Assembly (NCBI GenBank): GCA_017416285.1
Contig: JAFQCU010000025.1
Coordinates: 18,909 to 82,908 of the forward strand
Source: Clostridia bacterium
Lineage (GTDB): Bacteria; Bacillota; Clostridia; Oscillospirales; Acutalibacteraceae
DNA length: 64,000 nt
Reading direction: 5' to 3'
In this document: positions 1-64,000 of the stretch, one piece after another
Layout of the letters: each line of letters opens with the position of its first letter
Numbering within the stretch: position 1 is the first letter of the stretch
The notes under the pieces: generated by a model
What the model was told of the DNA's origin: nothing
The model's database searches: none
What the model saw: only the letters and a program-made list of their open reading frames with translations
Made by a program: the position numbers and the translations under genes

Positions 1-251
1 ACCTGACAGCCGGTAAGGACGAGGTTCGTGCTTGGACAATAACCGTTGGCACAAAAGCACCTCAAGCGGCAGGTAAAATTCATACCGACTTTGAACGTGG
101 CTTTATTCGTGCCGAGGTTATTAACTTCACCGAATTTATGGAATGTAACGGTAACATGGTTACAGCCAAGGAAAAGGGCTTGGTTCGAAGCGAAGGCAAG
201 GAATACGTTATGAAAGACGGCGACATTGTTCTTTTCCGCTTTAACGTTTAA
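1..251 (+). CDS. ychF: Ribosome-binding ATPase YchF, C-terminal end (partial)
   Basis: The reading frame enters from the left edge (first whole codon at position 3) and ends with TAA at 249-251. The visible 82 residues contain the family's C-terminal TGS-like domain: [16 protein letters not shown], then [13 protein letters not shown], and a final [18 protein letters not shown]. This ending is highly characteristic of YchF/Obg-like ATPases, which bind ribosomes and hydrolyse ATP in translation or stress control. The N-terminal G domain lies outside the window. It is 13 bases upstream of the next gene, so the two are probably co-transcribed. Confidence 0.95.
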
Positions 252-264
252 TTAGGAGAAACTT

Positions 265-957
265 ATGCTATTTTACTATGGTTTGGACTATTATTATTTA
301 GTTCTGGTTTTGCCCGCAATTTTGCTTATGACAATTGCGCAAATTTCGGTTAAAACCACCTTTTCTAAATACTCGCAAAAGCTTTGTCACATAACCGGTG
401 CTGAAGCTGCTCGCCGTGTGCTTAACGCCAACGGCGTAAGCGGTGTAAGAATTGAACGTGTTTCGGGTAATCTTACCGACCACTTCGACCCCAAAACAAA
501 CGTTATACGCCTGTCTGATGCAGTTTACGACAGTAATTCAGTAGCTGCCGCAGGTGTTGCCGCTCACGAAGCGGGTCACGCAGTGCAATACGCCTTAAAC
601 TATACACCAATAAAAATTCGTGGCGCAATTTACCCAATTTGCAATATCGGCTCACGCCTTGCAATTCCCCTTGTAATGTTTGGTTTTTTATTCAGCTTTT
701 ATTACCTTATTGATTTGGGCATTATATTCTTTGCTTTGGCGCTTTTATTCCAGCTTGTTACCCTACCGGTCGAATTCAATGCTTCCCGCAGGGCAATATC
801 AGCCCTTTCGGGATTTGGCATTTTAGCAAATGAAGATGAGGTTAAGGGCGCTAAAAAGGTGCTTTTTGCAGCTGCAATGACATATGTAACCTCTTTTTTA
901 GTTTCCTTGGCACAATTACTTCGACTACTTGCACTTGCAAACCGCAGAAGAAGATAA
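265..957 (+). CDS. YugP-type neutral zinc metallopeptidase, membrane bound
   Basis: A 230-residue protein of the Zn_peptidase_2 (YugP-like) family. A hydrophobic segment at about residues 10-27 is followed by the zinc-binding HEAGH at 101-105. Two or three more membrane segments lie between about 125 and 185, and a last one near 200-222. The motif LPVEFNASRRAI after the membrane segments is the family's likely third zinc-ligand region. Family length is normally close to this. A good AGGAG site lies 5 bases before the ATG. The substrate is unknown; the active site is expected at the membrane interface. It follows ychF closely. Confidence 0.9.
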   Translation: MLFYYGLDYYYLVLVLPAILLMTIAQISVKTTFSKYSQKLCHITGAEAARRVLNANGVSGVRIERVSGNLTDHFDPKTNVIRLSDAVYDSNSVAAAGVAAHEAGHAVQYALNYTPIKIRGAIYPICNIGSRLAIPLVMFGFLFSFYYLIDLGIIFFALALLFQLVTLPVEFNASRRAISALSGFGILANEDEVKGAKKVLFAAAMTYVTSFLVSLAQLLRLLALANRRRR

Positions 958-1029
958 TTTAAAGGCAGGTTTTACCTGCCTTTTTTGTATATTACAGCCA
1001 CAATTTCACATAATATTTGTGGTGGTTTT

Positions 1030-1407
1030 ATGGCTAAAATTATTATGTTTTTAATGGGTTCGTTCGGGTATGGCTTAATTGAAATTTTGTGGCGGGGTCG
1101 CACACATCTTTCAATGCTTTTAGCGGGTGGAATTTGCTTTTGCGGGTTTGGATATTTGGGCAAAAAATTAAAACATTTAAACCTGTTTTTAAAGGCGGTA
1201 ATCGGCAGCGGCTTTGTTACCTTTATTGAGCTTATTTTTGGTGTGTTTTTCAACCTTGTTTTAAAACAAAACGTGTGGAATTATTCCTCACGTCCTTTCA
1301 ATTTCAAAGGGCAAATTTGCCTTTTATATTCACTTTATTGGGCGGCTTTAAGCATTGTATTTATACCTTTGGCACAAAAGGTAAATAACCGATTGCAAAA
1401 CAAGTAA
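1030..1407 (+). CDS. Small membrane protein, putative ABC-transporter type IV (CmpB-like) family
   Basis: 125 residues starting at ATG 1030, which is preceded by GGTGG; the longer frame from 985 has no better site. About four hydrophobic segments are visible. The motif NVWNYSSRPFNFKGQICL near residue 85-102 matches the signature (NxWDYSxxPFNxxGxIC) of the family annotated as putative ABC-transporter type IV. Members are usually single small genes without an ATPase partner, as here. The function is not established and the family name may mislead. An alternative description is simply a conserved four-helix membrane protein. Confidence 0.7.
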   Translation: MAKIIMFLMGSFGYGLIEILWRGRTHLSMLLAGGICFCGFGYLGKKLKHLNLFLKAVIGSGFVTFIELIFGVFFNLVLKQNVWNYSSRPFNFKGQICLLYSLYWAALSIVFIPLAQKVNNRLQNK

Positions 1408-1436
1408 TATAATGCTATAATGTAATTGGTGATATT

Positions 1437-2564
1437 ATGGACTTTTTACACAGAACCTGGGCTGAAATTGATACAAAAGCCCTTTTACATAATTTGAAAA
1501 TTTTTAAAGAAAAATTAGGCAACAAAAAAATTATGGCGGTTGTTAAAGCCGACGCTTACGGTCATTCCGCAAAGGATTTGTGTCCTATTTTAGACCAAAA
1601 CGGTGCAGATTGGTTTGCTGTTTCAAACATTAACGAAGCTATTACGTTAAGGGAAATTGGCATTAAAAAACCGATTTTAATTTTGGGCTATACCCCTGTT
1701 GAAATGGTGAGTGAGCTTAACGAACACAACCTTTCACAATGTGTTTATTCTATTGAATATGCCCAAAAGCTTTCTGCATTAGCGGTGTTTTACGGCATTA
1801 AGGTTAAAGCACATATTAAGCTTGATACCGGTATGTCACGCCTTGGCTTTAATTGTAAAAACGACGATTTGTGTGAGCTTGATGATGCCATAAAATCCGC
1901 TTCACTTCCTAATATCATCTGTGAGGGTGTTTTCACCCACTTTGCCGTATCCGACCGAACCGAAAGCGAGGAAGACGGCTTTACCGACAAACAGTACAGC
2001 CTTTTCATTAAAGCTTGCGACAAATTCAAAGCTGAAGGCTTTAGTGATGCTTTATTCCATTGCTGCAATTCGGCCGGTACACTTTTGGATAACGATAAAT
2101 ACCTCGATATGGTACGTGTCGGTATTTCACTTTATGGCCTTTCACCGTCAAGTAACTTAACTCTTAACGATGACCTTACACCAGTTATGGACGTTAAATC
2201 GGTGGTTTCGCTTGTAAAGGAAATCGGCATTGGTGATACCGTAAGCTACGGCCGCACCTTTAAATGTGAAAAACCAATGAAAATCGCAACAATAACAGCC
2301 GGCTATGCCGATGGTTATCCCCGCTTGCTTTCAAACCAAGGCTATGTTTATATAAACGGTCACCGTGCCGACATTATTGGCAGGGTTTGTATGGACCAAA
2401 TGTGCGTTGACGTCACCGATATTCCTAACGTTAAAATGGGCGACGAGGTTTTGCTTTTTGGTAAGGCTTTAAAGGTTGATGCCTTGGCCGACCTTTGCAA
2501 TACCATTAATTACGAAATTATTTGCGGCATATCTCCCCGTGTTCCCCGTGTTATTTTGAAATAA
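1437..2564 (+). CDS. alr: Alanine racemase
   Basis: 375 residues, the usual size for this PLP-dependent enzyme that interconverts L- and D-alanine for peptidoglycan. The PLP lysine is K37 in [10 protein letters not shown]. The second catalytic base is Y271 in VSYGRTF. The substrate-site motif [11 protein letters not shown] and the C-terminal ISPRVPR are also present. It is cytoplasmic and homodimeric in the family. The ATG follows GGTGAT, which is a modest ribosome binding site. glpK starts 14 bases after the stop, suggesting co-transcription although the two functions are unrelated. Confidence 0.97.
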
Positions 2565-2578
2565 TTAAGGGTGGTTTT

Positions 2579-4066
2579 ATGAAAAAGTATATTCTTTCAT
2601 TAGATGAAGGCACAACCAGTGCACGTGCCATTTTATTCGATAAAAACGGTAACGCCGTAAGCTCTGCCCAACACGAGTTTACACAAATTTATCCACAAAG
2701 CGGTTATGTTGAGCACAACCCGTTGGAGCTTTACTCAGCACAGTATTCTTCCCTTATTGAAGCGATAACAAAAATCGGTGCCGAGTCTGATGAAATTGCC
2801 GCTATTGGCATTACCAACCAACGTGAAACCGTGGTGGTTTGGGATAAAAATACCGGCGAGCCGGTTTATAACGCAATCGTGTGGCAATGCCGCCGCACCG
2901 CCCAAATTTGCGATGAGCTAAAGTCACAAGGACTAGAGGATTACATAGCCAAAACAACCGGTCTTAAAATTGATGCTTATTTTAGCGGCACAAAAATTAA
3001 ATGGATTTTAGACAACGTAAAGGGCGCACGCCAAAAGGCTGAAAATGGTGATTTGCTTTTCGGCACGATTGATACTTGGCTTATTTGGAAGCTGTCCGGC
3101 GGAAAAATTCATGTAACCGACTATACAAACGCTTCCCGCACAATGTTTTTTGACATACATAAGCTTTGCTGGGATAAAAAGCTGTTAGAGATTTTAACCA
3201 TACCTGAAAGCATGCTGCCCGAGGTTAAATCCTCAAGTGAAATTTATGGATATATCAATATTATGGGCGCAGATATACCCGTTTCGGGTATTGCCGGCGA
3301 CCAACAAGCCGCCCTGTTCGGTCAGCGTTGCTTTGACGAGGGAAGTGTTAAAAATACTTACGGCACAGGCTGTTTCTTGCTTATGAACACAGGCAAAACC
3401 GCTTATAAAAGCAAAAACGGTCTTTTAACCACAGTCGCCGCAAGTATTGGTGATGACGTGCAATACGCACTTGAGGGCAGCGTATTTGTAGGCGGTGCAG
3501 TTATTCAATGGCTGCGTGATGAATTAAAGCTTATTGAAAATTCACCCGCAAGCGAAAAATATGCTCTTAAGGTAAAGGATACAAACGGGGTATATATTGT
3601 TCCCGCCTTTGCGGGTCTTGGCGCACCCTATTGGGATATGTACGCCCGTGGCACAATTTGCGGCTTAACCCGTGGCAGTAATAAGTGCCATATTATACGT
3701 GCTTGCCTTGAAGCTATTGCTTACCAGACAAACGACCTTTTGCTCGCTTTAAAAAACGATACCGCTTTGCCGATAAACAGTATCCGTGCAGACGGCGGTG
3801 CTTCACAAAACAAGTTTTTAATGCAATTTCAGTCTAATGTTTCTGACACCGAGGTTTGCTGTCCGCAAAGTGCCGAAGCCACAGCTTTAGGTGCCGCTTT
3901 TTTGGCAGGCTTGGCAGTCGGCTTTTGGAAGGATTTAAACGAAATTAAGGCAATCCCTACAACCGAAACGGTTTACAGCCCCGATATGGCAGATACCACT
4001 CGCCAAGCTCTTATAAAAGGCTGGCAAAAAGCGGTTAAAGCCGCAAAAACATTTAGCGAGGAATGA
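2579..4066 (+). CDS. glpK: Glycerol kinase
   Basis: 495 residues from ATG 2579 (AGGGTGG upstream). The open frame starts earlier, at 2522, but that part overlaps alr and lacks homology. FGGY-family features are clear: [16 protein letters not shown] at the start, [33 protein letters not shown] with [31 protein letters not shown], and [14 protein letters not shown] near the C terminus. It phosphorylates glycerol to sn-glycerol 3-phosphate. No glpF or glpD gene is adjacent in the window. The next gene, a lipase-like hydrolase 4 bases downstream, could supply glycerol from glycerides; that link is inference from spacing. Confidence 0.97.
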
Positions 4067-4070
4067 TTTT

Positions 4071-4985
4071 ATGAATTTTGAAATCAAAACTCTTGAGGTT
4101 AAAAGCACCGACAATATTCATACTCTTAAAGGCAAAATTTTTATTCCTCAAGGGGAAATTAAATACCTTTTCCATTTAGTACACGGTATGACCGAATATA
4201 TCGACCGTTACGACCATTTCTTTTCATTTTTAGCCGAAAACGGCGTTTTAGCCTTTGGTTATGACCATTTAGGTCACGGCAAAACTGCAGAAAACGATGA
4301 CGAGCTTGGCTTTATCGCCCACAAGGACGGCTGGAAATATTTGGTAAACGACGTTGCAGCCTTTACAAAAGCGGTTAAAAAAATGTACCCCGATGTTCCA
4401 ACCATTTTAATGGGACACTCAATGGGCTCGTTTATTGCAAGGCTTGTAGCAGAAAGCTATAAACAAGAGTATGATAAGTTCATTTTTTGCGGCACAAGCG
4501 GACCAAATCCGGCTTCTAAGGCAGGACTTTTGCTTGTAAAAATCATTAAAGCTATTAAGGGCGAAAAACACAAATCCGACCTTATTCAAAATGTTGCTTT
4601 TGGCAGCTATAACAAAGGCTTTGATGGGGACACACCTTACGAATGGCTTACAACCGACCGTGATGTTATAAACAAATACGCCGCCGATAAATACTGTACC
4701 TTCCGTTTTACAGTGTCGGCAATGGGCGACCTTATGAATTTGCTTTCGAACTGCAACCGCACCGCTTGGTTTAAAGCGCTTGATAGCAATAAGCCGATTC
4801 TTTTGATTGCGGGCGATAAAGACCCCGTTGGTAATTACGGCAAGGGTGTTATGGCGGTTTATGAAAAGCTTATCAAAAACGGTAAAAATGCCAAAATTAA
4901 GCTTTATGAAAACTGCCGCCACGAAATACATAACGATACTTGTAAAGATGAAATGTTTAGTGATATTTTAAAGTTTATTAAATAA
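4071..4985 (+). CDS. Alpha/beta hydrolase, monoacylglycerol lipase / lysophospholipase type
   Basis: 304 residues of the serine aminopeptidase/monoglyceride-lipase-like branch (Hydrolase_4). Visible motifs are FHLVHGMTEYIDRY with the oxyanion HG, GYDHLGHGKT, the nucleophile elbow GHSMGS (Ser117), an acid in LIAGDKDPVGNYG, and the catalytic histidine in CRHEIHND near residue 283. There is no signal peptide, so it should be cytoplasmic. It follows glpK by four bases, which suggests an operon for using glycerol from monoacylglycerol or lysophospholipid. The substrate itself cannot be read from the sequence. Confidence 0.88.
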   Translation: MNFEIKTLEVKSTDNIHTLKGKIFIPQGEIKYLFHLVHGMTEYIDRYDHFFSFLAENGVLAFGYDHLGHGKTAENDDELGFIAHKDGWKYLVNDVAAFTKAVKKMYPDVPTILMGHSMGSFIARLVAESYKQEYDKFIFCGTSGPNPASKAGLLLVKIIKAIKGEKHKSDLIQNVAFGSYNKGFDGDTPYEWLTTDRDVINKYAADKYCTFRFTVSAMGDLMNLLSNCNRTAWFKALDSNKPILLIAGDKDPVGNYGKGVMAVYEKLIKNGKNAKIKLYENCRHEIHNDTCKDEMFSDILKFIK

Positions 4986-4986
4986 G

Positions 4987-5027
4987 AAAACTGCGTTAGA
5001 AATGTAAATTTTCTAACGCAGTTTTTT
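4987..5027 (+). terminator. Intrinsic terminator after the lipase-like gene
   Basis: A perfect 16-base stem (AAAACTGCGTTAGAAA and its complement) with a six-base loop ends in TTTTTT. It sits directly after the hydrolase stop codon and ends the alr-glpK-hydrolase unit. Confidence 0.9.
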
Positions 5028-5054
5028 ATTCTTAAGTTATAATCTAAATACAAT

Positions 5055-5097
5055 AATTCCGCATTCCGAATTCCTAATTCCGAATTAGATAAATTCC
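5055..5097. repeat. Degenerate AATTCC/ATTCCG short tandem repeat
   Basis: Between two convergent genes the DNA repeats AATTCC, GCATTCCG, AATTCC, TAATTCCG and AATTAG-type units in a row. No reading frame or clear hairpin explains it. It may be a small dispersed intergenic repeat. Confidence 0.5.
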
Positions 5098-5100
5098 AAT

Positions 5101-6345
5101 TTATTTCTTTAGTTGATTTTCGATAATTAAAAGTCGGTTATATTTCGCCACACGGTCGCTTCTGCATGGGGCGCCCGTTTTAATTTGTCCCGCATTTACC
5201 GCTACCGCTAAATCAGCAATGGTGGTGTCCTCACTTTCGCCCGAACGGTGTGAAATCACCGCAGTATAACCATGCTTTTTAGCAAGCGATATAACGTCTA
5301 AGGTTTCGGTAAGTGTTCCGATTTGGTTAAGCTTAATCAAAATTGAATTACCACAGTTTTCTTTAATTCCCTTTGAAAGACGCTTATAATTTGTAACAAA
5401 CAAATCATCACCCACAAGCTGAAGTCTGTGTGACAAACGATTTGTAAGCTTTTTCCAGCCCTCCCAATCTTCCTCGGCAACGCCATCCTCAATCGAAATT
5501 ATAGGATACTTTTCACATAAAAGCTCATAATAAGCAATCAACTCATCAGCAGTCATTTTCTGCTGGCGTTTGGGCATTAAATACTCACCGTTTTTATACC
5601 ACTCGCTTGAAGCAACGTCTAAGGCAATTTTAATATCATTTGTGGTATAGCCCGCCTCTTCAATAGCCTTTACAATAAGGGCGATTGCCTCTTCATCGCT
5701 TTGTAAATCGGGCGCAAAGCCACCCTCGTCACCGACACCTGTTGCCTTGCCGCTTTGCTTTAAAATTTTACCCAAGGTGTGATAAATTTCAACACACTGA
5801 CGAAGGCCCTCTGCAAAGCTTTTGGCAGTATATGGAATAATCATAAATTCCTGAATATCAATGTTATTTGCCGCATGTGCGCCACCGTTTAAAATATTCA
5901 TCATCGGTCTTGGCAAAACGGTAGAATTAATACCGCCAATGTAACGGTAAAGCGGCATTTTTTTAGAATTTGCAACCGCTTTTGCAACAGCTAACGACAC
6001 AGCAAGGATAGCATTTGCGCCAAGACGTGATTTGTTTTCGGTTCCGTCAAGATTTATAAGCAATTCATCAATTTTGCGTTGATTTACCGTGTCACAAGCA
6101 GTTAAGGTGCGGGCAATTTCACCATTTATGCTGTCAACTGCCCCCTTAACGCCCTTTCCAAAATAACGATTTTTGTCACCGTCACGTTTTTCGTGTGCTT
6201 CAAACATACCAGTTGATGCACCCGACGGAGAAATAGCAAACCCGCTTGACATATCCGAAAGCACAACCTTTGCCGCAACAGTCGGATTCCCACGTGAGTC
6301 CAAAACCTCGTACCCATAAACGCCAATTATTCTGATTTTTTCCAT
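5101..6345 (-). CDS. eno: Enolase
   Basis: 414 residues counted from ATG 6345, which has AAGGTG seven bases upstream; the open frame also allows a GTG at 6354. It converts 2-phosphoglycerate to phosphoenolpyruvate. Family marks are [11 protein letters not shown] at the start, SGASTG, the [12 protein letters not shown] segment, [19 protein letters not shown] with the catalytic Glu, SIEDG and DDLFVTN for metal binding, IKLNQIGT with the catalytic Lys, and [17 protein letters not shown]. It is slightly shorter than the usual 430 residues but looks complete. It is a single leftward gene, convergent with the hydrolase and divergent from rlmB. Confidence 0.97.
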
Positions 6346-6366
6346 AATTTTCACCTTTTCAAGTTT

Positions 6367-6394
6367 TTTAAATATTTTTCCCTAAATATTTAAA
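6367..6394. promoter_or_regulatory. Perfect AT-rich inverted repeat between eno and rlmB
   Basis: TTTAAATATTT, six spacer bases, then the exact complement AAATATTTAAA. It lies in the eno leader/promoter zone and upstream of a TATAAT at 6425-6430 that likely serves rlmB. It could be an operator, but AT-rich palindromes also arise by chance. Confidence 0.35.
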
Positions 6395-6465
6395 ATTACT
6401 ATTTAATTTTAAATGAATTTGTGTTATAATGCAAGATGAATTATTATATATAAAGGATTTTTTAA

Positions 6466-7227
6466 ATGGATAATATAAGTAACCAACCCAAAGAACAGGG
6501 TTACAACATAATTTGCGGTAGAAATCCCGTATTGGAAGCGGTTCGTTCCGGCCGTGAAATCGACCGCTTGCTTGTGGCACATGGTGTTAGCGGCGGCAGT
6601 GTCACCGCCATTATAGCCAAATGCAAGCAAAAAGGCATTTTAATTAAAGAAGTAAGCCCCCAAAAGCTTGATTATTATTGTGGCGGCGCAAACCATCAGG
6701 GTGTTGCCGTTCTCTTTGCCGAGCAGGAATATTCAACCGTTGAAGAAATTTTGGCAAAAGCTGAGGAACTTTCGGAAAAGCCTTTCATCATTATTTGCGA
6801 TGAAATTGAAGACCCGCACAATTTAGGTGCAATTATACGTACCGCAGAAGCTTGCCGTGTTCACGGTATTATAATCCCAAAAAGGCGCAGTGCTTCACTT
6901 AATGCCACAGTTGCAAAAAGCGCTTGCGGTGCACTTGAATATATGAAGGTTGCACGTGTTACAAATATTCCCAACACTATTGATGAGCTTAAGAAAAAAG
7001 GTGTTTGGGTGTTTGGCGCCGATATGGACGGTGATGATTACCGCCAGATTGATTTTGACTGCCCCACCGCTTTGGTTATTGGTAACGAAGGCAAGGGCAT
7101 TGGCACACTCACTGCTAAAAAATGTGACCAGATTATAAGTCTTCCAATGAAAGGAAAAATCAATTCGCTTAATGCGTCGGTTGCTGCAGGAATTCTAATG
7201 TACGAAGTTTTAAGAAAAAGACCGTAA
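6466..7227 (+). CDS. rlmB: 23S rRNA (guanosine-2'-O-)-methyltransferase RlmB (TrmH family)
   Basis: 253 residues of the SpoU/TrmH knot methyltransferase group. The N-terminal L30-like substrate domain starts IICGRNPVLEAVRSGREI. The catalytic SPOUT domain holds DPHNLGAIIRTAEACRVHGI (motif 1 with the conserved Asn and Arg), ALVIGNEGKGI (motif 2) and INSLNASVAAGILMYE (motif 3), which together bind S-adenosylmethionine. Group members methylate G2251 in the peptidyl-transferase loop. The ATG follows AAAGGA. A 31-base gap separates it from the next gene, so an operon with the pseudoenzyme, metG and tatD is likely. Confidence 0.93.
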   Translation: MDNISNQPKEQGYNIICGRNPVLEAVRSGREIDRLLVAHGVSGGSVTAIIAKCKQKGILIKEVSPQKLDYYCGGANHQGVAVLFAEQEYSTVEEILAKAEELSEKPFIIICDEIEDPHNLGAIIRTAEACRVHGIIIPKRRSASLNATVAKSACGALEYMKVARVTNIPNTIDELKKKGVWVFGADMDGDDYRQIDFDCPTALVIGNEGKGIGTLTAKKCDQIISLPMKGKINSLNASVAAGILMYEVLRKRP

Positions 7228-7258
7228 ATTTCACACATCACAGGACGGAGAATTATAA

Positions 7259-9724
7259 ATGAAATTCTTTTCAAAAAACAAGAACGATGATTCTTACTTA
7301 ATTGAAGATGATGATATTATTGTTACTAAAGCCCCCGCTCCCGAAAACCCTAACGCTTTAACCGTGGACGAGGTTTTAGGCAACAATTTTCATAAGGATG
7401 CCAACGTTAGAAGCACCGGTGCTTTAGATTCGCTAAAAAAACGAATGCTTACTGCAAACGGAAAAATAGAAGAGCCTCAAAGCGAGGATAAAACTCTGCT
7501 CGAAAAATGCCGCCCCTTTATACTTGATGAAAAGGGTCAGGACACCACTAAGAATATTCCGCCTGCATATAAGCTTGAATCGGTTGCAGATATCCTACGC
7601 AAGGATAACGCCGGTGCTGTTGACAGCTTTAATCAAAAGTATGATTTTGAGGCGGATTATTTAGGCAAATACGTTGAAAAGAAGCTTGCTGAAGAAAAAG
7701 AAGCCCCAAAACCGACCCCAAAAACCGCAACATCTGACACTATCGCAATAACCACCGTAAAAAACGCACAAACAAACGTTGCTTTTACAATATCCGATAT
7801 TGACCCGCTTGAGAAAACCACAGTAATCGAACCCGTAAAAGAAAATCAAGATGCCACAGTAACCTTTACACCTGTTGCCAGTGGTGATACTGCACCGGTT
7901 ATTATGGTAAGCAGTAAAACCCAACAAATTGATTTGACGGGCGAAATGGCGATAATGGAGGATATTTCCTCAAATTCATCTACAAGCCGTGTTGAGCTTG
8001 AAAAAAGCGATTTTGATGATTACGTTCCCCAAAACGAAATCAAGTCTGATATCGATTCAAAGCGTTTCTTACGCATTTTTTCAATTAAAAAGCGCAATTA
8101 CTTCCTTATGAGCGCCGCATCCGTATTCTTAACCTTTTTATTGCTTATAATGAAAATGCCCTTTATGACGGGTGCAGTATTAGCGCAAACCAAACCCACA
8201 ATGATTATCTGTGCCGTCTTTTTGGCACTTATTACTGCAGTCAACGGTGATATGCTTTTATCGCTTCAAAATATGCTTAAAGGGCGCTGCAATGCCGATG
8301 TCACCGCCTCTATTTGTGCAATATCGGTTTTAATTTACAGTATTTACGGCATAATCAAAGGTCAAATAATTACTGATTTGTGTCTTTTATGCGCAGTTTC
8401 CTTAACCTTAAGAGCAATAGGTCAATTCCAAAAATATTCCTACCTGCTTTCAAATCTAAAACAAATCAGTAAAAAAACCTCTAAAAAAGCCGTGCGCCTT
8501 TTTAACGACCCTGCAATTACATTTGCAATGGCAAAAAACTCTATTGAAGGCGATGCGCTTATAGCTTCTGCCGTGCCGTGCAACCAAATTGATGATTACA
8601 TTAAGTATTCTACTTACGGCACCTTTTTAAACGGCAAGCTTCCGATCATTACAACGGTTTCATTAGTTTTGTCATTATTAACCTTTTTTGCTACTGCAAA
8701 ATATTTCGGCGGCTTTTATTATGGCTTTTACGCCGCAGCAGCCGTTCAGTGCTTTACTGCACTTCCCGCTCTGTTTTTAATAGATAACCTACCGTTATGG
8801 CAAGCCTCTGCAAAGCTTAACCGCCAAGGCTCGATGATATCGGGCAAGGCCGCTGCAGAACATCTTGAGCTTGCAAACGCAGTTGTCCTTAATTCGGACG
8901 ACCTGTTCCCCGCTGGTACCGTTACCCTTCATAATATGAAGGTTTTATCAGAAAATAATATGAGTGACACGCTTCTTCGTGCCGCATCATTAACACGTGA
9001 GCTTTCAAGTCCCCTGTTCCCCGTTTTTAAGGAAATTATTGGCGATGAAAGCATACAAAATCTGCCGGTGGCAGACACCATAAAATACGAAGAACGAATG
9101 GGCATTTCAGGTTGGGTTGATAATCAGCTTTTATTTATCGGCAACCGCACCATTATGGAGGCCCATGGCATCACCGTGCCCGATATCGAGACTGACCGCA
9201 AAATTTTACGAAGCGGTTACTTCCCCGTTTACGTTGCAACAGAAGACACTGCCGTTGCACTGTTAATGGTGCAATATTCTGTTAGTCCAACCGTCGCAAA
9301 GGAACTGCACCATCTAACTAAAATCGGTGTTACACTTTTGATAAACAATACCGACCCCAATTTAAGCAGTGAAATGATTTGCGACTATCTTGGTCTTTAT
9401 GACGATTCGGTTATGGTTATGACCGCCGCAGGCTGTAATATGCATAAAAGCATTGCCACTAGCGTTGAAAACTGTTCAGCGCCCGCCGCTTTCAGGGGTA
9501 AACAAATTTCTCTTGCAAGGCTTTTAAACTGTGCAAACCGAATACGTAAAAGCAATACGGTACTTACCGTTATGTATATTTTATCTGCCGTACTTGGAAT
9601 AATAACCTTTGCTTATTCATCCTTTACAGCAACAAATACATTAATGAACGGCGGCGCAATTTTACTTTACGCTTTAATTTCCACCGTTTTGACAGTCGCT
9701 CTTTACATTACACAAAAACCATAG
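7259..9724 (+). CDS. P-type-ATPase-like membrane pseudoenzyme, function unknown
   Basis: 821 residues. The first ~270 are soluble, charged and low in structure. Hydrophobic helices follow at about 280-298, 305-325, 335-375 and 460-515, with a final pair near 765-818. The soluble part between about 535 and 745 reads like the N and P domains of a heavy-metal P1B ATPase. GISGWVDNQLLFIGNRTIME resembles the N-domain segment ending LVGNR.LM, and VAKELHHLTKIGVTLLINN resembles the P-domain run before TGDN. The phosphorylation motif DKTGT is replaced by NSDDLFPAGT near 541-550, TGDN by NNTD, and no GDGINDAPAL is present. It therefore cannot form the usual aspartyl phosphate. The fold assignment is inference from local similarity. 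It sits between rlmB and metG in a translation-related operon. Confidence 0.65.
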   Translation: MKFFSKNKNDDSYLIEDDDIIVTKAPAPENPNALTVDEVLGNNFHKDANVRSTGALDSLKKRMLTANGKIEEPQSEDKTLLEKCRPFILDEKGQDTTKNIPPAYKLESVADILRKDNAGAVDSFNQKYDFEADYLGKYVEKKLAEEKEAPKPTPKTATSDTIAITTVKNAQTNVAFTISDIDPLEKTTVIEPVKENQDATVTFTPVASGDTAPVIMVSSKTQQIDLTGEMAIMEDISSNSSTSRVELEKSDFDDYVPQNEIKSDIDSKRFLRIFSIKKRNYFLMSAASVFLTFLLLIMKMPFMTGAVLAQTKPTMIICAVFLALITAVNGDMLLSLQNMLKGRCNADVTASICAISVLIYSIYGIIKGQIITDLCLLCAVSLTLRAIGQFQKYSYLLSNLKQISKKTSKKAVRLFNDPAITFAMAKNSIEGDALIASAVPCNQIDDYIKYSTYGTFLNGKLPIITTVSLVLSLLTFFATAKYFGGFYYGFYAAAAVQCFTALPALFLIDNLPLWQASAKLNRQGSMISGKAAAEHLELANAVVLNSDDLFPAGTVTLHNMKVLSENNMSDTLLRAASLTRELSSPLFPVFKEIIGDESIQNLPVADTIKYEERMGISGWVDNQLLFIGNRTIMEAHGITVPDIETDRKILRSGYFPVYVATEDTAVALLMVQYSVSPTVAKELHHLTKIGVTLLINNTDPNLSSEMICDYLGLYDDSVMVMTAAGCNMHKSIATSVENCSAPAAFRGKQISLARLLNCANRIRKSNTVLTVMYILSAVLGIITFAYSSFTATNTLMNGGAILLYALISTVLTVALYITQKP

Positions 9725-9739
9725 ACGAGGTGCTATTTT

Positions 9740-11662
9740 ATGTCAGATAATAAAAAGTTTTACATTACAACCGCCATTGCGTACACTTCACGCAAGCCGC
9801 ATATCGGCAACGCTTACGATATTGTTTTAGCTGATATGATTGCCAGATACAAAAAGATGCAGGGCTTTGATGTGTTTTTAATGACCGGTTCTGATGAGCA
9901 TGGTCAAAAAATTGAGGAATACGCAAATGCGGCCGGCATTTCACCCAAGGAATACGTTGATGGTATTTCTAATGAAATTAAGGCGGTTTGGCAGTCACTT
10001 AATACCGATTATGACAAATTTATCCGCACAACAGATGCCGACCACGAGCTTGCCGTTCAAAAGATTTTCACAAAGCTTTACGAACAGGGCGACATTTATA
10101 AAGGGCATTACGAGGGTAAATATTGTGTTCCCTGTGAATCCTTCTTTACCCCCTCACAGCTTGTTGATGGTAAATGCCCTGACTGTGGCCGTGAGGTAAT
10201 TGATTCTAAAGAAGAGGCATATTTCTTGCGCCTTTCAAAGTATCAGGATAAGCTTTTGGAATACTATGAACAAAACCCCAACTTCATTATGCCCGAAAGC
10301 CGCAAAAACGAAATGATTAACAATTTCTTAAAGCCCGGTCTTTCTGATTTGTGCGTTTCACGTTCAACCTTTAAATGGGGTATTCCGGTTGAGTTCGACC
10401 CCAAACACGTAACATACGTTTGGATTGACGCCCTTTCAAACTATATCACAGGCATAGGCTATAATCCCGAAGGCAGTACCGAACAATTCGAAAAGCTCTG
10501 GCCTGCTGATTTGCACGTTATTGGCAAGGATATTGTGCGCTTCCACACAATTTATTGGCCCATTATCCTAATGGCGCTTGGTCTTCCCCTACCCAAACAG
10601 GTATTAGGTCACCCTTGGGTGCTTGTTGGCGAGGATAAAATGAGCAAATCAAAGGGTAATGTTATTTATGCTGATGAATTGGCAAAACGCTTTTCTACCG
10701 ATGCAGTAAGATATTATCTTTTGTCCGAAATTCCTTTTGGACAGGATGGTACCATCACCTACGAAAGCTTTATTAATAAGTTTAACGCTGATTTGGCAAA
10801 TACTCTCGGTAACCTTGTAAACCGTTCGGTTGCAATGACCAACAAGTATTTTGATGGCAAGGTAAGTTATAAGGAATTTGACAATGAATTCGATAACGAC
10901 CTTATCGCCACCGCCAAGGAATCTATTGAAAAATATCACAGCCTTATGGATATTTACCGCAACGCCGATGCAGTCAATGCGGTTATGAACCTTGCAAAGC
11001 GTTGCAACAAGTATATTGATGAAACCACCCCTTGGTCACTTGCCAAGGATGAAGCCCAAAAAGACCGTTTAGAAGCTGTTTTATATAACCTTCTCGAGTG
11101 TATTCGCCTTCTCGGTATTATGCTTACCCCCGTTATGCCTGAAAGCTGTGACAGTATTAAAGCACAGCTTAACGAAAGCAGTGCCGACCTTTGCTTCGGT
11201 GCAGTTAAAGAATACGCTGTAGGCACCGCAACACCCTTGTTTGCAAGAATTGATGCCGAAAAGGTTTTGGCTGAAATCGCAGCTGAACAGGAAGCCGCTA
11301 AAAAAGCCGCAGAAGTTGCTGCCAACGTTGTAACTATGGCTGAAATCGGTATTGAAGATTTTGCTAAGGTAGAACTCAAGGCTGCCAAGGTTGTAGCCTG
11401 CGAGCCTGTGCCCAAAGCTAAAAAGCTTTTAAAGCTCACCCTTAATGATGGTGCAAGAAATCGCACAGTTGCATCAGGTATCGCAAAATTCTATAAACCT
11501 GAAGAACTTATTGGAAAAACCGTTATTTTGGTTTCCAATCTTAAAAAAGCTACCCTTTGCGGTATTGAATCAGAGGGTATGATATTAGCTGCCGACTGCG
11601 GCGAGGATAGCATTAAAGTTATTTTCCTTGATGATATCCCTGCGGGAAGCAAAATCAGGTGA
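9740..11662 (+). CDS. metG: Methionyl-tRNA synthetase with C-terminal tRNA-binding domain
   Basis: 640 residues. The Rossmann catalytic core has the HIGH-type motif as HIGN (21-24) and KMSKSKGN near 300. A zinc knuckle reads CVPCESFF...CPDCGREV. The anticodon-binding helical domain follows (WSLAKDEAQ). An Ala/Glu-rich linker near 510-535 leads to an EMAP-II/Trbp-like OB domain from about 540 to the end (FAKVELKAAKVVACEPVPKA... LKKATLCGIESEGMILAA). Domain order and length match MetRS of Firmicutes. It charges tRNA-Met with methionine. The stop codon overlaps the tatD start by four bases (GTGA), which suggests translational coupling. Confidence 0.97.
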   Translation: MSDNKKFYITTAIAYTSRKPHIGNAYDIVLADMIARYKKMQGFDVFLMTGSDEHGQKIEEYANAAGISPKEYVDGISNEIKAVWQSLNTDYDKFIRTTDADHELAVQKIFTKLYEQGDIYKGHYEGKYCVPCESFFTPSQLVDGKCPDCGREVIDSKEEAYFLRLSKYQDKLLEYYEQNPNFIMPESRKNEMINNFLKPGLSDLCVSRSTFKWGIPVEFDPKHVTYVWIDALSNYITGIGYNPEGSTEQFEKLWPADLHVIGKDIVRFHTIYWPIILMALGLPLPKQVLGHPWVLVGEDKMSKSKGNVIYADELAKRFSTDAVRYYLLSEIPFGQDGTITYESFINKFNADLANTLGNLVNRSVAMTNKYFDGKVSYKEFDNEFDNDLIATAKESIEKYHSLMDIYRNADAVNAVMNLAKRCNKYIDETTPWSLAKDEAQKDRLEAVLYNLLECIRLLGIMLTPVMPESCDSIKAQLNESSADLCFGAVKEYAVGTATPLFARIDAEKVLAEIAAEQEAAKKAAEVAANVVTMAEIGIEDFAKVELKAAKVVACEPVPKAKKLLKLTLNDGARNRTVASGIAKFYKPEELIGKTVILVSNLKKATLCGIESEGMILAADCGEDSIKVIFLDDIPAGSKIR

Positions 11663-12426
11663 GTGACTTGGATAACTTAATTTTTGACACCCACGCCCAT
11701 TATGAGGACCCCGTTTTTGAGGAAAATTTTGACAGCCTTATAAATGAAATGAAAAGTGCCGGCGTTTCGGGTATTATAACCTGTGGATGCGATAAGGAAA
11801 GCAGCCTTAAAGCATTGGCACTTGCCGAAAAATATGACATTATATATGCAGCTGTCGGTATTCATCCCGGCAGTGTCGACAGCGACACCACAATTGAAGA
11901 TATTAGACAGCTTGCCTCACACCCAAAATGTGTTGCTATTGGCGAAATCGGACTTGATTATTACTGGCGACAGGATAATAAACTGCTTCAACACAAAATT
12001 TTAAAGGAACAACTTGAGCTTGCAATTAAACTAGACTTGCCGGTTTTATTCCACGACCGTGACGCCCACGCTGACACACTTGAATTACTAAAGCAGTATA
12101 AACCCAAGGGTGTAGTTCACGCATTTTCGGGCAGTACCGAAATGGCACGTGAAATAATTAAACTAGGTCTTTACATCGGCGTTGGCGGTGTGCTCACCTT
12201 TAATAATGCAAGAGCGCTGCCAAGCGTTGTGGCGGATACTGAAATTTCCAAAATTTTACTTGAAACCGATGCTCCGTATTTGGCGCCGGTGCCATTTCGT
12301 GGCAAAACTAATCGTTCTGATTATATTAATTTTGTCGCCGAAAAAATGGCAGAAATTAAAAATATCAGCAAAAATGAGGTTTTAACACAAACCTTTAAAA
12401 ACGCCAAGGAATTATTTAATATCTAG
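11659..12426 (+). CDS. tatD: TatD-family metal-dependent DNase
   Basis: 255 residues of the amidohydrolase-type TatD family. Metal ligands are in FDTHAHYED near the start, GEIGLDYYW, FHDRDAHADTL, VHAFSGS, and ETDAPYLAP. The GTG start overlaps the metG stop; an in-frame TTG nine bases later is the only nearby alternative. The metG-tatD pair is common in Firmicutes. Family members are 3'-5' exonucleases or D-aminoacyl-tRNA deacylase-like hydrolases, so the exact cellular role is not certain. Confidence 0.93.
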   Translation: MSDLDNLIFDTHAHYEDPVFEENFDSLINEMKSAGVSGIITCGCDKESSLKALALAEKYDIIYAAVGIHPGSVDSDTTIEDIRQLASHPKCVAIGEIGLDYYWRQDNKLLQHKILKEQLELAIKLDLPVLFHDRDAHADTLELLKQYKPKGVVHAFSGSTEMAREIIKLGLYIGVGGVLTFNNARALPSVVADTEISKILLETDAPYLAPVPFRGKTNRSDYINFVAEKMAEIKNISKNEVLTQTFKNAKELFNI

Positions 12427-12430
12427 TATA

Positions 12431-12473
12431 AACACCCCGTTTTTACAAACAATAATTGTGAAAGCGGGGTGTT
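12431..12473 (+). promoter_or_regulatory. Hairpin that pairs with the microprotein's ribosome binding site
   Basis: A 16-base stem (12431-12446 with 12458-12473, two wobble pairs, 11-base loop) starts four bases after the tatD stop. Its 3' arm contains GGGGTG (12466-12471), the only ribosome binding site for the ATG at 12477. There is no U-tract, so it is not a normal terminator. In a read-through transcript it would mask the site. Confidence 0.6.
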
Positions 12474-12476
12474 AAA

Positions 12477-12620
12477 ATGGATAACAAAAACAGATACGAG
12501 CAAAACAACCAGAACCGTAACGATCAGAATCGCAATGATCAAAACAGAAACGATCAAAACCGTAATGATCAGAACAAAAACAACCAAAACAAAAACGATC
12601 AGAACAAAAATAATAGATAA
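12477..12620 (+). CDS. Asn/Gln-rich pentapeptide-repeat microprotein, 47 residues
   Basis: Not a recognised family. After MDNKNRYEQNN the protein is seven pentapeptides of the form QN(R/K)N(D/N) followed by a final Arg. The repeat units use different synonymous codons (CAG or CAA; CGT, CGC or AGA; AAC or AAT; GAT throughout for Asp), which fits selection on the peptide and not recent DNA slippage. A GGGGTG site sits five bases before the ATG, and a clean terminator follows the stop at once. There is no Cys, no hydrophobic residue beyond the start and no signal peptide, so it should be disordered and soluble. A Gln/Asn-rich spore protein of gamma-SASP style is one guess, with weak support. Confidence 0.6.
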   Translation: MDNKNRYEQNNQNRNDQNRNDQNRNDQNRNDQNKNNQNKNDQNKNNR

Positions 12621-12621
12621 T

Positions 12622-12649
12622 AAAAACCGCCCTTTCGGGCGGTTTTTGT
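12622..12649. terminator. Bidirectional terminator
   Basis: AAAAACCGCCC, loop TTTC, GGGCGGTTTTT. It ends the rightward tatD/microprotein unit and, on the other strand, the leftward DUF2156-GNAT gene. Confidence 0.92.
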
Positions 12650-13995
12650 TATGCCAATGAAAACGGGAAATATAAAGTTTTATCGGTATTAAAATTATAA
12701 GCCATTGCGGTGTATTGACCTTTTTTATCCCTTTCGCAAAGTTTTTTAAAGCAATCTGTCGGAACAACTGAAATTTCACCCTTTTCATTTGATGCCGACA
12801 CCTCACAAAAGCCGAACTGCTTATAATAATCCACTAAGCTTTCATTCGCAGGGCGCAAAATTAAAATTTCATCGGTTTCGCTTTGAATTTTTTCCATAAG
12901 CGCTTTGCCATAGCCCTGACCACGATACCTTTCTTTTACGGTAAAGCCATAAATATATTTTGCCCTTTTACCATCAATTTCACAGGGTAATAAAAAGCAT
13001 AAAGCAACAGTTTCGCCGTCAACACGCAAGGTTTTAATGCTATCAAAGCACAAATCAAATAATTTTGCAGTAAATGGCCCGTCATGAAAAGCGTTATCAT
13101 AGAGTCGCATACACGATAAAGCCAATGGGCGACAACGATATTTTTCTAGCAAAATCTCCGGCTTGTAGGAAAGCTTAGCCTTTCTAAGCCCCTCAAGCCC
13201 CATATCGTCCTCACGATTTATAAATTCATACTCTTTCAAAGTTTTAGCAAATTCATTATTTATTACGGTATAAGCGGTTGCGTAATCCTTAAGTGCCTTT
13301 TCGATATGAATATCAAAAACATTGTTGTTAATAGGTGAGCCAAGGGTAAAAGCCACAACCGTACCATCAACAACAATGGCACCGCCCCTTACGTTTAAAA
13401 GTTCCATATTATCCAAAAGAGTTGTTATTCCCTCTTTTTCTATTGCCATATATTCATCCATACGGTCAAAGTTTTCGGCATACCACTTTTCCGCACATTT
13501 TAAAACCTCAACCTTGTTTGAATCTGTAATAGTTTCAAAATTCCAGCTGTGTTGTTTTGAAAATGCCGCAATATGATTACGCTTACTATGATATTTTTTG
13601 CCCGATAAATTTGCAAGGTCTTCCCTTTTATAAATATAATCAAAGGCATCTCGCACGGGTGAAATATCATAGCTTTCGCCAAGTAATTCTTTAAATTTTG
13701 TAACTTTACCATCATTTTGTACCCAAAAACGTGGTTTTTCGGGGGCGGTATATTCAAAAATCATTTCAATACCTTTTTTAATATCGCCACCAATAGGCAT
13801 ACTAAAGCTTTGGCTTTTTTCCTTGCCCGATTTTAAAAACAGCACACCGTCATTTATAGCATACATATTATTATATGCTTTTTGCCATATAACCAAGTTG
13901 GCTACGTTCTTTTCGCAGGCAAGAATTTCATTGTTTTGTGTAAAGGCTTTGATTTTTTCTATGTCACAAAGCTCAATTTTCTTAAATTCTAACAT
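12649..13995 (-). CDS. DUF2156-like domain fused to a GNAT acetyltransferase
   Basis: 448 residues from ATG 13995, which has AAGGTG upstream; the open frame begins slightly earlier. The N-terminal ~290 residues resemble DUF2156 proteins, relatives of the aminoacyl-transferring domain of MprF and Fem enzymes. Marks are DYIYKREDLANLSGKKYHSK, the WYAENF segment, and REDDMGLEGLRKAKLSYKPE. From about 295 on is a GNAT domain with the acetyl-CoA loop VKERYRGQGYGKALMEKI and the C-terminal YYKQFGFCEV. Such fusions occur in Clostridia and are usually annotated DUF2156 domain-containing; substrates are unknown. No membrane segment is seen. Confidence 0.8.
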   Translation of the reverse strand: MLEFKKIELCDIEKIKAFTQNNEILACEKNVANLVIWQKAYNNMYAINDGVLFLKSGKEKSQSFSMPIGGDIKKGIEMIFEYTAPEKPRFWVQNDGKVTKFKELLGESYDISPVRDAFDYIYKREDLANLSGKKYHSKRNHIAAFSKQHSWNFETITDSNKVEVLKCAEKWYAENFDRMDEYMAIEKEGITTLLDNMELLNVRGGAIVVDGTVVAFTLGSPINNNVFDIHIEKALKDYATAYTVINNEFAKTLKEYEFINREDDMGLEGLRKAKLSYKPEILLEKYRCRPLALSCMRLYDNAFHDGPFTAKLFDLCFDSIKTLRVDGETVALCFLLPCEIDGKRAKYIYGFTVKERYRGQGYGKALMEKIQSETDEILILRPANESLVDYYKQFGFCEVSASNEKGEISVVPTDCFKKLCERDKKGQYTAMAYNFNTDKTLYFPFSLA

Positions 13996-14017
13996 ATTCA
14001 CCTTAATTTTAGGGGAC

Positions 14018-14045
14018 AAAAAGCGTGTCAGTCGACACGCTTTTT
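14018..14045 (-). terminator. Terminator after the PBP gene
   Basis: A 12-base stem (AAAAAGCGTGTC and its complement) with a four-base loop and a T-run on the minus strand lies directly after the stop codon of the penicillin-binding protein gene. Confidence 0.85.
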
Positions 14046-14048
14046 ATT

Positions 14049-16409
14049 TTAATTTGTAGTTGTGGGTTCAGTAGTTGTTTCGTCACCAATAGTTTCATCA
14101 TCGGGAAGAGTTGCATCGGGATTTGAAACATCCGGCGTAGAGGTACCGCTCGAGGTTTCGTCCTTGTCGGGCATTACATCGGTTTTGGGAGTTTCCAAAA
14201 GCGTGCCTTCATGTTCGGTACACTTTTCAGGAAGCCCTGTTTTCTTATACCAACCAATATCAATTTTTTCGCAAGCATCGGTTGCCAACAAACCGGTTGT
14301 AGCGCAATAATAACGTTTTACAACATACTTTGTTGTCGGGTAATCCTTAGCGGGGAGATTCTTATGAATTTCGCCCATAACCTGACGCCAAAGCTTAGCT
14401 GCAAGACCTGTGTTAGAAGCAGGCATCTTTTGTTGTGTCTGATAACCAACCCAAGATGATGCTACATAATAAGGTGTACCGCCAACGAACCATTTATCCT
14501 TAGAATCGTTTGAAGTACCGGTTTTACCGAAAGCACGGAATTTCGAGAATGTACCCGCCTGTGCTTTACCTGTACCGTTAGGACCGTAAATAACGTTTTG
14601 AAGCATTTTATTCATAATCATTGCCGTATCTTCGCTAAACGCCATTATTGGTTGGGTATTCTGCTCAAGAATTATTTCGCCACGCTTATCGGTAACCTTT
14701 GTGTAAAGTGTTGGCTCGTAATAAAGACCGCCGTTACCGAAAACTGCGTATGCTGCGGCAGATTCAAGTGTTGTAATACCGGTATGGGTACCGCCAAGAC
14801 CCAATGAAGAAAGGTTTTTATCCTCTTCTACAAGGTGATTAAGACCTAATTTTTGTGTAAGGAAATTATAAGATACACCAACGCCCAGCTTGCTGTTTAA
14901 AAGTGCAACAGGGATTGTGTTTGTCGAACGCTCAAGCGCTTCACGCACGGTAATATTACCACGGTATTTGCCATCGTGGTTACCGGGTGTCCACTTACTG
15001 TAAGTGGTCTTAACGTCGTTCAAAAGGGTTGAATAATTAATGTGGTTATTTTCGATTGAAGGACCGTAAACCGCCAACGGCTTCATTGTTGAACCGGGCT
15101 GACGCACCGCATCAATAGCGTTATTAAAGCCACGGTTGTCGGTCTTTTTGCCGATATTACCAACAAGCGCCTTAACCTGACCGTTATAATTAAGAATAGT
15201 CATTGCACCCAAAAGCGGGTCACCCTTGCTGCTAGGCTTAGCTGAAGCAGCAATATCAAGATATGCCTTTTCAACGATTGCCTGCATATCCATATCAACA
15301 GTAGCATAAATCTTATAACCGCCGTTATAGAAAAGGCGTTCAGCGTGAGCGATATCATAACCATATTTTTCGGCCAAATCTTCAGTAACGTTGGTAATAA
15401 GCGCATCAATAAAGTAAGAGTTAATATCTTCGTTTGCAGTTGCATCCTTATTAGCAACAATCTTTACGTCTTCGTTAATTGCCTCAGTATATTCCTCTTC
15501 AGTAATAAGCTTTTGTGTCTTCATAAGACCCAAAACAATCTTTCGACGCTCTGCATTTGCTTCGGGATTTGTATCCGGTGCGTAATTAGTCGGGCTCTTC
15601 GGAATGGCCGCCAAGGTTGCACATTCGGCAATGGTAAGCTCGCTTACGTCCTTGTCAAAATAATAGTTAGCCGCAACCTGCACACCATATGTGCCGTGAC
15701 CCATTGCAATAGTGTTAAGATAGCACTCTAATATTACGTCCTTACTGTATTCAGATTCGAGATATCTTGCACGCATAATCTCTCGAACCTTACGCATTTT
15801 GGTCTTATCATCATCACCGGTAAGGTTTTTAACCAACTGCTGAGTAATGGTAGAACCACCCTGACGTGAAGAATAAATAGGAATAAATTCGTTAATAACC
15901 GCACCTGTGGTACGCTTCCAGTCAACACCAAAGTGGGTTTCAAAGCGTTGGTCTTCAACAGCAATAAATGCATTTGCCAAGCGCTGTGGAATACCCTTAT
16001 ATTCTGGGTCGTTACTATCAATAGCGGGACGATCATAATCAACCCATAAACGGTTGTACATACCGTGTAGGCGCTTATATTCCTTATAATTTCCGCTACC
16101 GTCATCAACATAAACCGTAGTGGTAAGGTTTAATGTTAAATCATTAAGGTTTTCTTCCATCGTGCCGTCAACCATTGTGAAAACGTAAAGCAATGCACCG
16201 CCTAAAACAGTACAAGCGCAGATAACACAAATAAGAAAACCAGCTAAAACGGCTCTTAATATCTTTTTCTTTTTAGAAATGACCTTTTTGGGCGGTTCTT
16301 CCTCTTTTTCAACACTTTTAGAAGAAAAAGCATTAAGGTCAAAGGTGCCTTCGCCCTCGTCTACTACGTCGTTTGAATTGGCGTAACTAAACAAATCCTT
16401 ATCTTCCAT
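14049..16409 (-). CDS. Class A penicillin-binding protein (PBP1A family)
   Basis: 786 residues from ATG 16409 with GGAG upstream; 24 earlier codons in the open frame are unlikely to be translated. A cytoplasmic N-terminus and one membrane helix (about 68-92) precede the GT51 glycosyltransferase domain with AFIAVEDQRFETHFGVD and RQGGSTITQQLVKNL. The transpeptidase follows with the active-site GSTMKP near residue 438, STNTIPV (SxN) and KTGTSND (KTG). The last ~40 residues are a Thr/Ser/Asp-rich tail typical of exported Firmicute PBPs. It polymerises and cross-links peptidoglycan outside the membrane. It is divergent from the sodium-pump genes. Confidence 0.95.
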   Translation of the reverse strand: MEDKDLFSYANSNDVVDEGEGTFDLNAFSSKSVEKEEEPPKKVISKKKKILRAVLAGFLICVICACTVLGGALLYVFTMVDGTMEENLNDLTLNLTTTVYVDDGSGNYKEYKRLHGMYNRLWVDYDRPAIDSNDPEYKGIPQRLANAFIAVEDQRFETHFGVDWKRTTGAVINEFIPIYSSRQGGSTITQQLVKNLTGDDDKTKMRKVREIMRARYLESEYSKDVILECYLNTIAMGHGTYGVQVAANYYFDKDVSELTIAECATLAAIPKSPTNYAPDTNPEANAERRKIVLGLMKTQKLITEEEYTEAINEDVKIVANKDATANEDINSYFIDALITNVTEDLAEKYGYDIAHAERLFYNGGYKIYATVDMDMQAIVEKAYLDIAASAKPSSKGDPLLGAMTILNYNGQVKALVGNIGKKTDNRGFNNAIDAVRQPGSTMKPLAVYGPSIENNHINYSTLLNDVKTTYSKWTPGNHDGKYRGNITVREALERSTNTIPVALLNSKLGVGVSYNFLTQKLGLNHLVEEDKNLSSLGLGGTHTGITTLESAAAYAVFGNGGLYYEPTLYTKVTDKRGEIILEQNTQPIMAFSEDTAMIMNKMLQNVIYGPNGTGKAQAGTFSKFRAFGKTGTSNDSKDKWFVGGTPYYVASSWVGYQTQQKMPASNTGLAAKLWRQVMGEIHKNLPAKDYPTTKYVVKRYYCATTGLLATDACEKIDIGWYKKTGLPEKCTEHEGTLLETPKTDVMPDKDETSSGTSTPDVSNPDATLPDDETIGDETTTEPTTTN

Positions 16410-16553
16410 AATTATCTCCAATCTATAAGATAAATTGTTTATAGTTATCCATATTATACCACACACCTGCCCCAAAATCAACTTTTCACACCGATTTTAA
16501 CAATTCTGTCATAATTTATTAAGAAAAATATCATTTTGTAACAAAAAGAATAA

Positions 16554-16582
16554 TTGAAATTTTATTTACAGTATGTTATCAT
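16554..16582 (+). promoter_or_regulatory. Sigma-A-type promoter for oadB
   Basis: TTGAAA, 17-base spacer, TATCAT. Downstream, at 16596-16623, the leader can fold GGCAAAA...TTTTGCC into a small hairpin before the coding start at 16647. Confidence 0.6.
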
Positions 16583-16646
16583 ATTTATGTTAAAAGGCAA
16601 AATTTGGCGTTGTTAGTTTTGCCATTAAATTTAAAAGAAAGGCCTT

Positions 16647-17807
16647 ATGAAAATGGAATTTTTAATGGACATTCTTAAGGAACTCAGCTTCCTTGTAGAA
16701 AATCTCTCCCACTTTGCCGCTGCGGGCGGTTGGAAATACCCCGTAATGTGGCTTATCGGCGGTGTGCTTATTTACCTTGCAATCCGCCACGATATGGAGC
16801 CCACCCTTCTTTTACCGATGGGCTTCGGTACAATTTTAGTCAATATTCCGCTTTCAGGCGCTATTGGTGAACACGGCGCATTAACTACATTATTTAACGC
16901 AGGTATCGCAAACGAGCTGTTCCCACTTATTTTATTCATAGGTATCGGCGCAATGATTGACTTTGGTCCCTTGCTTACAAACCCCAAGCTTATGATTTTT
17001 GGTGCCGCAGCACAATTTGGTATTTTCTTCACCTTCTGTATGGCATCAATGTTCTTTACCACGCCCGAAGCTGCTTCTATCGGTATTATCGGTGCGGCTG
17101 ACGGTCCTACCGCTATCGTTGTTGCTAACAAGCTTTTAGGCGCAGATAATGATATTACAGGTGCAATTATGGTTGCGGCATATTCTTATATGGCGCTTGT
17201 TCCCATTATTCAGCCTCCTGTTATTAAGCTTTTAACCACTAAAAAGGAACGTCTTATTCGTATGCCTTACGAACAAAAGCAGGTTTCAAAGCTTACTAAA
17301 ATTTTGTTCCCCATTGTTATTACGGTTGTTGCAGGTGTTGTTGCACCCGAATCGGTTTCACTTATCGGTTTTCTTATGTTCGGTAACCTCATTCGTGAAT
17401 GCGGCGTGCTTAACTCGCTTTCTGAAACTGCACAAAAGGTTCTTGCAAACCTTATCACAATCTTCCTTGGCATCACAATCGCTTGCCAGATGGAAGCTTC
17501 AAAGTTCCTCAACTTCAATACACTTCTTATCCTTGGCCTTGGTCTTTTCGCCTTCATTTTCGACACTGCAGGCGGTGTAATGTTTGCTAAATTATTAAAT
17601 ATCTTCTTACCCAAAGGCAAAAAGATTAATCCTATGATTGGTGCAGCAGGTATTTCTGCTTTCCCCATGTCCGGTCGTGTTGTTCACAAAATGGGACTTA
17701 AGGAAGACCCGCAAAACTTCTTGCTTATGCAATCTATCGGCGTTAACGTTTCGGGTCAGATCGCTTCAGTTATAGCAGGCGGTCTTATCCTTAGCTTCTT
17801 TATGTAA
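16647..17807 (+). CDS. oadB: Sodium-translocating decarboxylase, beta subunit (OadB/GcdB/MmdB family)
   Basis: 386 residues, very hydrophobic, with roughly nine to eleven membrane helices. Family marks are GAMIDFGPLL, GIIGAADGPTAIVVANKL (region of the conserved sodium-site Asp), YMALVPIIQPPVIKLLTTKKER, and the C-terminal GAAGISAFPMSGRVVHKMG and NFLLMQSIGVNVSGQIASVIAGG. The beta subunit couples decarboxylation of a carboxybiotin donor to sodium export. Which decarboxylase (oxaloacetate, methylmalonyl-CoA or glutaconyl-CoA) cannot be told, because alpha and biotin-carrier genes are not in the window. An AGAAAGG site precedes the ATG; a second ATG lies two codons later. Confidence 0.92.
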   Translation: MKMEFLMDILKELSFLVENLSHFAAAGGWKYPVMWLIGGVLIYLAIRHDMEPTLLLPMGFGTILVNIPLSGAIGEHGALTTLFNAGIANELFPLILFIGIGAMIDFGPLLTNPKLMIFGAAAQFGIFFTFCMASMFFTTPEAASIGIIGAADGPTAIVVANKLLGADNDITGAIMVAAYSYMALVPIIQPPVIKLLTTKKERLIRMPYEQKQVSKLTKILFPIVITVVAGVVAPESVSLIGFLMFGNLIRECGVLNSLSETAQKVLANLITIFLGITIACQMEASKFLNFNTLLILGLGLFAFIFDTAGGVMFAKLLNIFLPKGKKINPMIGAAGISAFPMSGRVVHKMGLKEDPQNFLLMQSIGVNVSGQIASVIAGGLILSFFM

Positions 17808-17822
17808 TAGGGGGGTAAAATT

Positions 17823-17990
17823 ATGTTTAACAATTTATATTTAGCAAAAAGCATTTTCAGTGACTTTAACCCCATGGCGTTTGTTGATAACCTTAAATAT
17901 ATGCTTTCGGGCATGATTGCAATATTCATTGTTATCGGTATAATCGTTCTTATTACTGTAATTCTTAATAAAATCTTCAGCAAAAAATAA
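17823..17990 (+). CDS. Small single-span membrane protein, probable OadG-like gamma subunit
   Basis: 55 residues starting 16 bases after oadB with a strong AGGGGGG site. A short amphipathic N-terminus is followed by one long hydrophobic helix at about residues 28-51 and a basic end (KIFSKK). Gamma subunits of these pumps are small single-helix proteins encoded beside the beta subunit and help assembly. Size, topology and position fit, but the sequence is too short and variable for a firm family call. It overlaps no better reading frame on either strand. Confidence 0.6.
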   Translation: MFNNLYLAKSIFSDFNPMAFVDNLKYMLSGMIAIFIVIGIIVLITVILNKIFSKK

Positions 17991-17998
17991 GTATAAAA

Positions 17999-18030
17999 AG
18001 ACCGCAAGGAAACTTGCGGTCTTAATTTTT
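17999..18030. terminator. Terminator of the ACCGCAAGG type
   Basis: AAGACCGCAAG, loop GAAA, CTTGCGGTCTT, then a T-rich run. It ends the oadB unit and also faces the leftward SGNH pseudogene. Related hairpins occur at 19132, 19868 and 30249. Confidence 0.85.
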
Positions 18031-19102
18031 TATTTTACAAGCTTGCTTTTTTCTAAAGCGTGGCGAATAATTGTGCCCATAGTATCCGCCATTCTTACAT
18101 AACCGGCATCATTAGGATGAACGGCATCGGTTGTCATATCATACTGGTGAGGTGCCGTATGAAAGCTTAAACCGTCAACAAAGTAAACGTTCTTGTCCCC
18201 TAAAGCTCTGGCCTTAAGGTAAGACTGCATTATAATATCACGACGCTGTAAAATTTCTTCCTGTTCGTGAGGCAGTGTCCAATAATTAATGCGGGTTGCC
18301 ATAATGAACGGTACGTCAGGATTCTTTTCACGTATAATTTCATAAACTCTATAGTGTGTTTCCTCTAAATACTTGGGGTCGGGTGCATTGTGGTCATAAT
18401 CGCAAACAAAAACGCTCATTGGCAGGGTTGCCATCCACTCAACAAATGGCTTTTCACCCTTGCAAAGTGCCGCAAAACCAAAATTTCTAAAATCAAGATT
18501 CATTTCTCTTGAAATCATGGCGGGATATGTAAGTCCCGGGCGGGTTGCCGCACTACCGTGAACAATAGACGAGCCGTAAAAAATAACAGGGGCTAAATCA
18601 CGGTAAGGTCTGGGCGCACAAATTTTTGAGCCTGCACAACACCAATTTCCAAGCTTTCAACTATTGAATAAATCGGGAAATTTATGGTTAAAGAACGCAT
18701 TTCAGCGTTTTCAAGATGAAGTACCTGTTCATATTTTTCCTTAAAATCGTAAGACATCAAAAATTCTTTAACAAAACGGCTGCCAAATTCACCATCGATA
18801 TATAAATCAAATCCGCCCGAATTAAGCAAAGTTAAATGCGGCACACGGGTAACGTCTAAAAACTTTGCACGAATAGCAACATATTCCGAATCAGTTGAAA
18901 AACGAACTCGACCGCCGGTCGACTGCTTTGCAGATTTGCCTATGCCCTCACTCGATGCAAATGCAACCTCATCGGGCGCACGGCGAAAATGCGGCTCACG
19001 AAGCGGCTCGTAAAAGCCGTGAAGCATAAATGGCTCTTGCCTTACGTCATGCCACTCAACCTCGATACCGCCTACGGTAGAAATATTTTTATTAGCTTCC
19101 AT
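18030..19102 (-). pseudogene. SGNH/GDSL hydrolase, broken by a frameshift
   Basis: Two frames make one protein of about 360 residues. The 5' part (19102-18593) encodes a beta-sandwich N-terminal domain of about 165 residues ending ...VRPDLTVI and a TAG at 18593-18595. The 3' part continues in another frame from about 18605, giving APVIFYGSSIVHGS with the nucleophile Ser block, then a region with CDYDHNAPD and the catalytic DAVHPND near the end. The slip is around 18600-18612 and equals one net base. All catalytic blocks survive, so this could be a sequencing or assembly error or a very young pseudogene. Intact relatives act on acetyl groups of polysaccharides. Confidence 0.8.
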
Positions 19103-19131
19103 AATCAGACCTCCGTTTGGTCATAAAAATC

Positions 19132-19166
19132 AAAACCGCAAGGAAACCCCTTGCAGTTTAATTTTA
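19132..19166. repeat. Diverged copy of the ACCGCAAGG hairpin
   Basis: AAAACCGCAAGG, three-base loop, CCCTTGCAGTTT and a T-rich end. Unlike its relatives it lies between divergent genes, where there is nothing obvious to terminate. Confidence 0.5.
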
Positions 19167-19284
19167 CAACACATTTTTAAATGTTGCAATATGAAATTAT
19201 TTACCCTTTGGATAAATAATTTAAAACAAAATCAATATTGCACATTAAATATCAATGTGCTATTATACATTCAGAGGTGAAAAT

Positions 19285-19866
19285 ATGCAGGAAAACGACC
19301 AAGAATTATTGCAAAAAGCACACATATTAATCGATTTAAAAAAGCGATATATCGACGAAATCAAAAGATACGGCATAGCTACTGCATTGGCATTTATATT
19401 TTTGGGATTTTTTATTGCCATCGCAAGTGACAGAACAATCCAATTAGAAGTGGTTATAATTTCTTCCGTTTTTTTCGTTTTATTATGTGTTTTAATGTCA
19501 GCTTTGCTTATTTATAATATATACAAATATTACTCTGCCACAAAAAATTTTAATATCGAAATTGACCGCTTAACCAATAAAGAAAATATATACCGTGTAC
19601 GTAACCGTCACATAAATAATTATAAATACTTATATTTTTCGCACGGCAGACGTTTTCAAGTTATTCCCATTTTGAGTTTTACGCCTCATAAAGGTGTTTT
19701 TTACAGTTGGTCTAAACTTAACCAAATGAATGAAATTGAAATATTCAACTGTTCGGGAATTGATGATCAATTCTATTTAATAACCCATAATGATAAAATC
19801 GTTTATATATATAATACAAAGATTTTCAAATTAAGTGCCGAACTTGAAAATTTATTGAATAAATAG
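19285..19866 (+). CDS. Conserved-looking two-helix membrane protein, unknown function
   Basis: 193 residues from ATG 19285, with AGAGGTG upstream; the ten codons before it in the frame cover that site and are probably not translated. A charged N-terminal ~25 residues precedes two hydrophobic helices (about 28-50 and 56-80), and then a cytoplasmic C-terminal domain of about 110 residues. That domain contains a basic NRHINNYKYLYFSHGRRF stretch and ends in a hydrophobic/charged alternation. I do not recognise the family. It is a single gene flanked by hairpins, with the neighbours on the other strand. Confidence 0.65.
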   Translation: MQENDQELLQKAHILIDLKKRYIDEIKRYGIATALAFIFLGFFIAIASDRTIQLEVVIISSVFFVLLCVLMSALLIYNIYKYYSATKNFNIEIDRLTNKENIYRVRNRHINNYKYLYFSHGRRFQVIPILSFTPHKGVFYSWSKLNQMNEIEIFNCSGIDDQFYLITHNDKIVYIYNTKIFKLSAELENLLNK

Positions 19867-19867
19867 C

Positions 19868-19900
19868 AAAACCGCAAGGAAATTCCTTGCGGTTTTATTT
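19868..19900. terminator. Terminator of the ACCGCAAGG type
   Basis: A near-perfect palindrome (14-base arms around one base) with flanking A and T runs, so it works on both strands. It is identical over 29 bases to the terminator at 30249. Confidence 0.9.
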
Positions 19901-19905
19901 AATTC

Positions 19906-22863
19906 TTAAAGTGAACGGATGGAATCAACTGGCTTCTTTCTTGCGGCGTTGTAAACGGGTAAGAAGGTGGCAATAACTGCAGTAACAAGTGCAATCGCAA
20001 CCATAATGGCAAACGACAAAATACCGAACACAAACAGTGATGCGCCAATATATCTTGCGGTTTCACCGTTAATAAGACCACACACAAGCAGACTGACAAA
20101 TGTGGACAATGCAATGCAAATTGCAGTTATAACAAAAGATTCTGAGAAGAAAATTTTGAAAACGTCGGTGCCACGGGCACCAACTGCACGTAAAATACCG
20201 ATTTCACGCTTTTTGTTAGAAATTGAAACTGATATAAAGTTTGAAAGCAGAAGTGCTGCAAACAATGCGAAAACAAGACCAACATAAAGGAACACCTTTG
20301 ATATAGCGTCTACCAAATCGTCAACCATTTCTAAATTATAGATAAATGAGCTTGAAATTTTAAGGCGGGTGTCATTTTCACCGAATTGCTCGTTGCTGTA
20401 TATGTTCCAGTATTCGTTTACAACGGCTTCATCATAGCCAAAGGGTATAATTGCTGTGGTATAGAACGCCTTTTCGGGCTCAATATAGTTGGTTTCGGTT
20501 GTGCTGTAGTATTCAATAAAGCCTTTTTGTTCATCCCACAGCTTGTTGAAGGTTGAATCATTTAAAACAATGCTTGATTCGCCGCCGTGTTCAGAAGCGA
20601 TAAGCTTATATGCAACACCAACAATACTCAATTCATACTGTGTGCCAACTATAGATTGATTATTATCATCATATGCCTTAACGCCAAGCTTAAGCGGTAT
20701 CTTATCACGCTTAATTGCTTTGAAAAGCTCGTTAACCTTTGCTTTGAATTGTGCTTCGTTAAATGGTGTAAAGTTATTCTCTTTAATTTCCCAATTATAT
20801 ACACCACCACTGCGCACCTGATCGGCGATTTCGGTTACCTTGCGGTATTTTTCAGACAACTCATAATCTTCGTTCATATCAGCTGCTTCAATAAGCTTCC
20901 AATATGCTTCGCTAACCATTTGCCCGAAAAATTCGTTTGTGACAAATGCCTGATTATCACCTGGGGTTGTAAGATTATCGGGTGAATAGAATTTATAGCT
21001 TTTATCAATATCGCTTGGACGCATATAATTTGCGTTACCCCATTCGGGATAGTTATATTGACTGCCGATTTTTAATGCAGCAACTACACGGGTATAGTTT
21101 GTAATACTTTCTTTCCAATCAACATTTATAGCAGCCATTTTTTCAATGCGGTCTTCACTAGTGAAAATAATACCGTGAATACTGCTTTCAAAATAAGAGG
21201 AAAGCTTGTTTTGAAGATTATAGTCATCTTCAGTAGCGGTTTTTAAAGCTTCAAATTCAGCAGGAACGTCGCCGGTTTCCAAAATACCGGTTATTTTATA
21301 GGTTTCGCCCTGAACGCTGATTTTTTTGCCGATAAGCTGTGAGGGGTCGGTTACGTCAATCAGATTTGAATTGCTGTCAAGTGCCTGACACTCTATAAAC
21401 ATATCCGCAACATAAGAGGTAATCACAATTTCATTTGCATTTTGTGGGTATGCACCGGTTATGCTTTGACGCAAGGAATTGCCTTCGGGCAAATAGGCAT
21501 ATGCCACTATATTGTTTAACCAATATTTTGAATTGTTGACACGCAAATTAAAGCTTCCGCCCATATTAATGCCACCGAAAGCGTTATTGCCCAATTTTTT
21601 GCCGATTTCAGCAATTTCATCAGCGTTAAATTTGCCCGTATTCCAGCCATCGTATTCGCCGTTTTTTTCACCTTTTTCATACCAAATGGTTTTGGTAGAA
21701 TACTCTTTACGGAGTTGAACGTTAGATATGCTTATATCCGAAAGTGTTTCCTTAAAGGTGGATTCGCTATCGTAAAAGTTAAGGGTTGAAAGCAAACCCA
21801 ACAGTGTGAATGCAACGGTGCAAAGCAAAATTGTAAATAATAAACGTATTGGCTTCAAACGAAGACTTGAAACACCAATTTTAAAGGCGTGCCTTATAGG
21901 TAGGCGTGAACGTATAAAACGGCTTTCAGCCTTAGTGTATTCTTTTTGCGGTAAGGTTGATTCATCGGTATCTGCAAAAACTTCTTTTTGACCGTCGTCA
22001 TTAATGCGGTTAATTTTTTTGAAGTTTTTAACATCCTTTTCGTCCTGCGCAATTATTATGTCGGTTTTTGATTTCTTTAAAAATGCCTTGATTTTTTCAA
22101 ATTCATTATCGGTTAGGCTACTACCGTTTTTAATACAAAGCACGTCGCCGATTGTGTTAATATTTTCGCTTATGCTTTCTTCGCCTACCGTACCCTTTGT
22201 AACATCAGAAATCACCTTGCCGTCTTTAAGCTCAATAATACGGTCACCATAAAGCTCGGCAAATTCACGATCGTGTGAAACAATAATAACCAGCTTGTTT
22301 TTTGAAAGCTTTTTAAGAGTTTCCAAAACCTGCTTACCGGTATTAGAATCAAGCGCACCGGTAGGTTCGTCAGCCATAATAATCTCGGGCGATTTTATAA
22401 GTGCACGGGCAATGGCGATACGTTGCTTCTGACCGCCCGACAAAGTGTTTGGCTTGCGTTTTGCGAAGCCCTGCAAATCAACCTCCTCCAAAAGGGCCTT
22501 GATTGCCTTTTTGTCCTTGGATTTGCCCTGTAGCTCAAGTGCTAAAGCAATATTATCCTCAACCGAAAATTCATTAAGTATATTATATTCTTGAAAAATA
22601 AAGCCTATAAAGGTGTTACGATAGCTGTCAAAATCTGCTTGTGAAAAATCCTTACTGCTGCGACCTTTTACGATAATTTCACCACTGGTTGGCGCATCAA
22701 GACCACCGCAAACGTTCAAAAGTGTAGATTTACCGCTGCCACTTTTACCCAAAAGGAAAACCATACCCGTTTCGGGAAATTGCAAAGTTACGCCATCAAG
22801 GGCGTGAACGTCAGCACCTTTTTTAGTTTTATAAATTTTGGTTAAATTTTCAACCTTTAACAT
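19906..22863 (-). CDS. Fused ABC transporter: ATPase plus FtsX-type permease (MacB/BceAB-like)
   Basis: 985 residues. Residues 1-225 are a MacB/LolD-class ATPase with Walker A GKSGSGKST near 40, signature LSGGQKQRIAIARAL and Walker B IIMADEPTGALD. A linker of ~100 residues leads to a membrane helix near 345. A large extracytoplasmic domain of about 450 residues follows. Three closing helices (about 860-970) form the FtsX domain, with the KREIGILRAVGARGTDVFKIF motif. Such proteins export peptides or antibiotics, or act in envelope stress, by a mechanotransmission mechanism. A partner subunit is not visible here. It is transcribed alone. Confidence 0.9.
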   Translation of the reverse strand: MLKVENLTKIYKTKKGADVHALDGVTLQFPETGMVFLLGKSGSGKSTLLNVCGGLDAPTSGEIIVKGRSSKDFSQADFDSYRNTFIGFIFQEYNILNEFSVEDNIALALELQGKSKDKKAIKALLEEVDLQGFAKRKPNTLSGGQKQRIAIARALIKSPEIIMADEPTGALDSNTGKQVLETLKKLSKNKLVIIVSHDREFAELYGDRIIELKDGKVISDVTKGTVGEESISENINTIGDVLCIKNGSSLTDNEFEKIKAFLKKSKTDIIIAQDEKDVKNFKKINRINDDGQKEVFADTDESTLPQKEYTKAESRFIRSRLPIRHAFKIGVSSLRLKPIRLLFTILLCTVAFTLLGLLSTLNFYDSESTFKETLSDISISNVQLRKEYSTKTIWYEKGEKNGEYDGWNTGKFNADEIAEIGKKLGNNAFGGINMGGSFNLRVNNSKYWLNNIVAYAYLPEGNSLRQSITGAYPQNANEIVITSYVADMFIECQALDSNSNLIDVTDPSQLIGKKISVQGETYKITGILETGDVPAEFEALKTATEDDYNLQNKLSSYFESSIHGIIFTSEDRIEKMAAINVDWKESITNYTRVVAALKIGSQYNYPEWGNANYMRPSDIDKSYKFYSPDNLTTPGDNQAFVTNEFFGQMVSEAYWKLIEAADMNEDYELSEKYRKVTEIADQVRSGGVYNWEIKENNFTPFNEAQFKAKVNELFKAIKRDKIPLKLGVKAYDDNNQSIVGTQYELSIVGVAYKLIASEHGGESSIVLNDSTFNKLWDEQKGFIEYYSTTETNYIEPEKAFYTTAIIPFGYDEAVVNEYWNIYSNEQFGENDTRLKISSSFIYNLEMVDDLVDAISKVFLYVGLVFALFAALLLSNFISVSISNKKREIGILRAVGARGTDVFKIFFSESFVITAICIALSTFVSLLVCGLINGETARYIGASLFVFGILSFAIMVAIALVTAVIATFLPVYNAARKKPVDSIRSL

Positions 22864-22952
22864 AATTTCAACCCCTTAGTTGATTATATTATAATAAGTA
22901 TATCATATTTTTAAAAACGCCGCAATATATATGACATATTTGTAATAAAACA

Positions 22953-22981
22953 AAAACACGGCAGTATTTCTGCCGCGTTTT
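22953..22981 (-). terminator. Terminator after the sortase operon
   Basis: AAACACGGCAG, five-base loop, CTGCCGCGTTT with one mismatch, directly after the sortase stop codon. Confidence 0.8.
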
Positions 22982-22984
22982 AAT

Positions 22985-23728
22985 CTATTCTTCAGTTTGA
23001 ACTTGCTTTTCTGCGATTATAAGTAGTCGGGCTTTTTTATTTGAGCCATAACATGTTGAAAGGGTTAAATACTCCTTACCATCCTGTTCGCCAGCAAGAT
23101 TGTGAGTGAACCAGCTGTCATAAATATCGGTTTTCCTAACCTCAACAATTTTATAATAATTAAGACCGCTTTCAGTCTCGAATTCAATAACAGGGTGATT
23201 CTTTAAATAATTTTTGTCAAGATATTTTCGAAGCCCGCCAAACATGGTCAGGTTTTTCATATTGTGACCGTAAATTATTGTGTTCGTACTATCTAAACCG
23301 CAACGAACGTCAATAAAAGGCACGCCCGAGCCACTGTAATTGCCGTAAAAATTCCTTTTAAGGTATTTTTCGGGGTTTGTCGGTGAATACATAACCGGAT
23401 AATTAACCTTTGTGCCTTTAATATAAATCCAACCGACACATTCGTTATTCATTTCTTTTAATAAAGGAATATTGCGTGTTATGGGTGCAGGCTTTGGCTT
23501 TGATACCGTTGTGGTTTCGCTTTGGGTTGGCTCGGATGAATCTGTATTGCTGTCATCGTTCGAGTCGGATTCCTCACTTTCAACCACAACTAGCTCTGCC
23601 AAATCCTCAAAGTCCGACTTTGCTTTTTCACGGTCGGTAAGGGTGAAAATAAGCATAACAGCCGAAATTACAAATAAAGCTGAAAAAACGGCAATAAGGG
23701 TATAACGGATTTTTTTATTGTTAAGCAT
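22985..23728 (-). CDS. srtB: Class B sortase
   Basis: 247 residues. A membrane helix at about 8-30 is followed by an acidic Ser/Glu/Thr linker (40-80), then the sortase barrel. The catalytic residues are His155 in IIYGHNM, Cys226 in TLSTC and Arg234 in KARLLIIAE. The helix between the early strands and the GVPFIDVRC segment are class B traits. It should be anchored in the membrane with its active site outside and link surface proteins to the wall or pili. No LPXTG/NPQTN substrate gene is adjacent. It is last in the tight nifS-thiI-cinA operon, 32 bases after its predecessor. Confidence 0.92.
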   Translation of the reverse strand: MLNNKKIRYTLIAVFSALFVISAVMLIFTLTDREKAKSDFEDLAELVVVESEESDSNDDSNTDSSEPTQSETTTVSKPKPAPITRNIPLLKEMNNECVGWIYIKGTKVNYPVMYSPTNPEKYLKRNFYGNYSGSGVPFIDVRCGLDSTNTIIYGHNMKNLTMFGGLRKYLDKNYLKNHPVIEFETESGLNYYKIVEVRKTDIYDSWFTHNLAGEQDGKEYLTLSTCYGSNKKARLLIIAEKQVQTEE

Positions 23729-23760
23729 ATTATCACCGCCTTTTTAAGAATTAAAAACCT

Positions 23761-24972
23761 TTATCCAATAAGGGTTTGCCAAACACTTCTGATATATTCA
23801 GAAGGTGCCATGCCCTCACTTGTAGAAGCCGAGAAAATACAGAAGCATAACACGATAATTGACAAGAGTAATAATACAGTAAAGATTATGGTCGCAATTT
23901 GAAGACCGGATTTTCGGTTTTCAAAAACAGTTTCACGCTCGCCTATAATTTCGCCCTCATCATCAAGATATCTGAATTCATCGGCCATTTCCAAATGTTC
24001 AACAGGGGATTCAATTTCAGTTTCGTTGTTAATGTACAAGTTATCGAAGTTTTTTTGATATTCTTCGGGCAAATCACCGTGTATATATTCTACTTTGTCT
24101 AAAACAATATTTGCTTCTTCTATTTTTTCATCAATACTACGTGCAGGCTCATCAAGCTCGAGCGACTGCTCAAACAAATCGTCAATAGTAATGTCATTCT
24201 GCGATTCATAATCTTCAGGTGAGTCTTCAACGGTTTCAACAAATATGTCCTCAAGTTTTATATCATCATAATTCCCGTCAACACCATCATCTTCTAAAAG
24301 TAATGGACATTCCTCTTGAAAGTCTTCATCTTTTGCAGACTCTTGACCGATTTCTCCAATTTTATTTTCTTCTAAAATAATCTCCTGTTCGATGAGTTCA
24401 TCCTCGTTGAGAACTTCGCTAACAGGCTCTTCCTCAACAAAATCCACCTTTTCTTCTAAAGCGTCAACGGTTTGTTCAGGTGCGGTGGTAGGTTTAGCGT
24501 TGCCCTGCATTTCAGAAGCATAAAGCTCGGCAATATAGGGATGAATAAGGTTTGACATAATGCTTTTACGGAGAGTTTTATTATCGGTAAGCAAAATCAT
24601 TGTCTGCGGACCGCTTTCGATTATACAACCGCCAAAAGAACCATCTTCAGAGACTAGTGGTAGTCCGCCCTTTATTATCTGAATTTCATCATCACTTGCA
24701 ATGTTGTAAGCAGAATTATTAACTGCTTCGGTTGTGGTGCCAAGTGCCTGTGCCACAATATCAATGGTGTTATCCTCACCAAAAAGAGGACCGGCAATCA
24801 AAATGACACGGCTACGTGAAACAGCCCTTGCAAGAGAATGCACAAAGGTTTTTTTGTTTGAAGGCTTATCGGTTAAAAGACGCATTCTACAGCATCCGCA
24901 AAGATTAAACTCAAGCTCAAAATCCGAACCCGATTTGTAGTAAATAATGTCAGATCGCAAGTTATAAAGCAT
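23761..24972 (-). CDS. Membrane-anchored protein with degenerate CinA N-domain (MoCF-like) fold
   Basis: 403 residues. The first ~155 resemble the molybdopterin-binding-like domain of CinA: SRVILIAGPLFGEDNTIDIVAQALG stands where CinA has a GGLGPTxDD block (split here as SRVILIAGPL and FGEDNTIDIVAQALG), and GGCIIESGPQTMILLTDN followed by IHPYI stands where CinA has its GPP loop and exported C-terminal helix. The GGLGPT and GPP residues are lost, so activity is doubtful. A very acidic linker (about 170-345, rich in Glu and Asp) leads to a single helix at about 354-380 and a short outside tail. Its ATG overlaps the cinA stop (TAATG). The domain call is pattern inference. Confidence 0.55.
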   Translation of the reverse strand: MLYNLRSDIIYYKSGSDFELEFNLCGCCRMRLLTDKPSNKKTFVHSLARAVSRSRVILIAGPLFGEDNTIDIVAQALGTTTEAVNNSAYNIASDDEIQIIKGGLPLVSEDGSFGGCIIESGPQTMILLTDNKTLRKSIMSNLIHPYIAELYASEMQGNAKPTTAPEQTVDALEEKVDFVEEEPVSEVLNEDELIEQEIILEENKIGEIGQESAKDEDFQEECPLLLEDDGVDGNYDDIKLEDIFVETVEDSPEDYESQNDITIDDLFEQSLELDEPARSIDEKIEEANIVLDKVEYIHGDLPEEYQKNFDNLYINNETEIESPVEHLEMADEFRYLDDEGEIIGERETVFENRKSGLQIATIIFTVLLLLSIIVLCFCIFSASTSEGMAPSEYIRSVWQTLIG

Positions 24973-25475
24973 TATATTTCCTCCGAATTTAAGTAATTTA
25001 TAAGTAAATTGAAAATTTCCTTTGCGGCAGTGCTTCGTATAAAGTCACGGCCGTTGTTTTCAATATTAAGTTGTTTTACGGTTGTGAGCTTTTTATCGCT
25101 TAATGCAATATAAACAAGCCCAACCGGTTTGTTTTCTGTAGGCTGTGGGCCTGCAACCCCTGTCACCGCAAGACCAATATCAGCGTTTGCCAGAATTCGT
25201 ACGTTTTCTGCCATTTCTTTTGCGGTGAATTCACTTACCGTGCCGTATTTATCCAAGGTTTGTTCTTTTACCCTTAAAATTTCGTTTTTGGATTTTGGCG
25301 AGTATGAGCACACACCAAGCCCAAAAACCGAGGATGCACCCGAAACCGAGGTTATAAGTGCGGATAAAAGACCGCCCGTACAGCTTTCTGCAGTAGCAAT
25401 AGACATATTGTTTTGCTTTAAAACTGCTACTGCGTTTTCGGCAAGACTGTTAAGAGTTTGTGTCAAAGCTTTCAT
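24972..25475 (-). CDS. pncC: CinA C-terminal domain protein (NMN amidohydrolase, PncC-type)
   Basis: 167 residues, the C-terminal half of classical CinA. Marks are ATAESCTGGLLSALITSVSG, the SYSPKSKNEILRV block, TAKEMAENVR and AVTGVAGP. Family members deamidate nicotinamide mononucleotide to nicotinic acid mononucleotide in pyridine nucleotide recycling. Full CinA has an N-terminal MoCF-like domain; here that seems to be a separate gene immediately downstream, in reverse order to the fused protein. The start lies three bases after thiI with AAGGA touching the ATG, an unusually short spacing that suggests coupling to thiI translation. Confidence 0.85.
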   Translation of the reverse strand: MKALTQTLNSLAENAVAVLKQNNMSIATAESCTGGLLSALITSVSGASSVFGLGVCSYSPKSKNEILRVKEQTLDKYGTVSEFTAKEMAENVRILANADIGLAVTGVAGPQPTENKPVGLVYIALSDKKLTTVKQLNIENNGRDFIRSTAAKEIFNLLINYLNSEEI

Positions 25476-25478
25476 TCC

Positions 25479-26648
25479 TTAATCAATGTAAGTGTAAATA
25501 GTTTCGCTGATTGCTTTTTCTATTAAAGCGTCAATTTGAAGATTGGCTTCAGCCTCTTCACAGGACTGCAAAGTCGGTCTGGTTTTGGGGTGCTTCGGTG
25601 TAAACACTGTACAGCAATCCTCATAAGGAAGAATTGAAGTTTCAAAGGTGTCGATTTTGCGTGAAATTTCAATAATTTCCTCTTTATCCATACCGATAAG
25701 CGGACGAAGCACAGGCATTTCGCAAACATAGTCGGTTGTAACAAGTGCGGGCAAGGTTTGGCTTGCTACCTGACCAAGACTTTCACCTGTTATAAGGGCA
25801 AGCGAGCCTTTTTCAGCCGCAATTTTTTGTGAAATGCGCATCATCATACGTCGCATAATAAGTGTAAAGTAATCTTCGGGACAATTTTCTGCAATTTGGT
25901 CCTGTATTTCCGTAAAAGGCACAATGGCAAGATTAATTGTACCGCTGTAGCGTGCCACCTTTGATAAAAGGGTTTTTACCTTTTGTTCGGCTCTGGCACT
26001 TGTATAAGGCGGGCTTGCAAAGTGGATAGCGTTAAGGCGAAGCCCACGTTTTGCCATACACCAAGCGGCAACGGGACTGTCAATACCGCCCGAAATTAAA
26101 ATAGAAGCATTGCCTGCCGTGCCAACGGGCAGACCGCCTGCACCCCCTAGTTGTTCGCCACGCACATAAGCGTTATAGTCACGAATTTCAACGTTTACAA
26201 CTAAATCGGGATTATGAACGTCAACAGAAAGATGCGGAAAATGTGACAGCAATACGCCGCCGATTTCACGACAAATTTCGGGTGAAGTAAGCGGAAAACG
26301 TTTATCGGAACGCTTTGCTTCAACCTTAAAGGTTTTAACCTTTTTAAGGTCTTCACGCAAATAGTCGGGTGATTTGGCAATAATATCAGCCATATCCTTT
26401 TCGCAAACACAAGCACGGCTGAAAGCCGCAATACCGAATACACGCTTAATTCGTTCAAGCGCTTCTTGAAAATCAAAGCCTTCATCCTTTGGCTCAATAA
26501 ATATAGTGGACTGTGCTTTTTTAATGCTGCACTCGCCTAAATCACGAATACTTTTGCGAATATTTTTAATTAAAATATCTTCAAAATTGCAACGGTTTAA
26601 GCCCTTAAGGGTTAATTCACCGTTTTTAATTAATATAATTTCCTTCAT
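25479..26648 (-). CDS. thiI: tRNA 4-thiouridine synthase ThiI
   Basis: 389 residues from ATG 26648, which overlaps the desulfurase stop (ATGA). The order is an N-terminal ferredoxin-like domain, THUMP (about 60-165) and a PP-loop ATPase with ILISGGIDSPVAAW near 180. The C-terminus lacks the rhodanese domain found in Escherichia coli, as in Bacillus ThiI. It adenylates U8 of tRNA and transfers sulfur to make s4U, and may also serve thiamine synthesis. The desulfurase encoded just upstream is the probable sulfur donor. Confidence 0.95.
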   Translation of the reverse strand: MKEIILIKNGELTLKGLNRCNFEDILIKNIRKSIRDLGECSIKKAQSTIFIEPKDEGFDFQEALERIKRVFGIAAFSRACVCEKDMADIIAKSPDYLREDLKKVKTFKVEAKRSDKRFPLTSPEICREIGGVLLSHFPHLSVDVHNPDLVVNVEIRDYNAYVRGEQLGGAGGLPVGTAGNASILISGGIDSPVAAWCMAKRGLRLNAIHFASPPYTSARAEQKVKTLLSKVARYSGTINLAIVPFTEIQDQIAENCPEDYFTLIMRRMMMRISQKIAAEKGSLALITGESLGQVASQTLPALVTTDYVCEMPVLRPLIGMDKEEIIEISRKIDTFETSILPYEDCCTVFTPKHPKTRPTLQSCEEAEANLQIDALIEKAISETIYTYID

Positions 26649-27775
26649 TTTAAAACCTTTCTGATTTGCTTTTTCGCAACGGTTAAAGCTTCGCAAAGCT
26701 TATCAACGTCATCGGTGGTTGTAGAGTAATCAAAGCTTATACGAAGCATAGAATCCTGAAGCTTTTCATTTGCACCGATTTCCTTTAAAACATAGCTTGT
26801 ACTGCCCTTTGCACAGGCGCTTCCGCTTGAAACAAAAATCCCCTTGATTTCTAAAAAATGAAGCATGGTTTCACTGCGGTAGCCTGGAATTGATATATTT
26901 AAAATATACGGTAAGCCATTATCAAACGAATTAATAATAACGTCACCGTCGCTTAGCAGCTTTTCTTTTGCATAGTCATAAAGCTCACGCATTTTTGAAA
27001 GACTTGTGGTCGGGTTGGGCAATTCCTCAACAGCACCGCAAAGTGAAGCAATAAGCGGCACACATTCCGTACCCGAGCGCATACCCTTTTCCTGACCGCC
27101 GCCAACAATAAAAGGGGCAATGTTGCATTTTTGATTTTTGTATAAAAACCCGATACCCTTCGGGGCGTGAATTTTATGACCGCTTGCACTTAGCATATCA
27201 ACGCCAAGTCGTGAGGGGTTTATCGGCATTTTACCAAAGCCCTGTACCGCATCGGTATGAAAGTATGCAAAGGGTGAAAGCTGTCTTGTAAGCTTTACTG
27301 CCCCCTCAATCGGTTGTATTGTGCCGATTTCATTATTGACAAGCATAATGCTTACCAGCAGGGTTTTTTCGTTTAAGGCATTACTTAAATCGTCGAGTGA
27401 AATAACACCGTTAGAATTCGGCTTTAAATAAATAATCTCAAACCCTAAAGCTTCCATACGCTTTGCGGCTTCTAAAACCGACGGATGCTCTATCGAGGTG
27501 GTAATAATTCGATTGCCACGGTTTTTTCGGTAAAGAGCGGACATAAATGCCATATTATTGGCTTCGCTTCCGCAAGAGGTGAAAATAATTTCACTTTCCT
27601 TACAATTAAGCGATTTTGCCACCGTTTTACGTGAAGTATTGACAATATCCTCGGCGTTCATGCCTAAAATGTGCAAAGAAGACGGGTTGCCCCAATTTTC
27701 TGTCAAAGCGTTGTTTAAATACTCGATTGCTTTATCACAAGGCTTTGTTGTTGCCGAATTATCAAGATATATCAT
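26645..27775 (-). CDS. Cysteine desulfurase (NifS/IscS-like), partner of ThiI
   Basis: 376 residues from ATG 27775 (GGTGAAG upstream). It starts MIYLDNSATTKP, has the PLP lysine in SASGHKIHAPKG near residue 200, HTDAVQGFGK, and the sulfur-carrying cysteine in SSGSACAKGS near 325. It releases sulfur from cysteine as an enzyme persulfide. Linked desulfurase-thiI pairs (NifZ-ThiI type in Bacillus) specialise in tRNA thiolation; the four-base overlap supports that here. It is first in the operon that runs down to srtB. Confidence 0.93.
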   Translation of the reverse strand: MIYLDNSATTKPCDKAIEYLNNALTENWGNPSSLHILGMNAEDIVNTSRKTVAKSLNCKESEIIFTSCGSEANNMAFMSALYRKNRGNRIITTSIEHPSVLEAAKRMEALGFEIIYLKPNSNGVISLDDLSNALNEKTLLVSIMLVNNEIGTIQPIEGAVKLTRQLSPFAYFHTDAVQGFGKMPINPSRLGVDMLSASGHKIHAPKGIGFLYKNQKCNIAPFIVGGGQEKGMRSGTECVPLIASLCGAVEELPNPTTSLSKMRELYDYAKEKLLSDGDVIINSFDNGLPYILNISIPGYRSETMLHFLEIKGIFVSSGSACAKGSTSYVLKEIGANEKLQDSMLRISFDYSTTTDDVDKLCEALTVAKKQIRKVLK

Positions 27776-27876
27776 TACTTCACCCCCAAAAACCAATACA
27801 TAATCAATTATAATATATAATAATTAAAAAGACAATAGAAAACATAAAATTTTCAAATTATTCATAAAATGTTGCG

Positions 27877-29178
27877 GTGAGTAATTTGTTAGACTTTGTT
27901 TTAACCCTTGTTTCGGGTTCGCTTCCTTTTTGTTTAACTGTGCTGACAGGCGGATATTTTACGTTCAAAACACGTTGTTTTCAGTTGCGTTATTTCGGGG
28001 ATTCGATGAAAGCCCTAAAGGGCGTAAAAGGCGGTGGAATAAATAGCTTTTCAGCAATGTGCAATTCGCTTTCTGCAGCGCTTGGTACAGGCAATATCGT
28101 CGGTGTTGCAGCGGCCTTATCAACAGGGGGCGCAGGCGCCGTTTTTTGGATGTGGATAAGCGCATTTTTGGGTATGATTATAAAGTCGGCTGAAATCGCT
28201 TTAGGTGTCTTTTACCGCAGTAAAAATAATGAAAATTTTATTGGTGGACCGCACGTTTATATTAAAAATGCAATGCCGCATAAAGTGCAGTTTTTAAGTT
28301 TGTTTTTTGCTTTTTGGGGGCTTTTAGCAACATTTTTTTGCGGCAATATGACCCAAATAAATTCGGCGGTTTCGGGTATTTCAAAAAGCTTTAATATGCG
28401 GTTTTTAATTGGCACATTATCGGCGGTTATTGTGTTTTTTATAATCTGTGGCGGCATCTCAAAAATTGCTGATTTTTTAAGCAGGCTTTTACCGTGTATG
28501 GCGACAATTTACATATTACTTTGCCTTGGCATAATTTTAAAAAACTATACGGCTTTACCACAAGCCTTTGAAAGCATTCTTGTGGGTGCTTTTTCGCCCA
28601 AAGCGGTGACGGGCGGGGCTGTAGGAAGCATTTTAACAGTAATATCGGTGGGCGCATCAAAGGGTATTTTTTCAAATGAAGCCGGCGTTGGCACCGCCGC
28701 TATTGCTCACTCATCGGTTAACACCGCAAAACCGTTTTCACAAAGCCTTTACGGTATTTTTGAAGTGTTTGTCGACACAATTCTTTTATGTACCTTAACA
28801 GCATTGACAATTTTAACAAGCGGGGTTATTATAGATTATAATAAAGCCCCTGCATCAACCCTTACAATTTCGGCGCTTTCTACTCTTTACGGTAACGCTT
28901 CGGGGTACATTTTAAGCGCAATTTTATTGCTTTTTGCTGTGTCAAGTGTTATCGGTTGGGCAACCTACGGTATAAATTTCAGTGAGTTTTTATTTGGCAC
29001 AAATGGTAAAAAAGTGTTTATTATAATTTATCCGTTTTTTTGTATAGCAGGGTCAGTTTTATCAGCAAGCCTTGTGTGGAAATTGGCTGAGCTTTTTAAC
29101 GGTATTTTGGTAATTATAAATCTTTTAATATTGATTTTTTTGTCAAAAAAGGTTTTGTGGCTTTTAAAGGAGAAGTAA
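27877..29178 (+). CDS. Sodium:alanine/glycine symporter (AGCS family)
   Basis: 433 residues with about ten or eleven membrane helices. Family signatures are TRCFQLRYFGDS near residue 30, NSLSAALGTGNIVGVAAALSTGGAGAVFWMW and SNEAGVGTAAIAHSS, plus a GGxxVxI-like GGPHVYIKN. It imports alanine or glycine with sodium. The open frame begins at GTG 27877, but a TTG three codons later has GGTGA at a better distance, so the start is uncertain by three residues. The M24 peptidase gene starts two bases after the stop, suggesting joint use of peptide-derived amino acids. Confidence 0.9.
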   Translation: MSNLLDFVLTLVSGSLPFCLTVLTGGYFTFKTRCFQLRYFGDSMKALKGVKGGGINSFSAMCNSLSAALGTGNIVGVAAALSTGGAGAVFWMWISAFLGMIIKSAEIALGVFYRSKNNENFIGGPHVYIKNAMPHKVQFLSLFFAFWGLLATFFCGNMTQINSAVSGISKSFNMRFLIGTLSAVIVFFIICGGISKIADFLSRLLPCMATIYILLCLGIILKNYTALPQAFESILVGAFSPKAVTGGAVGSILTVISVGASKGIFSNEAGVGTAAIAHSSVNTAKPFSQSLYGIFEVFVDTILLCTLTALTILTSGVIIDYNKAPASTLTISALSTLYGNASGYILSAILLLFAVSSVIGWATYGINFSEFLFGTNGKKVFIIIYPFFCIAGSVLSASLVWKLAELFNGILVIINLLILIFLSKKVLWLLKEK

Positions 29179-29179
29179 A

Positions 29180-30247
29180 ATGATAAAGAGAATTGAAAAT
29201 CTTCAGAAAAACCTAAAGAAAGACGAAGCGTTTATAGTTTATTACGGTCCGAATCGTTTTTATCTTACGGGTTTTAGTTCATCTGCTGGAGTTGTGATTG
29301 TAACTGCTGAAAGTGCAGATTTTATTATCGATTTTCGTTATTATGAAAAAGCAAAAAGGCTTGTAAAAAGCTGTAATGTAATTTTAAGCAATAAAATTTG
29401 GCAACAAATTAACGACATACTAAAAAAACAAAAAATTACAACCGTTTATACCGAAACTCGCACACTTCCATTAGCTGACTTTTTTGCACTTAAAAAGAAT
29501 TTGAGTGGCGTTACAATCAGTGACGATAATTGTCAAGAGGATTATTTATATTCATTGCGTTCGGTTAAAAGCGCTGATGAATTAACCCTTATGCGGCAGG
29601 CACAGGCACTTACAGATGATGCGTTTGATTATATTCTTGATTATATACGCCAAGGCAAAACCGAAAAAGCAATAGCTTTGGAAATGGAATTTTATATGCG
29701 AAAACACGGCAGCGATGGCATAGCCTTTGATTTTATTGTGGTCAGTGGTGAAAATTCATCCTTACCACACGGCACACCAACCGACCGCCAAGTACAAAAC
29801 GGTGATTTTATTACTATGGATTTTGGCGCAAGATATGGCGGCTATTGTGCGGATATGACACGCACTATCGCACTTGGTGAGGTTTCAGAAAAGCAACGTT
29901 TGGTTTACGATACGGTACTCAAAGCTCAACGTGAAGCGCTATCGCAAATAAAAGCGGGTGCAATTTGCAAGGAAATTGATGCAGTCGCCCGCAACATTAT
30001 TGATAACGCCGGCTTTAAGGGTTGCTTCGGTCACGGCCTCGGGCATAGCTTGGGCATTGAGGTTCACGAATCGCCTTCGTTTAATTTAAGAGATACCACC
30101 CTCCTAAAAAGCGGTATGGTGCTATCGGTTGAGCCCGGTATTTACCTTGAAAACGAATTTGGTGTAAGAATTGAGGACGTTGTTTGCGTTACCGATAACG
30201 GCTGCGAAGACCTCACCAAAAGCCCGAAGGAATTGATTATATTATAA
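29180..30247 (+). CDS. M24 family aminopeptidase (Xaa-Pro peptidase type)
   Basis: 355 residues: a creatinase N-terminal domain (about 1-125) and a pita-bread catalytic domain. The five metal ligands are visible as Asp in ITMDFGARYGG, Asp in CADMTRT, His in GHGLGHSLGIEVHE, Glu in SVEPGIYLE and Glu in RIEDVV. There is no signal peptide, so it is cytoplasmic and should remove N-terminal residues before proline or split Xaa-Pro dipeptides. AGGAG precedes the ATG. It forms a two-gene unit with the symporter. Confidence 0.93.
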   Translation: MIKRIENLQKNLKKDEAFIVYYGPNRFYLTGFSSSAGVVIVTAESADFIIDFRYYEKAKRLVKSCNVILSNKIWQQINDILKKQKITTVYTETRTLPLADFFALKKNLSGVTISDDNCQEDYLYSLRSVKSADELTLMRQAQALTDDAFDYILDYIRQGKTEKAIALEMEFYMRKHGSDGIAFDFIVVSGENSSLPHGTPTDRQVQNGDFITMDFGARYGGYCADMTRTIALGEVSEKQRLVYDTVLKAQREALSQIKAGAICKEIDAVARNIIDNAGFKGCFGHGLGHSLGIEVHESPSFNLRDTTLLKSGMVLSVEPGIYLENEFGVRIEDVVCVTDNGCEDLTKSPKELIIL

Positions 30248-30248
30248 T

Positions 30249-30284
30249 AAAAACCGCAAGGAAATTCCTTGCGGTTTTATTTTT
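30249..30284. terminator. Bidirectional terminator of the ACCGCAAGG type
   Basis: 14-base arms around one base with A and T runs on both sides. It separates the convergent peptidase and prfC genes. Confidence 0.92.
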
Positions 30285-31875
30285 AATCCTTGCTGAAATC
30301 TTCAAGAATAAGGCCTTCGTTCTTTTCAAGCGCCCAATTAATATTCCATTCGCTTGTAAAAATAAGAATGTTATTACCCTTAAAGTCCTGCACCCATTTT
30401 GTGTCAGAAGTAAGGTTCAGCTTTTTAACGTCAATACCCTTGTTCTTTATCCAACGGATATAGGAGTACGGCAAATCGTTTCTTATAACGTCAACGTTAT
30501 ATTCGTTTTTAAGGCGGTATTCAAGCACCTCAAACTGAAGCACGCCAACAACACCAACAATAACACGCTCCATACCTGTGTTGGGTTCGTGGAAAATCTG
30601 AATAGCACCCTCCTGCGCTATCTGTTCAACACCCTTTACAAACTGCTTACGCTTTAGGCTATCCTTTTGTTCAATCATTGAAAAATGCTCAGGCGCAAAG
30701 GTGGGAATACCCTCAAACTGCACCTTTTTCTTTGCCGAACAAACGGTGTCGCCTATTGAATAAATACCGGGGTCGAATACGCCGATAATATCACCCGCAT
30801 AAGCCTCATTTATAATTTGTCTTTCCTCTGCCATCATTTGCTGTGGTTGTGAAAGACGTACGGGCTTGCCAGCCTGAACGTGGAAATAATCTGCCCCACG
30901 CTCAAACTTACCGGAGCATATACGGAAAAAGGTGATGCGGTCACGGTGGTTTTTATTCATATTTGCCTGAATTTTAAAGGCAAATGCCGAAAATTCCTCA
31001 TCAAAGGGCGAAACCTCATCTTCGCCCGAAAGTCGTGGCAACGGCGGAGTTGTCATCTTTAAGAAGTTTTCAAGGAAGACTTCAATACCAAAGTTCATAA
31101 GTGCCGAGCCAAAGAAAACCGGACTAAGCTCACCCTTGCGAACCTTTTCCAAATCGAATTCAAAACTTGCGCCATCTAAAAGCTCAATTTGGTCAACAAG
31201 CTCTGCACGCTGATAAGGTCCGATAAGCTCATCCATTCTTTCAATATCCGTAATATCGCATGGGGTGGGCTTGATTTTGTTCATACCCTTGTGCATATCA
31301 GAAAACGATAAAATTTCACGCTTGTCACGGTCGAACACACCTTTAAAGCTTACGCCACAGCCAATCGGCCAGTTTACGGGATAGGTGCCGATGCCGAATT
31401 CCTTTTCAAGCTCGTCTAAAAGCTCAAACGGGTCACGTGCCTCACGGTCAAGCTTATTGATAAAAGTAAATATCGGAATATGTCTACGAGCACATACCTT
31501 AAAAAGCTTACGGGTTTGGGCTTCTATACCCTTTGCCGCATCAATAACCATTACAACACTGTCGGCCGCCATAAGTGTGCGGTAGGTGTCCTCCGAGAAG
31601 TCCTGATGTCCGGGGGTATCAAGAATATTTATACAATATCCGTCATATTCAAACTGCATAACCGACGAGGTAATTGAAATACCACGCTGTTTTTCAAGCT
31701 CCATCCAGTCACTAACTGCGTGCTTGGCAGTAGCTTTACCCTTTACCGAGCCTGCGGTCTGAATTGCACCGCCGTATAAAAGGAATTTTTCAGTTAAAGT
31801 AGTTTTACCCGCGTCAGGGTGGGAAATTATAGCAAAGGTTCGGCGTCTGCCGATTTCACGTTGTAATTCGGTCAC
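30283..31875 (-). CDS. prfC: Peptide chain release factor 3
   Basis: 530 residues, normal for RF3. GTPase motifs are HPDAGKTTLTEK (G1, near 19-30), DTPGHQDFSEDTYR (G3) and FINKLDREARDP (G4). Domain II and the RF3 C-terminal domain follow, with IRWIKNKG near the end. It is a translational GTPase that recycles RF1/RF2 from terminating ribosomes. The leader GGAGAATTATT fits the ATG at 31875. It is a single gene with its own terminator. Confidence 0.96.
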   Translation of the reverse strand: MTELQREIGRRRTFAIISHPDAGKTTLTEKFLLYGGAIQTAGSVKGKATAKHAVSDWMELEKQRGISITSSVMQFEYDGYCINILDTPGHQDFSEDTYRTLMAADSVVMVIDAAKGIEAQTRKLFKVCARRHIPIFTFINKLDREARDPFELLDELEKEFGIGTYPVNWPIGCGVSFKGVFDRDKREILSFSDMHKGMNKIKPTPCDITDIERMDELIGPYQRAELVDQIELLDGASFEFDLEKVRKGELSPVFFGSALMNFGIEVFLENFLKMTTPPLPRLSGEDEVSPFDEEFSAFAFKIQANMNKNHRDRITFFRICSGKFERGADYFHVQAGKPVRLSQPQQMMAEERQIINEAYAGDIIGVFDPGIYSIGDTVCSAKKKVQFEGIPTFAPEHFSMIEQKDSLKRKQFVKGVEQIAQEGAIQIFHEPNTGMERVIVGVVGVLQFEVLEYRLKNEYNVDVIRNDLPYSYIRWIKNKGIDVKKLNLTSDTKWVQDFKGNNILIFTSEWNINWALEKNEGLILEDFSKD

Positions 31876-31946
31876 AATAATTCTCCTAATATTTATTCAC
31901 AATTTATTATATTAACATAATAAAAGCATTTTATCAAGAAAAAATT

Positions 31947-31978
31947 AAAACGGTCGGCCATTGTGCGCCAACCGCTTT
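31947..31978 (-). terminator. Terminator after the phosphatase-like lipoprotein gene
   Basis: AAAGCGGTTGGC on the minus strand pairs, with one wobble, to GCCGACCGTTTT across an eight-base loop, followed by T-rich DNA. Confidence 0.75.
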
Positions 31979-31991
31979 AATGTATTAAAAA

Positions 31992-32552
31992 CTACCAATT
32001 ACCTTTAACAGCATTTATTACAAAATTCGCAACCTCGGTGTTATCAACGGTTTTGCCGTTAAAATACTCTACACCGTAGCCAAGCGCAAAAATCTTTACA
32101 TCTGTTGACGTATGATTAGTGGTGCTAAAAAGCGCATTAGTTACTGCCTCATCCTCGTTTGGAAGTCTAACCCCGCCTGTTTCATGGTCAGAGGTTATAA
32201 TAAGCAAAGTGTCAGGGTTGCTTTTCATAAAATTAAGCACCGTAACCACCGCCTTGTCCAACACGGGCACAGCGTCAATCTTACCATTTATATCATTATT
32301 GTGACCTGCCTTGTCGGCTAAAGTGTTTTCAATCATAAGAAAAAAGCCGTTTTTGTTTTTTAGGCGGTCCAAAGCGATTTGGGTATACATTTGCAAAGAA
32401 CTTACCTCTTCGTCTGGTGAGGAATTAGAAGAATTTTCAACGTTACCAAGACTTGTATTGTCTGAATTATTTAAGTTTTCCTCTCCCTTACAAGCGGTTA
32501 CTGTTAGCAAAATAAGCATAACAATTAAGCACGATAAAATTTTCTTAAACAT
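31992..32552 (-). CDS. Truncated alkaline-phosphatase-like lipoprotein
   Basis: 186 residues. A lipoprotein signal ends in the lipobox TVTAC (Cys21), followed by an Asn/Ser/Glu-rich linker to about 50. The rest is the C-terminal part of alkaline phosphatase only: NGFFLMIENTLADKAGHNND keeps the Glu, Asp and His of the metal site, TSDHETGG keeps the Asp-His pair, and STTNHTSTDV keeps the last zinc His. The N-terminal two thirds are missing, including the nucleophile Ser and its metal Asp. The junction is in frame, so this is an internal deletion or a non-catalytic derivative. AGGTGA precedes the ATG. Confidence 0.8.
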   Translation of the reverse strand: MFKKILSCLIVMLILLTVTACKGEENLNNSDNTSLGNVENSSNSSPDEEVSSLQMYTQIALDRLKNKNGFFLMIENTLADKAGHNNDINGKIDAVPVLDKAVVTVLNFMKSNPDTLLIITSDHETGGVRLPNEDEAVTNALFSTTNHTSTDVKIFALGYGVEYFNGKTVDNTEVANFVINAVKGNW

Positions 32553-32600
32553 ATTGAATCACCTATAAAGCCAAAGTAAAAACTTAATAATCCACTGTAG

Positions 32601-33833
32601 TTATTCCTCGGTAAAAGGCTGACCGTTAAGATAAGAAATCATATTGCTGACAAGCAAATTCCAGCTTTGGAAGCCCTGATTTGATATACCCTCGCCCGTC
32701 TCGGGGTCATAATATTCGTGGAATTCGCCACATTCGGATAAATCACGTCCAAATAGATTTATTGTCTTTTCGGCCATTTCCTTTGCCAAATCCTCATAAC
32801 CATATTTAAGAAGTGCCTTAAAGATTAAATAGTTTGAAACGCCCCATATGGGACCAAGCCAATCCGACGGATTTCCGCTTTCCTTGATAAGATACATTTT
32901 TTCACTTTTAGAAAGGGTTCTTATACCGTAGTCAGAATAAAAAATGTTAGATTTTAAATAGTTTTCTTTTACCATACGCTCGGCCTGTTCATCAGTTGCA
33001 ATACCTGCCCACATAGCCAAAAAGCCCGACCACACGTCAATTTTTTGGATTAACGTGTTCCAATGTCTGGGACAGCCCATATGTATCCAATGGTCGCTGT
33101 TAATTGGAAGAAGATTAACGTCCACACTATAATAAAAGCCGTTTCTTTCATCATAACACTTATCGTTTATAACCGCCTTTAACGTATTAGCCAAATTTGT
33201 ATAATACTCTCTGTCGGCATTTTCATTTAGGTTATCAGCAATTTCAGCCATTGCTAACAATTCCTTATACATAAGGCAGTTAAGATAAATAGAAGCAGAG
33301 CTTCTTTTTGGGCGATAAAATGTGCAAGGGTCATTATCTACGCCGATTGCCCAGTCGTCAATAAAAACGTAGAGTCCGCTTTCATGCTTACAGTTGTTTT
33401 CATAAAACGCAAGAAATTTCTTAAGCTTTTGATATTCATCCTTAATCCACGAAAAATCGTTATTAAACTTGCAAACAAATAAAGTATGCTGAGCAATAAC
33501 CGGCTTTGCACCGTTCGATTCACCGCTTTCACTTTCGCAAAAGGTGCTCTCGCCCGATGTCATAAACGGAATACTGCCGTTATCATACATATTTTCTAAA
33601 AAATTAAGAATACAGCCCTTTTGATACTCGGAAAAATCGGCTTTTTCCTCATCGGTTGTCAAGGTATTAGAAATCGCAACGTCGGTAAGCCAGCTATCCC
33701 AATCCCAAATTTCTTGAGCATAACAAGCACCCGGCACTATAAACTTGTGCGGAAGTTTTCCCGAAGGCTCACGCAAAATTTTATTCTTTTGTTCTTTTAT
33801 GTACTTTACAATTAATTCCTCGTAATTATTCAA
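32601..33833 (-). CDS. Trehalase-like (alpha/alpha)6 glycoside hydrolase (GH37/GH63 clan)
   Basis: 410 residues without a signal peptide. YAQEIWDWDSWLTD near residue 37-50 carries the Asp block typical of this clan. GNPSDWLGPIWGVSNYLIFKAL near 330-350 and EFHEYYDPETGEG near 380 carry the other carboxylates. The start is TTG 33833, seven bases after the fucosidase stop, served by AAAGGTGA. Relatives include trehalases and glucosylglycerate- or mannosylglycerate-type hydrolases; the true substrate is open. It is co-transcribed behind the GH29 gene. Confidence 0.75.
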   Translation of the reverse strand: MNNYEELIVKYIKEQKNKILREPSGKLPHKFIVPGACYAQEIWDWDSWLTDVAISNTLTTDEEKADFSEYQKGCILNFLENMYDNGSIPFMTSGESTFCESESGESNGAKPVIAQHTLFVCKFNNDFSWIKDEYQKLKKFLAFYENNCKHESGLYVFIDDWAIGVDNDPCTFYRPKRSSASIYLNCLMYKELLAMAEIADNLNENADREYYTNLANTLKAVINDKCYDERNGFYYSVDVNLLPINSDHWIHMGCPRHWNTLIQKIDVWSGFLAMWAGIATDEQAERMVKENYLKSNIFYSDYGIRTLSKSEKMYLIKESGNPSDWLGPIWGVSNYLIFKALLKYGYEDLAKEMAEKTINLFGRDLSECGEFHEYYDPETGEGISNQGFQSWNLLVSNMISYLNGQPFTEE

Positions 33834-33839
33834 AACAAA

Positions 33840-35426
33840 TCACCTTTTAAAAACACTGATTTTAACTTCATTACTAAAGCCATCGCAATCGTAAGATACG
33901 ATTTTGATTTTATACGAACCTTCGATAAGCTTAAACTGGCATACCTCATGTTCGGAAGAATGTACTCCGAAATAAACCGATTCGTATTGTGAACCGTTAA
34001 ATGCGAATATTTCAAAATATGGAAGCTTTTCACCCTCAAAAATAACGGTATTAAACGGGAAAATTCCACCAAATTCGATTTCAACCTCGGTTTTATTGTT
34101 AATAATTTTTGCACTGGGCAAATTTACAAGGTCAAAAATTTCGCCACTTTCAAAGCTTTCAACAAAATAAGCCTCGTCCGCATAAAACGCTCCAACATAT
34201 TTTAATACGGGCTTTATATCCGCTTGACCGGTTATTCTTAAGGCATCAGCTGTAATGGTATCAAAATGTCTTGCAAAGCAATTACCAACAACCTTGCCCT
34301 GCGATAATAACATCCACTTGCCGCCTTGTAAAGCCTCAACCACAAAATTATTAATTCGCTGGCCAAAGGCAATATCTTCTTCCAGCCTGATGCAGTTAAT
34401 CTTTTTCGGTGCATCAAACTTAAACTCAAGCGTGAAATCCTTATCAAGCGCACTAATATCAATATTTTCATTTAAAACATTTTCCTTGAAAATGTCGTTT
34501 ATTGCTTCATGCCACAACTTTAAATTTGTGGCATCCTTTTCGCATATAAGGCCGCTTTTATTGGGCGGAACGTTTAATAAAATACCACAATTTTTGCCAA
34601 CCGAATCAAACCAATAATTTGTTAATTGAACGGGCGATTTTACCAAATCATCCTGTTCTTTATGATAAAACCAACCAGGTCTTATTGACATATCACATTC
34701 GGCGGGAATAAACCGATTTCCGTCCTTTTTACCGCAAAAAAGCTCACTTGTAGTTTCGGTTTCCAACGCAGATGCATCAATCGTTGCATAGCAGTTTTCA
34801 TCCGCCCTGCCAAGCTCGTTTCCTATCCAACGAACATCGATAAATTCTGTCGCACCAAGAGAACCGAAGATTACACAATCCTTTTGATTTTGTCTTACAA
34901 TATTAGCCCATCTTGCCCAGTCATAATTTGCTTCGGTGCTGCCCGCACCGTCCCACCAACACTCATATATAGCGCCGTAATTTGTCATAAGCTCGGTGAG
35001 CTGTGCAGCATAGTAATCGTTATACTTATCTGTGCCCCACTCTTTAAAATTTCTGTCCCAAGGTGATAGATAAAGACCGGGCTTTATGCCGTATTTTTTA
35101 CAAGCGTCAACAAATTCTCTCACAACGTCGCCGTTTCCATTTTTATAAGGACTATTTTTTACCGAATGTTCGGTATACTTGCTCGGCCATAGACAGAAAC
35201 CGTCGTGATGCTTGGCGGTAAGTATGGCGTTAGTAAAGCCCGCATTAACGAACACCTTCATCCACTGCTCACAGTCCAAATTTGTCGGGTTGAACAGCTC
35301 GGGCGATTCACTTCCGTCACCCCATTCATTTCCGGTAAATGTATTAATAGAAAAATGAATAAACGCCGTCTTTCTCTTATACCAATCTAATTGTCTTTCA
35401 TTAGGAATTAAAATTTCATTACTCAT
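33840..35426 (-). CDS. Alpha-L-fucosidase, GH29
   Basis: 528 residues, cytoplasmic by lack of a signal. The N-terminal ~330 residues are the GH29 barrel: QLDWYKRKTAFIHFSINTF, AKHHDGFCLWPSKYTEHS, KKYGIKPGLYLSPWDRN, and the nucleophile Asp in IYECWWDGAG near residue 160. The C-terminal ~200 residues form beta-sandwich domains like the discoidin (F5/8 type C) repeats often found in this family. It would remove terminal fucose from glycans or oligosaccharides. ATG with GAGG upstream. It is the first gene of the leftward glycosidase pair. Confidence 0.88.
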   Translation of the reverse strand: MSNEILIPNERQLDWYKRKTAFIHFSINTFTGNEWGDGSESPELFNPTNLDCEQWMKVFVNAGFTNAILTAKHHDGFCLWPSKYTEHSVKNSPYKNGNGDVVREFVDACKKYGIKPGLYLSPWDRNFKEWGTDKYNDYYAAQLTELMTNYGAIYECWWDGAGSTEANYDWARWANIVRQNQKDCVIFGSLGATEFIDVRWIGNELGRADENCYATIDASALETETTSELFCGKKDGNRFIPAECDMSIRPGWFYHKEQDDLVKSPVQLTNYWFDSVGKNCGILLNVPPNKSGLICEKDATNLKLWHEAINDIFKENVLNENIDISALDKDFTLEFKFDAPKKINCIRLEEDIAFGQRINNFVVEALQGGKWMLLSQGKVVGNCFARHFDTITADALRITGQADIKPVLKYVGAFYADEAYFVESFESGEIFDLVNLPSAKIINNKTEVEIEFGGIFPFNTVIFEGEKLPYFEIFAFNGSQYESVYFGVHSSEHEVCQFKLIEGSYKIKIVSYDCDGFSNEVKISVFKR

Positions 35427-35450
35427 AAAATACCTCGCTATAAAAATAGG

Positions 35451-35489
35451 CTTTATTCTAGTCTATCTTAACAACTCGAATAAAGTCAA
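35451..35489 (-). promoter_or_regulatory. Promoter and operator-like inverted repeat for the GH29 operon
   Basis: On the minus strand TTGACT, an 18-base spacer and TAGACT form a promoter. CTTTATTCTAG (35451-35461) and its near complement CTCGAATAAAG (35475-35485) flank it with one mismatch, so a dimeric repressor bound there would cover the core promoter. Confidence 0.5.
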
Positions 35490-35540
35490 CGGGATACGCC
35501 GAATAACAAAAAAATTTTCAACTTGAAGCAAAAAAGTTCA

Positions 35541-35569
35541 TTGTAATGACCCGATAAAAAGTTTATAAT
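35541..35569 (+). promoter_or_regulatory. Promoter for the GH94 gene
   Basis: TTGTAA, 17-base spacer, TATAAT, 40 bases before the coding start. Confidence 0.65.
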
Positions 35570-35609
35570 ACTTTTGATTAAGCATAAAATTATTAATAGG
35601 AGGAAAGCA

Positions 35610-37883
35610 ATGAAAACCGGATATTTTAACGATTCAGAAAAGGAATATATAATTACCGACCCTCTAGCTCCAAAAAGACCTTGGTACAACTTTATTTGGA
35701 ATGATAAATTCATTTCTGATTTTGACCAATTTGGTTTTGGCCTAAGCTTAGTACGTGACAAAAACGACAAGCTTCGTGAATTCACCAGCAAAGGTGATAA
35801 CCGACACATTTTTATACGTGATAATTTGACGGGTGAAGCCTACTCCGCAAACAGAAACTATAATAATCTCCCATTCACTATCCACGAAACGCACGTTGGA
35901 ATGGGTTATACAAAAATAATTTCCGAATATAACGGACTTCTTTTTGAAATGACTATTTTTGTACCTACCGAAGGAACTATGGAATGTTGGGAAGTAAAGC
36001 TTATCAACAAAACCGACAAAAAGAAATTATTATCAGTTTATCCTTACGCTCATTTCTTTTCTACCATTACCTATTACATCGGCTACGTTAAAGCCGACTT
36101 TAATGAAGCCTTAAACGGGGTTTTGGTTTCGGAAGAGGGTATGAACGAACCCACCGATTATATTTATGAGTTTTTAGCTTCTGAAGAAAAACCGATTGCT
36201 TTTGAAGCATCTGACAGATATTTTCTTGGCGTTTACGGCAATCTTACAAACCCGCAAGGTCTTAAAAATGAGAAATTGCTCAATCGTGGTTCCTGCTTCG
36301 ATTTTGATAACGGCGTAGCTTTGCAGTTTGACCTCACACTCGAAGCAGGTGCAGAAAAAGTATATCGTTTTGGTATGGGCGCCGCAAACTCAATTGAAGA
36401 CGCCAACCGTCACAAGGCATTATTAACCGAAGAAGTATTCAAGAAAAACCTTGAATACCAAAAGCAACAAGCCGATATGTATAACGATAAAATTTGTATA
36501 TCTACAGGTGACGTAGAAATTGACAGAAGAGTTAACATTTGGCTTAAGCGTCAGTTAGAGCTTGGCAAAACTTGGACTCGCTTGTGGTTTAGAGGCTCAC
36601 GTGATATGATGCAGGATATTTCGGCATTTGTCGCTATGGATACTGAGGATTCCCGCAACAAGATTGTTCATTCAATGCAATATATTATGCCCAACGGCAA
36701 TTATATCCGTGGTTGGATGCCCATCACATTAACCGACGCCCGTGATTGCTCTTCTTGGATGCTTTCAACCGTTATTCAATACATAAAGGAAACCAACGAT
36801 TACACCATACTTGACGAAGTATGCCCTTATTATGAATCCGATGAAACCGGAACGGTTTTAGACCATATGTTCAGAGCAGCATCTTTCTTACAAGACGGTG
36901 TGGGTGAAAAGGGCTTCACACTTTGGGGCGGTTCAGACTGGAATGATTCCATCGACGCTTGCGGTATTTTAGGCAAGGGTGAAAGCCTATGGCTTGCAGA
37001 AGCCACCGTTAAATTCTGTGGTGAATTTGTAGAATTGCTAAACCGAATCGGCAAAGCCGAGGAAGCAGACACAATCCAAAAGAAAATTGACGTTATGAAA
37101 AACGCCATTTTAAAATATGGTTGGGACAAAGACCACTTTATTTACGGCTTTAACGATTATGGCGACAGGGTTGGCTCTTACGACAGTAAGGAAGGTCAAA
37201 TGTACCTTAATCCTCAAACCTGGGCAATTCTTGCCGATATAGTAACCGGCGAAGAAGCCCAAAAGCTTATGGAATTTGTTGAAAACAACCTTCAATGTGA
37301 ATACGGCTATATTCAGCAGCTTCCCAGCTACAGTCAAGGCGACCCACATGTGGGTCGTATGACCTATTTCCAAAAAGGTTGCTATGAAAACGGCTCGGTC
37401 TATAACCATGGCTGTGCCTTTAAATTGGTGGCAGACTGTCATTTAGGTAACGGTAACGCCGCTTTGAAAACCCTTAAGAAAATGATGCCCGACAACCCTG
37501 ATAATCATTACGATCACTCAGGCGTTGAGCCCTATGCCTTTACCAATATGTTCTTAGGACCCGAAAACGAATTCCGTGCGGGTGAAACGGTGCAGCATTG
37601 GGTTACAGGCACCTGCGGTTGGCTCTTTAAGGGTGTTGTTGAATTTATGTTAGGCGTTCAGGCAGATTTTGACGGACTTGCAATTCGACCGGTATTACCC
37701 GATGAATGGACAGACGTTAAGGTTCACCGTGTATTCAGAAACGCAACCTACGAAATTCGTATTCAAAACCGCAACCCCAAAGGTAAAGCAGTAATTACAG
37801 TAGATGACACCGTTCTTGACGGTGATATTATCCCCGCTTACCAAGACGGAAAAACACATAACGTAAGCGTTGTAATTGAATAA
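35610..37883 (+). CDS. Glycoside phosphorylase, GH94
   Basis: 757 residues from ATG 35610 with a perfect AGGAGG; the 12 upstream codons in frame overlap that site. The order is an N-terminal beta-sandwich (YNFIWNDKFISDFDQFGFGLSL), a linker, and an (alpha/alpha)6 barrel with WFRGSRDMMQD, the catalytic Asp in WGGSDWNDSIDACG and QKGCYENGSVYNHG for phosphate/sugar binding, then a C-terminal sheet. GH94 enzymes split cellobiose, chitobiose, cellodextrin or related beta-glucosides with phosphate to give a sugar 1-phosphate. Substrate choice is not visible. It has no signal peptide. It is divergent from the GH29 pair. Confidence 0.9.
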   Translation: MKTGYFNDSEKEYIITDPLAPKRPWYNFIWNDKFISDFDQFGFGLSLVRDKNDKLREFTSKGDNRHIFIRDNLTGEAYSANRNYNNLPFTIHETHVGMGYTKIISEYNGLLFEMTIFVPTEGTMECWEVKLINKTDKKKLLSVYPYAHFFSTITYYIGYVKADFNEALNGVLVSEEGMNEPTDYIYEFLASEEKPIAFEASDRYFLGVYGNLTNPQGLKNEKLLNRGSCFDFDNGVALQFDLTLEAGAEKVYRFGMGAANSIEDANRHKALLTEEVFKKNLEYQKQQADMYNDKICISTGDVEIDRRVNIWLKRQLELGKTWTRLWFRGSRDMMQDISAFVAMDTEDSRNKIVHSMQYIMPNGNYIRGWMPITLTDARDCSSWMLSTVIQYIKETNDYTILDEVCPYYESDETGTVLDHMFRAASFLQDGVGEKGFTLWGGSDWNDSIDACGILGKGESLWLAEATVKFCGEFVELLNRIGKAEEADTIQKKIDVMKNAILKYGWDKDHFIYGFNDYGDRVGSYDSKEGQMYLNPQTWAILADIVTGEEAQKLMEFVENNLQCEYGYIQQLPSYSQGDPHVGRMTYFQKGCYENGSVYNHGCAFKLVADCHLGNGNAALKTLKKMMPDNPDNHYDHSGVEPYAFTNMFLGPENEFRAGETVQHWVTGTCGWLFKGVVEFMLGVQADFDGLAIRPVLPDEWTDVKVHRVFRNATYEIRIQNRNPKGKAVITVDDTVLDGDIIPAYQDGKTHNVSVVIE

Positions 37884-37890
37884 AAAATAT

Positions 37891-37934
37891 AAAAGATTGT
37901 CTTTTGTTTTAATAAGCAGAAGACAATCTTTTTA
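37891..37934 (+). terminator. Terminator after the GH94 gene
   Basis: AAAAGATTGTCTT pairs with AAGACAATCTTTT over a 16-base loop, and then TTT. A second weak AT-rich hairpin follows at about 37933-37964. Confidence 0.8.
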
Positions 37935-37987
37935 AATTTAGAATCATATAATCCTAAATTTAATCATAAATTACATTACCTGCTTTC

Positions 37988-38016
37988 TTGACAAAACGCT
38001 GCATATATTATAAAAT
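37988..38016 (+). promoter_or_regulatory. Promoter for galE
   Basis: Consensus TTGACA, 17-base spacer, TAAAAT. Confidence 0.65.
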
Positions 38017-38049
38017 ACTAATAGTAAATAATTATTGGGGGAATATTAA

Positions 38050-39063
38050 ATGGCAATTCTCGTTACCGGCGGCGCCGGCTATATCGGAAGTCATACCTGT
38101 ATTGAAATGCAAAATGCGGGTTATGAGGTTATTGTTGTTGATAATCTTGATAACTCCAGCCGTGAATCACTTGTAAGAGTTGAAAAAATCACAGGCAAGG
38201 CTGTTAAATTCTATGAAGAGGACATCCGCAACAAGGAAGCTCTTCGTCAGATTTTCAAGGAGAACAAAATCGAAGCAGTTATCCACTTCGCCGGTCTTAA
38301 GGCAGTTGGCGAATCAGTGCGTGAACCGATTATGTACTACGACAACAACCTTATCAGCACCCTCGTTTTGCTTGAGGTTATGAACGAATTCAATGTTAAA
38401 AAGATTGTTTTCTCATCCTCTGCTACCGTTTATGGTGTTGCAACTGAAATGCCTTTGGTTGAGGGTATGCCCTTAGGCGCTATCAACCCCTATGGCAGAA
38501 CCAAGCTCTTTATTGAAGAAATGCTTCGTGACCTTTACGTTGCTGATAAGGATTGGTGCATTGCCCTTCTCCGTTACTTTAATCCCATCGGCGCACACAA
38601 GTCAGGTCTTATCGGTGAAGACCCCAAGGGTATTCCTAACAACTTAATGCCTTACATATCACAGGTTGCAGTTGGCAAGCTTGAAAAGCTCCACGTTTTC
38701 GGTGATGATTATAAGACTGTTGACGGTACCGGTGTTCGTGACTATATCCACGTTGTTGACCTTGCAAACGGCCATGTTAAAGCAGTTGACTGGGCACTTC
38801 AAAACAAGGGCTGTGAAGCCTTTAACCTTGGTACCGGTAACGGCACAAGCGTTTTACAGCTTCGTGATGCATTTGTTAAAGCCAATAACATTGACGTTCC
38901 TTACGTTATCGACCCCCGCCGCCCCGGCGACCCTGATGAGGTTTATGCAAACGCCGATAAGGCAAAGGACGTTCTTGGTTGGACAGCTCAGCGTGGTATT
39001 GTAGAAATGTGTGAAGACACATGGCGATGGCAGTCAAATAACCCCAAAGGATTTGAAAAATAA
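38050..39063 (+). CDS. galE: UDP-glucose 4-epimerase
   Basis: 337 residues of the extended short-chain dehydrogenase family. NAD binding is by VTGGAGYIGSHTC at the N-terminus. The catalytic block is SSSATVYG with the Tyr-Lys pair in NPYGRTK. NPIGAHKSGLIGEDP and RDYIHVVDLANGH are UDP-sugar site marks. It interconverts UDP-glucose and UDP-galactose for the Leloir pathway and surface polysaccharides. GGGGGAA lies before the ATG. It is a single gene between two terminators. Confidence 0.97.
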   Translation: MAILVTGGAGYIGSHTCIEMQNAGYEVIVVDNLDNSSRESLVRVEKITGKAVKFYEEDIRNKEALRQIFKENKIEAVIHFAGLKAVGESVREPIMYYDNNLISTLVLLEVMNEFNVKKIVFSSSATVYGVATEMPLVEGMPLGAINPYGRTKLFIEEMLRDLYVADKDWCIALLRYFNPIGAHKSGLIGEDPKGIPNNLMPYISQVAVGKLEKLHVFGDDYKTVDGTGVRDYIHVVDLANGHVKAVDWALQNKGCEAFNLGTGNGTSVLQLRDAFVKANNIDVPYVIDPRRPGDPDEVYANADKAKDVLGWTAQRGIVEMCEDTWRWQSNNPKGFEK

Positions 39064-39071
39064 TTAAATAT

Positions 39072-39107
39072 AAGGGCGTTTTGGCTTTACAAAACGCCCT
39101 TTATAAT
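39072..39107 (+). terminator. galE terminator, overlapping a possible tRNA promoter
   Basis: AAGGGCGTTTTG, six-base loop, CAAAACGCCCTT. The trailing TTTATAAT holds a TATAAT (39102-39107) five bases before the tRNA-Arg gene; a TTGGCT at 39081-39086 gives only a 15-base spacer, so the -35 is doubtful. Confidence 0.75.
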
Positions 39108-39111
39108 ACTT

Positions 39112-39188
39112 CCGCCTGTGGCGCAGCTGGATAACGCAGCAGATTCCGATTCTGAAGAACGGGGGTTCGAATCCCTTCAGGCGGGCCA
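39112..39188 (+). tRNA. tRNA-Arg (CCG)
   Basis: 77 bases with encoded CCA. The acceptor arm CCGCCTG pairs with CAGGCGG. The D arm is GCG/CGC, the anticodon loop reads TTCCGAT (anticodon CCG), and the T arm is GGGGG-TTCGAAT-CCCTT. The anticodon stem has one mismatch at the outer pair. Confidence 0.93.
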
Positions 39189-39231
39189 GAAAAGAACCCA
39201 CCTTTGTCTACGATAAGTGTGGGTTCTTTTC
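39189..39231 (+). terminator. Terminator-like hairpin after tRNA-Arg
   Basis: AAAAGAACCCAC and GTGGGTTCTTTT pair across a 15-base loop. Confidence 0.75.
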
Positions 39232-39365
39232 AACTAAGTGTGCCTTGCGGCGAGTGAAATATGCTATCGCATATGAAATAACATCGTTATGAAATATTTG
39301 CTTCGCAAATGTTGAGAGGCGAATTTTATTTCATATCGAGTGTAAACGAGATATTTCATTTTATA
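39232..39365. repeat. Array of short hairpins separated by GAAAT/TTTCAT (unclassified repeat element)
   Basis: This stretch, part of the 316-base gap from 39189 to 39504, has no gene. It strings together ATATGC-TATC-GCATAT, AACAT-CG-TTAT, ATTTG-CTTCG-CAAAT and an ATATC...GATAT hairpin with an irregular centre. Each is flanked by (T)GAAAT or its complement ATTTCA(T). Layout and G+C pattern differ from the surrounding AT-rich spacer. I see no reading frame, direct target duplication or inverted ends that would make it an insertion sequence. Confidence 0.6.
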
Positions 39366-39441
39366 AAATATGTAATAGTTCAAACCCATAGCAAAAAAAT
39401 ATAAAAATCTCAAATCTGTGCTCTCTTTTTGTTATATAATG

Positions 39442-39475
39442 AAAAACACCGTTCACATAATGGAACGGTGTTTTT
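39442..39475 (-). terminator. Terminator after the 39505-40167 membrane gene
   Basis: AAAAACACCGTTC, seven-base loop, GAACGGTGTTTTT, so it is active on the minus strand and possibly on both. Confidence 0.85.
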
Positions 39476-39504
39476 CTATATTTAAAGGGGAGTCAAAAAG
39501 CAAA

Positions 39505-40167
39505 TTAAGATTTTTTATTAGCAATAGATTTTTCAATTAAGTTCATAAAATAAAGCATAAGTATACTATATAACACTGCAATTAATCTACCAACAAACGA
39601 AGTTATAAGTAATTCACCTATGTTATCGGTAACGCCATTTACAATGATTGATAACGGATAATAAATACCGCTGTTAAGCAACATGATAATTATTATACCA
39701 ACTGCCATACATAAATACTGATTCAATCTTGTTTTAAGGCGGTCAACAACCTCAACCGTACCCAATACAGCAACTATACTTGCTACTATACTAATACAAA
39801 ATGAAATAAAGGTCATCCAAGCAGTTTTTGAGTTTCCCTGTGAAAACAAATCCGCAAAAAGCTGCATTGCTGCCGAAAACAAAATGGCAATAATTGAAGA
39901 AAATGCCAAAAGATATGCAGATTTTTTATTTTCCTTTAAAAGCATAACGAGCGTACAAAACGCAAAAAGAGTATAAATTATGCTATCAATACCAAACGGC
40001 AATCCAAAGCAATTGATTGGGTAAGCGCTTGCATGAAAAAAGTTAGCGTTTACAACACCGCCAATGGCCAAAGCATAAAGTGTGGTTGAGCGATAATTTT
40101 TATAGCCTATAAGGGATAACGAAAAAATTCCTAAACCAAATAATAAAAACAAAACAAAATTCAGCAT
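39505..40167 (-). CDS. Unknown polytopic membrane protein (about 7 helices)
   Basis: 220 residues if started at ATG 40167; the open frame continues to a GTG at 40239, but that part lies inside a terminator hairpin. Hydrophobic segments cover nearly the whole chain, with short loops. ANFFHASAYPINCFGLPFG and DSIIYTLFAFCTLV form a striking conserved-looking block near residues 43-75, and YGLAVGRL-like VGRLIAVLYSILMLYF closes the protein. The topology recalls small transporters or sensor membrane domains, but I cannot name the family. The ribosome binding site is weak (GGAT). See the promoter and terminator upstream for a possible control. Confidence 0.6.
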   Translation of the reverse strand: MLNFVLFLLFGLGIFSLSLIGYKNYRSTTLYALAIGGVVNANFFHASAYPINCFGLPFGIDSIIYTLFAFCTLVMLLKENKKSAYLLAFSSIIAILFSAAMQLFADLFSQGNSKTAWMTFISFCISIVASIVAVLGTVEVVDRLKTRLNQYLCMAVGIIIIMLLNSGIYYPLSIIVNGVTDNIGELLITSFVGRLIAVLYSILMLYFMNLIEKSIANKKS

Positions 40168-40203
40168 ATCAAATTTTATCCAAAAAAGTGAAAAATTGAC
40201 GAT

Positions 40204-40249
40204 AAAAAAAGCACCTTTCCGTGTTTGATACAGAAACACGGAAAGATGC
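40204..40249 (-). terminator. Terminator in the leader of the membrane gene
   Basis: On the minus strand a 16-base stem with one wobble pair (GCATCTTTCCGTGTTT with AAACACGGAAAGGTGC, seven-base loop) is followed by seven T. It lies between a promoter at 40257-40285 and the coding start at 40167. Confidence 0.8.
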
Positions 40250-40256
40250 TATATGT

Positions 40257-40285
40257 ATTATAACATCTTTCTTTTAAAAAAGCAA
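40257..40285 (-). promoter_or_regulatory. Promoter for the leader/terminator transcript
   Basis: Minus strand TTGCTT, 17-base spacer, consensus TATAAT. Transcription would begin almost exactly at the first base of the terminator stem. Confidence 0.65.
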
Positions 40286-40347
40286 GAGGAAATTTACTAT
40301 ATATTGTATAATTTTTTTGAAATTATTATTGTATAATAAAAAAAGTA

Positions 40348-40376
40348 TTGCACATATAAAAGCTTTATGATATAAT
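40348..40376 (+). promoter_or_regulatory. Promoter for pdxY
   Basis: TTGCAC, 17-base spacer, TATAAT, about 45 bases before the coding start. Confidence 0.65.
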
Positions 40377-40421
40377 TTCCCCGTAAAAATTTACACCATT
40401 AAGGAAAAGAGGCAATATAAA

Positions 40422-41249
40422 ATGGCATACCCTAGAATTTTAACAATTCAAGACATTTCTTGCGTTGGCCAATGCTCGCTCACCGTAGCTCTTCCGATTA
40501 TTTCGGCTTGCGGCGTTGAAACCTGCATTTTACCTTCAGCTATTCTTTCAACCCATACTGCCGGCTTTAGCGGTTTCACTTTTCACGATTTAACCGATGA
40601 TATGCCCGCAATCAGAGACCATTGGGAAAAAGAAAATATCAAATTCGACGGTATTTATACGGGTTATCTTGGCAGCACAAAGCAGATTGATTACGTTATT
40701 AATATTATCAAAACTCTTAATAAAGACGGTGCAAAAGCAATCGTTGACCCCGCAATGGCTGATAACGGCAAGCTTTATCCGTTATTTGACCAACAGTATG
40801 TAGAGGCTATGAAGGGTCTATGTGCTTGTGCTGATTATGTTGTTCCCAACATCACCGAAGCCTGCTTTTTAACCGGTATCGAATATAAAACCGAATATGA
40901 CAGAAGTTATATTGATGAAATCATTAAAAAGCTTTTGGCAATAGGTAGCAAAAACGTTGTTCTAACAGGTGTATCCTACCGCCAAGGCAAAACAGGCGTT
41001 GTTGTTTTCGAAAACGGTGAATACAGCTATTTTGAACACGAATTTTTGCCCAACAGCTGCCATGGCACAGGTGATATTTACGCTTCTGCCTTTACGGGTG
41101 CTTTACTTCGTGGTAAAACTGCATTTGAAGCAGCAAAAATCGCTGCGATTTACACAGTTGAATGCATAAGAATAACCGCCGAAGAAGATAACCATTGGTA
41201 CGGCGCAAAATTCGAACCCGCACTTAAAACACTTATTGATATGCTTTAA
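40422..41249 (+). CDS. pdxY: Pyridoxal/pyridoxamine kinase (PfkB superfamily)
   Basis: 275 residues. ILTIQDISCVGQCSLTVALPI opens the family fold (read as ILTIQDISCVG and QCSLTVALPI), STHTAGF and DGIYTGYLGS line the vitamin site, IVDPAMADNGKLY binds ATP-Mg, and NSCHGTGDIYASAF near residue 215 holds the catalytic Asp of the GTGD motif. It phosphorylates B6 vitamers to PLP precursors in salvage. Clostridial members of this group are annotated pyridoxamine kinase. It is a single gene with AAGAGG upstream and its own terminator. Confidence 0.9.
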   Translation: MAYPRILTIQDISCVGQCSLTVALPIISACGVETCILPSAILSTHTAGFSGFTFHDLTDDMPAIRDHWEKENIKFDGIYTGYLGSTKQIDYVINIIKTLNKDGAKAIVDPAMADNGKLYPLFDQQYVEAMKGLCACADYVVPNITEACFLTGIEYKTEYDRSYIDEIIKKLLAIGSKNVVLTGVSYRQGKTGVVVFENGEYSYFEHEFLPNSCHGTGDIYASAFTGALLRGKTAFEAAKIAAIYTVECIRITAEEDNHWYGAKFEPALKTLIDML

Positions 41250-41260
41250 TTTCTAAAAAA

Positions 41261-41305
41261 AAATACCACAAAACGCTTGACTATTCAATCGTTTTGTGGT
41301 ATTCT
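41261..41305 (+). terminator. pdxY terminator with the tRNA-Gly promoter embedded
   Basis: AATACCACAAAACG (41262-41275) pairs with CGTTTTGTGGTATT (41290-41303). Within it TTGACT (41277-41282), 17 bases and TATTCT (41300-41305) make a good promoter for the tRNA at 41321. Confidence 0.8.
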
Positions 41306-41320
41306 AGTTTTTGCACAAAT

Positions 41321-41395
41321 GCGGGTGTAGTTCAACGGCTAGAATCCCAGCCTTCCAAGCTGGTTGTGTGGGTTCGATTCCCATCACCCGCTCCA
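41321..41395 (+). tRNA. tRNA-Gly (TCC)
   Basis: 75 bases with encoded CCA. Acceptor GCGGGTG pairs with CACCCGC, the D loop is TTCAACGGCTAGAA, the anticodon loop CTTCCAA gives TCC, and the T arm is GTGGG-TTCGATT-CCCAT. The fold is canonical. Confidence 0.97.
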
Positions 41396-41399
41396 AAAA

Positions 41400-41437
41400 G
41401 AAAGCATCAACCTTTATGGTTGGTGCTTTTATTTTTT
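41400..41437. terminator. Bidirectional terminator between tRNA-Gly and the ABC permease
   Basis: AAAGCATCAACC, five-base loop, GGTTGGTGCTTTT and T-rich DNA. It overlaps the permease stop codon on the other strand. Confidence 0.85.
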
Positions 41438-42329
41438 ATACCTTCTTCCTAATCGAATTCATAAGAATATATACCGCCACCAATACCGCAACCGAGGTGC
41501 CAAGTATTAAATACATCGAAGAAATGCTTACCTTATCGTTGAAGAAATATATATTACAGTCAACCGCATCCCGAATAGAATCCACCACTTCGGACGGAAC
41601 GCCCTGATTGACCATTTCGTTCAATGCCCCACCCATTGCGTGCGTACGTACAAGCGAGGTACCGTAAGTGCCGGGCAAAAAGGTTATTACCCTTTGAAGT
41701 CCCGAACTAAAGGACGAAATCGGCATATATGCACCGCAAATAAAACCATAGCCGGCGCTTATGATTGTGCCGACGGCCGATATTTGACCTTGAGATGTGA
41801 GAAGGAAGTTTATAACCGAAGATAAAGCCGTACCAAAAAGCACAAGCAAAACCACATCAAGCAAAAGAAACAGCACGTCAGACACCGACATATACCAACC
41901 GATAAAAGCCACATATACAAGACAAAGTGCAGTTGCCGCGAAGCAAATAAGCAATGTTGAGATCAGTGTTGCTATGTAATAGCCAAAAGCAAGCGTCGAT
42001 ACTTTTACGGGCGAAATGCGAAGGTCCTTTATAGTACCGTTTGCCTTGTCCTGTACCATAAGAAAATTAGAACAAAACGCAACAGTTATGCAGGAAACCG
42101 CCAAGAGTGACGATATAAGCTGACCGCCAACAAGTCCGCCCATTAATTCGTCGGATAATTTTACCATATCGGGTAAATTCATTTCAAACGAATCACGATA
42201 TACGTTGCTCAAAAAGGTTGTATATAGAACAAGCAAAATTGCAGGAGTGATAAGCGAAGTAAAAAACATACCCTTATCCTTAAAAAACAATTTTATATTA
42301 CGCTTTATTAAAATTAAAACCGTATTCAT
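41436..42329 (-). CDS. ABC-2 type exporter permease
   Basis: 297 residues from ATG 42329 (GGGGG upstream). A first helix at about 20-40 is followed by an external loop, then five helices from about 75 to 230 and again at the C-terminus. NGTIKDLRISPVKVSTLAFGYY is the coupling-helix region typical of DrrB/NodJ-like permeases, and GAYMPISSFSSGLQ is in the external gate region. Its gene follows the ATPase gene directly. The pair should export a drug, lipid or polysaccharide-type substrate, which is unknown. Confidence 0.88.
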   Translation of the reverse strand: MNTVLILIKRNIKLFFKDKGMFFTSLITPAILLVLYTTFLSNVYRDSFEMNLPDMVKLSDELMGGLVGGQLISSLLAVSCITVAFCSNFLMVQDKANGTIKDLRISPVKVSTLAFGYYIATLISTLLICFAATALCLVYVAFIGWYMSVSDVLFLLLDVVLLVLFGTALSSVINFLLTSQGQISAVGTIISAGYGFICGAYMPISSFSSGLQRVITFLPGTYGTSLVRTHAMGGALNEMVNQGVPSEVVDSIRDAVDCNIYFFNDKVSISSMYLILGTSVAVLVAVYILMNSIRKKV

Positions 42330-42330
42330 A

Positions 42331-43239
42331 TTATTGTTCCCCCTCAAGCTTTTTGCCTGTAACGTTCAAAAATACATCATCCATTTTTCCTTTGGTGATT
42401 TCATAATCGAAAAAAACGTCGGGATATTTTATAATAAGCTCGGTCGCTTTCGCCGTATTCGGTACAAACAAACGGTAACCATCACGAAGCGCCTCATATT
42501 CTACGCCAAAAGTTTTAACCATAGCCTCGTCAACCCCGTAAAGGGTAATAAAATCGCCCGTATACGTGTTCTTAAGTTCAAGCGGAGTACCTTCAGCAGA
42601 AATTTTGCCGCTATCAATAATAACAACGTAATCGGCCTCTGCTGCCTCTTCCATATAATGTGTCGTGAGAAAAACGGTCATATTTTCGTTTTTGCGAAGC
42701 ATAGATATAACGTTCCAAAGAGTTTTTCTCGTTTGTGGGTCAAGTCCCGTTGTGGGCTCATCCAAAATCAAGATTTTAGGGTTATTAATCAGCGCACGTG
42801 CAATATCGATTCTTCTTCGCTGACCGCCCGATAATTTTTCAACCGTTCTTTTCAGCAAATCTTCAAATTCTAATAGCTTTGCAAGCTTTAAAAGCCTTTC
42901 TTTAAATGCCGCACCCGTTATTCCGTACAATGCCGCACGGCATTGTAAATTATCATAAACACTAAGCGCCGAATCTAAAACAGAGTTTTGAAAAACTACC
43001 CCAAGACTGTTCTTTATTTCCTCAAGATTGTGCTCTAAATTTTGACCGTCAATCTCAATATTACCGCTATCCTTCAAAAGCTGACCGCACATTATATTAA
43101 TGGTTGTCGATTTGCCTGCGCCGTTCACACCAAGAAAAGCGAATAATTCACCCTCTTTAACACGAAATCTGAGATTTTGAACCGCCTTAACATCGCCAAA
43201 GCTTTTGCAAAGATTGTCAATCTTAATTATATCTTTCAT
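42331..43239 (-). CDS. ABC exporter ATP-binding protein (DrrA/CcmA-like)
   Basis: 302 residues. Walker A GVNGAGKSTT near 38-47, Q-loop VVFQNSVLD, signature LSGGQRRRIDIARAL, Walker B ILILDEPTTGLD and switch His in FLTTHYMEEA are all present. A C-terminal regulatory region of about 80 residues follows, as in drug-type exporters. ATG is preceded by GAGGAGG. Together with the permease it forms a two-gene operon behind a promoter with two upstream operator-like sites. Confidence 0.93.
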   Translation of the reverse strand: MKDIIKIDNLCKSFGDVKAVQNLRFRVKEGELFAFLGVNGAGKSTTINIMCGQLLKDSGNIEIDGQNLEHNLEEIKNSLGVVFQNSVLDSALSVYDNLQCRAALYGITGAAFKERLLKLAKLLEFEDLLKRTVEKLSGGQRRRIDIARALINNPKILILDEPTTGLDPQTRKTLWNVISMLRKNENMTVFLTTHYMEEAAEADYVVIIDSGKISAEGTPLELKNTYTGDFITLYGVDEAMVKTFGVEYEALRDGYRLFVPNTAKATELIIKYPDVFFDYEITKGKMDDVFLNVTGKKLEGEQ

Positions 43240-43270
43240 TGTTTACCTCCTCTTAAGGATTTTCAAAAAC

Positions 43271-43299
43271 AGTATATACCCGAGTGACTTTATATTCAA
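43271..43299 (-). promoter_or_regulatory. Promoter for the ABC exporter operon
   Basis: Minus strand TTGAAT (43299-43294), 17-base spacer, TATACT (43276-43271). Confidence 0.6.
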
Positions 43300-43309
43300 T
43301 AAATTAAAA

Positions 43310-43339
43310 GCGTTCGGCACGTTTTTAAAACCGTTCGGT
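43310..43339. promoter_or_regulatory. Paired CGTTCGG operator-like sites
   Basis: GCGTTCGGCAC (43310-43320) and the palindrome ACCGTTCGGT (43330-43339) share the CGTTCGG core 21 bases apart, two helix turns, both followed by CGTTTTT-like DNA. They sit just upstream of the -35 box. Confidence 0.5.
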
Positions 43340-43373
43340 CGTTTTTCAAAAACATTATACCACAATCAAAAGT

Positions 43374-43401
43374 AAAAAGCCACACTCTCGTGCGGCTTTT
43401 T
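43374..43401 (-). terminator. Terminator after the APH-like gene
   Basis: AAAAAGCCACAC, four-base loop, GTGCGGCTTTTT with one mismatch. Confidence 0.8.
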
Positions 43402-43404
43402 GAT

Positions 43405-44145
43405 TTATTCATAATCTACAACGTCAACCCAAGAAAGCAGAAATTCACGTTCTTCAGGCTTGCCTTTAACCGATTGCGAAGCCGCAACAATAGGCAACCA
43501 CTTTTGAATATACTGACGTGCGGTATCGCTCTTTTTACAGAAAATATCCATATATTTTTTAGCAACGTCTTCCTTACCGTTAAGGCAGAAAAGTAAATAC
43601 GTTCTTGCTACATCAGCAGAAGCGTTACCCTGTGTGGCGTGCGCCCAGTCAATAATATAAACCTTTTCATCGGGTGTAATTATCACGTTTGAGGGATATA
43701 AGTCGCCATGACAAACCTTGTTATGCTTCGGCATACCTGCTAAACGTGTATGAAGCTCGTAACGGGTGGTTGCGTCCAAATCGGTTTCATCAATTTTGCG
43801 GTTCATTTTATCCTTAAGCTTTGTAAGCAAGGTGGATTTTTGCGCATGGATAAGCATTTGAACGTCGACAAACTGCTCAAGATATTTATCGAAATTTTCG
43901 GGATCTTTTTCCATTTTTTCAGCCAAGGTTTCACCCTCAACAAACTCTGTGACAAGCGCCCACTTTCCGTCAATCATCTTAACCTCTAAAATTTTTGGAA
44001 TATTAAGACCGGTTTCTTCAATTCGTGCCTGATTAAGCGCTTCGTTTAATATACCCGATTTTGAATAATTTTCATCGAATATTTTAATACGCTTATCGCC
44101 GTCCTTATAAATGGTTTTACCAACGCTTTTTGCAATAATTTCCAT
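43405..44145 (-). CDS. APH/choline-kinase-like phosphotransferase
   Basis: 246 residues from ATG 44145 with GGAG at 8 bases; a GTG three codons earlier covers that site. It has the aminoglycoside-phosphotransferase fold: ALVTEFVEGETL in the hinge, CHGDLYPSNVI with catalytic Asp near residue 165, and IDWAHATQG with the metal Asp. The N-terminal lobe is short (about 75 residues) and has no clear Gly loop. Members phosphorylate many small molecules or sugars, and such genes rarely give resistance, so none should be assumed. It lies 12 bases after adhE and may be co-transcribed. Confidence 0.8.
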   Translation of the reverse strand: MEIIAKSVGKTIYKDGDKRIKIFDENYSKSGILNEALNQARIEETGLNIPKILEVKMIDGKWALVTEFVEGETLAEKMEKDPENFDKYLEQFVDVQMLIHAQKSTLLTKLKDKMNRKIDETDLDATTRYELHTRLAGMPKHNKVCHGDLYPSNVIITPDEKVYIIDWAHATQGNASADVARTYLLFCLNGKEDVAKKYMDIFCKKSDTARQYIQKWLPIVAASQSVKGKPEEREFLLSWVDVVDYE

Positions 44146-44157
44146 AAAATTCACTCC

Positions 44158-46776
44158 TTAAATATCCTTGTGTTCGCCATAATAAGCATTAAGATACATC
44201 TGCTTGATTTCGCTCATTAAGGGATAACGGGGGTTAGCGCCTGTGCACTGGTCGTCAAATGCTTGCTCTACCATTTCATCAAGATTCTGGAGGAATACCT
44301 TTTCGTCAATTCCATAATCCTTAATAGTCGCCTTAATTCCAACCCTTGCTTTAAGGTCATTAATTGCTTTTATAAGGTTTTCAAGCTTTTGTTCATCACT
44401 ATCACCGCCAAGACCGAGATGATCAGCAATTTCTGCATAGCGTGCAAGTGTATGGGGGTGGTCATATTGCGAGAAGGTGCCCATTTTAACAGGTGTTTCG
44501 CTGGCATTAAAGCGAATAACCTCCTCAATCATAAGTGCGTTTGCAACACCGTGAGGCAAATGGTGGAAAGCACCAAGCTTATGCGCCATCGAGTGGCACA
44601 CACCAAGAAATGCATTGGCAAAAGCCATACCTGCCATTGTAGCGGCGTTAGCCATCTTTTCACGGGCTTCAATATCGGTCTGACCGTTATCATACGCACG
44701 GGGGAGATATTTGAAAATATTTTTAAGCGCACCCAATGCCAAGCCGTCTGTATAATCGGTAGCAAGCATTGCGGCATAGGCTTCAACAGCATGAGTTACA
44801 GCATCAATACCGGAAGCCGCAGTAAGGCCCTTAGGCGCAGACATATGGAAATCGGTATCAATAATTGCCATATTCGGTAAAAGTTCATAGTCAGCTAAAG
44901 GATATTTAACGCCTGTATTTTCATCAGTAATAACCGCAAAGGGTGTTACCTCTGAACCTGTACCTGCAGAAGTAGGAACTGCGATAAAATATGCCTTTTC
45001 GCCCATCTTGGGGAAGGTGTATACACGCTTGCGTATATCAATAAAGCGCATTGCCATATCCATAAAATCAGCATCGGGGTGTTCATAAAGCACCCACATA
45101 ATCTTGGCGGCGTCCATAGCAGAGCCACCACCAAGGGCGATTATTGTGTCCGGCTTAAAGGCAGACATTTGCTTTGCACCGTCACGTGCATTTTTGAGCG
45201 TGGGGTCAGGCTGAACATCGAAGAAAGTAGCGTGTGCGATGCCCATTTCATCAAGCTTGTCGGTAATGGGCTTGGTATAGCCGTTTTCATAAAGGAAGGT
45301 GTCAGTTACAATAAATGCCCTTTTAGCGCCACGAACAGTCTTAAGCTCATCCAAAGCAACGGGCAAGCAGCCCTTTTTGATATATACCTTTTCAGGTGCA
45401 CGGAACCAAAGCATATTTTCCCTTCTTTCTGCCACAGTTTTAATATTTAACAGGTGCTTAACACCAACGTTGTCTGATACAGAGTTGCCGCCCCAAGAGC
45501 CACAACCCAAAGTAAGCGACGGAGCAAGCTTAAAGTTATAAAGGTCGCCAATACCACCGTGTGACGAGGGTGTATTAACAAGTATACGGCAGGTTTTCAT
45601 ACGTGCGGCAAAGCGGTCAAGCTTTTCACCCTCGGTAATTTCATTAAGATAAATGCTAGAGGTATGACCGAAGCCACCGTCTTCAACAAGTCTTTCGGCT
45701 TTGTCGAGTGCTTCGTCAAAATCCTTTGCCCTATACATTGCAAGCACAGGTGAAAGCTTTTCGTGAGCAAATTCTTCACTCAGTTCAACGCTTTCCACCT
45801 CACCGATAAGAATTTTTGTCTTTTCAGGAACTGCAATACCCGAAAGCTCTGCGATTTTAACAGCAGTCTGACCAACGATTTTAGCGTTAAGTGCGCCGTT
45901 GATAATAATTGTTTTACGAACCTTTTCGGTTTCTTCGGGATTTAAGAAATAACATCCACGATTTGCAAATTCCGTTTTTACTGCATCATAGATGCTTTCA
46001 AGCACGATAACCGACTGCTCGGAAGCGCAAATCATACCATTATCAAAGGTTTTGGAATGAATAATCGAGTTAACAGCAAGCAAAATATCTGCGCTGTCAT
46101 CAATGATTGCAGGTGTATTACCCGCACCAACGCCAAGCGCCGGCTTACCGCTTGAATATGCCGCTTTAACCATACCGGGGCCACCGGTTGCAAGGATAAT
46201 ATCGGCTTCCTTCATAACGGTGTTGGTCATATCAAGTGAAGGCACGTCAATCCAGTCAATAATTCCCTCGGGGGCACCTGCCTTAACAGCCGCCTCAAGC
46301 ACTAATTTAGCCGCAGCGATTGTGCTGTTTTTTGCACGAGGATGTGGACTTATAATAATAGCGTTACGGGTTTTTAGTGCCAACAAGCACTTAAAAATTG
46401 CAGTCGAGGTGGGGTTAGTGGTGGGAATAACCGCCGCAATAACACCGATAGGCTCTGCAATTTTTTTAATGCCATACGCTTTGTCTTCTTCAATAATACC
46501 ACAGGTTTTCGTGTCCTTATAAGCATTATAAATATATTCCGAAGCATAGTTGTTTTTAATAACCTTGTCTTCAATAACACCCATACCCGTTTCCTCTACC
46601 GCCATTTTGGCAAGAGGAATTCTGGCTTTGTTTGCAGCAGAAGCGGCGGCTAAAAAGATTTTATCAACCTGTTCTTGCGTAAAGGTTGCAAATTCCTTTT
46701 GTGCCTTTCTGGTGCGTGCGATAGCCTCTTCAAGCCTTTCAACACTGTCAACAACTAAATAATTTTGATTTTGCAT
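44158..46776 (-). CDS. adhE: Bifunctional aldehyde-alcohol dehydrogenase AdhE
   Basis: 872 residues, the usual length. The N-terminal ~440 residues are the CoA-acylating acetaldehyde dehydrogenase: IPTTNPTSTAIFKCLLA, GVGAGNTPA and the catalytic Cys in NGMICASEQS near 245. The C-terminal half is an iron-dependent alcohol dehydrogenase with ALGGGSAMDAAK, SAGTGSEVTPFAVI and the iron ligands in HSMAHKLGAFHHLPHG. It reduces acetyl-CoA to ethanol and regenerates NAD. It probably forms spirosomes like its relatives. A Rex-like box overlaps its promoter. AGGAGAG precedes the ATG. Confidence 0.97.
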   Translation of the reverse strand: MQNQNYLVVDSVERLEEAIARTRKAQKEFATFTQEQVDKIFLAAASAANKARIPLAKMAVEETGMGVIEDKVIKNNYASEYIYNAYKDTKTCGIIEEDKAYGIKKIAEPIGVIAAVIPTTNPTSTAIFKCLLALKTRNAIIISPHPRAKNSTIAAAKLVLEAAVKAGAPEGIIDWIDVPSLDMTNTVMKEADIILATGGPGMVKAAYSSGKPALGVGAGNTPAIIDDSADILLAVNSIIHSKTFDNGMICASEQSVIVLESIYDAVKTEFANRGCYFLNPEETEKVRKTIIINGALNAKIVGQTAVKIAELSGIAVPEKTKILIGEVESVELSEEFAHEKLSPVLAMYRAKDFDEALDKAERLVEDGGFGHTSSIYLNEITEGEKLDRFAARMKTCRILVNTPSSHGGIGDLYNFKLAPSLTLGCGSWGGNSVSDNVGVKHLLNIKTVAERRENMLWFRAPEKVYIKKGCLPVALDELKTVRGAKRAFIVTDTFLYENGYTKPITDKLDEMGIAHATFFDVQPDPTLKNARDGAKQMSAFKPDTIIALGGGSAMDAAKIMWVLYEHPDADFMDMAMRFIDIRKRVYTFPKMGEKAYFIAVPTSAGTGSEVTPFAVITDENTGVKYPLADYELLPNMAIIDTDFHMSAPKGLTAASGIDAVTHAVEAYAAMLATDYTDGLALGALKNIFKYLPRAYDNGQTDIEAREKMANAATMAGMAFANAFLGVCHSMAHKLGAFHHLPHGVANALMIEEVIRFNASETPVKMGTFSQYDHPHTLARYAEIADHLGLGGDSDEQKLENLIKAINDLKARVGIKATIKDYGIDEKVFLQNLDEMVEQAFDDQCTGANPRYPLMSEIKQMYLNAYYGEHKDI

Positions 46777-46800
46777 TGTACTCTCTCCTAAAAATCGAAG

Positions 46801-46837
46801 TTGTTATTATTTTAACAATGTTTTGCCGTCTTGTGAA
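46801..46837 (-). promoter_or_regulatory. adhE promoter with a Rex-like operator
   Basis: Minus strand TTCACA (46837-46832), 17-base spacer, TAAAAT (46814-46809). The 18-base palindrome TTGTTATTATTTTAACAA (46801-46818) matches the Rex consensus TTGTTAAnnnnTTAACAA except for one base and covers the -10 box, so NADH/NAD-dependent repression is likely. Confidence 0.7.
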
Positions 46838-46851
46838 TTCTTAAAAACTAT

Positions 46852-46886
46852 AACAGGACTTATCAAAATTGATAAGTCCTGTTTAA
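46852..46886 (-). terminator. Terminator after the LysR gene
   Basis: AACAGGACTTATCAA and its exact complement around an AA loop, directly after the regulator's stop codon. Confidence 0.85.
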
Positions 46887-47810
46887 TCACTTAAAATGTC
46901 TTTCTTTTGAAGCGGCGAGCTCTTTTATAAATTCAAGGTCGTGCTTTGTTGGCTTATACCCTTTTTTATAAATAAGAACGTCCTTATAAAGCTTTTGGTT
47001 TTCGGGGCACCTGCGTTTAACCAAATTATAATGTAAAAGCTGATGCTCTGATGCAGACGACACCCACATAAAGGTCTGCTTGTTTTTGGACAGCAATTCA
47101 AACTGACTTGCACGTTCAAAAATAAAAATTCTTCTGCTGATATTGTCGGGCAGTTCTTCTTTAAACACCTTCGACTGCGGCATTGACGGAACGTACGGGT
47201 CAGCGTGAGCAATTTCAATATATTTATTTAAATCGGCAAAGGTTATTTCGCCCTTATCTGCCAACGGATTTTCCTTGCTCATTAAAAGCGAATAATTAAA
47301 TTCGGTTATAAGCTCGTATTCAAAGCCCTTTTCCTCAAGCATGGTTTTGAAATACTTATCATAGTTTTCAGCATAGCGAATAATACCCAGCTTATAATCG
47401 TGATTAAGCATATTGCTGATTGTTCGTTGTGAATTTGTTTCTTTGTAAAAAATTTCAGCCGAATCTTCGGTAAGCGATTTAGTAAATTCAGCGAATGCCT
47501 CTGAAATATAGCACGCCCTTGGAACCGAAATTGAAAACTTTTGTTTTTTGGGCGCACCCTCTTTATAAAAGCGTTCAGCCTGCTCCAGCTGTGAAACAAT
47601 ATTCTGCGCCATGCTTATAAAATCTTCACCTTCGGGGGTAAGTGTCATGCCCCTTGCAGTACGCTCAAATATTGTTATGCCTATATCGGTCTCCAATTCC
47701 TTAATAGAACGGCTTATATTAGGTACCGCAATTAAAAGCTTTTCGCTAGCCTTACCAAGCGAGCCCGTTTTAGCCACCTCAATAGCATACTTCATATGCA
47801 GAATATTCAA
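46887..47810 (-). CDS. LysR-family transcriptional regulator
   Basis: 307 residues. The winged helix occupies about 1-60 (YAIEVAKTGSLGKASEKLLIAVPNISRSIKELE, read in parts as GSLGKASEKL and VPNISRSIKELE), followed by the IGITIFERTARGMTLTPEG wing and a dimerisation helix. The C-terminal effector domain spans about 90-295. It lies just upstream of adhE on the same strand, but a terminator and a separate adhE promoter intervene, so regulation of adhE is only a possibility. The effector is unknown. Confidence 0.9.
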   Translation of the reverse strand: MNILHMKYAIEVAKTGSLGKASEKLLIAVPNISRSIKELETDIGITIFERTARGMTLTPEGEDFISMAQNIVSQLEQAERFYKEGAPKKQKFSISVPRACYISEAFAEFTKSLTEDSAEIFYKETNSQRTISNMLNHDYKLGIIRYAENYDKYFKTMLEEKGFEYELITEFNYSLLMSKENPLADKGEITFADLNKYIEIAHADPYVPSMPQSKVFKEELPDNISRRIFIFERASQFELLSKNKQTFMWVSSASEHQLLHYNLVKRRCPENQKLYKDVLIYKKGYKPTKHDLEFIKELAASKERHFK

Positions 47811-47893
47811 AAAATCACCACCTGATACTACTCTTATAAAAAATTATAACACATACACTTAAAATAATCAATCAACGGATTTATTATTATTTA

Positions 47894-47922
47894 TTGAAAA
47901 AATTGGCAAATCGGTATATAAT
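47894..47922 (+). promoter_or_regulatory. Promoter for queT
   Basis: TTGAAA, 17-base spacer, TATAAT. The transcript would start about 25 bases before the coding start, which leaves no room for a preQ1 riboswitch. Confidence 0.65.
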
Positions 47923-47952
47923 ATGTATATCATTGTAAATGCAGGTGCAAAA

Positions 47953-48477
47953 ATGTCTAAACGCAATCATCTTAATTATATTATTACCGCTTCATTAATA
48001 GCGGCGGCTTATGCTGCACTTACCTTTTTAAGCGGTATTTTCGGCTTGGCTTTCGGCCCAATACAGCTTCGCCTTTCTGAGGTGCTTACAATTCTTCCTG
48101 TTTTCACCCCTGCGGCAATACCGGGGCTTACCATTGGCTGCTTCATTTCAAATATTGGCTCGTTTAATGCTGTTGATATGATTTTCGGCACGCTTGCAAC
48201 CCTTTCAGCCGCATTCTTAACATACTGCTTTAAAGGCATTAAGTTTAAAGGAATTCCTCTTTTATCAATGTTGCCGCCCGTAATAATTAACGCTGTAATA
48301 ATCGGGTTTGAAATTGCAGTTTTCTTCATGCCTGATGCTTCGTTTTTATGGGCATTTTTAATTTCCGCAGCAGAGGTTGGCATCGGTCAGTTCATCGTTT
48401 GCTATGTTTTAGGTATTCCCTTTTATATTGCTGTCAATAAATATAATTTTTTCGAAAAGTTTAAAATTAAAAAATAA
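47953..48477 (+). CDS. queT: QueT-type queuosine-precursor transporter (ECF substrate-binding subunit)
   Basis: 174 residues from ATG 47953 (AGGTG upstream); the ten earlier codons belong to the promoter region. Five or six helices are present. FGPIQLRLSEVLTILPVF, TPAAIPGLTIGCFISN, DMIFGTLATLSAAFLTY and LPPVIINAVIIGFEIA match the QueT family. These S components join a shared ECF energy module, encoded elsewhere, to import preQ0/preQ1 or queuine for tRNA modification. Its gene precedes a sugar transferase by 20 bases; no functional link is known. Confidence 0.88.
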   Translation: MSKRNHLNYIITASLIAAAYAALTFLSGIFGLAFGPIQLRLSEVLTILPVFTPAAIPGLTIGCFISNIGSFNAVDMIFGTLATLSAAFLTYCFKGIKFKGIPLLSMLPPVIINAVIIGFEIAVFFMPDASFLWAFLISAAEVGIGQFIVCYVLGIPFYIAVNKYNFFEKFKIKK

Positions 48478-48497
48478 GGATATTACAGGTATAATTT

Positions 48498-49853
48498 ATG
48501 CTTAAATTATTTACAAAATTCAGAAAAACGGTAATGCTTTCAATTAAAGCCTTAATTATTTGTGCCATTACCTTTATATTTATGGAAAACTGGGTAACCA
48601 ATTATACCCCATCGCTTTTCAGCCGTGACGGCAACTATTTGCTCATTTTTTCCTTTGTTTTTATGCTTATACTGTTCGGATCGCTTTTCAGCGCCTTTAA
48701 AATTGGCATTTATCGTTTGTCTGAAATTGTTTACAGCCTTTCACTTTCAATTTTAATAACTAATTTTATAATGTACCTTGAATTAAGCCTTATTGCACGC
48801 CAAATGCTTAACCCCATGCATTTAATTATTAGTATGATTATTGAAATGGTAGCCGGACTTATAGGTGCCATTTGTGCCAACACAGCATATTTTAAGCTTT
48901 ATCCCCCAAAAGAGCTTTTGGCAATTTTCGGCGATGACCAGTCAGGCTTCCGCCTTATCGCTAAAATGAATCTTATTCACCAGCGCTTTAAAATTATGCG
49001 TGGTGTAAATATCAACACCGAAAGTCTTGAAAGCATTAAAAAGCTTATTGATAAATATGAAGGCGTAATTATTTGCGACATTGATAAAAACCTTGAAAAT
49101 CAAATTTATTCTTATTGCTATTCAAAGCAAAAACGCATATATTTGCTACCGTCGGTTACCGATATTTTAATGAGTCAAAGCGACCAGATACAAATTGGCG
49201 ACACCTTGGTTATTATGAGCCGTAACCGTGGCCTAACCCCTGAACAGCGTTTTTTAAAACGTATTATTGATATCATTGTTTCGTCACTTATGCTTATTGT
49301 TGCCTCGCCCTTTATGCTTATAACTGCACTTGCTATCAAGCTTTACGATGGCGGAAGCGTTTTATATAAGCAAGAACGCTTGACTTATAAAGGCAAACGC
49401 TTTTACGTTTACAAATTCCGTAGTATGATTGAAAATGCCGAAAGCAAAAGCGGTGCGGTTTTAGCCTCAAAATCCGATGACAGAATCACACCAATCGGAA
49501 AAATTATACGTGCCTGCCGTTTAGACGAATTACCACAACTACTTAACGTTTTAAAGGGCGATATGTCCCTTGTAGGACCACGGCCCGAACGTCCCGAAAT
49601 TGCCGAACAATATTACGAAACCCTGCCCGAATTTGCGTACCGCCTTAAAGCCAAGGCCGGTCTTACAGGCTATGCACAGATTTATGGCAAGTACAATACA
49701 ACCCCTGCGGACAAGCTTAAAATGGACTTAATTTATATTGAAGGCTATTCAATTTGGCTTGATTTTAAGCTGCTTATTTTAACCTTTAAAATTTTATTTA
49801 TGAAGGAAAGCACCGAAGGTATCGACCAAAACAAAAAAACAGCCGAAAAATAA
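48498..49853 (+). CDS. Polyprenyl-phosphate sugar-1-phosphate transferase (bacterial sugar transferase)
   Basis: 451 residues. Four N-terminal helices (about 12-130) and a nucleotide-fold-like middle (about 140-245) lead to the catalytic domain from about 250. KRIIDIIVSSLMLIVASPF is the membrane re-entrant helix, GSVLYKQERLTYKGKRFYVYKFRSM binds the donor (FRSM signature), RACRLDELPQLLNVLKGDMSLVGPRPERP holds the catalytic Asp-Glu, and KAGLTGYAQI closes it. It starts capsule or exopolysaccharide lipid-linked synthesis by moving a sugar 1-phosphate to undecaprenyl phosphate. No other glycan-assembly genes are adjacent. Confidence 0.92.
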   Translation: MLKLFTKFRKTVMLSIKALIICAITFIFMENWVTNYTPSLFSRDGNYLLIFSFVFMLILFGSLFSAFKIGIYRLSEIVYSLSLSILITNFIMYLELSLIARQMLNPMHLIISMIIEMVAGLIGAICANTAYFKLYPPKELLAIFGDDQSGFRLIAKMNLIHQRFKIMRGVNINTESLESIKKLIDKYEGVIICDIDKNLENQIYSYCYSKQKRIYLLPSVTDILMSQSDQIQIGDTLVIMSRNRGLTPEQRFLKRIIDIIVSSLMLIVASPFMLITALAIKLYDGGSVLYKQERLTYKGKRFYVYKFRSMIENAESKSGAVLASKSDDRITPIGKIIRACRLDELPQLLNVLKGDMSLVGPRPERPEIAEQYYETLPEFAYRLKAKAGLTGYAQIYGKYNTTPADKLKMDLIYIEGYSIWLDFKLLILTFKILFMKESTEGIDQNKKTAEK

Positions 49854-49855
49854 AC

Positions 49856-49887
49856 AAACCCGACCAAACGGTCGGGTTTTAGTTTTT
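49856..49887. terminator. Terminator between convergent genes
   Basis: AAACCCGACC, loop AAAC, GGTCGGGTTTT. Confidence 0.88.
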
Positions 49888-49889
49888 AA

Positions 49890-50162
49890 TTACGATTTTA
49901 AGGCACGTTCAAGCCAAACGAAACCAAAGTCAAGCGCTTCAAACATTGAAGATTTGGTTGTTTCCTTAACAATACGGTCTTTATCACTTAAGGAAGTGTC
50001 GCTCTTTAAAAGCTGAACCTTGATTTTGTCAGGATCGCCATTTGCGTCTTCCGATATAATTGTAAATTTAACCACGAAGGCTTCTGCCATATCGCCGTAA
50101 TAAATTTCGTTTTTGCACCTTACGATTGGTTTTTCTTTATAAGAAATAAAATTTTCAGCCAT
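49890..50162 (-). CDS. Uncharacterised 90-residue protein
   Basis: A soluble, mixed alpha/beta-looking protein with strands at IVRCKNEIYYG, AFVVKFTIISE and IKVQLLKSD and a C-terminal helix ending FVWLERALKS. AGGAG stands before the ATG and a terminator follows. I do not recognise the family, though the composition and site look like a real gene. No neighbour suggests a role. Confidence 0.7.
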   Translation of the reverse strand: MAENFISYKEKPIVRCKNEIYYGDMAEAFVVKFTIISEDANGDPDKIKVQLLKSDTSLSDKDRIVKETTKSSMFEALDFGFVWLERALKS

Positions 50163-50227
50163 AACTTACTCCTTCTAATAAACTTCTATTTATAAAGTAT
50201 AAACTATATATTTAAATATGTCAAGTA

Positions 50228-50256
50228 TTGACTTTTTCGCTTTTTTTAGATAATAT
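50228..50256 (+). promoter_or_regulatory. Promoter for glyS
   Basis: TTGACT, 17-base spacer, TAATAT. The leader is only ~35 bases, so there is no T-box. Confidence 0.65.
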
Positions 50257-50295
50257 AGTATTTGTAGAAATTTGGCTTTATCGGAGGATAAAATA

Positions 50296-51687
50296 ATGGA
50301 AAATTCAATGAAAAATATGGAAACTGTCGTTACCTTAGCCAAAGGCCGTGGCTTTATTTACCGCGGCAGTGAAATTTACGGCGGTTTAGCAAACTCTTGG
50401 GACTACGGCCCCTTGGGTGTTGAACTTAAAAATAACATTAAAAAAGCCTGGTGGAAAAAGTTCGTTCAGGAATGCCCCTACAACGTAGGTCTTGATAGCG
50501 CTATTATTATGAATCCCGAAACTTGGGTAGCTTCCGGTCACCTTGGTGGCTTTTCCGACCCACTTATGGACTGTAAAAACTGTAAAACCCGTCACCGTGC
50601 TGACAAATTAATTGAAGATTACGTTGCAGCGAACGGTCTTTCGGATAATCCCGCCGCTATGAGCGATAGCGAAATGAGCGAATATATAAAAGAACACAAA
50701 ATCGGTTGTCCTGATTGCGGTTCACACGATTTTACCGATATTCGCAAATTCAACCTTATGTTTAAAACCTTTCAGGGCGTTACCGAGGACAGCACCTCTA
50801 CCCTTTATCTCCGCCCTGAAACCGCACAAGGTATTTTTGTAAACTTCAAAAACATTGCCCGTACCACAAGAAAAAAAGTGCCCTTCGGCGTTGCACAGAT
50901 TGGTAAGTCCTTCCGTAACGAAATCACACCCGGTAACTTTATTTTCCGCACACGTGAATTCGAACAGATGGAGCTTGAATTTTTCTGTAAGCCCGGCACC
51001 GACCTTGAGTGGTTTGAATTCTGGCGTGGCTACTGCCGTGATTGGCTACTAAATTTAGGTATGGATGAAAAATCACTCCGTCTTCGTGACCACGACAAGG
51101 ATGAGCTTTGCTTCTATTCAAAAGCCACTACCGACTTTGAGTTTATGTTCCCATTTGGTTGGGGCGAATTATGGGGCGTTGCTGACCGTACCGATTACGA
51201 CCTTACACAGCACGCTAACCACTCAGGCGAAAGTATGGAATATTTTGACCCCGAAACCAATGAAAAATATATTCCTTACGTTATCGAACCGTCACTCGGT
51301 GCTGACCGTGTGCTTTTAGCCTTCTTCTGTAATGCCTACGATGAAGAAACCGACGAAAAAGGCGACACAAGAACCGTTCTTCGCTTGCATCCGGCACTCG
51401 CACCCTTTAAGGCAGCGGTTCTTCCACTTTCTAAAAAGCTTTCTGAAAAAGCCGGCGAAGTTTATACCCAGCTTTCAAAATACTTTAACATTGATTTTGA
51501 CGATGCAGGCTCTATCGGTAAGCGTTACCGCCGTGAGGATGAAATCGGCACACCGATTTGCATCACCTACGACTTTGAATCATTAGAAGATAATTGTGTT
51601 ACCGTTCGTGACCGTGACACTATGGAACAAAAGCGTATTCCTATTGCTGAACTCAAGTCATATATTGAGGCGGCCGTTGAATTTTAA
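50296..51687 (+). CDS. glyS: Glycyl-tRNA synthetase, single-chain (alpha2) type
   Basis: 463 residues from ATG 50296, nine bases after GGAGG; the frame extends back to a TTG that covers this site. It is a class II synthetase: [21 protein letters not shown] at the start (read as [11 protein letters not shown] and [10 protein letters not shown]), motif 2 [21 protein letters not shown], zinc-type CKNCKTRHR and CPDCGSHDF pairs in the insertion, motif 3 [16 protein letters not shown], then the anticodon domain with [11 protein letters not shown]. The short archaeal/eukaryotic-like form is usual in many Firmicutes. nptA-like gene follows by 12 bases. Confidence 0.96.
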
Positions 51688-51699
51688 AGGTGACCTTTT

Positions 51700-53445
51700 A
51701 TGGAAACTATTTTCAATATGATAGTTATGCTTATTGGCGGTCTTGTGTTCTTCCTGTTTGGTATGAACGTAATGTCAGACGGGCTTGAAACAATGGCGGG
51801 CGGCAAGCTTGAAAAAACCATGAAAAAAGTTACCGCAAACGACTTTTTGGGATTTTTCTTGGGTGCCGGTATCACCATTGCCATTCAGTCCTCGTCTGCG
51901 TTTACCGTTATGCTTATCGGTCTTGTAAACTCCGGCATTATGAACTTTACCAGCACCTTTGGTATGATAATGGGATCGAACGTTGGCACAACACTTACCG
52001 CTTGGCTCTTAAGCCTTGCCGGACTTGAAGGTAATTTCTTTATTACACTTTTAAATCCCTCTACCTTTGCGCCGCTGCTTGCGGGTATTGGTATAGTAAT
52101 GCAAATGCTTTCAAAGGATGATAAGAAAAAGCAGCTCGGCAACATTTTTATTGGCTTTTCAATTTTAATTTGCGGTATGGACCTTATGAGCGATTCAATG
52201 GCATCGGTCCGCACGCTTGAGGGCTTCGATACATTTTTGCTTGCTCTTAAAAGTCCGATTATTGCACTCTTGGTATCTACTGCATTTACCGGAGTTATTC
52301 AGTCGTCTGCTGCAACCATCGGTATTGTTCAGGCCCTTGCCCTTTCAGGTGGTATAACTTGGGAAATGGCAATCCCCCTTGTTTTGGGCGCCAATATCGG
52401 TACCTGCGTTACTGCATTAATCTCTTCCATTGGTACAAACAAAAACGCAAAACGTGTTGTTGTTATGCACTTTTCCGTTAATGTGTTTGGCTCGGTTTTA
52501 TGCATGATTATTATGTACGTAATGCGTGCGTTTGGCGTGAGCATATTAGGGGCTGAAATTGCAATGGTTGGCGTTGCAATTGTTCACACGTTATTTAACA
52601 CAGTAAATACCATTATCTTATTACCAATCAAAAAATTGCTTGTTAAATTCTGCATTTGGGTTGTTCGTGATAAAGAGGAAGAAACTCGTACCGTATTTCT
52701 GGACGAGCGTATATTCAATAACTCTCCCCTTGCGATTTCGGAATGTCACCGCCTAGCTAACGAAATGGCAGACTATGCCAAGGAAGCTATTAACGACTCA
52801 ATAAAGCTGTTCGAAAAATATGATGGTGAAACGGTCAAGAAGCTGATTGATTTAGAAAGTCTTACCGATAAATATGAAGACCGTTTGGGTACGTATTTGG
52901 TTAGATTAAGCAGCAACAACCTTTCTAAAAGCGATTCACACGCAGTTGCACGTATGCTTCACTCAATAGGCGATTACGAGCGTATTGGTGACCACGCCCT
53001 CAATATTTGTAAGCTTGCAGAGGAAATGCACACAAAAGGCATTCAATTTTCTGACAACGCACAGCACGAGCTTTTGGTTGTATCATCCGCCATTAACGAA
53101 ATTGTTGATTTAACGGTTAAATCTTTTAAAAATGATGATGCCGCAACAGCTTCACAGGTTGAACCGCTTGAACAGGTAATTGACGGACTTAACGATAATC
53201 TTAAAGCATTACATATTGAAAGACTACAGGCAAACGACTGCACTATTGAGCTTGGCTTTATATTCACAGATTTGCTTACAAACTTTGAACGTGTGTCCGA
53301 CCACTGCTCTAACGTTGCGGTTTACACCATGCAGTTATCAGGTGATAAGCTTGATGCGCACAATTATTTAAATGCAATTAAATCCACCACAAACGATAAA
53401 TTTATGGATAAGTTTAACGCTTATTCAAATAAATATTCACTATAG
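51700..53445 (+). CDS. Na/Pi cotransporter with PhoU-like domain
   Basis: 581 residues. Two inverted repeats of helices carry the QSSS signatures: IAIQSSSAFTVMLIGLV near 65 and TGVIQSSAATIGIVQAL near 195, and FLFGMNVMSDGLETMAGGKLE is the usual opening. About nine helices end near residue 330. The C-terminal ~230 residues are a PhoU-like helical domain with ERIGDHALNICKLAEE and ERVSDHCSNVAVYT. It imports phosphate with sodium; the PhoU part may sense it. It follows glyS closely. Confidence 0.93.
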   Translation: METIFNMIVMLIGGLVFFLFGMNVMSDGLETMAGGKLEKTMKKVTANDFLGFFLGAGITIAIQSSSAFTVMLIGLVNSGIMNFTSTFGMIMGSNVGTTLTAWLLSLAGLEGNFFITLLNPSTFAPLLAGIGIVMQMLSKDDKKKQLGNIFIGFSILICGMDLMSDSMASVRTLEGFDTFLLALKSPIIALLVSTAFTGVIQSSAATIGIVQALALSGGITWEMAIPLVLGANIGTCVTALISSIGTNKNAKRVVVMHFSVNVFGSVLCMIIMYVMRAFGVSILGAEIAMVGVAIVHTLFNTVNTIILLPIKKLLVKFCIWVVRDKEEETRTVFLDERIFNNSPLAISECHRLANEMADYAKEAINDSIKLFEKYDGETVKKLIDLESLTDKYEDRLGTYLVRLSSNNLSKSDSHAVARMLHSIGDYERIGDHALNICKLAEEMHTKGIQFSDNAQHELLVVSSAINEIVDLTVKSFKNDDAATASQVEPLEQVIDGLNDNLKALHIERLQANDCTIELGFIFTDLLTNFERVSDHCSNVAVYTMQLSGDKLDAHNYLNAIKSTTNDKFMDKFNAYSNKYSL

Positions 53446-53448
53446 ACT

Positions 53449-53486
53449 AAAACCCCTTGCATCACGCAAGGGGTTTACTTTTTTAT
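53449..53486 (+). terminator. Terminator after the Na/Pi symporter
   Basis: AAAACCCCTTGC, short loop, GCAAGGGGTTT and a T-rich tail. Confidence 0.88.
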
Positions 53487-53523
53487 TATGTTTCAAATTA
53501 TGGTTTATCCCATCGTCGCATAA

Positions 53524-53553
53524 AAAAATCACCCGTTTACACGGGTGATTTTT
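53524..53553. terminator. Terminator after solute-binding lipoprotein 1
   Basis: AAAAATCACCCGT, loop TTAC, ACGGGTGATTTTT. A related hairpin ends the second lipoprotein gene at 55135. Confidence 0.9.
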
Positions 53554-53566
53554 GATTATGTTCTAA

Positions 53567-54958
53567 TTATTGAGCTGCAGTACCTGCAAGAATTGCATTT
53601 ACGTTATCAAGCTGACCTTGGAGTGTGGGCTTAAACTTTTCAATAACTGTCTTAACAGAAACGTTTTTACGAATTTCAACCATCATACTTTGAGCTGTGA
53701 GCCAATTTGCGGTAGTATATCCCGAACCCTGAACACCTTGAGCATTGTGTTTAAGTCCGCTTTCACTAAAGAGAATAACTGTGCTATTAAACTCATCTAT
53801 ACGTGCTCTTTCCTCTTCGTTCCAGTAATAATCAAGAACCTCACGAGGACTGTCCTGAGCAAGCTCAAGCCATACTGAAATTGCACATTCTGCCCACGCA
53901 ATAGTAGCATCAAGATTGTTTGTACCCTTTACTGAGCCAATAAAAGTATGACCTGTGCTATAACTAAAATATTTGCCATTTGCAGAAGGACCACATGGGA
54001 ATATGCCAAGCTCGGCTGTACCCTTTTCCATACCATCAAGATAGCACTGTGCATAATATTCAATACCAACCGAAACCATTGCCGCACGTCCGTTAAGGAA
54101 GTTTTGATATTCTTTAAATTCGGTTTGATTGATAGATTTATCAATATTGTACATATCCGAATAAAGCTGATAGCTTTCAAGAATACGAGGGTCATCAAGA
54201 TTTAATGAATATTTATTATTAACATATGTAAGCGGCTGAACAGCATTTGCATAGAAAAGACGCCCAAATACCTTAAGTGAAGCATCAAAACCAAAAAGGT
54301 CAACAAAGCCGTCATCATCGGTATCCACTGTCATTTCAGCTGCAGTTTTACGGAATTGGTCATAATCCCAATTACCTGCCTTAAAATGTTCATAAGGAGT
54401 TTTTACACCATATTTTTCAAAAAGCTTTGCATTATAAACAAGCGGGTAAAATCGAGTACCTGTTGTATCCTCATAAGCAATAACGTAGGTATTGTCCTTA
54501 TACTTGCCGTTACCGTTCATATATTCATAATCGAGATATGGTGAATCAGCATCAAGCTTATCCATAGGAATAACATCTAGCATACCTTGAGCAGAAAAAG
54601 TTGGAATATCACTATCAACAAGCAATACCACTTCACATGGATTACCGGAAGCAACATAAGAAGAAACGGTTGCTGTTTTAGCATCCCATTGTTTTTCAAT
54701 AATATCAACGGTCCCACCATACGTCTTGTGATAAAGTGAGTTTATTTCCTTAATATCAGAATTTGGCGGATAGAATATCAGCATTTTAATATTAGCGTTT
54801 TCAACTTCACGTTCTTCAAAAAGTAAGCCCTCAACACGCTGCGGACCTGCGGGTTCTTCTTCTTTCTTGCCGCCGCTATCTCCGCCGCAAGCAGCCAACT
54901 GGAGAACCATTGCCAAACACAAGGTTACCATTAAGGCCTTTGATAAAAGGTTTTTCAC
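53567..54958 (-). CDS. Extracellular solute-binding lipoprotein 1 (sugar ABC type)
   Basis: 463 residues. The lipoprotein signal ends in LQLAAC (Cys24), followed by GGDSGGKKEEE. The mature part has the bilobed sugar-binding fold of ABC family 1: NAKLFEKYGVKTPYEHFKAGNWDYDQF (read in parts as LFEKYGVKTPYEHF and GNWDYDQF), TVDTDDDGFVDLFGFD and NFLNGRAAMVSVG are marks of carbohydrate-binding proteins. The GTG start has GGGAGG at nine bases. It is about 70% identical by eye to the next two paralogs. No permease or ATPase gene is near, so it must use a transporter from elsewhere. Confidence 0.88.
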   Translation of the reverse strand: MKNLLSKALMVTLCLAMVLQLAACGGDSGGKKEEEPAGPQRVEGLLFEEREVENANIKMLIFYPPNSDIKEINSLYHKTYGGTVDIIEKQWDAKTATVSSYVASGNPCEVVLLVDSDIPTFSAQGMLDVIPMDKLDADSPYLDYEYMNGNGKYKDNTYVIAYEDTTGTRFYPLVYNAKLFEKYGVKTPYEHFKAGNWDYDQFRKTAAEMTVDTDDDGFVDLFGFDASLKVFGRLFYANAVQPLTYVNNKYSLNLDDPRILESYQLYSDMYNIDKSINQTEFKEYQNFLNGRAAMVSVGIEYYAQCYLDGMEKGTAELGIFPCGPSANGKYFSYSTGHTFIGSVKGTNNLDATIAWAECAISVWLELAQDSPREVLDYYWNEEERARIDEFNSTVILFSESGLKHNAQGVQGSGYTTANWLTAQSMMVEIRKNVSVKTVIEKFKPTLQGQLDNVNAILAGTAAQ

Positions 54959-55134
54959 GGGAAAATTCCTCCCTTAATATTTAATTTTATATATTTAAAA
55001 ACAATTTAATACCGCAATACAATATCTGCAATTAATTTTAGATAAACGCTCGCAAATGAATTATTTTTTTAATTATAACATTCTAAAAATGATTATTTGT
55101 GTTTTAAACAAAGGTTTTATATATTTTTGAGCAT

Positions 55135-55167
55135 AAAAAAGTCACCCGTGAAAACGGGTAACTTTTA
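55135..55167 (-). terminator. Terminator after solute-binding lipoprotein 2
   Basis: AAAAAGTCACCCGT, loop GAAA, ACGGGTAACTTTT with one mismatch. Confidence 0.82.
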
Positions 55168-55178
55168 TTACCTTTAAA

Positions 55179-56567
55179 TTACTTTGCAGCACCTGAAAGA
55201 ATTTTATTAGCTGTATCAAGCTCACCTTGAAGCGTAGGCTTAAATTTTTCAATCACTGTCTTAACAGAAATATTCTTGCGAATTTCAGACATCATGCTTT
55301 GAGCTGTAAGCCAGGTTGCAGTTATGTAGCCAGCGCCCTGAACGCCTTCAGCGTTATGTTTAAGACCGGTTGACTTAAACGGAACAACTATATCATTTAA
55401 TTCTTTAATGCGAGCTTTTTCCTCATCAGAATAGAAATAATTAAGTGTTTCACGGGGACTATCTTGAGCAAGTTCAAGCCATACAGAGATAGCACATTCT
55501 GCCCAAGCAATAGTAGCATCCATATTGTTAGAACCCTTTACAGAACCAATGAAGGTGTGTGCATCGCCACTCATAAAATACTTACCCTTTGCCGAAGGTC
55601 CTGATGGGAAAATACAAAATTCCACGCTTCCCTTTTCCATACCATCAAGGTATAACTGAGCATACTGATCCATTGACAATGAAGCCATAGCCGCACGACC
55701 GTTAAGGAAGTTTTGATATTCTTTAAAATCAGTTTGACTGATAGATTTATCAATGTTGTACATATCCGAATAAAGCTGATAGCTTTCAAGAATACGAGGG
55801 TCTTCAAGATTTAAAGAATACTGGTTATTAACAAACTTAAGCGGTTGCACCGCATTTGCGCTAAAAAGTCTGCCAAACACTGTAAGCGAAGCATCAAAAC
55901 CAAAAAGGTCAACGAAGCCGTCATCATCGGTATCCATGGTCATTTCAGCAGCAGTTGCACGGAATTGATCGTAATCCCAATTACCTGCCTTGAAATGTTC
56001 ATAAGGAGTCTTTACACCATACTGTTTGAAAAGCTTTGCATTATAAAGAAGCGTGAGGAAACGTACATCAGTTACATTTGCATAAGCTATAGCGTAAGTA
56101 TTATCTCTATACTTAGCATTACCGTTCATATAATCAAAATCAAGATAAGATGAATCCGCATCAAGCTTACTCATATCGATAGGATCCAACAAACCCTGTG
56201 CTGCAAAGGTTTGAATATCATTAGCAGCGAGCAACACAACATCACAAGGTGTACCAGCGGCAACATAAGAAGAAATAGTAGCTGTTTTAGCATCCCACTG
56301 CTTCTCAATTATTCTTACCTTACCACCATATGTCTTGTAGTAAAGTGCGTTTGCTTCCGGAATATCGGACTTGGGGGGCCAGAAAATGAGCATATCGATG
56401 TTAGCATCTTTAACTTCACGTTCTTCAAAAAGTAAGCCCTCAACACGCTGCGGACCTGCGGGTTTTTCTTCTTTATTGCCGCCGTTATCTCTGACGCAAG
56501 CAGCCAACTGGAGAACCATTGCCAGACACAAGGTTACCATTAAGGCCTTTGATAAAAAGTTTTTCAT
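55179..56567 (-). CDS. Extracellular solute-binding lipoprotein 2 (paralog)
   Basis: 462 residues from ATG 56567 with GGAGG; the open frame reaches further but those codons precede the ribosome site. Lipobox LQLAAC, then VRDNGGNKEEK. It is colinear with lipoprotein 1 throughout, and the DNA of the first ~130 bases is almost identical between them, which points to recent duplication or gene conversion. Differences cluster in mid-domain residues that would line the binding cleft (for example LVYNAKLFEKY against LLYNAKLFKQY and the segment after GRAAM). It has its own terminator and leader. Confidence 0.87.
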   Translation of the reverse strand: MKNFLSKALMVTLCLAMVLQLAACVRDNGGNKEEKPAGPQRVEGLLFEEREVKDANIDMLIFWPPKSDIPEANALYYKTYGGKVRIIEKQWDAKTATISSYVAAGTPCDVVLLAANDIQTFAAQGLLDPIDMSKLDADSSYLDFDYMNGNAKYRDNTYAIAYANVTDVRFLTLLYNAKLFKQYGVKTPYEHFKAGNWDYDQFRATAAEMTMDTDDDGFVDLFGFDASLTVFGRLFSANAVQPLKFVNNQYSLNLEDPRILESYQLYSDMYNIDKSISQTDFKEYQNFLNGRAAMASLSMDQYAQLYLDGMEKGSVEFCIFPSGPSAKGKYFMSGDAHTFIGSVKGSNNMDATIAWAECAISVWLELAQDSPRETLNYFYSDEEKARIKELNDIVVPFKSTGLKHNAEGVQGAGYITATWLTAQSMMSEIRKNISVKTVIEKFKPTLQGELDTANKILSGAAK

Positions 56568-56684
56568 AAGAAAATGCCTCCTATTAATTTTAAAACCATA
56601 TATCATAAAATGATACATAATTCCTTATAGTAAATATATCACACTCAATTTAAAAATGCAATATGATTTTTTTGCAATTTTTTT

Positions 56685-56715
56685 AAAAAAACGCCCTTTT
56701 GAAAGGACGTTTTTA
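56685..56715 (-). terminator. Terminator after the third lipoprotein remnant
   Basis: AAAAACGCCCTTT, two-base loop, AAAGGACGTTTTT with one mismatch. Confidence 0.78.
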
Positions 56716-56728
56716 AGATTTTTGTCAT

Positions 56729-57463
56729 TTACTTGGTTGCTACTGCCATTTGTTGGTTAATTTGGTCAATAGGGCTCTGATATGTCGGCTTATATTTTTC
56801 AAAAACTGTTTTAACTGACTTATTTCTACGAATTTCGGCAAGCATATTTTCAAAGGTTATAACACTAGCGGTTACAAAGCCACGACCTTCTACGCCTTCT
56901 TTATTGTGCTTGAGGCCGGAATCCTTAAACTGAATAGTAGCAGCCGAAAGTTCTTTAATCCTTGCCTTGTCAGCATCGGTATACATATAGTCAATACATT
57001 CACGGGGACTTTCATCACCTAATGAATGCCATACAGAAATTGCGCATTCCATCCAAGCAATAGTAGCATCCATATTGTTGGTACCTTTGGCAGATGCAAA
57101 CGAAAGATGACCTTCAGATGCACCGAAGTACTTACCGTTAGCAGCAGTACCGCTGGGCATAATACAAATTTCTGCTGTGCCATACTTCATACCGTCAAGG
57201 TGAAGCTGACCATATTGTTCAAGCGACAATTCAGCCATTGCAGTACGTCCGTTAAGGAAGTTTTGATAATGCTTCCAGTCGGTCTGATTAATGGACTTAT
57301 CAACGTTGAACATATCACTGTATAACTGATAAACCTCAAGAAAACGGGGGTCATCAAGATTTAATGTGTACTTATTGTTTGCAAACTTAAGAGCTGCATT
57401 AGCATTTGAAGCACATAAAACATGCATAACGGTGTAGGCAGCGTCAAAGCCGAATAAAGCCAA
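56729..57463 (-). pseudogene. Solute-binding lipoprotein 3, lacking its N-terminal half
   Basis: 244 residues aligned with residues ~220-463 of the two paralogs: ALFGFDAAYTVMH matches DLFGFDASLKVFG, then QNFLNGRTAMAE, DATIAWMECAISVW and KTVFEKYKPTYQ. The signal peptide and first lobe are absent. The open frame begins at a TTG (57463) with no ribosome site. Homology stops at about 57458, only ~16 bases from the stop codon of the XRE gene at 57475, so the left part was removed where the phage-like cassette begins. It is more diverged than the other two copies. Confidence 0.85.
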
Positions 57464-57474
57464 AAATATACTAC

Positions 57475-57801
57475 TCAGTTGCCATACTTTTGTTTTAAAA
57501 ATTCAGCATAATGGCAAAGCTCCGACCACATTTCATCACTCACGTTAAAATCATCACCGAAAAGTGCCACCTTGACCGCTTGCTCTGTAACAATTATATG
57601 CTCCTCCCCGCAGAGGTAGCCAACCCCGACATTAAAGTAATCGGCAATTTTACAAAGCGTATCGGCAGACAGGCTTTTTATTCTGCCCATTTTATAATCA
57701 GTAAGGGTTGAACGTGGAATATTACACTCACGGCAAAGGGCAGTAATTGTAATTTTATTTTTCTTGCAAAGTTCTTCAATTAAATCATAAACAAAAACCA
57801 T
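57475..57801 (-). CDS. XRE-family repressor (phage type)
   Basis: 108 residues. The N-terminal ~65 are a Cro/CI helix-turn-helix: ITITALCRECNIPRSTLTDYKMG (read as ALCRECNIPRSTLTDYKMG), then LSADTLCKIADYFNVGVGYLCGEE. The C-terminal ~40 residues are a short acidic/aromatic tail, too small for a peptidase or oligomerisation domain. AAGGTGAT precedes the ATG. It is divergent from a zinc-ribbon gene, and the spacer carries four palindromes of TTAC-type that probably bind it. Confidence 0.88.
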   Translation of the reverse strand: MVFVYDLIEELCKKNKITITALCRECNIPRSTLTDYKMGRIKSLSADTLCKIADYFNVGVGYLCGEEHIIVTEQAVKVALFGDDFNVSDEMWSELCHYAEFLKQKYGN

Positions 57802-57819
57802 AATATCACCTTTTTACTG

Positions 57820-57920
57820 AATTACGTAATTTTTACTTGACTTTTACGTAATTGCGAATTATAATTGCAAATGTGTACGGAATTCCGTAATTTATTTTAT
57901 TGTATTACTTTTTTCAGTAA
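57820..57920. promoter_or_regulatory. Divergent promoter region with four operator-like palindromes
   Basis: AATTACGTAATT (57820-57831), TTACGTAATT (57844-57853), TACGGAATTCCGTA (57876-57889) and TTACTTTTTTCAGTAA (57905-57920) share TTAC/GTAA halves at 24-32-base intervals. A rightward promoter TTGACT (57837-57842), 17 bases, TATAAT (57860-57865) has the second palindrome inside its spacer, so the divergent repressor would shut it. Confidence 0.7.
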
Positions 57921-57937
57921 TTGTCAAGGAAAAATAT

Positions 57938-58330
57938 ATGTATCGTTGCAAAGAGTGTACCCGAAAATTTGAAACCCCTAAAAAAGTAGTTGAAACCCAC
58001 GGGCAAATTGCCCCACCCTTTGAGGTTTTTTATGTATGTCCGTTTTGCAAGTCGACCAATTATGAAAGAATAGCGGTAAGCTTTTGCAGGTGCTGTGGTA
58101 GGCGGCTTAATAATTCGGAAGACTTATATTGTAATGATAACTGCCGACTAAATGCCATAAAACTAAAACACAAGGAAGAATTGCGAAAGCAATCGCTTAT
58201 TAAAAACCCTCTCAACGTTTTAATGCGTGAGGTGGAAAAATACAATAACGAACACCACACCAAATACAGCTATGGTCAATACATAGCCATTATTAAACCA
58301 AAGCTTGGGGGAAACAAAAATGACCGATAA
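57938..58330 (+). CDS. Zinc-ribbon protein of phage/mobile-element type
   Basis: 130 residues. Cys pairs are at CKEC (4-7), CPFC near 34-37, then FCRCCG and the CNDNC near 60-72, so two or three zinc knuckles are likely. The rest is a basic helical region ending PKLGGNKNDR. Proteins of this build occur early in prophage and integrative-element operons with unknown roles. AAGGA precedes the ATG, and the stop overlaps the next gene by 11 bases. It is the first gene controlled by the XRE-type operator region. Confidence 0.75.
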   Translation: MYRCKECTRKFETPKKVVETHGQIAPPFEVFYVCPFCKSTNYERIAVSFCRCCGRRLNNSEDLYCNDNCRLNAIKLKHKEELRKQSLIKNPLNVLMREVEKYNNEHHTKYSYGQYIAIIKPKLGGNKNDR

Positions 58331-58628
58331 AAAGCAATATTTGAAAAAGTATCTCTTAAACCAAAAAAGAATTGAAAGACTCAACGAACTGATAATTATT
58401 AATCCCAGAGGCAAGGCACGGTATTTGAACCAAATTTCAGACTGTGAAAAGCACTGCGAGGAAATAGAAGCAAAAATCAACGAGCTTGATGATGAACTCT
58501 TACGTGAAATTTTGTTTTTAAAATATATTGGCGGTGAAAATCTTAAAGAAATTTCTAAAAAAATAAGCTATAGCCAACGCCACACCGAAAGAATGCATAC
58601 CCAAGCAATAGAAAAAATTGTAATTTAA
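58320..58628 (+). CDS. Sigma-70 region 4-like phage regulator (DUF1492/RinA-like)
   Basis: 102 residues from ATG 58320 (GGGGG upstream). The first ~65 residues are a coiled-coil-like helix rich in Lys and Glu. The C-terminal ~35 hold a helix-turn-helix of sigma region 4 style: LKYIGGENLKEISKKISYSQRHTERMHTQA (read as ENLKEISKKISYSQRHTER). Phage proteins of this size and order act as late-gene transcription activators. It overlaps the zinc-ribbon gene, so the pair is translated together. No structural phage genes follow, which fits a remnant. Confidence 0.75.
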   Translation: MTDKKQYLKKYLLNQKRIERLNELIIINPRGKARYLNQISDCEKHCEEIEAKINELDDELLREILFLKYIGGENLKEISKKISYSQRHTERMHTQAIEKIVI

Positions 58629-58634
58629 TTGTAC

Positions 58635-58677
58635 TTTACTTTTCAACAAAACGGTTGTATAATAAGAACAAATGTTC
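58635..58677 (+). promoter_or_regulatory. dinB promoter with LexA (DinR) box
   Basis: TTTACT, 17-base spacer, TATAAT (58658-58663), then GAACAAATGTTC (58666-58677), a perfect GAAC-N4-GTTC box at the transcription start. It implies SOS induction. Confidence 0.8.
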
Positions 58678-58692
58678 AAAGGTGGTGGTAAA

Positions 58693-59871
58693 ATGGCAGA
58701 CCGAATTATACTTCATTGTGATTTAAATAATTTTTTTGCAAGCGTGTCGTTGTTATATAACCCCACCTTAAAGGAATTGCCAGTTGCCGTTTGCGGTGAC
58801 AGTGAAAACCGCCACGGCATTGTGCTTGCCAAAAACGAAATTGCCAAAAAATTCGGCGTTAAAACTGCCGAAGCCATTTTTGAAGCCAAACGCAAATGTC
58901 CTGAGCTTGTTACCCTTCCCCCACTTTATAATGAATATGAAAAATATTCTTTAAAGGCACGTGAAATTTACAGCCGATATACCGATTTGGTCGAACCCTT
59001 CGGTATTGATGAATGTTGGCTTGACGTAACTGGCAGTACAGTAATTTTTGGCAGCGGTGAGGAAATCGCCCACAAAATACGTAAGGATATTAAGCGTGAG
59101 CTTGGCATTACTATTTCGGTCGGCGTAAGTTTTAACAAGGTTTTTGCAAAGCTCGGGTCAGATTTAAAAAAGCCCGACGCCGTAACCGTAATATCCAAAG
59201 AAAACTTTAAACAAAAGGTTTGGCCGCTACCGATAAGCGATTTGCTTTTTGTCGGCAAAAGCACTTGCGAAAAATTAAAGGGTATTGGTATTACCACCAT
59301 TGGCGATATTACCCTTTGCGATGATAAAACCCTTATAAGAATGCTTGGCAAAAACGGCATCGGGCTTAAAAACTACGCTTTAGGACTTGATGATTCACCC
59401 GTTGTTCCATTCAATGCAGAAAGCAAGCCCAAAAGCGTGGGCAAAAGCACCACCACCGGTAAGGATTTTGAAACCAATGATGAGGTTTGGTCCGCCTTTT
59501 TAGGCTTTGCCGAAACCATTTGCGAAACCCTGCGTGAGCATAATCTCTATGCCACAGGCGTTCAGGTGCATATACGAACTTCTTCTTTAGCTGTGCGGGA
59601 ATTCAGCAAATCCTTTCCCGATGGTACAAACTGCGCTTTGATTCTTGCAAAACGAGGATTTGAGCTTTTCAAGGAACAATATCACTTTGCGGAACCCTTG
59701 CGATCGGTAGGACTTCGGGCAATTAATTTAAAGGATGAAAGCACAGCCGAGCAAATTGATATATTTGGCGAAAAGGAAAACGATAAAAAAACCGAACAGG
59801 TTGAAGCTTCACTTTATAAGGTGCGCCAAAGGTTCGGTAAGGATTCAGTAAAACGAGGAAGAATAATATAA
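58693..59871 (+). CDS. dinB: Y-family DNA polymerase (DinB/UmuC-like)
   Basis: 392 residues from ATG 58693 (GGTGG upstream). Palm motifs are HCDLNNFFASV with the first metal Asp and FGIDECWLDVTG with the Asp-Glu pair. The thumb has two HhH motifs around LLFVGKSTCEKLKGIGITTIGD (read as VGKSTCEKLKGIGITTIGD). The little-finger domain follows, and QIDIFGE near residue 365 is a beta-clamp-binding motif of QLxLF type. It copies damaged DNA with low fidelity. It has its own LexA-box promoter and terminator, so it need not depend on the phage-like genes just upstream. Confidence 0.93.
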   Translation: MADRIILHCDLNNFFASVSLLYNPTLKELPVAVCGDSENRHGIVLAKNEIAKKFGVKTAEAIFEAKRKCPELVTLPPLYNEYEKYSLKAREIYSRYTDLVEPFGIDECWLDVTGSTVIFGSGEEIAHKIRKDIKRELGITISVGVSFNKVFAKLGSDLKKPDAVTVISKENFKQKVWPLPISDLLFVGKSTCEKLKGIGITTIGDITLCDDKTLIRMLGKNGIGLKNYALGLDDSPVVPFNAESKPKSVGKSTTTGKDFETNDEVWSAFLGFAETICETLREHNLYATGVQVHIRTSSLAVREFSKSFPDGTNCALILAKRGFELFKEQYHFAEPLRSVGLRAINLKDESTAEQIDIFGEKENDKKTEQVEASLYKVRQRFGKDSVKRGRII

Positions 59872-59908
59872 ATTGACTTTAGCAGTTACGTTAAGGTCAA
59901 TTTTTTTA
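59871..59908 (+). terminator. dinB terminator
   Basis: AATTGACTTTA pairs (one wobble) with TAAGGTCAATT, then seven T. It starts at the last base of the gene. Confidence 0.8.
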
Positions 59909-59929
59909 TATTATCTTTGTATTTTACTA

Positions 59930-59958
59930 TTGAATTATCAAAACTTATACAATATAAT
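59930..59958 (+). promoter_or_regulatory. Promoter for the GH2 gene
   Basis: TTGAAT, 17-base spacer, TATAAT, followed by a GAGGAGG ribosome site at 59974. Confidence 0.65.
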
Positions 59959-59983
59959 TAACTTAATAAGTATGAGGAGGTAG

Positions 59984-62815
<2,832 letters not shown>

Positions 62816-62827
62816 TAATACGACAAG

Positions 62828-62862
62828 CCCCCGAAATCATAGAATGATTTTGGGGGTTAATT
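62828..62862 (+). terminator. Terminator of lacZ whose 3' arm contains the sigK ribosome site
   Basis: CCCCCGAAATCAT (62828-62840) pairs, with one wobble, to ATGATTTTGGGGG (62844-62856) over a three-base loop, then a TTAATTTT tail. GGGGG (62852-62856) is also at the right distance to be the sigK ribosome binding site. Confidence 0.75.
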
Positions 62863-62864
62863 TT

Positions 62865-63281
62865 ATGTTTAATTTAATTTTAGAGCTTTTATCCGGTATA
62901 TACTTTTTTGCGCTTCACGTAGTTACTAAGGGTGCGTTTCCCCGCCCGCTTACCGCAGAGGAAGAAAACACACTTTTAGAAAAAAGCCAAAACGGTGACA
63001 TCCAGGCACACAACACCTTAATTGAACACAACCTTAGGCTTGTAGCACATATTGTAAAGAAATACTATGCCACAGGCGCTGACCAAGATGATTTAATATC
63101 TATCGGCACGGTTGGACTTATAAAAGCAGTTTCAACCTTTAAAAGTGATAAAAACATTCGGCTTGCCACCTATGCCGCAAGATGCATTGAAAATGCAACC
63201 CTCTCACAAATGAGTTTTTGGTTACGAAAAGAACTCCCCATTGGAGAATTACCGAGCAGACTGCGGAAAATATGTATATAA
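62865..63281 (+). CDS. sigK: Sporulation sigma factor K, N-terminal part interrupted after codon 110
   Basis: From ATG 62865 the protein has a hydrophobic pro-sequence (about 1-24, LILELLSGIYFFALHVV) and FPRPLTAEEE, then sigma region 2 (IEHNLRLVAHIVKKYY, DQDDLISIGTVGLIKAVSTF, IRLATYAARCIEN). This matches pro-sigma-K of the mother cell. After Asn110 (codon ends at 63194) homology stops; the frame runs on for 28 unrelated residues to a stop at 63279-63281. Regions 3 and 4 are missing. The break lies at the same motif where the skin element splits sigK in Bacillus, so the other half is expected beyond the window, to be joined by excision in the mother cell. Confidence 0.85.
   Translation: MFNLILELLSGIYFFALHVVTKGAFPRPLTAEEENTLLEKSQNGDIQAHNTLIEHNLRLVAHIVKKYYATGADQDDLISIGTVGLIKAVSTFKSDKNIRLATYAARCIENATLSQMSFWLRKELPIGELPSRLRKICI
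63186..63200. other. Putative attachment junction (attL) of a skin-like element in sigK
   Basis: Junction ATTGAAAATGCAACC. The sigK coding sense is lost at or just after GAAAAT. In Bacillus, recombination uses an AATGA core at this codon pair; here the shared part is AATG. Confidence 0.6.
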
Positions 63282-63796
63282 TGTCGCACACCGAAAACGG
63301 TGAAACAAAACATTCTCCCTTGTTTGTTCTTAGCTTTAGACTTATGGCGCCGAGAAAACTGCTCGAAGCACAGTTATTTAACAAGCAATATCATTCTTAC
63401 GAGGATATTGATAACATCCCCGACCGCTTGAGATTTTGCCGACACAAATTAGGTCTTATGCAAAAGGAAGTGGCGCAGATTGTTGGCATTGCTCGTAGCA
63501 CATACATAAATCTTGAAACAGGCAATCATAACGGCTTTGATAAAACTGTAGCGGACAAGCTTTCCAAACTCTATAATATCCCTGTATATGACCTTCTTGA
63601 TGATTACAACCGCTTTATAGCAGTCGGACAGGGCAAACTAATACGAGAGCACCGAGAAAGCCTTAATCTCGGCAAAAGACCGTTTGCTAGGCTTGTTGGT
63701 GTAGATGCTAATATGATTAGACTTTGGGAAAGTGAACGAAAACAAATTAGTCTTAAATCTTGGGAGAAATATTTTAAGGATCGTATCACTCTTTAA
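63272..63796 (+). CDS. XRE-family regulator of mobile-element type, two HTH modules
   Basis: 174 residues if started at ATG 63272 (GGAAAA upstream); ATG 63281 is an alternative three codons later. After SPLFVLSFRLMAPRKLLEAQLFNKQYH (read as SPLFVLSFRL and APRKLLEAQLFNKQYH) it has a first helix-turn-helix (PDRLRFCRHKLGLMQKEVAQ, IARSTYINLE) and a second, HTH-like repeat from ~125 (KLIREHRESLNLGKRPFARL, DANMIRLWESERKQISLKSW). Relatives are common in integrative elements of Clostridia. It lies just inside the sigK junction, so it belongs to the inserted element. A hairpin follows its stop. Confidence 0.82.
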   Translation: MYIMSHTENGETKHSPLFVLSFRLMAPRKLLEAQLFNKQYHSYEDIDNIPDRLRFCRHKLGLMQKEVAQIVGIARSTYINLETGNHNGFDKTVADKLSKLYNIPVYDLLDDYNRFIAVGQGKLIREHRESLNLGKRPFARLVGVDANMIRLWESERKQISLKSWEKYFKDRITL

Positions 63797-63801
63797 TGGA
63801 C

Positions 63802-63832
63802 AACCGCCTCACAAAAAATGTGAGGCGGTCAA
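63802..63832. terminator. Hairpin after the element's XRE gene
   Basis: CCGCCTCACA, five-base loop, TGTGAGGCGG. The T-run is poor on both strands, so termination strength is uncertain. Confidence 0.6.
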
Positions 63833-63843
63833 CTTGTTTCAGA

Positions 63844-64000
63844 CTACTTTTTCTGTTCGGCTTTAATCTGTTCTTTTGTATCTTTTATAATCGCATTAAG
63901 CAGTCTTTCCTTTTCTCTGATTGGGCAATCTAACTTAGAAATGCTATTAAGTACTCCATCGGCGTGAACACCGGCTACACGCCGTCTTAGTTCTCGCCAT
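63844..64000 (-). CDS. C-terminal end of an unidentified element gene (partial)
   Basis: The minus strand is open from the window edge to a TAG at 63844-63846, giving 51 residues that end in a Lys/Glu-rich helix (KERLLNAIIKDTKEQIKAEQKK, read as DTKEQIKAEQKK). No domain can be named. Its position next to the junction is where a site-specific recombinase might be expected, but the visible part does not show it. Confidence 0.5.
   Translation of the reverse strand, partial: WRELRRRVAGVHADGVLNSISKLDCPIREKERLLNAIIKDTKEQIKAEQKK

Follow-up and report, generated by a model that had tools for sequence, protein, structure and literature searches.

A mobile element resident in sigK of gut Clostridia that probably carries its attachment site inside its own large serine recombinase frame

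The sigK gene of this Clostridia genome is interrupted by a skin-like element, and the element resident there probably carries its attachment site attP within the frame of its own large serine recombinase, with a short and a long form of the enzyme. Residence in sigK is of a known kind (skin), and the splitting of the element's own recombinase frame appears to be what is new. The attP would lie between the catalytic part of this frame and its C-terminal two-HTH part. As the sequences show, insertion leaves the frame cut, with the catalytic part ending at the right junction and the HTH part behind codon 110 of sigK. In the excised state, the circle would carry one long-protein frame, and sigK would again be intact in the chromosome.

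The features at the end of the window (the whole stretch of DNA analysed, 64,000 nucleotides) are listed in Table 1. A sequence-only reading had described sigma-K homology up to codon 110 followed by unrelated sequence, and this description was confirmed. Comparison of left and right ends showed that the bases common to both ends at the attL crossover are the AA of the Asn codon. Identity between the window and seven close relatives was 59-86% over the 90 bp to the left of codon 110 and 92-99% over the 90 bp to the right. The sigK junction is a precise boundary and no product of chance. The leftward accessory gene was also found in the genomes G001 and G047, with the G047 homologue lacking a Pfam match. 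The promoter-like motif upstream of sigK is possibly of a mother-cell sigma type. Of 20 given sequences, 16 could be parsed, and 14 of these had CATANNNT in the 90 nt before the parsed start of sigK (letter-shuffle mean 2.5), with some of the parsed starts being internal Met.

Table 1. Features of the interrupted sigK locus in the window
Feature	Position	Strand	Remark
Possible mother-cell-type promoter of sigK (AC...CATAGAAT)	62820..62845	+	
sigK 5' half, codons 1-110	62865..63194	+	ends ...ATYAARCIEN
attL crossover region (GAAAATGC)	63189..63196	+	identity jump and comparison of left and right ends
Two-HTH frame	63191..63796	+	HTH_19/HTH_3 matches, phase at left ends, predicted fold
28-codon foreign extension of the interrupted sigK frame, with stop	63195..63281	+	stop at 63279-63281
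Terminator-like hairpin between HTH frame and leftward gene	63803..63829	.	
Accessory gene of the element, leftward, truncated at the contig end	63844..64000	-	

The genome of the window (G000) is a 1.45-Mb MAG, 85% complete and in 37 contigs. Its contig C22 ends exactly at the end of the window, 806 bases into the element, and the right side of the element is off the contig. The sigK 5' half was present once in this genome and the 3' half was not found in it, an absence that proves little because the MAG is 85% complete. The only two PF07508 recombinases of this genome are encoded on contigs other than C22 (C11 and C30); as candidates for the missing right end they were rejected, having no adjoining sigK 3' half. 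The prediction of a 3' sigK half together with a large serine recombinase, made from the window, was thus borne out in relatives, as described below; in the genome itself neither fitting part was found. The contig end 806 bases into the element and the missing 3' half would also suit an assembly chimera, which had been named as a possible refutation. However, all 12 named relatives show this same junction, as do complete elements assembled on single contigs, and a chimera is hardly credible.

Among the 25 genomes of the same genus, the window's own included, 22 had a match at the level of sigK, and in 20 of these the frame was open over 204-299 aa, the shortest (204 aa) running off its contig. 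The two others, G000 and G001, were interrupted after the same sigK codon. This comparison of genomes, together with eight other genomes that hold both sigK halves and the whole element on one contig, supported the proposal of a skin-like element inside sigK. On the element side, G001 and the window shared 95.3% identity across 802 bp, and the protein of its HTH frame (locus L049) was 100% identical; the protein of its sigK 5' half was 74% identical to that of the window. Since the element is near-identical and the host sigK has diverged, a recent horizontal transfer of the element is suggested. The sigK 3' half of G001 was located at C1:26072 and immediately followed a large serine recombinase containing the domains PF00239 (Resolvase), PF07508 (Recombinase) and PF13408 (zinc ribbon), and joining the two sigK halves by script gave an intact 227-aa frame reading ...RCIENEILMFF... 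across the join. A tyrosine-recombinase (Phage_integrase) gene was also observed near the left end of the G001 element (L040 15069-16022). Ninety-five bases at the end of G001 contig C27 (L040 16462-16556) were identical to an inner stretch of C1 (L041 780-874), which may link the two contigs or represent a repeat.

The HTH frame as a query retrieved 12 loci in named genome contigs, with the same sigK codon interrupted in all 12. By title, six were from Clostridia, five from Oscillospiraceae and one from Alphaproteobacteria, and at least eight came from ruminant gut. The locus titled uncultured Alphaproteobacteria (L052) contained a clostridial-type sigK with the element and is probably a mis-binned contig. 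In 394 genomes of the order, 141 matched at E <= 1e-3, mostly generic XRE proteins by short alignments. Sixteen of the best 20 places in the order (E < 1e-12) were directly behind a sigK 5' half, one was beside a 3' half in inverted orientation, and three were without adjoining sigK. A search of 391 genomes of the class (E <= 1e-15) added 12 new places: five followed a 5' half, a single one adjoined a 3' half, and six had no sigK in the flanks. Four loci were retrieved from viral contigs with an HTH alignment query, two at sigK and two elsewhere; the single-sequence query gave no match in viral contigs, and the HTH query gave none in phages and two weak partial matches in plasmids. One weak partial match (32%), in an Enterococcus faecium plasmid (L164 5001-5435), was beside an insertion-sequence transposase and between insertion sequences near van genes. 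Some ends were arranged differently. In G106 (L161 4663-5317) and G458 (L271), the HTH frame was divergent and adjoined the sigK 3' half, as though the element, or this end of it, had been turned round. In G294 (L160 3164-3605), an intergenic HTH end outside sigK was 96% identical to the left end of the G264 element, and in L174 and L175, an HTH end near position 8001, also outside sigK, was beside a gene that resembled a phage large terminase by eye.

The eight complete elements ranged from 9 to 34 kb (G406, 9.0 kb; G375, 9.6 kb; G047, 12.7 kb; G117, 13.9 kb; G224, 14.0 kb; G113, 22.2 kb; G264, 27.2 kb; G180, 34.0 kb). A search for the sigK 3' half in two sets of relatives found it in 5 of 11 and 14 of 17 genomes, and the 3' halves of the remaining genomes may lie outside the assemblies. 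Scans of selected cargo proteins identified a type IIG restriction enzyme, a match to a TIR-like effector and a DUF3990 protein in G047, a NikA-like mobilization protein and a D5_N domain in G375, and a replication protein in G406. The cargo of G001 included radical-SAM/SPASM proteins, an ABC transporter, AgrB, a sensor kinase and a LytTR regulator. Within this element (L041 3746-16889), the radical-SAM/SPASM proteins, the ABC transporter and the Agr-type system were accompanied by a Cys-rich 86-aa ORF, and this cargo may be RiPP-like.

The evidence for a split recombinase came from the reading phase at the two ends of the elements. At the right ends, the recombinase read toward sigK in the -1 phase and was open at the crossover in 22 of 23 cases, and at the left ends the HTH frame started at the crossover in the matching phase in 33 of 35, counts that are not independent, owing to shared ancestry of the elements and the overlap of the left- and right-end sets. 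The single right-end exception, G106, had no recombinase there. In 18 of the 22 open right ends, the junction itself created a TGA out of the sigK Asn codon AAT and the Glu codon after it, and the recombinase frame ended there, one codon beyond the crossover; the other four had AAC, and the frame continued for 9 codons in three of them and for 39 codons in one. Among the left ends, L112 and L269 were frameshifted, L270 was in phase but met a stop after 53 codons, and L054, L060 and L177 ran off their contigs. The linker between the recombinase body and the crossover varied in length and sequence with the phase kept, and the computed excised circle had one frame of 767-875 codons from stop to stop in all eight complete elements. 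By its reading phase, the two-HTH frame appears to be the detached C-terminal part of the large serine recombinase of the element. The two-HTH XRE gene described from the window thus stood in its HTH content but, by phase, would not be a gene of its own. Computed from both ends and from the phase counts, the attP would lie inside the integrase gene, which integration would split, and the enzyme is bacterial and of the serine type with undivided catalytic domains, not an archaeal tyrosine recombinase with a split catalytic module.

The same elements could be read as ordinary skin-like elements that carry two independent genes, one for the recombinase and one for an HTH regulator, at opposite ends, with a match in phase that has no function. 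XRE-type HTH proteins are indeed common in mobile elements. The best phage match of the recombinase, the integrase of Terrisporobacter phage TPELB_ph1 (39% over 88%; L173 3995-5952), has a gene to itself, and behind it lies a 104-aa ORF, HTH-like by eye; the two are perhaps an unfused relative. However, the phase is kept at nearly all right and left ends despite divergence and changes in length, and selection acts on the HTH part where a start codon is absent, as described below, which makes this explanation improbable. Pattern searches for the attP of an excised circle, with exact patterns that cover part of the family, gave none in the 394 genomes and none in 263 loci. A single attP match in a viral contig was rejected as a chance match, the contig being a phage with structural genes. 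The missing attP match, the defective left ends, the HTH ends outside sigK and the incomplete recovery of right ends weigh against a split recombinase. At least nine frames of about 750-840 aa with weak matches to the HTH query were considered as natural fusions; the four that were retrieved had the HTH at the N-terminus and were AMP-forming ligase-like by eye, and the idea was rejected.

The pattern of substitution also bears on how the HTH part is translated. Over the first 93 HTH codons, loci L109 and L110 differed at 16 synonymous and 11 nonsynonymous sites (pS 0.265, pN 0.050). L110 contained no ATG, GTG or TTG before HTH codon 95, and L109 had a TTG at codon 22. Since the pair shows purifying selection over codons where L110 lacks a usual start codon, the HTH part of these two loci would be best explained as translated within a longer protein. 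In the window and six close relatives, pN/pS over codons 1-27 was 0.21 in the HTH frame, compared with 2.5 for the sigK frame and 0.53 for the remaining one. The HTH frame of the window has possible starts at TTG codon 10 and at ATG codons 28 and 31, and its separate translation is possible. The predicted structure of the HTH part (mean pLDDT 81.2, pTM 0.55) contained strands at residues 19-25, 28-35 and 38-45 followed by two HTH units. Family matches of the HTH part were to XRE/HTH and phage-regulator families only, and its profile matched XRE regulators such as SinR.

These properties have to be weighed against the explanation that the HTH part serves as a recombination directionality factor (RDF) translated from the sigK transcript, which helps the short form to excise the element and, when fused in the circle, blocks re-insertion. 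Its expression would follow from mother-cell transcription of sigK through attL, with the end of the truncated sigK frame overlapping the start codon of the HTH frame. Such overlaps of stop and start were observed as TAATG in the window (63279-63283), TTGA in L055-L057 and ATGA in L058. Artificial integrase-RDF fusions prefer attL x attR over attP x attB (PMC5737554; this and the other papers are cited from excerpts), and the RDF gene of Clostridioides difficile is under mother-cell control (PMC5025042). However, the sigK frame in L102, L105 and L106 ends four codons beyond the crossover, at a place that offers no HTH start, the first 94 HTH codons of L110 offer no ATG, GTG or TTG at all, and a start at ATG codon 28 or 31 would cost part of the predicted fold because the first strand precedes codon 28. 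On balance, an RDF made from the sigK transcript is rather unlikely. Ribosomal frameshifting out of sigK into the HTH frame was also rejected, there being no slippery run common to the set; L057 reads GAC AAT at this place.

Another possibility is that the insertion merely inactivates sigK, without programmed excision, in a lineage whose sporulation is no longer complete. The small genomes of G000 and G001 (about 1.4-1.6 Mb) would agree with this, but both sigK halves are open, the joined frame is intact and the recombinase is open. SpoIVA was present in all five genomes searched, the window's included, and diverse elements use the same sigK codon. Simple inactivation is therefore very improbable.

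On the reading of a recombinase split at its own attP, the short form, alone or aided by another factor, would excise the element in the sporulation mother cell; it must do so because the inserted element encodes only the short form. Where a new host receives DNA alone, the recombinase would be made there from the circle and would be the long form. This long form, encoded by the circle only, would act on entry to a new host or block re-insertion, and its HTH part may promote integration, block re-insertion or act as an RDF. Integration would thereby change the very enzyme needed to reverse it. From the frames at the two ends, we infer that excision and integration would use two forms of one enzyme. 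A further step, which we hold tentatively and rate somewhat below an even chance, is that recombination itself sets directionality: integration into sigK would remove the two-HTH domain and turn the integration form into the excision form, and mother-cell excision would restore both sigK and the long form. If this were true, a separate directionality factor would be unneeded, since excision would restore the long form together with sigK.

The skin element of Bacillus subtilis similarly interrupts sigK and has a serine recombinase (SpoIVCA), which lies beside the sigK 5' half. This element is 48 kb long and prophage-like, with a five-nucleotide core (PMC13141910). Alicyclobacillus phage MMB025 likewise integrates in sigK and has a SpoIVCA-family recombinase near the site; unlike the elements described here, it is an infectious phage, and its site is reported to lie immediately upstream of the integrase gene rather than within it (PMC13141910). 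The skin element of C. difficile resembles the present elements in interrupting sigK and in having a large serine recombinase directly upstream of the 3' half. Its recombinase is CD1231 and its RDF is CD1234, and excision in the mother cell reconstitutes sigK. In contrast to the elements described here, this RDF is a separate 72-aa protein (PMC5025042). The excerpted account of this system (PMC5025042) makes no mention of a recombinase-HTH frame across attP. The gin element in gerE of Bacillus cereus is comparable as a non-phage element in a sporulation gene that is excised by serine recombinase and a helper, but it occupies another gene and has three serine recombinases and a separate factor, GirX (PMC5595907).

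The closest parallel in gene arrangement was in the archaeal suicidal (SSV-type) integrases, in which the attP lies within the integrase gene and integration splits the gene (PMC8371274). These are archaeal tyrosine recombinases whose split is said to separate the N-terminal and catalytic parts (PMC8371274), whereas the sigK elements keep the resolvase, recombinase and zinc-ribbon domains in one piece. Self-splitting integrases were called exclusively archaeal in a 2021 review (PMC8371274), and a serine recombinase with attP in its own gene was not found in the literature searched, mainly titles and abstract openings. Artificial fusions of serine integrases with RDFs are similar in that the fused partner alters direction; unlike the proposed natural enzyme, they are artificial, always fused and not switched by the reaction (PMC5737554).

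Skin elements serve as a textbook example of programmed DNA rearrangement, and the control of direction in serine integrases is an open mechanistic question. The varied cargo, with restriction, TIR-like, radical-SAM, Agr-type, mobilization and replication functions, makes sigK look like a permanent home of mobile islands among uncultured gut spore-formers. If the reading of a split recombinase is true, the question of direction would become directly testable with two natural protein forms of a widespread family, and self-splitting integrases would reach beyond archaea and tyrosine recombinases.
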